From Balneolaceae bacterium (GTDB lineage: Bacteria > Bacteroidota > Rhodothermia > Balneolales > Balneolaceae), in NCBI GenBank assembly GCA_003561515.1, contig PWWL01000234.1:1-32431 (forward strand): a stretch of DNA of 32,431 nt, in the 5' to 3' direction. Shown piece by piece: positions 1 through 32,431 of the stretch. Within the stretch, counting starts at the first letter, position 1, and each line of letters opens with the position of its first letter. The notes under the pieces were generated by a model. The model did not search any database and was not told the origin of the DNA. It saw nothing but the letters and a program-made list of their open reading frames with translations. Made by a program: the position numbers and the translations under genes.

Positions 1-1287
1 ATCGTCGGTTTGCTGTGCAAAATAGGACTCAGAAAACACCTCTGTGTACCAGTGCACGATAGAGAAAAAGCTTTCGCGCGGAAAACTGGGAGGGTTCATC
101 TGCATCAGCCGCTCGTCATATTCGTACTGTTTGCTAAATCCTGACTGGATTGACCCGCCGCTGAAGGTTCCCATTGGTCCCCGTTTCATTTGAATGATTC
201 CGCCAATCAGGTTTAAGTCACCCTTTGGACTGCCACTGTTGAAATTTTCAAGCCCAAAGGATTCATCAAGGGCCATAATCGAGGCATGGATATTCAAGTC
301 GCTACTGCCGTTGTCGAGGTGCGCATTTTGGTCAATAACTACACTTTTTTCACTTACGATGCCCAGAAGATCAGTGGAATTGGGATTGTCGAAGGGATTA
401 TCATTGTAAACAAGGTCTCCTGTAATGCGAATATCTTCAGTTGAGTGGACAGTATATTGTCCATCAATGGTGCCTTTAATTGAAATTTGGTGCTCAGAGG
501 AAATGACGCCGTTGTAAGGAACAAGGCTCACGGTGTATTCAGCTCCGCTGTCTGTTTCTCGTACATTTACTTGCTGGCCTGCCAGAAACTCAAGCTCTAC
601 TTCGGTATTAAAAGTGAGTCCATTACTTGAGCCGGCATTTCTGAGGTTGGCGAGTTCAAGCGACGAAGGGGGGTCCCTGGTTTCTGAATTAAAGTCGGCC
701 CCACCGAGAAACTGAGGGTCATTTGTCATACCGCTCCATCCACTCCACATTTGCGGGCTTGTAACAAAACCGTGAAAAGTAGGATCACCGGCGATGTTGT
801 ACTGCCCGTTAGTGTGTACAGGTCCAGAAAGAACGTCAGACCAGATAAAGAAAACATTCTGACCTCCCGGACTTAACTCTGAATCAGTGAAATACGAGTA
901 TTTTGAAAATGAGTCTTTTCTGAGATAAATCTGAGACCGAGCCAATTTGCCGTCATGAGATGCTACACCGTGCACAAGAAGGGTATATTCGTCCCATGAA
1001 GGAATTTCATTTGGTGGAATATCGCTGCTGTTCTGATTGAATACAGTAACATTCACAGAGGCGCCCATCAAATTATCACTGCTAAATCCGGCATTCCAAT
1101 TTTGGTCCAGTATGATTTCACGCATCGCATAGTCCATAGCGCTATTAACTGCATTTTCGGCATGCAATTCCGCATGGTGATTATATGTGCGTTCGGGAAT
1201 TATGGTTAGCCTGCCCTGCACACCTGTCTGAACCAGCCCAAATATGATGAACATGCCGCCAACCAGAAATAAAAGTGCTCGTCCCAT
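1..1287 (-). CDS. PilX/DUF4900-like membrane-anchored surface protein (3' end beyond window)
   Basis: The minus-strand frame is open from an ATG at 1287 to the window edge (429 codons, no stop), so the N-terminus is complete and the C-terminus missing. It begins MGRALLFLVGGMFIIFGLVQ, one N-terminal membrane segment with almost no cytoplasmic part, followed by a long polar, extracytoplasmic region with many NG, DN and GG turns. This architecture resembles PilX-like or DUF4900-type proteins of Bacteroidota, which are thought to be pilus or secretion-machine accessories; that assignment is from memory of the family and is tentative. It lies 26 bases after the 189-residue pilin-like gene and probably shares its transcript. 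The classical prepilin GFTLIE motif is absent. No catalytic motif was seen. Confidence 0.6.
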   Translation of the reverse strand, partial: MGRALLFLVGGMFIIFGLVQTGVQGRLTIIPERTYNHHAELHAENAVNSAMDYAMREIILDQNWNAGFSSDNLMGASVNVTVFNQNSSDIPPNEIPSWDEYTLLVHGVASHDGKLARSQIYLRKDSFSKYSYFTDSELSPGGQNVFFIWSDVLSGPVHTNGQYNIAGDPTFHGFVTSPQMWSGWSGMTNDPQFLGGADFNSETRDPPSSLELANLRNAGSSNGLTFNTEVELEFLAGQQVNVRETDSGAEYTVSLVPYNGVISSEHQISIKGTIDGQYTVHSTEDIRITGDLVYNDNPFDNPNSTDLLGIVSEKSVVIDQNAHLDNGSSDLNIHASIMALDESFGLENFNSGSPKGDLNLIGGIIQMKRGPMGTFSGGSIQSGFSKQYEYDERLMQMNPPSFPRESFFSIVHWYTEVFSESYFAQQTDD

Positions 1288-1313
1288 TTTCTATGTTGTA
1301 AGTTAGTTTTAGG

Positions 1314-1883
1314 TTAAAACATCATATTGCCGGGCCTGAAAAGCTTGCTCCAGCTCGAATTTGTAAAAAAGGGTGTACCGTCGGAGTTATTGCCAATGGG
1401 TTGAAGCGACTCAACTTCCAGCTCAATGCGAATGCTTCGAACCTGATTTTTATCACTTGTAGGAATAGTACCCTCCGGATCGCTAAAAGCAAATACTTCA
1501 AATCGCTTAACAGGAAAGTCGAACATGGTGTTATTGTCATCTTCGAATGGCCCTTGTCTGCGAAGCCCCTGTAATGATGGATTTGTGGGTATGTTGAAGT
1601 TATTTCCCGGCATGATTCGCCAGCTAATTACCCGATACTGCCCGTTAACGCGTGCTCTGAAACGGATATGATTGTCGCTGAAATTGAGAAGGTCAGCTCC
1701 ATCTCCAAGGCCAAGCCGGCGCATATCATTTGTGATAAGCTGGCGAAGGTTGTCGATCTGATTTTTTTCCATAATATTGGCAGTGAACTGATAGGAGTGC
1801 CTCATCACGTTGTTGTTCATGGTGAGGATAGATATCATCAGTAAGCCGCCTACGATAAAACTTATTGTGATTCCGATGTTCAT
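1314..1883 (-). CDS. Pilin/minor-pseudopilin-like membrane protein
   Basis: A 189-residue protein with one N-terminal membrane helix (MNIGITISFIVGGLLMISIL, about residues 4-21), then a helical stretch containing QIDNLRQLITNDMRRLG and a mostly beta, polar domain. This is the shape of PilW/GspJ-like minor pilins: hydrophobic stalk followed by a globular domain. The prepilin peptidase cleavage motif (G-F-T-L-x-E) is not present, so it may remain a membrane protein instead of being processed. It starts 13 bases after the stop of the upstream 137-residue gene and ends 26 bases before the next, so the three probably form one operon. Exact function is unknown. Confidence 0.6.
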   Translation of the reverse strand: MNIGITISFIVGGLLMISILTMNNNVMRHSYQFTANIMEKNQIDNLRQLITNDMRRLGLGDGADLLNFSDNHIRFRARVNGQYRVISWRIMPGNNFNIPTNPSLQGLRRQGPFEDDNNTMFDFPVKRFEVFAFSDPEGTIPTSDKNQVRSIRIELEVESLQPIGNNSDGTPFFTNSSWSKLFRPGNMMF

Positions 1884-1896
1884 AGTTTAGCTCAGG

Positions 1897-2310
1897 TTAG
1901 ATGAATGATTTACTGATGGATAGAACAATTGGCCTGCCATCTTCGCCGGTAGTCATAAAAACGCTGCTGATTTCAACCGATACTTCAAATGATGAAATAT
2001 CATCTGTATCAAAACTCCCCGGTGCAAGCGTCACATCAACATTAAATGGGATAGAACTTCCGGATTGCGTATCTGCCGTGAAGTTGACTACAGCGGGGAA
2101 GTCGGATGCAAACTGTTGTAAATCCGCAACCGAAGTGATTCGACGTACATCTTCAATCAGCTGTTGCCCAAGTGTAACCGCGTGGTAATCTACCTCGGCT
2201 CTTTCGCTCATAAGGTTATTCATGAGCATGGTTCTGTTAACTTCCAATGTGAGCGTGGAAAAAACGAGAATAGCGCCCATGAGAATGATGATGTCTGAAT
2301 AATCATTCAT
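1897..2310 (-). CDS. Small pilin-like membrane protein, first gene of a three-gene operon
   Basis: A 137-residue protein beginning MNDYSDIIILMGAILVFSTL, one membrane segment at about residues 8-24, followed by a helix (SERAEVDYHAVTLGQQLIED) and a beta-rich domain. The glutamate just after the hydrophobic stretch (LTLEVNR) recalls type IV pilins, but the usual glycine cleavage site is missing. All three minus-strand proteins here share this plan of short N-terminus, helix and polar domain, suggesting that they assemble together at the envelope. The upstream gap on the minus strand (2311-2732) should hold the operon promoter. The assignment rests on architecture only. Confidence 0.55.
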   Translation of the reverse strand: MNDYSDIIILMGAILVFSTLTLEVNRTMLMNNLMSERAEVDYHAVTLGQQLIEDVRRITSVADLQQFASDFPAVVNFTADTQSGSSIPFNVDVTLAPGSFDTDDISSFEVSVEISSVFMTTGEDGRPIVLSISKSFI

Positions 2311-2732
2311 TGCAGTGTCTCTATCTATTTATTATTGGGGTCATTTTTCTACTGCGTGTTGCCCGTTCTATAGCTTGCTTCATTAAAAGAGAAGCTATCG
2401 CGTAAAATGTTACAAAACTCAGGTAAACAAATTGGTTAAAATTATCAGACTATTTACTAATAATTTAAGCCTAATATTAGATTGGGATATACAAAAGGTC
2501 TTACACTTGTGATAAGTATAGTTCGCTCTAATTAAATCTGATAACTAAAGTTGTCAGCTTAAAAAAATTACAAGCCTTGAAACGGAGGTGTTTGAACCTT
2601 TTTTGGTGAGCTCGCTAAGAGAATGTATCGATCGGATAGCTTTGAGACCCCAAGGTGAGACAGAGTTTGCAAAGCTTTTGTGAGATTGTTGATATTAAGA
2701 TACTTGTGCTCCATCCTTTAACGGATCAAGAC
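2311..2732. other. Intergenic stretch with an inverted repeat
   Basis: This gene-free, AT-rich stretch is the probable promoter region of the pilin-like operon transcribed to the left. The one structure seen is an inverted repeat at 2370-2398 with arms ATAGCTT and AAGCTAT around a 15-base spacer. It has no T-tract on either strand, so it is more likely an operator or attenuator than a terminator. No coding signal or RNA gene was recognised. Confidence 0.4.
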
Positions 2733-3656
2733 TCAGTCAAAATAGGGTAATCTCCACCCGCGGGTGTTCATCTCAAGGCTATAAACGGCATTTGGTGAGG
2801 TTATGTAGAGTACATCCAGGTTTTCTTGGCCCCAGGTCATGTTAGTGATCTGGTGATCGAACCGGATCTGGTGGATTTGCCGGCCTTCAGCATCAAATAC
2901 AATGAATCCGTTCGGGCCCGTAGTATAAAGCCTGCCCTCCGTATCGGTAACCATGCCATCGGCACCGCCCAGTTCGCCCATGGCGCCCACGTTTGCAAAA
3001 CGGCGTGGATTTTCAATATCGCCGTTCTCAAGAACATCAAACCGAAGGATCTGGCCTGTTTCGGAATCGTTGATGTAGAGATACTGCTCATCGGGAGAGA
3101 AGACAATGCCGTTGGGCAGGGCGAATTCATCGTAAACCAGCGTGAGTGAACCGTCAAGGTTAATCCTGAACACGCCGCTGAAGTCGAGCTCGCGATCCTC
3201 ATCCGAAACGCCGAAGGGAGGGTCGGTGAAGTAAATAAGCCCGTCGGAACGCGCGGCGATGTCATTCGGGCTGTTCAGCCTCATACCGTTGTATTCTTCG
3301 GCTATCGGGTTTAATTCAAGATTCTCATTCACTTCCGAAACGCGTCCGGCATGCTGAGCCAGGAGAATGGTGCCATCGGGCCGTGCCGATATGCCGTTCG
3401 AGTTGCCGCTCGGCTCAATGTATACTTCAGATTCGGAGCTGCCCGGTGTCCATTTATAGACGATGCTTGCCGGAATGTCACTGAAGATCAGGTAGCCATC
3501 CGGATGCCAGTATGGCCCCTCTGTAAAGCGAAAGCCATCGGTAACCACTTCCGGGTCGCCCGCAACCGGTTCAATTAAGTCGCCGCAGGCAAGGAGAGTA
3601 AGTGAAAATAGAATAAAAAAAACCGCAGCGATTGAAATTGAGTACAGTGATTTCAT
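2733..3656 (-). CDS. SMP-30/gluconolactonase/LRE family lipoprotein
   Basis: A 307-residue beta-propeller of the SMP-30/gluconolactonase family, which hydrolyses sugar lactones or related esters using one bound divalent metal. Family landmarks occur in order: FTEGPYWHPDGYLIFSDI (metal-binding Glu), NSPNDIAARSDGLIYFTDPP (metal-binding Asn region), LPNGIVFSPDEQYLYINDSE and GGADGMVTDTEGRLYTTGPN (catalytic Asp region). The N-terminus is a lipoprotein signal with lipobox LLAC (Cys24), so the enzyme is probably anchored in the periplasm or outer membrane. It stands alone between the pilin-like operon and the phosphodiesterase gene, with over 300 bases on each side. The substrate cannot be told from sequence. 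Confidence 0.85.
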   Translation of the reverse strand: MKSLYSISIAAVFFILFSLTLLACGDLIEPVAGDPEVVTDGFRFTEGPYWHPDGYLIFSDIPASIVYKWTPGSSESEVYIEPSGNSNGISARPDGTILLAQHAGRVSEVNENLELNPIAEEYNGMRLNSPNDIAARSDGLIYFTDPPFGVSDEDRELDFSGVFRINLDGSLTLVYDEFALPNGIVFSPDEQYLYINDSETGQILRFDVLENGDIENPRRFANVGAMGELGGADGMVTDTEGRLYTTGPNGFIVFDAEGRQIHQIRFDHQITNMTWGQENLDVLYITSPNAVYSLEMNTRGWRLPYFD

Positions 3657-3976
3657 AGAAACAGGTTTTGTTTATTAAGAGGGGGCAGGTTATTCAGCAA
3701 TGTGAAGAATTTTTATGATGAATGAAAAACCTGTTTTGAAATAATTGGAGGAATCGGGAAATCCCGACGCTGAAAGCGTCAAAGAACACAGCCCGGGGCA
3801 ACACCCCGGGTTTGGTGCAGACGACATTTTAATCCCCAGGCGAGATTTATATCAACGCCTATAAGCTAACCGAGGGTTTGAAGGGAAAACCCATCAACAA
3901 ATAAAATCCCGGGATACTCATTCTTATAGTCTGAATCTCCAATCAAATTTCGACCTCTCTTTAACTTCACCGCTCA
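3657..3976. repeat. Intergenic region with a cluster of GC-rich hairpins (REP-like)
   Basis: Between the lactonase start and the phosphodiesterase stop there is a run of close hairpins: CGGG-aaat-CCCG near 3755-3766, GACGCT-gaaa-GCGTC near 3765-3780, and CCCGGGG-caaca-CCCCGGG at about 3792-3810, followed by a conserved-looking tail to about 3860. From memory, sequences of the form 'GCTGAAAGCGTC ... GCCCGGGGCAACxCCCCGGG' are dispersed palindromic repeats in several phyla, including Bacteroidota. It could also act as a terminator for the phosphodiesterase gene. No gene is present. Confidence 0.5.
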
Positions 3977-5893
3977 TCATCCTTCATCAACATCCCCCAT
4001 CAAAACGCTTCGGCCATCAATCACAATGAAACCGAATCGAAGTAAAAGCCTTTGGGGGCGTGTTAATTCACTCATTTCCCTAATAATGGAACCTGCCAGT
4101 ACCGGCTCATCCGTGATAAGGCCGGCCGCCCCGTTTTCAATAGCCCGCACCATGTCACCTGCATCGTTAACGGTCCAGGCATAAACCGGACGCCCTCGTT
4201 CGGCATAGGCAGATACAAGCGGCGGGGTTACGTTTTGATGGAAAATGGCCAGGAAGTCAACGGGAAGACGCACCAGGTCGCCGGCTGCAACTGCCGAGGT
4301 GTAGCCGATTGCAAAATCGGGGGCAATCTCAGCCACCTGCTGAACCGCAGCCATCGACAACGACATGATAAGCACCTGGTCTGTCATGCCATGCTCCCGT
4401 ACGATACGGATCGTCTCCTCTGCCAGTTCCGGATAGAATCCGTAATACTTCAGCTCAATGAGAAGCTGAATCCGGTTTCTTGAGGCCTCAAGATATTCGG
4501 CAAGCGTGGGGATGCCGATTTTTTCAGGCGGCAGATCCTGATCCGTAATAAGGAGCAGCTCAGATATTTCATCATAATTTACATCGGCGATTCTGCGTGG
4601 ATCGCCGGCAACACGCATCAGGTCGGCATCATGCAATAAAACAACGGTGCCGTCGGCGGTCATCTGAACATCAATTTCGGCCATATCGGCCCCAACGGCT
4701 ATCGAATTCTCCAGGGCTGCTATGGAGTTCTCGGGCGCACCCAGGGCATTGGCGCGGTGCGCAATGTTGAGAACCTGCCTCTCTTCCACGGTTCTGCCGG
4801 TAATGAAGTAGCTCATGGCCACGCCGCCAGCCAGCACAATGAGAACCAGGGAGGCGAGACGAACCGGTTTGGTCCACCAGGTGAGCAGGCTGATGGTTTT
4901 ACGGGTTAGCCGCATCAGCCCCGGAATGTCCTGTTCGAGCGCCGGGCGGGAGTAGCTGTAATAGAATTTGGTGATAATTACCGAGATCATTGAAAACCCG
5001 AGGAAGGAGATCACCGTGCCAAAACCGAGCGAAAGGAACAGGTACGTGCCCATGATGAAGGAAACCGTGCGAAGTGAATCGAGCGAGGTTTGCAGCCAGC
5101 CCGTGAGGTGATAGAAAGAAAAGAGCAGCACGGCATCCGACAGCAGCCTGAACACAAACCAGATTGCGGCGGCCATGGCCACAGCCTTTATCAGCTGCAG
5201 TGTTTTGTTCATTGGAGCCTCCCATACCTCGCGAAGGGCCTCAAGGATGGTTTTCTTACCGTCGAGATATGCGGGCAGCGCCGGCAGCGCACAGGCAGCG
5301 GTAACAATGGCGAACAGCGACCAGGCTCCGCTCCAGACCACCGCCCACGTGATTGCCGTGTACCATTCGGGTGGGGTGGTGATAATGTAATAGTTGATGT
5401 CGAACTCTGCGAGCCAGATCAGGTAAATAGCGCCGAGCCCCATAACCAGCGGCAGCAGCAACAGCACGGCTCCGGCAATGGTAACAGCGCATAGCTTGAT
5501 GAGGATATGGACCCTCGGAGCAATATGGAGGGCGGTTTCCTTTACCGATACGTCTCTGCCAAGCAGGTGATCGGTTACAATCTGAAACAGGCCGGAATAG
5601 CGCACAACAAGCCCGGTAAGCGTGATCAGTATCACAATAAAAATGTAGGTAAAGCCCGCGGGAGACAAGAACCAGGTGTACAGCTCTTCATTTCCTACAA
5701 TTACCCGGTCGCCCCGGAATATGCCCCGGTCGAGCAGTGCAATGAGAAAGGGCACAAAAACAGCTGTAAAGATCGCATAAACAAGGATAGTCCATCCAGC
5801 CATCGGTTTCCATAACAACACTACCGATCGCCAAGACGAACGGAACAGCGGATTGAACAGAATTTCGGAAATACGTTTGATTAAGGAATTCAC
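3977..5893 (-). CDS. Membrane-anchored glycerophosphodiester phosphodiesterase
   Basis: A 638-residue protein in two parts. Residues 1 to about 365 form a polytopic membrane domain of the type fused to some glycerophosphoryl diester phosphodiesterases, with about eight hydrophobic helices. From about residue 378 follows a GDPD catalytic TIM barrel: [20 protein letters not shown] supplies the catalytic His-Arg and the Glu-Asn, [12 protein letters not shown] the metal-binding Glu and Asp, LLHDADLMR the second catalytic His, and LIELKYYG the further Glu/Lys. It hydrolyses glycerophosphodiesters to glycerol-3-phosphate and an alcohol. It is transcribed divergently from the ferredoxin gene across a very short gap. 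No neighbour forms an obvious phospholipid pathway with it, apart from the PLD-family gene 680 bases away. Confidence 0.88.
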
Positions 5894-5950
5894 GGATGTT
5901 TCAAAATGAAATCGTACTATTTGGCTGAGAATTTGAATAGAAAGAAATCA

Positions 5951-6343
5951 ATGAATAAGAAAAGCATCAAACGCCTTAAAAAGAAATCTGAAAAGCTCCA
6001 CATTGAGTCCGTGAATCGCCACATCTTTCTCTGTGCCGACCAAACCAAACCGAAATGCTGCAAACATGAAGCGGGAGTGGAGTCGTGGCAATTCCTCAAG
6101 AAAAGGCTCAGGGAGCTGAATATTGACGGTGAAAACGGCGTGTACCGCACCAAGGCGAACTGCCTGCGCGTGTGTAAGCGAGGGCCCATTGCCGTGGTCT
6201 ATCCCGAGGGTACCTGGTATCACTCCTGCAAACCTGACGTGCTTGAGCTCATCATTCAGCAGCACCTGATTGGCGGAAAACCGGTGGAAGAATATGCTTT
6301 TGCGAAGAATGAGCTGAAAGGGGGAGAGAATCCCGATGTTTAG
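5951..6343 (+). CDS. Thioredoxin-like [2Fe-2S] ferredoxin domain protein
   Basis: A 130-residue protein of the stand-alone thioredoxin-like [2Fe-2S] ferredoxin family. Four cysteine positions fit the cluster: an N-terminal pair in [14 protein letters not shown] and a second pair in [12 protein letters not shown], with the family's PEGTWYHSC segment (another Cys) after. I prefer the ATG at 5951 ([12 protein letters not shown]) over the in-frame ATG at 5906 because homologues begin near this basic stretch and a purine-rich AGAAAG lies just before it; the longer form would place a start 12 bases from the divergent phosphodiesterase gene. The likely role is electron transfer; the partner is unknown. 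Confidence 0.8.
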
Positions 6344-6574
6344 CGACGAGGCCTCTGCCTGCTGAGCATCAGCTCGGGCGGGGATGATCCTTTGAGCGTT
6401 GATTTAACTCAGATATTCAATAGTAGAGTAAAAACTCATTACTTTTCAACCCCTGCTATCCTCTTCTGCCACTGAGATCCGTTAGGAAAAAAGGTGTAAC
6501 TCTTCAATAAATTCTTTTGTCTAACTCAGGATAATTAATTTTCATGCACCTGAGGACAGAAAGGTTCAAAAGAT

Positions 6575-8071
6575 ATGCGCAGATACAAATTTCCACCTCG
6601 TAAACACCGGCCTGTAACCAACGTGCTGAGTGATGAAGAGGCGGTACAAACCCAGATTGGGAAGGAGGTTCGTGAACGGCTGCTCAGTCACCCCGGAGAA
6701 AGCGGAGTCCATCCGCTGCAGAATGCCCATGATGCGTTTGCGGCAAGAGCCCTTCTGGCGCAGACTGCGGAAAAGACGCTCGATGTGCAGTACTACATCT
6801 GGAAAAATGATCTTACGGGAACCCTGCTGCTGAAAAAACTTCTGGACGCGGCCGACCGGGGTGTGAGAGTGCGTCTTTTACTGGATGATAACGGAATCCC
6901 GGGTATGGACCGGGATCTTGCTGCTATGAATATGCGTGCAAACATTGAAGTGCGGATATTCAATCCATTCAGGACCAGAAAGCCGAAGTCGCTCGGGTTT
7001 ATCACAGATTTCAGAAGGCTGAATAGGCGCATGCATAACAAATCGTTTATTGCGGACAACCGTGCGGCTATTGTGGGCGGGCGCAATATTGGTGATGAAT
7101 ATTTCGGTGCCGGCTCGGGCTTGTTGTATGCCGATCTGGACGTTCTGCTGATCGGTGCTATTGTGAAGGATATCTCTGAGGATTTTGACCGGTACTGGAA
7201 CAGCTCTCCATCCCTGCCGGTCAGCCACATCATCAGAAAAACGCTCACCAAATGGGCCCAAAAACTTGTTGAGAAAACCACAGCGATAGAGAACAATCCG
7301 GATGCTTTCGGGTATATCAATGCAATTCGGTATTCAAATTTTATCCAGGATCTGTTCAAAGAGAATCTGAGAATGGAATGGGCAATCGTGCATCTTGTCA
7401 GCGATGACCCCTACAAGGTGCTCGACAAAAACAAATCGGACGGCCTCCTTACCCATCAGATACAGCGGATCACCGGGTGGCCTGAATATGAACTGGATCT
7501 GGTGTCTCCCTATTTTGTGCCTACCAAGGCCGGAGTGCGCCTGTTTACACAGATGACCGCGAACGGGATTGCAGTCAGAATCCTGACCAATTCACTGGAA
7601 GCCACCGACGTAAAAGTGGTGCATGCAGGTTATGAGAAACGTCGAGTGGCCTTATTAGAAGCGGGAGTTCGGCTTTTTGAACTCAAACGCATCACACAGG
7701 ATACCAACTTCCGGAAAATGGCCGGTCCGTTTGGAGCATCCGGGTCGAGCCTTCATGCCAAAACGTTTTCGGTTGATCGAAAAAAGGTATTTGTGGGTTC
7801 GTTTAATTTTGATCCGCGTTCATTCAACCTGAACACCGAAATGGGGGTCTTGATTGAAAGTGAGGCGCTTGCAGAAAAGATTCATCAGATCTTTGATGTG
7901 CGTGTTCCCGGCAATGCTTACGATGTGCAGCTCGATGCGAATGGAAAGCTGACATGGCACGACCGGTCAGGCAACGAACTCGTAGTTCATCGTAAAGAGC
8001 CTGAGACCGGTTTGTTGATGAGGGGTTATATCCGGCTGTTGCAAAAATTGCCCATAGAATGGTTGTTGTAG
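6575..8071 (+). CDS. Phospholipase D-like / cardiolipin synthase-type phosphatidyltransferase
   Basis: A 498-residue protein with two HKD motifs (HxKx4D), the signature of the PLD superfamily: His154-Lys156-Asp161 in RMHNKSFIADNRAAIVGGRN and His394-Lys396-Asp401 in SSLHAKTFSVDRKKVFVGSF. The two halves each supply one motif to a single active site that forms a phospho-histidine intermediate. Length and layout suit cardiolipin synthase or a secreted-like PLD of Gram-negative bacteria. No N-terminal membrane segments are visible, unlike typical cardiolipin synthase ClsA, so a ClsB/ClsC or YmdC-like enzyme is more likely. The start is supported by AGAAAGG about ten bases upstream. It probably acts on membrane phospholipids; the substrate is inferred. 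Confidence 0.85.
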   Translation: MRRYKFPPRKHRPVTNVLSDEEAVQTQIGKEVRERLLSHPGESGVHPLQNAHDAFAARALLAQTAEKTLDVQYYIWKNDLTGTLLLKKLLDAADRGVRVRLLLDDNGIPGMDRDLAAMNMRANIEVRIFNPFRTRKPKSLGFITDFRRLNRRMHNKSFIADNRAAIVGGRNIGDEYFGAGSGLLYADLDVLLIGAIVKDISEDFDRYWNSSPSLPVSHIIRKTLTKWAQKLVEKTTAIENNPDAFGYINAIRYSNFIQDLFKENLRMEWAIVHLVSDDPYKVLDKNKSDGLLTHQIQRITGWPEYELDLVSPYFVPTKAGVRLFTQMTANGIAVRILTNSLEATDVKVVHAGYEKRRVALLEAGVRLFELKRITQDTNFRKMAGPFGASGSSLHAKTFSVDRKKVFVGSFNFDPRSFNLNTEMGVLIESEALAEKIHQIFDVRVPGNAYDVQLDANGKLTWHDRSGNELVVHRKEPETGLLMRGYIRLLQKLPIEWLL

Positions 8072-8189
8072 GTTGTTTTCATAAAGTGGGAATTTGATAG
8101 AACAATGAAAGTCTGCCTTTCTAATGGGCTCTATCGGACTTGAATTCCCGGTATCGTTCAATCAATTCACCATATGAATCGTCAATGCC

Positions 8190-8372
8190 GCAGGCATGTT
8201 TCATATCGTAACCCCGGAATGGGAACCGTGGCGTCGATGCCCGTTGATGGGCCTTCCCGGCAACCCCTCGGTTTGGTTATGGGCGTTGATCCGGTTTTCG
8301 CCTCGGGGTTAGGGGGGATGGCGCTTTCGATTTGCTACCGACCAAACATTTCTCCGAAACGTATTCAATTGC
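8190..8372. repeat. Structured repeat, unit 1
   Basis: First copy of the repeat. It shares GTAACCCC at its left side, ATGCCCGTTGATGGG, AACCCCTCGGTTTGGTT, GTTTTCGCCTCGGGGTTA and a right end GCTTTCGATTTGCTACCGAC-CAAACATTTC with unit 3. The left GTAACCCC and the internal GGGGTTA can pair, enclosing smaller hairpins (GCCC-gttgat-GGGC). The final 140 bases match unit 3 at roughly nine positions in ten by eye. Confidence 0.6.
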
Positions 8373-8466
8373 GCAGATGGGAATTTTTTGGAATGTATGA
8401 GATCCGGCAGAAGCAATACGACGATGTACTCAAATGAATATCAAATGTTTGAAATTCAGATTACCG

Positions 8467-8690
8467 TAGGCGTGTCTCATCATGTAACCCCAGGCGATTT
8501 TTGCCTGGTAAAACAAGCCCGGGGTAAGGGCGACAAAGCCTCCACCTGCGGGCGGGATCTGCGGAAAAGCACGGAATTGGAGACGTGGGGGCCATGCCCG
8601 ATAATTGGCTTTCCCGTCAACCCCTCTGTGCGGATCACGGCGTTGATATGAATTCGGGCTCGGGGTTTATGAATTTGTATTGAATTCCAT
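8467..8690. repeat. Structured repeat, unit 2 (divergent)
   Basis: Second, more diverged copy. The left end (AGGCGTGTCTCAT, then GTAACCCC) matches unit 1 (AGGCATGTTTCAT, then GTAACCCC), and the middle (CCTCCACCTGCGGGCGGGAT, then GGCTTTCCCGTCAACCCCTC) matches unit 3. It carries an additional perfect hairpin CCAGGC-gattttt-GCCTGG and ends in CTCGGGGTTTATG. It lacks the 3' block GCTTTCGATTTGCTACC found in the other two units. Confidence 0.5.
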
Positions 8691-8844
8691 TTCTACAAAC
8701 CGGAGGCTCCTCCAGAGCCGAGCGATTTGTTCTAAATCGGGGGGATTTATATACGAGGGCCCACTTGGTAGTTAAGCCCACTCTGCAGGCCTTGTCATGG
8801 ATACGTTCCGGCTGGAACGTCTGGTCGGTAGCACCAGCAGTGCG

Positions 8845-9070
8845 AGAGCCCCCACCTCCGGCCGGGATTTGTGGAAAACCACGAAATGATATTGCGGAGG
8901 TTGTTCACGGAGCCCAAGAATGGTAGCCGTGGTGGACATGCCCGTTGATGGGCTTTCCCGTGAACCCCTCGGTTTGGTAGTGGGCGCTGATCTAGTTTTC
9001 GCCTCGGGGTTACGGGGGGCTGCGCTTTCGATTTGCTACCGACCAAACGTTTCTCCGAAACGTATCCAAT
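8845..9070. repeat. Structured repeat, unit 3
   Basis: Third copy. It begins CCCCCACCTCCGGCCGGGAT, like the middle of unit 2, and continues through ATGCCCGTTGATGGGCTTTC and GTTTTCGCCTCGGGGTTAC to the end block shared with unit 1. Its 3' end contains a perfect stem-loop ACGTTTC-tcc-GAAACGT at 9047-9063, which is broken by one change in unit 1. The minus-strand open frame across this copy is a by-product of the repeat. Confidence 0.6.
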
Positions 9071-9413
9071 TATTACCTTAACGCGTTGAGCGGTTGAACT
9101 AATAAGTAACATTGAAGCGTCTGTAGCGAAGCGAAAGTCCTTCAATCGTTACGAGTTCGTTGGCAAATAGACGCTTAAAGGGCCTACGGATGCTTTAAAG
9201 TCTTTCAACCACTAAACACGTTACCTTAATTCTGCAGATCAAGATAAAATATGTATATAAGGCTGTTGGTGTCCCGATGCGGCCGTCAGGAGTAATGGTG
9301 ACTTTATTTGTTTTTGTATTTTATCCAGTCCTAACAAAAGGGCACGAAGCTTCGGGGTCAGGAACTTCCTGTAGCGAACTCACATTCACTACATAACGAT
9401 TTGTACAGAAACC

Positions 9414-10499
9414 ATGAATGATTTTTACGCGGCCGTATTCGGGGCAGGAATTGCAGGAACAGCCATTGCCGCTGCCCTGCTTGACCGGGGGAAAAGTGTT
9501 CTTCTCATTGATCCACACGTATCGGAGGGGTCCCCCGGAGCTCCGGCTGCGCTTGTGAATCCCGCCACGGGCCGCCACGCAAGGCTTAGCTGGAAAAGTG
9601 AAGAGTGTATGGCCGCACTCCGGCGCAGGGTTGAAATGATTTCAGCCGATTCGGGGAGAGATGACCTGGTATCCGACACGGGCGTGCTACGCCCGGCAAT
9701 CAATGAGGCGCTGGCCGAAAGTTTCAAAGATTCGCTCGAAAAGTATGACTGGCCGGAAGGGTGGATACGATGGATCAGCCGTGAAGAGGCATCAAAGATC
9801 AATCCGCACGTTGCACCCAACGAAGGTGCGCTCTGGCTCAGATGTGGCTTCACGGTGTTTGTGGACCGCTACTTGAACGCATACCGGCGGTCGCTGCGCA
9901 TGAATGGAGCGGAGTGCCGGTATGAGAGGGCTGATTATGAGACGTCGGGAGATTCAGGTTTCAGGATTGATTTTGAGGGCGGGAAGAGCCCAACGGCGGA
10001 GCACGTAATCATAGCCGCAGGCCACGAAACTCCCGGATTCGAAGATTGGAGCTACCTGCCGCTTCACCGCGTGAAAGGCCAGATTGCTGTCTTCGAAGCG
10101 GATCATGATCTGAAGTGGGAGCATGCCGTTTCAGCCATGGGATACAGTCTGCGGCGGGGCAATCGCACACTGGTGGTGGGTTCTACCTACGAGCACAAAT
10201 TTGATGGCCTTGAAACCACGGAGAAAGCCTATATCCAGATCAGGGGAAAGCTTGAGAAGATGCTTCCGGGCATTTCGGGAAGCCTTAAAAAAACCGGCCA
10301 GATGGCGGGGGTCAGGGTAACCACGCCCAACAAACTTCCCGTAATCGGGCGGCATAAAGAAATCAGGAATCTCTGCATCTACACGGCCATGGGCTCAAAA
10401 GGGCTGCTTTTTTCGGAGTACGTTGCAGGGCAGCTCGCCTCATGCCTTGTAGACGGAAAAGCCCCCGATGAGGAGCTCCTTACAGACAGGTTTCACTGA
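9414..10499 (+). CDS. FAD-dependent oxidoreductase (DAO family, MnmC C-domain-like)
   Basis: A 361-residue flavoprotein of the D-amino-acid oxidase (DAO) superfamily. The N-terminal Rossmann motif is AAVFGAGIAGTAIAAALLDR (G10-x-G12-xx-G15), followed by the acidic strand end LIDPH. The segment GSPGAPAALVNPATGRHARL resembles the FAD domain of MnmC, the tRNA-modifying enzyme; the C-terminal FAD-contact region is VRVTTPNKLPVIGRH followed by GSKGLLFSEYVAGQLA. The MnmC methyltransferase half is absent. It therefore probably oxidises a C-N bond of an amine or amino acid, or acts in tRNA U34 modification; sequence does not decide. It stands alone on the plus strand, downstream of the repeat region. 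Confidence 0.75.
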   Translation: MNDFYAAVFGAGIAGTAIAAALLDRGKSVLLIDPHVSEGSPGAPAALVNPATGRHARLSWKSEECMAALRRRVEMISADSGRDDLVSDTGVLRPAINEALAESFKDSLEKYDWPEGWIRWISREEASKINPHVAPNEGALWLRCGFTVFVDRYLNAYRRSLRMNGAECRYERADYETSGDSGFRIDFEGGKSPTAEHVIIAAGHETPGFEDWSYLPLHRVKGQIAVFEADHDLKWEHAVSAMGYSLRRGNRTLVVGSTYEHKFDGLETTEKAYIQIRGKLEKMLPGISGSLKKTGQMAGVRVTTPNKLPVIGRHKEIRNLCIYTAMGSKGLLFSEYVAGQLASCLVDGKAPDEELLTDRFH

Positions 10500-10796
10500 T
10501 TACTCTCTAAAAGTTCGAATCGAACCTGGAGAGACCTGCCGGAGGCCAATATCCCGGCAGTCGAAAAAGCGATCATTGCGATGGGCGGCATTGTCGTCAA
10601 ACATCCGGCGATGGAGGAGCTGGAGACCAACCCGTTGCTTGTAAGAGAAAAAGTGAGGGAGCGGTTGCCGCGGATGCAAGGGGGTGTATCAAGAATGGGG
10701 CAGTCTAATCATAAACAAGGATTTAAATTTTTTGGAGTTTCTTTTAAAAGATTAACAGAAAAGCAGCCAAGACCTCAATCGAAAATGGAGCTGTGA
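10500..10796 (+). pseudogene. Probable gene fragment resembling the tail of an ATP-grasp acyl-CoA ligase
   Basis: Directly after the oxidoreductase stop, and in the same frame, an open stretch reads WRDLPEANIPAVEKAIIAMG then HPAMEELETNPLLV. The pattern P-x-(M/I)-x-EL-(E/D)-x-NPLLV is typical of the end of the ATP-grasp domain of ADP-forming acetate/acyl-CoA ligases (ELDINPLL), which would normally be preceded by several hundred residues. Nothing recognisable follows 10690. There is no RBS before the internal ATG at 10581. The best explanation is the remnant of a deleted gene; chance similarity remains possible. Confidence 0.4.
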
Positions 10797-10962
10797 CCAT
10801 GGGTCGGGGTATAAATTTGAGGAGTAACGGGAAGAAAATTTATTACAGATCCGGTCTTTCAAACTTTTTACAATCCTGCTCCAACCTCATTTTTGACCGG
10901 CGTCAAAGATTTGTAATCACCCGAGTCCGCAGATGCCGGGATTAAAGTATAATTGCATACAG
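10797..10962. other. Short intergenic region between fragment and tryptophanase
   Basis: The sequence between the fragment stop and the tryptophanase stop is non-coding by inspection. No clear terminator hairpin was found for the tryptophanase gene, which ends here from the other strand. Together with the preceding fragment it forms a gap of about 460 bases without an intact gene. Confidence 0.3.
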
Positions 10963-12360
10963 CTACCCCCCGGAAACAGGTTCAAAATGCGCAGTAAAGT
11001 GACGCAGAAACGGAGGCTCTTTTACGATTTTGTAACCTGTTGAATGCTTTTTGTGGGCAAGCACTTTTTCGAACACTTCAACCACATATTCGATGTGGCT
11101 TTGAGTGTACACCCGCCGCGGTATGGCCAGCCGCACCAGTTCCATGGCGGCGGGAATCAGGTTCCCATCATCATCTTTCTTGCCGAACATCACCGAGCCG
11201 ATCTCCACAGCCCTCACGCCTCCAATGGTGTAAAGATCGCAAACCAGTGCCTGACCTGGAAACTGCTCAACCGGAATATGAGAGTAGAGCTCTTTGGCAT
11301 CCACATAGACCGCGTGGCCGCCAATGGGCTGAATAACCGGCACGCCCATATCAATCAGCTTGTTACCGAGATACTCAGTGCTGCGGATGCGGTACTTCAG
11401 GTAGTCAGGATCGAACACCTCTTCCAATCCCGTGGCGATGGCCTCCATGTCGCGGCCAGAGAGGCCGCCATAGGTTGTGAAACCTTCCGTGATGATCAAC
11501 AGGTTGTTGCAGCTTGCAGCCAGATCCTCATCCTGGAGCGCCAGAAATCCACCCATATTTACCAGCGCATCCTTCTTGGCGCTCATGATGGCCCCGTCGG
11601 CCAGTGAGAACATCTCCCGGGCAACGTCGCGATAACTCTTTTCAGAGTAGCCTTCTTCGCGATGCCGGATGAACCAGGAGTTTTCCGCAACCCGGCAGGC
11701 ATCCAGAATGAAGAGGATGCCGTGCTCACGGCAAATTCGGCTCACATCACGTGCATTCTGCATGCTCACGGGCTGACCGCCTCCGCTGTTGTTGGTCACG
11801 GTGAGAATCACCGCACCAATTGAGCCCGCTCCTTGATTGCCAATTTGCTCTACCAGTTTCTTCGTATCGAGATTGCCTTTGAAGGGGTGGATGCGGTCAG
11901 GAATAAGTGCTTCTTCAATCGGGATATCGATCGCTGTGGCACCTGAGTACTCAATGTTGGCACGGGTGGTATCGAAATGGGTGTTGCTCAGAAACACCTT
12001 GCCGGCCCCGCCGATGGTTCCGTAGAGGATGCGTTCCGCGGCGCGTCCCTGATGGGTGGGAAGGATGTGTTCGAACCCGGTCAGATCGCGGATCACGGAT
12101 TCCATTCGTTTCCAGCTGCGCGACCCGGCATAGGCCTCATCGCCGTCGGAGATGCCGCTCCACTGTTTCGCACTCATCGCCGAAGTTCCGCTGTCGGTGA
12201 GCAGGTCAATAATCACCTGGTCCGAACTCAGTTGAAACGGGTTGAACCGGGCTTTTTTCAGCCACTCCTCCCGCTGCTTTCTGGTCGAAATTTGAATGGG
12301 CTCAACCGTTTTGATCTTGAATGGTTCGATGATGGTTTTGAAGCCATTGTCTGTACTCAT
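10963..12360 (-). CDS. tnaA: Tryptophanase (L-tryptophan indole-lyase)
   Basis: A 465-residue PLP enzyme of the beta-eliminating lyase family that splits L-tryptophan to indole, pyruvate and ammonia. The PLP lysine is Lys263 in IMSAKKDALVNMGG, with ILDACRVAEN and YGGLSGRDMEAIATGLEE conserved around it. It is separated from its near relative tyrosine phenol-lyase by three residues: Asp130 in HFDTTRANIE (tyrosine phenol-lyase has Thr), Ile in VRAVEIGSVMFG (tyrosine phenol-lyase has Arg), and His in LRHFTAHF (tyrosine phenol-lyase has Phe). All three point to tryptophanase. No tnaC leader peptide or tnaB permease is adjacent. A palindromic repeat lies in the upstream gap. The PLP-salvage gene pdxH lies two genes upstream on the same strand. 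Confidence 0.9.
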   Translation of the reverse strand: MSTDNGFKTIIEPFKIKTVEPIQISTRKQREEWLKKARFNPFQLSSDQVIIDLLTDSGTSAMSAKQWSGISDGDEAYAGSRSWKRMESVIRDLTGFEHILPTHQGRAAERILYGTIGGAGKVFLSNTHFDTTRANIEYSGATAIDIPIEEALIPDRIHPFKGNLDTKKLVEQIGNQGAGSIGAVILTVTNNSGGGQPVSMQNARDVSRICREHGILFILDACRVAENSWFIRHREEGYSEKSYRDVAREMFSLADGAIMSAKKDALVNMGGFLALQDEDLAASCNNLLIITEGFTTYGGLSGRDMEAIATGLEEVFDPDYLKYRIRSTEYLGNKLIDMGVPVIQPIGGHAVYVDAKELYSHIPVEQFPGQALVCDLYTIGGVRAVEIGSVMFGKKDDDGNLIPAAMELVRLAIPRRVYTQSHIEYVVEVFEKVLAHKKHSTGYKIVKEPPFLRHFTAHFEPVSGG

Positions 12361-12631
12361 ATCAAAATGTGAGTTTAGTTTTCGCGTTAAAAAGAGGAGT
12401 AGCAGGGAATGCCAATAAAAAAATTAAGGGTAATATTCTCCCCTCCTTTTTAAGGAGGGGCCGGGGGTGGTTGTGAACTCAGGTAATTTAGGTAAAGTTT
12501 CTCCTCTTTCCGGATACGTGCTTAGCGAACTGATCCCAAGGGATCGGGGTTAGGCTCTAAGGAATTACTCTTTTTGGCTAACAACGCTGATCCCGAAGCC
12601 TCGGGATGGGTGCTGTCAGGTTGTTTTCAGA
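12361..12631. other. Intergenic region between the 602-residue protein and tnaA
   Basis: This stretch holds the palindromic repeat at 12440-12473 (entered separately), a palindrome GATCCC-aa-GGGATC near 12533-12546, and a hairpin ATCCCGA-agcc-TCGGGAT near 12591-12608. The last lies just downstream of the stop of the leftward gene at 12632 and is the most likely terminator or processing stem for it. Confidence 0.4.
12440..12473. repeat. Half copy of BIME-like palindromic repeat
   Basis: A palindrome with arms CCCCTCC and GGAGGGG, followed by the tail CCGGGGGTGGTTG. The same 34-base unit occurs at 19764-19797, and the related unit with its tail at 23065-23100. Unlike those two, no inverted partner (AACCA(A/C)CC plus a second palindrome) follows, so it appears to be a single half. 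Confidence 0.7.
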
Positions 12632-14440
12632 TCAACAGGCTTCTGCCATAAAGAGCCGGTTAAGACGCTCTCTTTGAACATGTACGGCTTCACGCAGGGA
12701 TTCCAGGTTTTCGTTTTCGTAAGGCTTGGTTGCCGCGATTTGAAGGCAGAAATCCATCCCTTCCTCTAAATTTTTGCGGATCTTGCGAAGCTTGTTTTGT
12801 CCGCCTTTGTCATCCTCGTCCGTTACGATCGACAGCTCCACGAGGTAGTCCAGATACATGTTCAGCTCTTTGGCAAACATGTGAGGACGCTCTTCAGGTA
12901 CCAGTGATTCTGTTCGTCCATAGATGTGATTCACCATCTCATCCAGCGAATATTCACGGCTGAACCAGGCCACGTTGGGTCCGGGGCAGATCTCCTGCCT
13001 TCCGTATGAGGGCTTCATGATGCCGAGACGGATCAGCGATCCCGTTCCCAGGTTCGTGCAGAGACAGGTCTTCTCCATCACGCGGTTCGTCTGCTGCTCT
13101 TTCTGCTCATCACTCAGCTCACTGTTCTCCCTGATCTGGTTGATCTTGAGCAACTGGTACTCGGCTGATGCCGTGCAGATCGGGCTCTCGGTAAACTCGG
13201 TGTTCGAAACCAGAAAACCCTTCGGGCATTTTGATCCCGGCTTCCCTTTGTCGATTAGTTCTTGGGTATGGATAGCAGAACCTGATCCGCGAATGTTGTT
13301 GAACGGCACACCGAGCGGGGAAACGTTGCTCAGGTAGAGATCCTTCTCTCCGGCATTGGCCAGCAGCTTCGAGGTGAATTCATCCACACAGGTCGCTTCA
13401 GGCACCAGCAGAAACGGGCTTCCCCAGCCGGTTCCGTCCATTTCAAAATCGGTAAGCAGGCGCTGCATCTCACCGTTTGTTCCGATTCCGCCCTGAACCG
13501 TAATTTTCGGTGTGATATCTTCCTCATTCATTTCAGGATAGTCCCAACCCATCGATTCGTAGAAACTCTTTACCATCGGCTGGAATGTCTCTACAAGCTG
13601 GTCGCGCTTTTCACGGAACTCCTGCAGCAGTACCGGCATCAGGTGGCCGTCGGATGCAAAAGCGTGTCCGCCACAGTTCAGTCCGGACTCAATACGGAAC
13701 TCGGCAACTTCCAGGCCTTTCTTGGCGAGAAACTTACCCTGGATAAGTGCGGAGCGGAAGTCGCTCACTTTCAGGATAATTTTCTTCTTGATGCTGCCGG
13801 ATGCATCCCGGTAAAAACCTTTGAACTCGGCCAGGTAGCTGTAGAGCCTCGGGTTGAATCCCGCTGAAAGCACAAGCGAAGAGGAGAGACTGCTGTTTGC
13901 ATAACCCCGGAGTGCCGCACTGGCATCGGAAAACTCGCCGCTCATCGGCTGATCGTCATTACTCATCTGCAGGGCATCCACCTTGGCCATGATGTTGACA
14001 TCAATGGAGCCGGGTGTTAACCGGGTGGTAAGTTCATCCATCAGCTTGTTTCGCTCATTCGGTTCGGTAAGTGAAGCAATAGTTTCGTACGCTTTCCTAA
14101 GCGGGTTGCTGTCGGGGAGCAGGTTGAAGTAGCGGTCTTTCTCACTGCTGCAAAATGCCGGCAGCTCTTTGAGCCGGGTAAATTTTTGTTGTACAATTTC
14201 CTGAACGGTTTCCAGGTAGGCGGTAATCCGCTCGGCGCGTCCGTCGGGTCGTGATCGCGGAATATTCTCATATGGCAGTCTGTATTCATCGCAGTAGTGT
14301 TTCCGGATTTTTTCGCAAAGCTGATCATCCACAACAGAAATGACCGAGTTGATGCCGAGGTGTGCTACGCGAATGGGACTGTCGATAGAGTGCCCGGTTC
14401 CCATTACCGGGATGTGGAAGGCGTGTTGGTTTTGGATCAT
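12632..14440 (-). CDS. Large cysteine-rich nitronate-monooxygenase-like TIM-barrel protein (unknown function)
   Basis: About 602 residues from the ATG at 14440. A TTG at 14467 with AAGGAG upstream would add nine residues, so the start is uncertain. The middle resembles FMN-dependent 2-nitropropane dioxygenase/nitronate monooxygenase or enoyl-reductase barrels: GLNCGGHAFASDGH corresponds to the usual 'EAGGH' segment, and ITVQGGIGTNGEMQRLLTDF and GTGWGSPFLLVPEA to the flavin-phosphate-binding 'GGI..' and 'MGT.FL.t.Ea' segments. The C-terminal 250 residues are not typical of that family and carry cysteines in ATCVDE, SKCPKG, PICTAS, KTCLCTN and EICPGP, which could bind an Fe-S cluster. The reaction is unknown. 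It lies between tnaA and pdxH on the same strand. Confidence 0.55.
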   Translation of the reverse strand: MIQNQHAFHIPVMGTGHSIDSPIRVAHLGINSVISVVDDQLCEKIRKHYCDEYRLPYENIPRSRPDGRAERITAYLETVQEIVQQKFTRLKELPAFCSSEKDRYFNLLPDSNPLRKAYETIASLTEPNERNKLMDELTTRLTPGSIDVNIMAKVDALQMSNDDQPMSGEFSDASAALRGYANSSLSSSLVLSAGFNPRLYSYLAEFKGFYRDASGSIKKKIILKVSDFRSALIQGKFLAKKGLEVAEFRIESGLNCGGHAFASDGHLMPVLLQEFREKRDQLVETFQPMVKSFYESMGWDYPEMNEEDITPKITVQGGIGTNGEMQRLLTDFEMDGTGWGSPFLLVPEATCVDEFTSKLLANAGEKDLYLSNVSPLGVPFNNIRGSGSAIHTQELIDKGKPGSKCPKGFLVSNTEFTESPICTASAEYQLLKINQIRENSELSDEQKEQQTNRVMEKTCLCTNLGTGSLIRLGIMKPSYGRQEICPGPNVAWFSREYSLDEMVNHIYGRTESLVPEERPHMFAKELNMYLDYLVELSIVTDEDDKGGQNKLRKIRKNLEEGMDFCLQIAATKPYENENLESLREAVHVQRERLNRLFMAEAC

Positions 14441-14529
14441 TGGATAGAGTAATGCAATTATAGACAAAAAGATATATTACTCCTTATTTGTGTAAATAAA
14501 AAGAAAAAATTCGAAAAGGAGGGTCAGGG

Positions 14530-15237
14530 TCATGGAGATAGCCGGATGATGCTCCAGATATCATTGTCCGATTTAGTGTAGCAAATTCTGTCGTGCAGCC
14601 GGTTTACCCTTCCCTGCCAGAATTCAAACCGGGTAGGTTTGAGCCGGTACCCTCCCCAGTTGGGGGGCAGCGGAATCTCTTTTCCGGCAAATTTTTCGTC
14701 CAGCGCTTTTACTTTCTGCTCAAGCTCCCCCCTGGAGCTGACAGGTTCACTTTGACTGGAAGCCAGGGCGCTGAGCTGGCTGGCACGGGGCCGCTTGCTG
14801 AAATAGGCGGCCGACATTTCCCTCGGAACCTTTTCAACTGTTCCCTCGATATGTACCTGGCGGATCAGATCAGGCCAGAAAAAATTGAGGCTGGCAGCCG
14901 GATTTTGCACAAGATCTTTCGCTTTCCTGCTTTCATAGCTGGTGTAGAATACAAAACCGGTTTTATCATATTCTTTCAGAAGCACAACCCTTGCAGTGGG
15001 TGTGCCCGATTCGCCGGCGGTTGACAAAGTCATAGCGTTGGGATCAAACTTCTCTGTTCTTACCGCGTCATCGAACCAGATTTCAAACTGATCAACGGGA
15101 TGTGACTCTGCAAGCTCTTCGCTGAAAGGTTCGCCCTGATACTCGCGCCTCATAAGGGTGATGGATTGACTTAGAAGCCGTCCGGGCGATGAAGCCTCCT
15201 CTTTAGATGGAAGCCAGCGTTTAATGAAACGAAACAT
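14530..15237 (-). CDS. pdxH: Pyridoxamine/pyridoxine 5'-phosphate oxidase
   Basis: A 235-residue FMN enzyme that oxidises pyridoxine or pyridoxamine 5'-phosphate to PLP. The family sequence is well conserved: MRREYQGEPFSEELAESHPV near the N-terminus, NAMTLSTAGESGTPTARVVL (FMN and substrate contacts), FVFYTSYESRKAKDL, ASLNFFWPDLIRQVHIEGTV, YFSKRPRASQLSALASSQSE, and the C-terminal PTRFEFWQGRVNRLHDRICY, ending RLSP where many homologues have RL(A/S)P. An N-terminal extension of about 25 residues precedes the conserved part. It is the first gene of a minus-strand run with the 602-residue protein (89-base gap) and tnaA, and can supply PLP for tryptophanase; co-regulation is inference. Confidence 0.93.
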   Translation of the reverse strand: MFRFIKRWLPSKEEASSPGRLLSQSITLMRREYQGEPFSEELAESHPVDQFEIWFDDAVRTEKFDPNAMTLSTAGESGTPTARVVLLKEYDKTGFVFYTSYESRKAKDLVQNPAASLNFFWPDLIRQVHIEGTVEKVPREMSAAYFSKRPRASQLSALASSQSEPVSSRGELEQKVKALDEKFAGKEIPLPPNWGGYRLKPTRFEFWQGRVNRLHDRICYTKSDNDIWSIIRLSP

Positions 15238-15690
15238 GTGCTAAAAGGTCGGATAGAAAAATGAAACATGATGGTATTCGTACAATACATGAAAATTTGT
15301 GAGTGGACAAATATCATTAAACTTGATTTAGACTGTCCATGAATCGTTCTTAATGTACTGCTCTTTTAGGGTCTCCTCGATACGTAAAGCTTATCCAATA
15401 TGCATAGAAGTAGCATAAGCAAGGTGTGGTGACCAGTGACGCTAGAAATAGTGTGAATAGCACCTAAATATTAAAAGCCCGGCAGTCTGTAGCTATGTAA
15501 AAGAACTCATAAAAGTGTACTGCCATCAAATTAACAGAATATTCTTTGGAAGACGGATAGTGTAGAAAAATCATAATACCTATTGCGTGAAGGTCAGAAT
15601 AATTATTACTGAATCTATGGCGGGCAGGCGTAAAAAAGAATAATATATCTTTTTTTTTAGCTCTTGAGTGTATGGGTGATAATTCACTAT
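15238..15690. other. Divergent promoter region between pdxH and the nos-locus regulator
   Basis: This gene-free stretch must hold the leftward promoter of pdxH and the rightward promoter of the Rrf2-cytochrome-nosZ operon. The only structure seen besides the operator described separately is an inverted repeat at 15389-15420 (GCTTAT ... ATAAGC, also TATGC ... GCATA). No TTGAT-N4-ATCAA CRP/FNR-type box was found by eye. The T-run near 15652 lies in an AT-rich stretch typical of promoters. Confidence 0.4.
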
Positions 15691-15712
15691 ATTAAGATAT
15701 AATACTCTTAAT
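15691..15712. promoter_or_regulatory. Candidate Rrf2 operator (inverted repeat)
   Basis: A perfect inverted repeat with 7-base arms, ATTAAGA and TCTTAAT, around an 8-base spacer TATAATAC, ends nine bases before the start codon of the first Rrf2 gene. A near-identical element (TTAAGA-N8-TCTT) occurs at 27990-28011, before the second Rrf2 gene. The length and dyad symmetry suit an Rrf2-family dimer site and suggest autoregulation. The spacer may double as a -10 element. Binding is inferred. Confidence 0.55.
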
Positions 15713-15721
15713 TCTATTTCT

Positions 15722-16183
15722 ATGTACCTTTCAAAATCCTGCATACATGGGCTGAGAGCCGGAATTCTGCTTGCATCAAAGAACAGCAACAGTTTCGTTA
15801 CGATAAAACAACTGAGCAATGAACTGGATATCTCCTTTTACTTTTTGACAAAAGTGCTTCAGCAGATGACAAAGGCTGGGCTCCTGGAGTCGTACAAAGG
15901 ACCGAACGGTGGTGTTAAGCTTGCAAGAGAATCAACCCTGATTTCATTCATGGATGTGGTTGAAGCCATAGATGGCAAGGCATTGTTAGAAGATTGTGCC
16001 TTAAGCCTGCCGGGGTGTGGAATTCTTAAACCTTGTCCAATGCACGATCAGTGGTCGGTAATGAAACAGGAAATCTCAGCCATGCTGAATGATGCGACTT
16101 TAGAAAAACTCGCAGAAATGAACTATGCAGTAAAGAATCCAGGTGCAGAGATTGATCAATTACATAAAAAGAGTTTTTTTTAA
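15722..16183 (+). CDS. Rrf2-family Fe-S transcriptional regulator (NsrR/IscR-like), nos locus
   Basis: A 153-residue Rrf2 regulator. The N-terminal winged helix includes LSKSCIHGLRAGILLA, ISFYFLTKVLQQMTKAGLLE and the wing YKGPNGGVKLARE. The cluster-binding loop is DCALSLPGCGILKPC: three cysteines spaced C-x6-C-x5-C, as in cluster-bearing NsrR/IscR relatives that sense NO or cluster status. Only 34 bases separate it from the cytochrome c gene, so it is probably the first gene of an rrf2-cytochrome-nosZ operon and regulates it. A dyad that could be its own operator lies just upstream. NO sensing is a natural guess for an N2O-respiration locus, but is not shown by sequence. Confidence 0.85.
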   Translation: MYLSKSCIHGLRAGILLASKNSNSFVTIKQLSNELDISFYFLTKVLQQMTKAGLLESYKGPNGGVKLARESTLISFMDVVEAIDGKALLEDCALSLPGCGILKPCPMHDQWSVMKQEISAMLNDATLEKLAEMNYAVKNPGAEIDQLHKKSFF

Positions 16184-16217
16184 TTATATCAGATTTACGA
16201 CTCCTTAGTATTTTATT

Positions 16218-16694
16218 ATGAAGAATATAACACTCCTTACAGCAGCTGTCTTCATCTCCCTAACAATTACCGCTTGCGGTGAATCGGATGCACCGGCCGA
16301 TCGTGATCGGTCTGAAGCGCCTGCCCAAGAACAAGGGCTCTCTGAGTTTGAGGTGGAGCACGGCATTGGTCCAGTAACTGAAAGGGTTGAAATCGGAGAC
16401 GGTTTCGATCAGGCTATGGTGGATAAAGGCCGCAACATCTACGAGATGAAATGCGAAATGTGCCACAACTATGAAGGCCGAATGGTAGGGCCGGAGCTTG
16501 GAAATGTGCTGGAAAGGCGCAGTCCTGAGTTTGTAATGAATTTTATTCTGAACCCGGGCGGCATGGCCAGGGACCATCCGGTTGGGCAGGAACTGCTCAG
16601 GGAATACATGACAATCATGCCATTTCAGAATGTGAAAGAAGATGAAGCCCGCGCCATAGTAGAATATTTGCGCTACTACGCGGAACACAATTAA
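16218..16694 (+). CDS. Lipoprotein cytochrome c of the nos cluster
   Basis: A 158-residue class I monohaem cytochrome c. The signal peptide ends in the lipobox ITAC (Cys20), giving a membrane-tethered periplasmic protein after an acidic, Ala/Glu-rich linker. The haem site is KCEMCHN (Cys79, Cys82, His83), and Met134 in YMTIMPFQ is the likely distal ligand. Between them is the family's GPELGNVLERRSPEFV segment. It sits 32 bases before nosZ and 34 after the Rrf2 gene, so all three are probably co-transcribed. It is the likely electron donor to NosZ, as cytochromes c encoded in other clade II nos clusters are thought to be. It is not clearly equivalent to Wolinella NosC1 or NosC2. Confidence 0.9.
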   Translation: MKNITLLTAAVFISLTITACGESDAPADRDRSEAPAQEQGLSEFEVEHGIGPVTERVEIGDGFDQAMVDKGRNIYEMKCEMCHNYEGRMVGPELGNVLERRSPEFVMNFILNPGGMARDHPVGQELLREYMTIMPFQNVKEDEARAIVEYLRYYAEHN

Positions 16695-16726
16695 CAATCC
16701 TAAACCAACAATTAATCAACAAAACG

Positions 16727-18706
16727 ATGACTAAACAAAAATCAAAAAAACTGCGCGGACTTCTGCTGGGTGCAGGATTTGTGGCTGTAGCCGCATTTGT
16801 CTTTACGGGATGCCCGTCACAGCAGAGCATGCTTGACAGGGGAAGCGCAGCAGAAAAGGTTTATGTGGCACCGGGAGAACATGATGAATATTATGGATTC
16901 TTTTCGGGTGGATACAGCGGTCAGCTAAGCGTATGGGGTTTGCCCTCAGCACGATTCCTGAAAGTAATTCCGGTATTCTCGCAGGATCCGGAAACCGGTT
17001 ACGGTTACTCTGAAGAGACCAAGCCGCTGTTCAATACAAGTTACGGGTTTATACCCTGGGATGATTCCCACCATCCGCACATCTCTCAGACCAATGGAGA
17101 TGCTGACGGACGATGGATTTTCATCAATGCGAACAATACACCGCGAATTGCGAGAATTGACCTGAAAACATTCGAAACCAAAGAGATCCTGGAGCTGCCT
17201 AACACCGGCGGTAACCATGCTTCTTCGTTTGTTACTTCAAACACCGAATATGTAATCGGCGGAACCCGGTTCAGCATTCCTTACGAGCAGGATCTTGATG
17301 TGCCTATCGACAGTTACAGCGACAGTTTCCGTGGTGCGCTATCGTTCATCAAGGTAGATCAGAATAGTGGTATGATGGACCTGGATTTCCAGATCGTTGT
17401 GCCTCCGTATAACTATGACCTTGGTCGTGCAGGCAAGGGCCCGTCGGCCGACTGGGTATTCTTTACCACCTACAACACCGAAGAAGCGCACACCATGCTT
17501 GAAGTGAATGCTTCCAGAAACGACAAGGATTTTATCGCCGCCGTTAACTGGAGAAAAGCAGCCGAGCTGGTAGCCAACGGACATGGCAGAACCGTGCCTG
17601 GCGAATACTATCACAACTATTATGAAGGAAACCAGGGCTATGCTGTGTCTGAAAGGAAAAATGGTGTAACCATCCTGGATACGCGTGAAATTGATGAAGA
17701 CTTCATCTACTACCTGCCAACTCCGAAATCTCCGCACGGTGTGGATGTTGACCCGACCGGTGAATTCATCGTAGGCGGCGGCAAGCTTGCCACAATCATT
17801 CCGGTTCATTCGTTTTCAAGAATGCTTGAGGCTATTGATGCAGGCGCTGTTGTTGAAAGAATTGACGGAATTCCCGTACTGGATTACGATGCAACCATTA
17901 TCGGTGAAGTAGAGAATCCCGGCCTCGGCCCGCTTCACACAGAGTTTGACGGCCGCGGATATGCCTACACCTCGGTGTACATCTCTTCCGAGATTGTTAA
18001 GTGGTCGCTAGAAACTTTTGAGGTAGTTGACAGAATCGATGCTTATTACTCTATCGGTCACCTGATGATTACCGGTGGCGACACTAAAAACCCGGATGCA
18101 CGGTATCTGGTAGGTCTTACCAAAACTGCCAAAGACAGGTATCTGCCAACAGGGCCAAAGCAGAACCACCCTGCCCAGCTGTATGATATCAGCGGAGACA
18201 GAATGGAGCTTCTGCTCGACTTCCCGACCATTGGCGAGCCTCACTACGCGCAGGAGATCCGTGCCGACAAGATCAAGGACAATGTAGCCCAGATCTATGA
18301 AATGGAAGACAACGACCATCCGCATGCACTCAGAAGAATTGCCGACAACCGCATCGAAAGAGAAGGTAATGTGGTAAGAGTATTTATGGGAGCAACAAGA
18401 AGCCATTTCCGTCCGGATAACATTGAAGGAATACGGGTAGGCGATACGGTTTACTTCCACCTCACTAACCTCGAGCAGGAGTGGGATGTGGTACACGGTA
18501 TTGCAATCAAGGGCGCCCAAAACTCTGAGATCCTGGTAGCACCGGGTCAGACCAAGACCATGAAGTGGACCCCGACCAGAACCGGAATCTATCCGTTCTA
18601 TTGCACCGCATTCTGTTCAGCACTCCACCAGGAGATGCAGGGATATGTGCGGGTATCTGCAGCCGATTCGGATGTAGAACTGACCTGGAGAACAGGAACC
18701 AATTAA
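16727..18706 (+). CDS. nosZ: Nitrous oxide reductase, clade II (Sec-type)
   Basis: A 659-residue copper enzyme reducing N2O to N2 in the periplasm. The N-terminal part is the seven-bladed propeller holding the CuZ cluster: WDDSHHPHISQTNGDADGRW supplies His115, His116 and His118 with the conserved 'DGR', and GNHASSF, SPHGVDVDPTGEF and LGPLHTEFDGRG carry further ligands. The C-terminal cupredoxin domain carries CuA: FYCTAFCSALHQEMQGY gives Cys626, Cys630, His634 and Met637. The signal peptide has no twin arginine (a Tat RR motif marks clade I); it ends in FTGC, so export is by Sec and the protein may be a lipoprotein. No nosR is nearby, as expected for clade II. The gene is followed by strong stem-loops. 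Confidence 0.97.
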   Translation: MTKQKSKKLRGLLLGAGFVAVAAFVFTGCPSQQSMLDRGSAAEKVYVAPGEHDEYYGFFSGGYSGQLSVWGLPSARFLKVIPVFSQDPETGYGYSEETKPLFNTSYGFIPWDDSHHPHISQTNGDADGRWIFINANNTPRIARIDLKTFETKEILELPNTGGNHASSFVTSNTEYVIGGTRFSIPYEQDLDVPIDSYSDSFRGALSFIKVDQNSGMMDLDFQIVVPPYNYDLGRAGKGPSADWVFFTTYNTEEAHTMLEVNASRNDKDFIAAVNWRKAAELVANGHGRTVPGEYYHNYYEGNQGYAVSERKNGVTILDTREIDEDFIYYLPTPKSPHGVDVDPTGEFIVGGGKLATIIPVHSFSRMLEAIDAGAVVERIDGIPVLDYDATIIGEVENPGLGPLHTEFDGRGYAYTSVYISSEIVKWSLETFEVVDRIDAYYSIGHLMITGGDTKNPDARYLVGLTKTAKDRYLPTGPKQNHPAQLYDISGDRMELLLDFPTIGEPHYAQEIRADKIKDNVAQIYEMEDNDHPHALRRIADNRIEREGNVVRVFMGATRSHFRPDNIEGIRVGDTVYFHLTNLEQEWDVVHGIAIKGAQNSEILVAPGQTKTMKWTPTRTGIYPFYCTAFCSALHQEMQGYVRVSAADSDVELTWRTGTN

Positions 18707-18720
18707 CCTAAGAACCCCTC

Positions 18721-18748
18721 GTCCCGGTACCTGCTATGGGGCCGGGAC
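18721..18748 (+). terminator. Stem-loop downstream of nosZ (1)
   Basis: The arms GTCCCGG and CCGGGAC pair over seven bases around a 14-base loop, starting 14 bases after the nosZ stop. No T-tract follows, so it may stabilise the nosC-nosZ transcript end or attenuate transcription instead of stopping it. Confidence 0.5.
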
Positions 18749-18759
18749 ATATGATCCAA

Positions 18760-18787
18760 CCCGGGTCCGGCCGACGCCGGATCCGGG
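18760..18787 (+). terminator. Strong stem-loop downstream of nosZ (2)
   Basis: A 12-base-pair stem, all pairs filled with one G-U wobble, with the tetraloop CGAC: 5' arm CCCGGGTCCGGC, 3' arm GCCGGATCCGGG. It is followed by ATATTTATACCTTTTG, a weak T-rich tail. This is the best terminator or mRNA-protecting structure in the nos cluster and would separate cytochrome/nosZ expression from the maturation genes. Confidence 0.6.
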
Positions 18788-18859
18788 ATATTTATACCTT
18801 TTGTTCTTTGATTTGATGATGGTGGTGAAACCCTGAGCGGGAGAGTGGGTGAAGAACAT

Positions 18860-19070
18860 CCCCTCTCGAGAGGGGAAAGAATCAAAGAAGAATGCGTAGC
18901 ACTGCTTCTGAGATTCAGGGGTGTGTTCTCAGTTATGGCAGGATCTCTATCGATTGGAGACTCCCTGCCCGCGCAACACACCCCTGGGCTTCCCAAGCAA
19001 CACTTCGTGTTCTTGTTCTGCCCGTCCCCTCTCCCCGATGGGTCGGGACGCAAACGCAAGAGGGGATTTC
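18860..19070. repeat. Foldback repeat, copy A
   Basis: A repeat of about 210 bases shared with 24027-24272. It starts with the palindrome CCCCTCTCGAGAGGGG, continues with a long imperfect inverted repeat (GCTTCTGAGATTCAGGGGTG and TGTT opposite AACACACCCC and TGGGCTTCCCAAGC), a small hairpin ACACTTCGTGT, and ends CAAGAGGGGATTTC, which is complementary to its start. Open frames across it on either strand are products of the repeat. The form suggests a small foldback or MITE-like element with no coding capacity. It fills the nosZ to membrane-protein gap. Confidence 0.7.
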
Positions 19071-19148
19071 CTACCCCCACTCCCCCTATCCCCCCACTCA
19101 ACACACCACCCCCATCATCAAACCAAACAACATTTTAAATGAAATTCA

Positions 19149-19727
19149 ATGAACTGGAAATCGAGAATATTAATGGCGGTGGGTGCCCTGATGCTGATCG
19201 GGTTGTATTACCAGCCGTTCTGGACCATCAATATGTCGGCACCGCAGTACCCGGAGGGTATTGGTATGTACATCCATATTGATGATGTAACCGGCCATAA
19301 GCGGCACGACCTGCAAAGCATCAACACGCTGAACCACTATATCGGAATGGCAGAAATTCATAAAGAGGATTTTTGGGAGTTTGAAATCATGCCGTGGATT
19401 ATCGGTTTTATGATTGTTTTCGGTGTGCTGGCAGCGGTAAAGGGAAGTGTTAAACTGGTGATTACCTGGCTTGTGCTGATGGTACTGCTTGGTATTGCCG
19501 GCCTGGTAGATTTCTACCTATGGGGCCATGAGTATGGAAATAACCTGAGCCCGGATGCACCCATCAAGGTGCCGGGAATGAGCTATCAGCCGCCGCTGAT
19601 TGGCTGCAAGCAGCTGCTAAACATCAACGCGTGTTCGTGGCCGTATATCGGATCCATCTATATCGGCTTGTCGATGGTGTTTGCCGCCGGGGCCGTGTTG
19701 ATTGGAAAGAAGGATAATCTGAAATGA
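19149..19727 (+). CDS. Four-helix membrane protein of the nos cluster (unknown function)
   Basis: A 192-residue protein with about four membrane segments (residues 8-24, 83-102, 106-128 and 166-187) and two extracytoplasmic loops. The first loop contains GMYIHIDDVTGHKRHDLQSI with several histidines; the second holds two cysteines in LIGCKQLLNINACSW. It lies between nosZ and nosL, the position in which many clade II clusters encode a small polytopic protein; Wolinella NosB is one example, but I cannot show homology to it. The histidines and cysteines would suit a copper- or haem-related role. The start follows a stretch without a clear SD site. Confidence 0.6.
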   Translation: MNWKSRILMAVGALMLIGLYYQPFWTINMSAPQYPEGIGMYIHIDDVTGHKRHDLQSINTLNHYIGMAEIHKEDFWEFEIMPWIIGFMIVFGVLAAVKGSVKLVITWLVLMVLLGIAGLVDFYLWGHEYGNNLSPDAPIKVPGMSYQPPLIGCKQLLNINACSWPYIGSIYIGLSMVFAAGAVLIGKKDNLK

Positions 19728-19763
19728 GACTAATGAATAGACAATTGAATAGACAATGAATCT

Positions 19764-19884
19764 CCCCTCCTTTTTAAGGAGGGGCCGGGGGTGGTTGACC
19801 GGACTTGTTCAGGTAAGAGTTTACAGAATCAAATTAACAGTCCTTTTTGAACCAACCCTTAATCCCCTCCTTAGGAAGGAGGGG
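19764..19884. repeat. BIME-like composite palindromic element (between membrane protein and nosL1)
   Basis: Two palindromes face each other. The left is CCCCTCC-tttttaa-GGAGGGG followed by GGGGGTGGTTG; after about 55 bases comes AACCAACCC and a second palindrome CCCCTCCTTAGGAAGGAGGGG. The inner GGGTGGTT and AACCAACC blocks are inverted relative to each other, so the whole 121-base element can fold into a branched structure. The same plan is found at 23065-23179. The layout resembles bacterial interspersed mosaic elements built from paired REP units. Confidence 0.7.
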
Positions 19885-19942
19885 AGACATTGTTAACCAG
19901 AAATTTGAATCGATACATAAACACAAAAACAATAAACGAATC

Positions 19943-20494
19943 ATGGGGAAAAGGATCATAACAATAACAACAGCTGTCATTTTTATGACAGCACTATTTG
20001 CAACAGGCTGCAGCGAAACCCGCGTGGAGGAGAATTCGGTATTTCTCTACAAAAATTCTGTTGATATCAGCTATGGAAGCGATGTCTGCAGTTTTACCGG
20101 GAAGACCATCGAAACGGTGCGTTACGGCGGAAAAATTACCATGAACGACGGCACCGAACACATGTTCATGTCGGTGGAATGCATGGCCGGGTTTTACCTT
20201 GGGCTTGCAGAAAAGAACAAGGTAACCGAAATGGTAACGGTTGATTTTGCTCACGGACAGCAGTTCGTACCTGTGGACAAAGCTGTATATCTGAGAAGCC
20301 ACTTGCGGCCCAGCCCTAACGGCATGAACCTGACGGCAGTGGATGCATCAAACGAAAAGATGAAGACCTACATCTACGACGCCTATCCGGGTGAATACCT
20401 GTCATGGAACGAGGTTCTCGATCTGGTGAAAGACGAATGGAACCTGTTATTGAGCGAAATTACAGAAGAACAAAGAACTCTCCCTTCCTTATGA
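19943..20494 (+). CDS. nosL: NosL-family lipoprotein with altered copper motif
   Basis: 183 residues from the ATG at 19943. A longer in-frame start at 19847 lies inside the palindromic repeat, and the 19943 start gives a proper lipoprotein signal, FMTALFATGC (Cys23). NosL is a copper chaperone for NosZ maturation. The family body is recognisable: a Cys near the N-terminus (DVCSFTGKTI), HMFMSVECMAGFYLG, and FVPVDKAVYL followed by SPNGMNLTA. However, the CxxC-x-M copper site of typical NosL is reduced to a single Cys49 in DVCSFTG, while the next gene keeps it intact. Its last codons and the TGA stop lie in a palindromic repeat. It may bind copper differently or be a specialised partner of the second NosL. 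Confidence 0.8.
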   Translation: MGKRIITITTAVIFMTALFATGCSETRVEENSVFLYKNSVDISYGSDVCSFTGKTIETVRYGGKITMNDGTEHMFMSVECMAGFYLGLAEKNKVTEMVTVDFAHGQQFVPVDKAVYLRSHLRPSPNGMNLTAVDASNEKMKTYIYDAYPGEYLSWNEVLDLVKDEWNLLLSEITEEQRTLPSL

Positions 20495-20504
20495 AGGAGG
20501 GGAC
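20480..20504. repeat. Palindromic repeat overlapping the nosL1 stop codon
   Basis: A palindrome of the CCCCTCC/GGAGGGG family (CTCCCTTCCTTA-TGAAGGAGGGG). It supplies the last three codons and the TGA stop (20492-20494) of the first nosL gene. The repeat has therefore either inserted at the gene end, or the stem is used as a terminator within the coding end. Confidence 0.6.
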
Positions 20505-20555
20505 TTTAATTGTAGCAAAAAAGTTTTGAAAATTTCAAAAGTAAATAAATAGGTG

Positions 20556-21041
20556 ATGACCATGAGGGGTGGATCAATCCTGAAAATATTCATTGTTACG
20601 GCAGTTCTGATAACGGGCTGTGAACCAACTCCGCAGCCAATAGAACTGGGAAGCGACCAGTGTGCCTACTGCAGGATGATGATCACCGAGCAGGAGTTCG
20701 GATCACAGGTTCTCAATAAACAGGGACGATCATTCAAATTCGATTCCGTAGAGTGCATGGCCGCCTTCGACCTGACTGATGAGCAGGTGGAAGTCCACTC
20801 AAAATGGGTGCCCGATTTCCTGAACAGGGATACCTGGCTTCTGGCCGAAGAAGCCCGCTACCTGCACAGCGAAACCCTTCGAAGCCCGATGGGGATGTAC
20901 CTTTCTGCCTATGGCTCAAGAGAGGACGCTGAGCGGATGAAAGAAGAATACGGCGGCAGCATCCTCAGCTATGAGGAAGTGCGAAGCCTGGTAAGAGAGG
21001 AGTGGCTCTCGGGCAACAGAAACAATCACATGCACCATTGA
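20556..21041 (+). CDS. nosL: NosL-family lipoprotein (canonical copper motif)
   Basis: About 161 residues. The start is one of GTG 20553, ATG 20556 or ATG 20562; 20556 is chosen. A lipoprotein signal ends VLITGC (Cys22). The canonical NosL copper site is present: DQCAYCRMMI (Cys36, Cys39, Met41, Met42), followed by FKFDSVECMAAFDLT and the family's LRSPMGMYLSAYGSREDAER. NosL delivers Cu(I) to apo-NosZ in the periplasm. It is 11 bases upstream of nosD and likely co-transcribed with nosD-nosF. It is the second of two tandem NosL genes; the pair probably arose by duplication. Confidence 0.9.
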   Translation: MTMRGGSILKIFIVTAVLITGCEPTPQPIELGSDQCAYCRMMITEQEFGSQVLNKQGRSFKFDSVECMAAFDLTDEQVEVHSKWVPDFLNRDTWLLAEEARYLHSETLRSPMGMYLSAYGSREDAERMKEEYGGSILSYEEVRSLVREEWLSGNRNNHMHH

Positions 21042-21052
21042 GGAATCCTGGG

Positions 21053-22294
21053 ATGAAACAGACAGCATGTATATTTTTCACCGTACTGATATTTATGACA
21101 GCGGTGTCCTCAATTGAGGCGCAGATCACAGTGAGTCAAGATGGTGAACACTCATCGATCGCTGAAGCGGTCAGCATGGCTATGCCCGGCGATACCATCA
21201 CCGTTACCGAAGGCATCTACCGCGAACACGACATCCGTATCAAAAAGCCATTGACCCTGGTTGGTGAGGGACGCCCGGTGATTGACGGCGGAGACAATGG
21301 CTATATCATTCTGATCACGGCCGACAGCGTAACGGTAAGCGGTTTTGAGATCATCAACACGGGACGGAGCTATATCCGCGACTATGCGGCGATCATGATT
21401 GAAAAGGCGAGCGATTTTGTGATTGAGGATAACCGGCTCGATAACGTCTTCTTCGGCATCTACCTTGCCGAGACAAATCGCGGTGTGGTTCGCAATAATC
21501 ATGTAGAATCGTACGACAGACGCGAGGCCTCATCGGGCAACGGAATTCACCTCTGGAATGTGAAAAATCCTGTGATCGAGAATAACCGTGTTACGGGAAT
21601 GCGCGACGGTATCTATCTTGAATTTGCTGAGAATGCCCGGATTATGGGGAACATCAGCAATGACAATAACCGCTATGGCCTGCACTACATGTTCTCGAAC
21701 GGTGGCGTTTACTACGAAAACACGTTCCGCAGAAACGGGGCCGGCGTGGCCGTAATGTACTCCGAAAATGTGGATATGAAGAACAACCGGTTTGAGAACA
21801 ACTGGGGCGCAACATCGTACGGGCTGCTGCTGAAAGACATCCGCAACAGCACCATCGAAGGCAACCGTTTCTACAGGAACACCACCGCCATCTATTCGGA
21901 AAGTTCAAGCAATATTCTGATCAGGCGAAACGATGTGGAGCTGAACGGCTGGGCGGTGAACATCAAATCGAGCAGTGCGCGCAACCGGTTTGAAGAGAAC
22001 AATTTTATTGAGAACAGTTTTGATGTGCGCACTGACAGCCCGCGAAACAACAACCATTTTGAAGGGAATTACTGGAGCGCCTATGAGGGCTATGACCTGG
22101 ATCGCGACGGAATAGGAGATGTGCCCTACCGGCCGGTGAGCCTCTTTTCGATCATCATCGACCGGCAGCCCGAATCGCTGATCCTGATGAGAAGCATGTT
22201 TATTCGCCTGCTCGACACCGCCGAGCGCATTGCACCGGTGCTGACGCCCAAAACCCTTTTTGATGAAAAACCGAAAATGACGAGAATCCAATGA
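21053..22294 (+). CDS. nosD: NosD, periplasmic copper-site maturation protein
   Basis: 413 residues from the ATG at 21053, which is preceded by a good signal peptide context (MKQTACIFFTVLIFMTAVSS, cleavage near SSIEAQ). An earlier in-frame start would overlap the nosL gene. The body is a right-handed beta-helix of the CASH/periplasmic copper-binding type, visible as repeating units such as NRLDNVFFGIYLAETNRGVV, NRVTGMRDGIYLEFAENARI and NRFENNWGATSYGLLL. NosD works with NosFY in building the CuZ site of NosZ. The tail FEGNYWSAYEGYDLDRDGIG is the conserved C-terminal family segment. Its stop overlaps the nosF start in ATGA, so the two are translationally coupled. Confidence 0.93.
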   Translation: MKQTACIFFTVLIFMTAVSSIEAQITVSQDGEHSSIAEAVSMAMPGDTITVTEGIYREHDIRIKKPLTLVGEGRPVIDGGDNGYIILITADSVTVSGFEIINTGRSYIRDYAAIMIEKASDFVIEDNRLDNVFFGIYLAETNRGVVRNNHVESYDRREASSGNGIHLWNVKNPVIENNRVTGMRDGIYLEFAENARIMGNISNDNNRYGLHYMFSNGGVYYENTFRRNGAGVAVMYSENVDMKNNRFENNWGATSYGLLLKDIRNSTIEGNRFYRNTTAIYSESSSNILIRRNDVELNGWAVNIKSSSARNRFEENNFIENSFDVRTDSPRNNNHFEGNYWSAYEGYDLDRDGIGDVPYRPVSLFSIIIDRQPESLILMRSMFIRLLDTAERIAPVLTPKTLFDEKPKMTRIQ

Positions 22295-23061
22295 TTGAGA
22301 TCAGAAATTTAGAAAAATCGTTCGGCGACCTACGGGTGCTGAAGGGAATGAGCATCGAAATTCCGAAAGGCCAGGCCACGGGCATAGTGGGGCCGAACGG
22401 TACCGGAAAAACAACGCTCATAAAAACCATTCTCGGTCTTGTAAAACCGGGTTCTGGTGAGATTCATGTGAATGGCATCAAACTGAACGGAAACTTTGAG
22501 TACCGAAAAGATATCGGCTATATGCCGCAGGTGGCCCGCTACCCGGAAAACATGCGGGTAAACGAGCTGCTTGAGTTCATCAAGGGATTGCGGGACCAGG
22601 AGGCGGTGTATGAGGAGGAGCTGATTGATCAGTTCTCGCTCCGCTCCGAGCTGGAGAAGCCGCTGCGTACGCTTTCGGGAGGAAACCGCCAGAAGGTGGG
22701 TGCCACGCTGGCGATGATGTTCAATCCGGACATTCTCTTTTTTGATGAGCCCACAGCAGGGCTCGATCCGCAGTCGAGCCACAAGTTCAAGCAGCGGGTT
22801 CAGAAAGAGAAGGAGAACGGCAAAACGGTGATCATCACCTCACACATCATGAGTGAGCTGGAACAGCTCGTGGATCATGTGATCTTTATCCTTGACGGAA
22901 AGATCCGCTACTACGGCTCCATGAAGGCCCTCCTCGAAGAGAGCAGGGAGGAACGCCTGGAGGCCGCCATTGCCAGGATGATGGACACGACCGGTGAAGA
23001 ACCAGTTCAAAAAGAAGAAAATGGAAGTTTATTAATGACTAAAAAATTGGAGACTGCTTAA
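22291..23061 (+). CDS. nosF: NosF, ABC transporter ATP-binding protein for NosZ maturation
   Basis: A 256-residue ABC ATPase. Walker A is GPNGTGKTTLIKTI (residues 34-47), the Q-loop is YMPQVARYPENM, the signature is LSGGNRQKVG, Walker B is PDILFFDEPTAGLDP, and the switch His lies in IITSHIMSELEQ. This is the standard NosF arrangement. Together with NosY it forms the transporter that energises NosD-dependent assembly of the CuZ centre; the exported substrate is thought to be a sulfur species. The start codon overlaps the nosD stop. The extra C-terminal 40 residues, rich in Glu and Lys, are not part of the ABC core. Confidence 0.92.
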   Translation: MIEIRNLEKSFGDLRVLKGMSIEIPKGQATGIVGPNGTGKTTLIKTILGLVKPGSGEIHVNGIKLNGNFEYRKDIGYMPQVARYPENMRVNELLEFIKGLRDQEAVYEEELIDQFSLRSELEKPLRTLSGGNRQKVGATLAMMFNPDILFFDEPTAGLDPQSSHKFKQRVQKEKENGKTVIITSHIMSELEQLVDHVIFILDGKIRYYGSMKALLEESREERLEAAIARMMDTTGEEPVQKEENGSLLMTKKLETA

Positions 23062-23064
23062 AGT

Positions 23065-23179
23065 CCCCTCCTTTCCAAGGAGGGGATTTAGGGGTGGTTG
23101 GATCAAGGCTTACGAGTTGATATAAGCTCAAAACCAAAAAGAACCACCCTCACCTCTTCCCGAAAGCTTTCGGGAAGAG
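23065..23179. repeat. BIME-like composite palindromic element (between nosF and nosY)
   Basis: Same architecture as 19764-19884: a left palindrome CCCCTCC-tttccaa-GGAGGGG with the tail GGGGTGGTTG, a spacer of about 50 bases, then AACCACCC and a perfect 26-base palindrome at 23154-23179 with centre GAAAGCTTTC. It fills almost the entire gap between nosF and nosY. A stem-loop here could set the NosF:NosY ratio. Confidence 0.7.
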
Positions 23180-23201
23180 AAGCTATCCCGGAGGAAGCCA
23201 C

Positions 23202-23993
23202 ATGAAAAACTTAACACACATTATCAAAAACGAATGGCGCACCCTGCTGCGCGGCAAGTGGGTGGCGGGTTACGCGCTCATATTCCTGGTGCTCACCGAT
23301 TCGCTGCTGCGATTTGGGGGAGGCGGAGCCGAAACCCTGCTTAGCCTCTCAAACGTGATGCTCCTGTTTGTGCCGCTGGTGAGCATGATCTACGGTATTT
23401 TATACATCTACCAATCGCGCGAATTTGTGGAGCTGCTGCTTATACAGCCGGTGAACCGGAGCGTACTCTACTGGGGACTTTTCCTGGGTATATCCACCCC
23501 GCTGATGGCGGCCTTTATGCTTGGCGCAGCGCTGCCGCTCGGCTGGCACGGCATCCTGATGCTCGACGGAGCGTCGTCGTTCCTGGTACTGGCACTGGGT
23601 GGCGTACTGACCCTGATCTTTGCATCGCTAGGATTTGTACTCGGGCTGATGTTCTACGAAGACCGCATCAAGGGATTCGGATTTACCATTGTGATCTGGC
23701 TCTTCCTGGCTATTTTGTATGACGGCCTGGTTCTGATGCTGGTATTCGCATTTGGCCAGTATCCCCTCGAGAGGTTCGTAATCGCCGTCTCGATGCTGAA
23801 CCCGATCGACCTGGCCCGGATCCTGGTGATGCTGGAGTTCGATATCTCCGCGCTGATGGGATACACCGGCGCCGTGTTCAGTCGCTTCTTCGGCAGTGCC
23901 ACAGGCAGCCTCACCGCCGCCGGCATGCTCGGTATCTGGCTCGCCGTACCGATGTGGTGGGGCCTGAGGGTGTTTAAGCGGAAGGATTTTTAA
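23202..23993 (+). CDS. nosY: NosY, ABC transporter permease for NosZ maturation
   Basis: A 263-residue integral membrane protein with about six hydrophobic segments; the first follows NEWRTLLRGKWVAGYALIFL. The pattern (R)-E-F-V-E-LLL-x-QPVNR-x-x-(L/Y)-W-(G)-x-F-(L/G) in EFVELLLIQPVNRSVLYWG is the standard ABC-2 type permease/NosY motif, and FYEDRIKGFGFTIVIWLFLA resembles the family's second cytoplasmic loop. It partners with NosF as the transporter required for CuZ assembly in NosZ. It stands 140 bases after nosF, behind a palindromic element, and is followed by the second foldback repeat. Confidence 0.9.
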   Translation: MKNLTHIIKNEWRTLLRGKWVAGYALIFLVLTDSLLRFGGGGAETLLSLSNVMLLFVPLVSMIYGILYIYQSREFVELLLIQPVNRSVLYWGLFLGISTPLMAAFMLGAALPLGWHGILMLDGASSFLVLALGGVLTLIFASLGFVLGLMFYEDRIKGFGFTIVIWLFLAILYDGLVLMLVFAFGQYPLERFVIAVSMLNPIDLARILVMLEFDISALMGYTGAVFSRFFGSATGSLTAAGMLGIWLAVPMWWGLRVFKRKDF

Positions 23994-24315
23994 ACAGTCC
24001 CACTTTGAAGGGGGGATTTACAAGCTCCCCTCTTGAGAGGGGAAAGAATCAATGAAGAGTGCGCAGCACTGCTTCTGAGATTCAGGGGTGTGTTCCGGGT
24101 TATGGCTGGATTTCTATTGATTGGAGGTTCCCCGCCCGTACCCAACACACCCCTGAGCTTCTCAAGCAACGCTTTGCGTTCTTGTTCTGCCCGGTCCCCT
24201 CTTCCCGAAGCGCTCGGGATTTCACTACGTGGATAAAAAGAGGAGCGCTGCGCTCAACAAGAGGGGATTTCTTTTTTAAATTCCACCAACAAAACAACTA
24301 ACCATTCATCAAAAC
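23994..24315. other. Intergenic stretch after nosY, mostly repeat
   Basis: The gap between nosY and the CtaA-like gene is filled by a short REP-like remnant (CCCACTTTGAAGGGGGGATT, 24000-24018) and foldback repeat copy B. Open frames of 65-80 codons here lie inside the repeat and mirror those in copy A. No independent gene is present. Downstream genes may depend on read-through or on a promoter in the last 40 bases. Confidence 0.55.
24027..24272. repeat. Foldback repeat, copy B
   Basis: Second copy of the repeat at 18860-19070, in the same orientation. It shares the start palindrome (CCCCTCTTGAGAGGGG), the block GCACTGCTTCTGAGATTCAG plus GGGTGTGTT, and the opposing arm AACACACCCCTGAGCTTCTC. 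It carries about 35 additional bases near its right end, TTCACTACGTGGATAAAAAG onwards, and a hairpin TCCCGAAGCGCTCGGGA. Copies A and B agree at roughly four of five positions by eye in the first 180 bases. Confidence 0.7.
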
Positions 24316-25341
24316 ATGACCCCAACCGACAAACGGCATGTTCGCACCTGGTACTGGACCGGCGCCGCACTTGTTTTCCTGATCCTTATCATCGGCGGTA
24401 TTACGCGCCTCACCGGTGCCTGGATGCCGATCTCTGACTGGGGCTCCATAATTGAAACTGTTCCACCGTTTAATGAAATACAGTGGGAAGAGGCTTTCAG
24501 TAAATTTCAGAATTTACCTGAATATCGGCAGATGGATATCAATATTTCGCTTTCAGAATTCAGGTCTATCTATTACCTGGAGTATATCAAGCGATTGGCC
24601 GGACTTTTACTGGGGTTCGTTCTTGTCGTTCCTTTTTTATGGTTCATAATCAAAAAGAAAATTGATTCAAGGCAAAGCGCAAGGGGTCTTATACTGATCG
24701 TACTTTGGGCAGGGCACTTATTTCTAAGCCTTAATATGGTTCAAACAGGCCTGACTAACGTTCTGCAGGTAAATCCATACCGTTATGCAGGCTACATTTT
24801 ACTCACATTTCTGATTTTTAGTTTATGTGTATGGTTCGCAAACGAACTGTACAAAAAAGGGAATAGCCAGATGCCTCCTGAAAGTGGTGAACTGCTGCAC
24901 TGGCTACGGGCTCTTTCGGTAGTGATTGTTTTGCAGGTTCTGTGGGGTGCATTGTTGGTAGGCCATCATGCAAGCCATATCTACAACACCTTCCCGAAAA
25001 TGAACCAGTTCTGGATGCCTCCCGAGCTCTGGATGCTTGAGCCCTGGATATCAAATTTCTTTTACAACATGAGCACCGTGCAGTGGATGCACCGCCTGCT
25101 GGCCACAATCCTGGGCGTGATGGCCATTGTGATGTGGGTGCGCACGCTGCAGATCAGGCCCGGCCGCACCGCAACCCTCTGGATGCTGGCTGTATTTAGC
25201 CTTGTGCTGCTTCAGTATGCCGTAGGCGTGTTTACGCTGGTTTACCACGTGCCGGTCTGGTTGGGGGTCACGCACCAGGCGCTGGCGATGGTGCTGTTTG
25301 GTGTTGTACTGGGCGCAATCCATCATATTTATTACCGCTGA
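24316..25341 (+). CDS. CtaA/COX15-like membrane protein with altered haem ligands
   Basis: A 341-residue protein with about eight helices and the full COX15/CtaA plan. GGITRLTGAWMPISDWGSI corresponds to the family's 'GGxTRLTgSGLSiteW', PPFNEIQWEEAF and the family's P-E-Y follow, and GHHASHIYNTFPKMNQFWMP matches 'rAGlxYNTFPlMdgrwvP'. COX15 makes haem A from haem O and has four conserved His. Both C-half His are present (His259 in QWMHRLLA, His320 in VTHQAL), but both N-half His are replaced: Lys92 in EYIKRLAG (family ExxHR) and Tyr160 in RYAGYI (family RLAxHL). The N-half is where catalysis is placed in CtaA. It is thus unlikely to be an ordinary haem A synthase; a haem-binding electron-transfer or assembly role in the nos locus is possible. 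The gene follows nosY. Confidence 0.75.
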   Translation: MTPTDKRHVRTWYWTGAALVFLILIIGGITRLTGAWMPISDWGSIIETVPPFNEIQWEEAFSKFQNLPEYRQMDINISLSEFRSIYYLEYIKRLAGLLLGFVLVVPFLWFIIKKKIDSRQSARGLILIVLWAGHLFLSLNMVQTGLTNVLQVNPYRYAGYILLTFLIFSLCVWFANELYKKGNSQMPPESGELLHWLRALSVVIVLQVLWGALLVGHHASHIYNTFPKMNQFWMPPELWMLEPWISNFFYNMSTVQWMHRLLATILGVMAIVMWVRTLQIRPGRTATLWMLAVFSLVLLQYAVGVFTLVYHVPVWLGVTHQALAMVLFGVVLGAIHHIYYR

Positions 25342-25355
25342 TTTATTACCGCTGA

Positions 25356-25436
25356 TTACACTGATTTCGCTGATTGTGCTGATGCAGCAGCGCAATCCAT
25401 CAGTGAAATCAGCGAAATCAGCTCAATCAGTGTAAA
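25356..25436. repeat. Imperfect inverted repeat built of CTGATT units
   Basis: The left arm TTACACTGATTTCGCTGATT with GTGCTGATG, and the right arm CATCAGTGAAATCAGCGAAA with TCAGCTCAATCAGTGTAA, pair over most of their length; the right arm has one extra 9-base unit. The arms themselves are made of tandem CTGATTxxx 9-mers. It sits between the CtaA-like gene and the following membrane-protein gene. It could act as a hairpin terminator or be a REP-type repeat common in Bacteroidota. Confidence 0.6.
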
Positions 25437-25438
25437 CA

Positions 25439-26620
25439 ATGAATAATAAGGTTTGGCAACTCTCATTACTAAGTTTCGTTGTAGCCGCGTTTACGGGGTT
25501 TTTGTACCGCTATGGCATGTTCTGGCCGCTGCCTGAGGGGATCGGGTTTGCCAACATCCGCCACGCCCATTCGCACCTGATGTTCTTTAACTGGGCAACC
25601 CCGCCGCTGATGGTATGGATGGCAACGGCAGTGGTGAACGGGAATGAGCAGCGCCTGTCTGCCCGGTTTGGCGCCTGCCTGTACACCATGCTCTTTCTCG
25701 GGTTTCTGTCCTATCCATTTTTCCTGCTCTACGGTTATCACTCCGTACCGATAGGTTCTGCATCGCTGCCTCTGGCGGCCATTATATCGGGACTGGTGAT
25801 GATTACCTGGTACTGGTTCATATGGCTGTACTGGAAAGAGAGGAAAACCACCGGCGACTCACTGCACCTTACCCTTTACGACGGCGCACTTATTGCCCTG
25901 GTCATAAGTTCTCTGGGGGCGTGGGGAGTATCGGTATTCCAGTTTACGGATATCGACAGCCCGCTGGTGTCGTCGGCCATGACCCACTTTTTCCTGGGCG
26001 TGTTTACGGAGGGGTGGGTGGTTATTGGCCTGCTTGGCATGATCTGGCACCGCGCGGGTGAACCCGCACTGCCGTTTGAAGCGTGGTGGCTATGGCTGCC
26101 GCTGCTATTCGGTTCCATGCTGGTATTTCCCTTCAGCCTCGATCGATCCATAATCACCCCGGCAATGCACCTTTCGGCCAATGCCGGACTGATTCTGATC
26201 GGGATCTCCACCGCGCTTCATCTTTGGCTGTTTGTGCGCCGGAAACTGCTGATCGGATTCCTGATGAAAACCGTGGCGGTGCTGATCGGCCTCAAGGTGC
26301 TGTTCCAGCTCATCGCCGTGCTGCCGTTCGGCATATGGCCGGGCGAACACGGCCTTCGGGTGCTTTACCTGCACCTGTTGCTGCTCGGTATCGTATCTCC
26401 CGTTCTGGTGGAGTGGTTCCACCCCAATCGCGAGAGGGCGGCAAAAACGATATTTACGCTTACCATACTTGCAGTCCTGGTTACCCTGCTCTTCATCAGC
26501 GGCTACTGGCCTGCTCAGCTAATGGTGCCCAATGTGTACCACTGGGTGCTGGTCGCCGCATTCCTGCCGGGGGTTCCGGCAGCGTGGCTGCTTGTTAAGG
26601 CCTTTCGCCCGGAAAGCTGA
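25439..26620 (+). CDS. Histidine-rich polytopic membrane protein of the nos locus (unknown function)
   Basis: A 393-residue protein with about 10-12 membrane helices. The most striking element is RHAHSHLMFFNWATPPLM (His42, His44, His46), and further histidines lie in or near helices: AMTHFFLGVFTEGW, TPAMHLSANAGL, LYLHLLLLG and EWFHPNR. This distribution recalls haem-copper or NnrS-like membrane proteins in which paired helix histidines hold metal or haem. No close family assignment can be made from memory. Its location directly after the CtaA-like gene, at the end of the plus-strand nos run, suggests a shared role, for example haem- or copper-linked electron transfer from quinol to periplasmic cytochrome c. 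That is inference. Confidence 0.55.
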   Translation: MNNKVWQLSLLSFVVAAFTGFLYRYGMFWPLPEGIGFANIRHAHSHLMFFNWATPPLMVWMATAVVNGNEQRLSARFGACLYTMLFLGFLSYPFFLLYGYHSVPIGSASLPLAAIISGLVMITWYWFIWLYWKERKTTGDSLHLTLYDGALIALVISSLGAWGVSVFQFTDIDSPLVSSAMTHFFLGVFTEGWVVIGLLGMIWHRAGEPALPFEAWWLWLPLLFGSMLVFPFSLDRSIITPAMHLSANAGLILIGISTALHLWLFVRRKLLIGFLMKTVAVLIGLKVLFQLIAVLPFGIWPGEHGLRVLYLHLLLLGIVSPVLVEWFHPNRERAAKTIFTLTILAVLVTLLFISGYWPAQLMVPNVYHWVLVAAFLPGVPAAWLLVKAFRPES

Positions 26621-26678
26621 TCTGTTTCAGTCAGAAATACAAGATTGTATTAAACAAAGCTCAATAAATCAGTCTGAT

Positions 26679-27728
26679 CTATTCGGGTGAAACCATAATC
26701 TTGACCTGACTCTTGTCTTTCACGAGTACTTCAAACCCTTTCTCAACAACGTCATCGATTTTGATTCTATCCGTTATCATGTCATCTCCGCTAAAATAGC
26801 CCTGCCGCATTAGCTCCATCACTGCCGGATAAATATGCCGGTAAGCTATAATGCCTTTCAGGTTTTTCTCTGTGATGACAATGTCGTTAAAATTGATGGC
26901 TGCACTTTCTTCCCATATACTCACCACAACAATCTCACCTCCGGTACGGGTTGTGTGAATACTTTGCCGGAGCACGTTCTCAATACCGGTCACTTCAAAC
27001 GAAACGTCCACTCCACCGTTGGTCATCTTTTTAATTTCTTCAACAGGGTTTGATTTGGATGAATCAACCACAATTGCACCCATGCCACGGGCTTTTGCCA
27101 TACGAGCTTCCGATACTTCTGATGCATAAATCTTAGATGCCCCGGCAGCTTTTAGTGCGTCAATAACCATTAATCCAATTGGACCTGCACCAAAAACGGC
27201 GGCAGTATCCCCCGCTTTAAAATTGCTTTGGCGAACCGCATGCAGGCTTACAGCTGCAGGCTCAACCAGCGCCCCTTGCTCAAATGAGAGATCATCTGGC
27301 ATTTTATGTGCCATGTGCTCTCCAACAACGGTGTACTCCGAAAACCCTCCGCCACCACCCGACAGGCCATGAAAACCTAGCTGAGGAGATAAGTTGTATT
27401 GATGGTCGATATACTGCCCGTCTTTATTTGGAGCGTAGATGGGCTCAATGGCTACACGGTCTCCCGGTTTGAGTTTTGTAACCTTGTCGCCGATTTCCAC
27501 AACTTCACCCGCAAACTCATGTCCCATTATAATCGGTGCCTTATCACCTGTGATGGGATGGGGCTCATCGACAGGAATAAAAATAGGCCCTGCCAAATAC
27601 TCGTGCAGATCGCTGCCACAAATTCCGCAAGCCTTAACTTTCACTTTTACATTGTGACCCGAAGCTTTGGGTTGTTCCACATCTTCTACTCTAATATCAT
27701 TAGCTTTGTACCATCTTGCTGCTTTCAT
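26679..27728 (-). CDS. Zinc-dependent alcohol dehydrogenase, 2,3-butanediol dehydrogenase-like
   Basis: A 349-residue medium-chain dehydrogenase, closest in memory to Bacillus (R,R)-2,3-butanediol dehydrogenase BdhA. Shared blocks are KACGICGSDLHEYLAGPIFI, IIMGHEFAGEVVEIG, SGGGGGFSEYTVVGEHMAHK and LSFEQGALVEPAAVSLHAVR. Catalytic zinc ligands are Cys34/Cys37, His70-Glu71 and Glu156; the NAD motif is VFGAGPIGLMVI. It oxidises a secondary alcohol or diol with NAD, the reverse reaction reducing acetoin or diacetyl. Oddly, the structural-zinc lobe, normally four Cys (xCGxCxxCxxGxxNxC), reads APNKDGQYIDHQYNLS here, with no cysteine. The gene is divergent from the second Rrf2 regulator, and an AATTAGG inverted repeat stands in the gap. 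Confidence 0.85.
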   Translation of the reverse strand: MKAARWYKANDIRVEDVEQPKASGHNVKVKVKACGICGSDLHEYLAGPIFIPVDEPHPITGDKAPIIMGHEFAGEVVEIGDKVTKLKPGDRVAIEPIYAPNKDGQYIDHQYNLSPQLGFHGLSGGGGGFSEYTVVGEHMAHKMPDDLSFEQGALVEPAAVSLHAVRQSNFKAGDTAAVFGAGPIGLMVIDALKAAGASKIYASEVSEARMAKARGMGAIVVDSSKSNPVEEIKKMTNGGVDVSFEVTGIENVLRQSIHTTRTGGEIVVVSIWEESAAINFNDIVITEKNLKGIIAYRHIYPAVMELMRQGYFSGDDMITDRIKIDDVVEKGFEVLVKDKSQVKIMVSPE

Positions 27729-27989
27729 ATTTTACCTCAATTTTATATTTAACTGTATTAGTTATAAGCTATATACATATAATACAGAGAATTAGGCCAA
27801 CGTTCGATATACGTCCTAATTAAGTTGGTAAAGGCATTTTTCCTGTTTGATTATTAGAAAACAAGAATGAAATCTGGGATTGCTGATACAGCAGTGCATC
27901 CGGAGCTTTAAAAGCTTCAAATTCCCGGTAAGAACGAATCTTTTCTGCGATCACAAAAAATGAGTGCAGCTTAAGGGTAAAACTCCTAT
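27729..27989. other. Divergent promoter region between the dehydrogenase and Rrf2-2
   Basis: No gene is seen. The stretch contains the AATTAGG inverted repeat near the dehydrogenase side (separate entry), a palindrome AGCTTT-a-AAAGCT at 27904-27916, and a segment of AT-rich DNA that would hold promoters for both divergent genes. The Rrf2 operator-like dyad lies at the right edge. Confidence 0.4.
27790..27821. promoter_or_regulatory. Candidate operator upstream of the dehydrogenase gene
   Basis: The inverted repeat AATTAGG ... CCTAATT has 7-base perfect arms and an 18-base spacer that contains ACGT twice. It lies about 60-90 bases upstream of the dehydrogenase start codon on the minus strand, a plausible position for a regulator binding site. 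The regulator is unknown; the arms do not match the TTAAGA dyads next to the Rrf2 genes. Confidence 0.35.
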
Positions 27990-28011
27990 TTTAAGACAAA
28001 AGACTCTTCAT
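27990..28011. promoter_or_regulatory. Candidate Rrf2 operator, second copy
   Basis: This element reads T-TTAAGA-cAAAAGAC-TCTTCAT and aligns without gaps with the perfect dyad at 15691-15712: TTAAGA, then eight bases ending AC, then TCTT. It ends 17 bases before the start codon of the second Rrf2 gene. The dyad is less perfect here (two arm mismatches). Its recurrence before two paralogous regulators and nowhere else that I noticed argues for a real site. Confidence 0.55.
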
Positions 28012-28028
28012 TTAACAAAGTTTCATTC

Positions 28029-28490
28029 ATGCTCTTATCAAAATCGTGTGTTTACGGGCTTCGGGCAACGCTCTACCTTGCATCAAAAGAGAAAGAGGAA
28101 TTTATTCCCATCAAGCGGATGAGCGAGAAGCTCGAAATCTCGTTCCACTTTCTCACAAAAATTCTCCAGCAGCTTACGGCCGATGGCCTGCTCGAGTCGT
28201 TCAAGGGTCCGAACGGCGGCGTGCGCCTGACCAAGGCTCCGCAGAAAATAGCGCTTATAGACGTGGTTCTGGCTATTGACGGACCCAAACTGCTTACCGA
28301 GTGCGCACTGGGTCTGCCGGGTTGCGGACTGAAAAATCCGTGTCCGCTGCACGACAAGTGGGCCGTTACCCGCGACAGCATCCGCGACATGCTGGCCAAT
28401 ACCTCACTTACCGACCTGGCTGAAAAGGGCAAAGCAGAAAACCTCAGGCTTACCGATGACGGGGATTTTGAGGAGCTGCTGAGAGACTGA
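28029..28490 (+). CDS. Rrf2-family Fe-S transcriptional regulator upstream of hemN
   Basis: A 153-residue paralogue of the regulator at 15722-16183, of equal length and alignable throughout. The winged helix shows LSKSCVYGLRATLYLASKEK, ISFHFLTKILQQLTADGLLE and FKGPNGGVRLTK; the cluster loop is ECALGLPGCGLKNPC, again C-x6-C-x5-C, followed by PLHDKWAVTRD. It ends 31 bases before hemN, suggesting an rrf2-hemN operon. It would link haem synthesis under low oxygen to the cellular Fe-S or NO state. Whether the two regulators read the same signal is unknown, but their putative operators are alike. Confidence 0.85.
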   Translation: MLLSKSCVYGLRATLYLASKEKEEFIPIKRMSEKLEISFHFLTKILQQLTADGLLESFKGPNGGVRLTKAPQKIALIDVVLAIDGPKLLTECALGLPGCGLKNPCPLHDKWAVTRDSIRDMLANTSLTDLAEKGKAENLRLTDDGDFEELLRD

Positions 28491-28521
28491 TTTACCGTAT
28501 CCCAAAAAAGGAGTTATGCCT

Positions 28522-29901
28522 ATGAAATTCAGAGAGAAAAGGTTGTTTGAGCTGGTTCAGAAATACAATGTACCCGGTCCGCGCTACACCTCGTATCCAA
28601 CAGCGGTACAGTTCACAGAGGAGTTTGATGATGCTGTCCTGGAGGAGGCACTGGATCTCCGGGCGGAATCGGCAAGGGCGGTGTCGCTCTATTTTCACAT
28701 TCCGTTCTGTTTTTCACTTTGCTGGTATTGCGGATGCACCAAAATAATAACGCGCGACCAAGACCGAGGCGACAGTTACCTCGATTACCTTGCGAAAGAA
28801 GCGGCGCTGGTTGCAAAAAGCCTGCACCCCGGCTCAGCCGCTAAGCAGATTCATTTTGGCGGCGGCACGCCTACGTTTTTAACACCCGCCCAGCTGCGAA
28901 GGTTGGGAGAGATCATCCATCGCTATTTTTCCGTTGATGAAGATGTAGAGTTCAGCGTGGAGATCGATCCGCGGCGCTGCACGGAGGAGCATATCATTGC
29001 ACTTAAAGAGATCGGGGTGAACCGTGCATCGCTGGGTGTTCAGGATACCAATCCCGAAGTTCAGAAGGCAATACGCCGTATTCAACCGTTCGAAATCACG
29101 AGGGAGGTAACCGGATATCTGAGATATCAAGGAATCGAGAAAATCAACTTCGATCTGATCTACGGCCTGCCGCTGCAGACACCATCTACATTTGCCCGCA
29201 CAATTGAGGATGTAACGGCCTTGGACCCCGACCGGTTTGCCATTTACAGTTACGCCCACATCCCGTCCATCATGCCGGCGCAGAAGCTCTTGAACCCGGA
29301 ACAGTTTCCGGCAACCGACGAGAAGCTGAAAATGCTGATGCATGCCATCGGCACACTGCCGGAATACGGGTACAGGTATATCGGTATGGACCACTTCGCA
29401 AAAGAGGATGACGAACTGAGCCTGGCACTCGACAACAGCACGCTTCAGCGGAACTTCCAGGGTTACAGCACCCGCGCAGAGCTGGAGATGATTGCGCTTG
29501 GCATGTCGGGAATTTCGCAGGGTGATGATCTGTACTATCAGAATGAGAAAGATCTTGGCCGGTACTATAAATTTCTGGATGAGGGGAGACTGCCTGTAGC
29601 AAAAGTGCTGCCTTTGACGGATGAAGACAAACTGAGGCGTAAAGTGATTATGCAGATCATGTGTCGCGGAGAGATCCATTTTGAGCAGTTTTACCGGGAG
29701 ACGGGTATCCGTTTTGAAGAGAAATTTTCCGGTGAACTTGAGAGGCTCAGGCCGCTCGAAGAAGACGGGCTGGTGGTGCAACATGTTGGCGGTTTTGATA
29801 TTACAGATACGGGACGGCTGTTTTTACGAAACGTTTCCATGCTGTTTGATGGTTATATAACTGAGGAACAACACAGAACTGCCTATTCGAAGACAGTTTA
29901 G
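28522..29901 (+). CDS. hemN: Oxygen-independent coproporphyrinogen III oxidase (coproporphyrinogen dehydrogenase)
   Basis: A 459-residue radical SAM enzyme that decarboxylates coproporphyrinogen III to protoporphyrinogen IX without oxygen. The N-terminal YNVPGPRYTSYPTAVQF is diagnostic for true HemN, as opposed to HemW. The cluster motif is FCFSLCWYCGC (CxxxCxxC plus the extra Cys), followed by HFGGGTPTFLTPAQLRR, SLGVQDTNPEVQKAIRRIQP and FDLIYGLPLQTPSTFARTI. The C-terminal HemN domain is present. The ATG at 28522 is preferred over the ATG at 28516 because AAGGAG at 28508-28513 lies 8 bases before it. It is likely co-transcribed with the upstream Rrf2 gene. It supplies haem for respiration, including the nos-linked cytochrome, under anoxia. 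Confidence 0.95.
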   Translation: MKFREKRLFELVQKYNVPGPRYTSYPTAVQFTEEFDDAVLEEALDLRAESARAVSLYFHIPFCFSLCWYCGCTKIITRDQDRGDSYLDYLAKEAALVAKSLHPGSAAKQIHFGGGTPTFLTPAQLRRLGEIIHRYFSVDEDVEFSVEIDPRRCTEEHIIALKEIGVNRASLGVQDTNPEVQKAIRRIQPFEITREVTGYLRYQGIEKINFDLIYGLPLQTPSTFARTIEDVTALDPDRFAIYSYAHIPSIMPAQKLLNPEQFPATDEKLKMLMHAIGTLPEYGYRYIGMDHFAKEDDELSLALDNSTLQRNFQGYSTRAELEMIALGMSGISQGDDLYYQNEKDLGRYYKFLDEGRLPVAKVLPLTDEDKLRRKVIMQIMCRGEIHFEQFYRETGIRFEEKFSGELERLRPLEEDGLVVQHVGGFDITDTGRLFLRNVSMLFDGYITEEQHRTAYSKTV

Positions 29902-29970
29902 TTTCGCGGAAATCGGATGCGGCAGTGGCCGGTTTAAGCCCGGTACAAAAGACCACAAATTGAATCCGAT

Positions 29971-30750
29971 ATGCCACGATTACTTCTTATAATAGCACTT
30001 CCGCTGCTTTTAGTCGTGCATTCTGCAGCCCTTGCCCAATCGGGTGACCTCTCTTCCGAAAAGATCAAAGAAATGGTGAAAGAAGCCTCTGAAAAGTTTG
30101 ATAAGGGAGAGGAGGAGGAGAGCCTCGATCTGTTCCTGAAGGTTCTGGAAGCGGATAGTGAGAATTACGATGCGCTCTGGAATACGGCTATTATCTATGC
30201 GCGGATGGGATACCGCCTCGACAGTGAATCGGAGATGGAAGAATATTTTGAAAAAGCCCTGGAATACGCTGAAAAAGCTAAAGAAGTTCATTCAGACAAG
30301 GGGAGATCGTATTATGTGTACGCTGTGGCACTTGGCCGCATGACCGAAGTGATGGGGACCCGCGACCGCATTCGTGCAGCTCACGAAATTGGGAAGAACG
30401 TCAGTAAAGCGGCTGAGCTGGAGCCCGATTATGCCCCGATCTGGCATCTATATGGAGTATGGCATTCAGACGTGGCCAATGTGAGCCGCGCTGAGCGGGC
30501 AGCAGCCCGGCTAGTTTCAGGTGGTCTGCCGGATGGAAGCAATGAGAAGGCTGAAGAGTATCTGAATAAGGCTATTGAGATGGATCAAGAAAGCATCCTG
30601 TTCCGGATGGATTTGGCCCGCCATTTCATCGAAACAGGGGAAGACGACAAGGCCCGTGAAGTGCTTGAAGCCGTTCTCGGAATGGAGCCACGGACAAAAG
30701 ACGATCCCAACAAGCTGAAAGAAGCCGAAGAGCTGTTGGGCGACCTGTAA
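29971..30750 (+). CDS. Exported TPR protein, RMDN-like (tandem copy 1)
   Basis: A 259-residue protein with a Sec signal peptide (MPRLLLIIALPLLLVVHSAA, then LAQ) and tetratricopeptide-type helical repeats. Repeat units include EEEESLDLFLKVLEADSENY, EYFEKALEYAEKAKEVHSDK and EYLNKAIEMDQESILFRMDL. The stretch WHLYGVWHSDVANVSRAERA with the distal FRMDLARHFIETGEDDKARE resembles the core of animal RMDN/FAM82 (regulator of microtubule dynamics) TPR proteins, whose bacterial relatives are of unknown function. It is periplasmic by its signal. The next gene, 15 bases downstream, is a paralogue of identical length. No enzymatic motif was found. Confidence 0.65.
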   Translation: MPRLLLIIALPLLLVVHSAALAQSGDLSSEKIKEMVKEASEKFDKGEEEESLDLFLKVLEADSENYDALWNTAIIYARMGYRLDSESEMEEYFEKALEYAEKAKEVHSDKGRSYYVYAVALGRMTEVMGTRDRIRAAHEIGKNVSKAAELEPDYAPIWHLYGVWHSDVANVSRAERAAARLVSGGLPDGSNEKAEEYLNKAIEMDQESILFRMDLARHFIETGEDDKAREVLEAVLGMEPRTKDDPNKLKEAEELLGDL

Positions 30751-30765
30751 CCTAACCAAGGAATT

Positions 30766-31545
30766 ATGAAACGTATATCATTCTGTATTGTGCCATTGCT
30801 CTGCATCAGTTTGTTGATGACGGGTACCACAAATGCATCTTCAAGTGACGAAATCAAAGAAATGGTGGAAAAAGCCAAACAGAAAGTGGAAGAGATGGAT
30901 GAAGAGCGGGCGCTCGAAATTTTCAACAAGGTTCTGGAGAAAGACCCTGAAAACTATGATGCCCTCTGGAACAAGAGCCTGCTCACCACCAGAAAATACT
31001 ACAGGGAAGATAACGAGGACGTGCAGTTGGAGGGATATGGGAAAGCGCTCGAAATTGCAGAGAAAACGCTTGAGCTCCATCCCGACAAAGGTCATTCACA
31101 CTATGTGTATGCCGTTGCCAAAGGGCGCTATTATGAGTTGGAGGGGACAAGGGATATGATTGAGGCCTCACATGCTATTGGGGAGCATGTGGAGAAGGCT
31201 GCGGAACTGATTCCCGATTATGCCCCGGTATGGCACCTATATGGTGTTTGGCACTCCGATATTGCCAACGCCAACCGGGCTGAACGGGCTGCTGCAAGGC
31301 TTTTATCGGAAGGGCTGCCCGATGATGCTGAAGAGGATAAAGCCGAAAAATACCTTAAAAAGGCGATAGACATGATGCCGGAAAGCATCCTGTTCCGGGT
31401 GGATCTCGCAAAGCACTACCGGGATATCGGCAAGGAGGATAAGGCCATTGAAGTTCTGGAAGAAGCCTCAACCATGGAAGTAACCATGATGGACGACGAT
31501 GACAAAAAAGAAGAAGCGAAAGAGCTGCTTGAAGAACTGAGGTGA
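30766..31545 (+). CDS. Exported TPR protein, RMDN-like (tandem copy 2)
   Basis: Also 259 residues, alignable end to end with the preceding gene; the central block WHLYGVWHSDIANANRAERA differs at only a few positions from copy 1. The signal peptide is MKRISFCIVPLLCISLLMTG, with no clear lipobox. Repeat units include EERALEIFNKVLEKDPENYD and EVLEEASTMEVTMMDDDDKK, the C-terminus being strongly acidic. It follows copy 1 after 15 bases, so the pair is one transcription unit produced by tandem duplication. The role is unknown; TPR proteins typically act as scaffolds, here probably in the periplasm. Confidence 0.65.
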   Translation: MKRISFCIVPLLCISLLMTGTTNASSSDEIKEMVEKAKQKVEEMDEERALEIFNKVLEKDPENYDALWNKSLLTTRKYYREDNEDVQLEGYGKALEIAEKTLELHPDKGHSHYVYAVAKGRYYELEGTRDMIEASHAIGEHVEKAAELIPDYAPVWHLYGVWHSDIANANRAERAAARLLSEGLPDDAEEDKAEKYLKKAIDMMPESILFRVDLAKHYRDIGKEDKAIEVLEEASTMEVTMMDDDDKKEEAKELLEELR

Positions 31546-31599
31546 TCTTTGATTGAAGATAATCGATTACCCGATCTCTGATTTGTCTCTGAAACGGTA

Positions 31600-31710
31600 C
31601 TGTTTCTCGCTGAGTCACGCAGATTACCCGAAGAGTTGCGCTGATTATTAAACTCAGCGCAAATCTGCGAAAAACTCTGCGGACCTCTGCGAGAATCCGG
31701 ATAAAATTGA
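31600..31710. repeat. Imperfect inverted repeat after the TPR pair
   Basis: The left arm CGCAGATT ... TTGCGCTGA (31619-31645, interrupted by an insertion) faces the right arm TCAGCGCAAATCTGCG (31654-31669). Flanking segments, TCTCGCTGAGTCACG and ACTCTGCGGACCTCTGCGAG, continue the theme. This 'CTCAGCGCAAATCTGCG' type of repeat is, from memory, common between Bacteroidota genes. It may end the transcript of the TPR operon. No gene lies between 31546 and 31770. Confidence 0.55.
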
Positions 31711-31838
31711 TTTGTTGAATACGAAGAATCAGGCGTATACATTCAACTCATAATCAATCAAATATTATTCATGAACCTGACCTCATTATTGCAAACAGAC
31801 ACCGAAAAACCACTATTCTGATCCGGTTCCTTGTCGGT

Positions 31839-32243
31839 GTGGTTTTCGTTTCTGAAGGAATTCAGAAGTTTGTTTATCCGGCTTTGCGCGGTCCCGGGAG
31901 GTTCGAAGGAATCGGAATTCCGTTTCCGGAGTTTAGCGGATACATGGTAGGCGGGTTTGAAATCGTGTGCGGCCTATTGGTGCTTGCAGGATTTTTGACA
32001 CACTTCGCTTCTGTTCCGCTTATCGTGATTATGCTCGTGGCCCTGTTCACCACCAAACTCCCCATTCTGCTGGGTACCGGTTTCTGTGGCTTCAGCCTGC
32101 GCGACCTCGAAAACTATGGCCTGCTGAGCATGCTCCACGAATCACGAAACGACCTTGCGATGCTGATCGGGAGCATCTTTCTCTGGATTAAGGGCGGAGG
32201 ATATTGGTCGCTCGACCTCAGGATATGGGGCGGGCATAATTGA
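31839..32243 (+). CDS. DoxX-family membrane protein (5' end apparently frameshifted)
   Basis: A DoxX/SURF4-like small membrane protein with about four helices. FVSEGIQKFVYPALRGPGRF, EGIGIPFPEFSGYMVGGFEI and CGLLVLAGFLTHFASVPLIV are the family's hallmarks. The frame opens only with a GTG at 31839, which cuts the first helix in half; the upstream codons in this frame still read ILIRFLVGV, as expected for the helix, but no start codon lies there. An ATG at 31771 starts MNLTSLLQTDTEKPLF then stops; one additional A in the run at 31805-31809 would join the two into a standard start. Thus either a sequence error or a genuine frameshift. Function is unknown; relatives are often tied to redox or sulfur metabolism. 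Confidence 0.75.
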   Translation: MVFVSEGIQKFVYPALRGPGRFEGIGIPFPEFSGYMVGGFEIVCGLLVLAGFLTHFASVPLIVIMLVALFTTKLPILLGTGFCGFSLRDLENYGLLSMLHESRNDLAMLIGSIFLWIKGGGYWSLDLRIWGGHN

Positions 32244-32431
32244 CAGGCTTTTTTTATTGTTGATTGACGATTGTTAATTGTCGATTTATGGTGTTGTTTT
32301 TTTACCTGTTCCGATCTTTTCTATCGTGTGGGTACATTTTTTTAAAAAGTAACGAGGCATGACGATGCCGCAGGTTCTATTTTTTAAATTTCATCCTTAA
32401 TCGCCCGGAATTTTTTGTTGATCAAAGTCCC
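32244..32431. other. Intergenic tail of the window
   Basis: No gene is seen in the last 190 bases. There is a T-run right after the DoxX stop (CTTTTTTTATTG) and a weak inverted repeat (GACGATT ... AATTGTC near 32266-32282), but no strong terminator. The segment is AT-rich. Confidence 0.3.

Follow-up and report, generated by a model that had tools for sequence, protein, structure and literature searches.

What becomes of a haem A synthase when one of its two halves loses the residues that define it? CtaA/COX15 proteins are thought to descend from a duplicated four-helix unit, and the division of labour drawn between their N-terminal and C-terminal halves is based on few structures and mutants. 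The question is raised by a gene in the window, the 32,431-nucleotide stretch of Balneolaceae DNA analysed here, which comes from the assembly of an uncultured bacterium (G000; 408 contigs, 84% complete). The initial annotation had read in this gene the motifs EYIKR and RYAGYI together with H259 and H320 and had placed it after nosY in a nos locus. The open reading frame, the PF02628 match and the alignment bear out the residues, nosD, nosF and nosY do lie upstream, and the observation is real and unusual. The features concerned are:

15722 to 23993, plus strand: nos cluster upstream of the gene, with Rrf2, cytochrome c, Sec-type NosZ (TIGR04246, 887.7 bits), a TM protein, two NosL-type proteins, NosD, NosF and NosY
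24316 to 25341, plus strand: COX15/CtaA-family protein classed as type 2, with a degenerate N-half (341 amino acids, ATG start)
24316 to 24855, plus strand: N-half, residues 1-180, the substrate/catalytic four-helix bundle, accelerated
24580 to 24594, plus strand: H1 motif EYIKR (E89 and R93 kept; H1 replaced by Lys92, codon AAG at 24589-24591)
24781 to 24798, plus strand: H2 motif RYAGYI (R156-Y-A-G-Y160-I; H2 replaced by Tyr160, codon TAC at 24793-24795)
24883 to 25338, plus strand: C-half, residues 190-341, the haem b cofactor bundle, conserved
25090 to 25092, plus strand: H3, retained as His259
25273 to 25275, plus strand: H4, retained as His320
25439 to 26620, plus strand: downstream gene for a membrane protein of 393 amino acids with a haem-copper-oxidase fold in its AF2 model
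28029 to 29901, plus strand: Rrf2 regulator and HemN-like gene, the conserved context of type-2 ctaA

The encoded protein matches the COX15-CtaA profile PF02628 with 256.8 bits (cut-off 29.9) over positions 1-321 of 322. Its AF2 model (pLDDT 86.9) has eight long helices. Among solved structures it comes closest to the haem A synthases 6a2j, with Z 23.8 across 282 residues, and 8aw5, with Z 20.1 across 244; both stand well ahead of every other row of the comparison, in line with the eight-helix, two-bundle fold of the superfamily. A phmmer search of the window protein against PDB sequences gave no match; a profile search gave 8aw5 and 6a2j. The gapless alignment of this profile to 6a2j puts the TM4 His several residues off, and ligand columns were read from the near gap-free type-2 alignment instead. 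In genome_contigs, a pattern query with the window protein sequence alone returned zero relatives, whereas an alignment query did find them, the closest named ones being mainly Balneolaceae metagenome assemblies. The sole Cys lies in TM4, the loops are free of Cys and of the loop-1 Cys pair, and the nearest relatives are cysteine-free orthologues of 46-55% identity; by these sequence features the protein is a type-2 (cysteine-free) CtaA.

In the published picture the N-half houses the haem O substrate along with the catalytic Glu, whereas haem b belongs to the C-half (PMC8239418, PMC7327177, PMC13213658). H3 and H4 act as haem ligands (PMC12808453), and yeast Cox15 depends on all four His (PMC13213658). 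Where the window protein reads EYIKR and RYAGYI, its relatives read ExxHR and RLAAHL, and because the alignment is near gap-free there, K92 and Y160 sit exactly in the ligand columns; the claim that both N-half ligand His are gone therefore stands. Among 120 aligned rows, 80 of them loci from public genomes and with type-1C control included, column 92 holds His in 117, Asn in one type-1C control row and Lys solely in the window protein, while column 160 holds His in 116 and Tyr solely in the window protein and in one relative, G014. H1 is naturally His or Asn in the family (PMC12808453). The catalytic Glu of ExxHR is present as Glu89, and both haem b ligands are in place, columns 259 and 320 being His in 119 of the 119 rows that have a residue. 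Elsewhere the four-helix N-half has a single His, H134 of helix 3, at a position where Gln is otherwise constant; H8 lies at the N-terminus.

It had been proposed that these substitutions mark a clade restricted to nos clusters. We compared 19 genomes in which nos genes stand beside type-2 ctaA on the same stretch, and this proposal fails, because 17 of the nos-linked orthologues, including that of G015, the sister on the nos-gene tree, keep E89, H92, R93, H160, H259 and H320. The two exceptions read EKRYHH (window) and AHQYHH (G014) at these six positions. The K92/Y160 pair is private to G000 among the genomes compared; the G014 copy carries E89A, R93Q and H160Y, with the motifs AYIHQ and AAYL:

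L032 9509 to 10522 (G014): second type-2 CtaA with a degenerate N-half

In a tree of NosZ, NosD, NosF and NosY (FastTree support values), G000 groups with G015 (0.995) and G014 falls inside G004/G008/G025. CtaA is intact in all these sisters, so two independent losses are indicated. Judged from the sequences compared, the N-half loss is local, it arose independently in G000 and in the sister species G014, and the substitutions are not the signature of a nos-specific clade. A tree of the N-halves does join the two degenerate proteins, yet their mutual identity is 27% and each is closer to canonical copies; the joining looks like long-branch attraction, and we rejected a common origin. We likewise rejected a recombination event in which another CtaA donated the N-half, as sliding identity revealed no better donor among the sequences compared. 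Across 129 genomes of the order, full-length type-2 copies score 301-371 bits, and below this range lie only G000 (256) and G014 (213); the remaining low-scoring matches are partial or frame-broken. One type-2 ctaA match, L051 5038-5853 (G058, contig C158), is reported with three internal stops, its surviving open reading frame starting within the N-half.

The change extends far beyond the ligands and is confined to one half. On 25 canonical type-2 proteins we defined 67 genus-invariant columns in the N-half and 35 in the C-half. The window protein has altered 27 of the former and 2 of the latter (Fisher p 1.6e-4), G014 39/67 against 0/35 (p 2.6e-10). Gone from the window protein are, among others, G36, L37, P44, G47, R97, Q134, G138 and W139, and the changes shared with G014 at invariant positions altered in both are H160Y and M77I. 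Terminal branches for the N-half and C-half measure 0.70 and 0.39 in the window protein and 1.74 and 0.11 in G014, compared with 0.16 and 0.41 in the canonical G015 copy (L004). Identity between G014 and L021 is 40% in the N-half and 88% in the C-half, with dN of 0.57 and 0.08; dS is 0.82 in the C-half and saturated in the N-half. As dS is saturated in most pairs, the contrast between the halves is one at the amino-acid level save for the closest pair. The flanking nos genes show ordinary divergence; G014 and G008 share 77-95% identity in these genes, compared with 39% in the CtaA N-half. One might suspect a sequencing, assembly or frameshift artefact in a genome broken into 408 contigs. We assign this a negligible probability, since codon-level substitutions run throughout the N-half within a single open frame, and the flanking NosZ, NosD, NosF and NosY are 71-88% identical to those of G015.

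With its full profile match, eight helices, H3/H4, 6a2j/8aw5 fold and loops free of the Cys pair, the window protein resembles a type-2 haem A synthase; it differs in having Lys at H1, Tyr at H2 and more than a third of the invariant N-half residues replaced. Enzymes with H1 changed to Leu, or H2 changed to Leu or Met, are inactive yet retain haems b and o (PMC12808453), and since these mutants are inactive, loss of haem A synthase activity is predicted. With Lys at H1, Tyr at H2 and 40% of the genus-invariant positions of the N-half altered, synthase activity appears very unlikely, and we are largely convinced that the protein would prove inactive as haem A synthase. Lys and Tyr can serve as haem-iron ligands elsewhere, and E89 and R93 of ExxHR are kept, so that Lys92 and Tyr160 might be imagined as alternative axial ligands of an enzyme that is still a synthase. 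Such an enzyme strikes us as highly improbable: H1 is reported as His or Asn only and H2 mutants are inactive (PMC12808453), and the invariant N-half positions already listed are gone. The C-half, in contrast, probably still binds haem b via H259 and H320.

How can a bacterium afford this loss? Among the first-searched relatives, 58 of 59 have PF02628 proteins, and these fall in two classes. The first (about 300-371 bits, four His, loops without Cys) corresponds to type 2 under the published scheme (PMC8239418, PMC12808453). The second (about 150 bits) has a loop-1 Cys pair and the motif EY[IV]NR and fits type 1C; all full-length copies checked read EY[IV]NR, with Asn at H1. The family motif ExxHR of the initial annotation thus holds for the type-2 relatives and is not universal, as the type-1C CtaA of the same genomes departs from it. 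Type-1C CtaA belongs to the same superfamily and keeps the Glu and H2, with H1 naturally Asn; it differs from the window protein by its loop-1 Cys pair and its locus, and the two are about 18-21% identical. In relatives the type-1C ctaA adjoins ctaB, and in five loci (L035, L037, L043, L044 and L086) the two genes are arranged divergently, and their glycosyltransferase/methyltransferase flank is conserved. The canonical type-2 protein is itself very probably a working haem A synthase, because three near-complete genomes (G006, G012 and G033) have it as their only CtaA and yet possess ctaB and an aa3 subunit I gene. G014 carries type-1C ctaA, ctaB and ctaD. In the G000 assembly, ctaB and type-1C ctaA were not found, and a search of the same kind, run without positive control, did not find the flanking methyltransferase that is present in all five loci. 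The ctaD gene of G000 consists of two fragments at contig ends (C187, 5238 of 5238; C364, 11984 of 11985). Because none of ctaB, its linked ctaA and the methyltransferase appears in the assembly and ctaD is cut at contig ends, it is probable that the pair falls in an assembly gap. A true loss of type-1C ctaA from G000 is less likely, as ctaB and the conserved methyltransferase are missing too.

If the synthase became redundant, the gene could simply be on its way out, with the C-half lagging behind and serving no present function. The two independent N-half losses, with their different replacements and 27% mutual identity, do resemble relaxation more than a shared new function, and neighbouring genes of the locus are truncated or missing in relatives. 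Against such decay speak the intact frame and a hydropathy that is kept though about half of the N-half is replaced; moreover, the C-half evolves no faster than its canonical counterpart (0.39 versus 0.41, window branch), with invariant changes of 0/35 and 2/35. Neutral simulation to the observed N-half identity, crude because the whole divergence is assigned to one lineage, stayed free of stops in 6 of 500 runs for the window protein and in 1 of 500 for G014, and on average the strongly hydrophobic windows of the N-half then retained 41.5 and 26.5 residues, against 111 and 120 observed. According to this crude simulation, the N-half is still being maintained as a membrane bundle, without which the C-half could not be made. 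Because the C-half rate is normal on the window branch and hydropathy and frame are kept, these data favour a retained C-half role over simple decay, and we consider a gene without present function unlikely, though a serious contender.

What the retained half might serve leads to the neighbourhood. The protein encoded at 25439-26620 has zero Pfam/NCBIfam match, while its AF2 model adopts the subunit I fold of haem-copper oxidases (Z 32.2 to cbb3 8smr_E, Z 30.1 to the nitric oxide reductase 4xyd) at 9-11% identity to these structures. It has an invariant RHAHSHLM in TM2, H183 in TM6 and H312 in TM10; TM7 lacks a conserved HH pair. The gene is conserved beside type-2 ctaA in many relatives, and the protein retains its conserved His whether the adjacent CtaA is intact or degenerate. 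In some relatives with intact CtaA the gene is missing or truncated; truncated copies beside intact type-2 ctaA lie at L057 12868-13779 (G002) and L063 4223-4875 (G026). The history of this gene was considered as the cause of the loss and rejected: its tree groups G014 and G002 with G000, but the CtaA of G002 is canonical. A search for NnrS (PF05940) gave zero matches, with the control empty as well. By analogy with the Geobacillus case cited below, the haem-copper-fold protein is a candidate client or partner of the window protein.

One could go further and assume a haem-b membrane protein repurposed for a selected role in the nos region, for instance by supplying NosZ maturation or the haem-copper-fold neighbour with electrons or haem. 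In both degenerate cases the nos cluster is complete and the gene lies between nosY and that of the haem-copper-fold protein, which keeps its conserved His in G000 and G014, and in Geobacillus a haem O oxygenase gene adjoins that of NOR, a haem-copper enzyme of denitrification (PMC3475470). Nevertheless, nos function needs no such change, as the 17 nos-linked orthologues with the full synthase motif set demonstrate, and the degenerate N-halves have hardly any new features in common (27% identity) save H160Y and M77I at invariant positions. We rate this reading as distinctly unlikely. The idea of a repurposed haem-binding protein for N2O reduction is hence only partly upheld: the conserved C-half fits a residual haem-b-type role, while the nos-specific part finds no support, its sole tie being gene neighbourhood, and in several relatives the stretch retrieved with type-2 ctaA contains no nos genes (L053, L054, L058, L059, L065, L066, L068 and L075).

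On balance we lean, with some reserve, towards a pseudoenzyme derived from haem A synthase, still made as an intact eight-helix membrane protein and still under selection in its C-half. Direct observation covers the substitutions, the difference in rate between the halves, the separate origin of the two cases, C-half conservation and, in G014, type-1C ctaA together with ctaB and ctaD; redundancy in G000 itself would depend on the presumed gap. The genus ancestor would have had a four-His type-2 CtaA in or near the nos/HemN region, most genomes also having a ctaB-linked type-1C CtaA. Redundancy may then have freed the N-terminal bundle from its catalytic duties twice, once in the lineage of G000 and once in that of G014, leaving it only the needs of membrane insertion, while the C-terminal bundle would have stayed under purifying selection. 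The type-1C enzyme would supply haem A to the aa3 oxidase, in G000 from genes presumably hidden in the gap. What remains of the C-half would most likely be a membrane b-type haem protein that serves other membrane haem proteins as a partner or as a redox/haem carrier. A bolder version, which we offer as a long shot, is that in two Balneolaceae lineages a redundant synthase has become a dedicated haem-b protein working with the family-less haem-copper-fold neighbour, with the N-half as scaffold and the C-half as working part.

A literature search of open-licence papers gave no report of a nos-linked or pseudoenzyme CtaA. The closest parallel is the halobacterial type 1A* CtaA, in which H3 is Phe; there, too, a key His is missing and activity is doubted, but the loss concerns the C-half and a whole clade (PMC12808453), whereas here it concerns the N-half in two single lineages. 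The family assignment itself carries a warning, as 'haem A synthase' at the Pfam level can mislead. The comparison also brings to light a conserved pair of ctaA and a haem-copper-fold gene beside nos clusters. Two natural proteins in which the N-half alone is degenerate provide an evolutionary test of the division of labour between the halves: the C-half would have value without synthase activity, or at least the two halves can decay independently.
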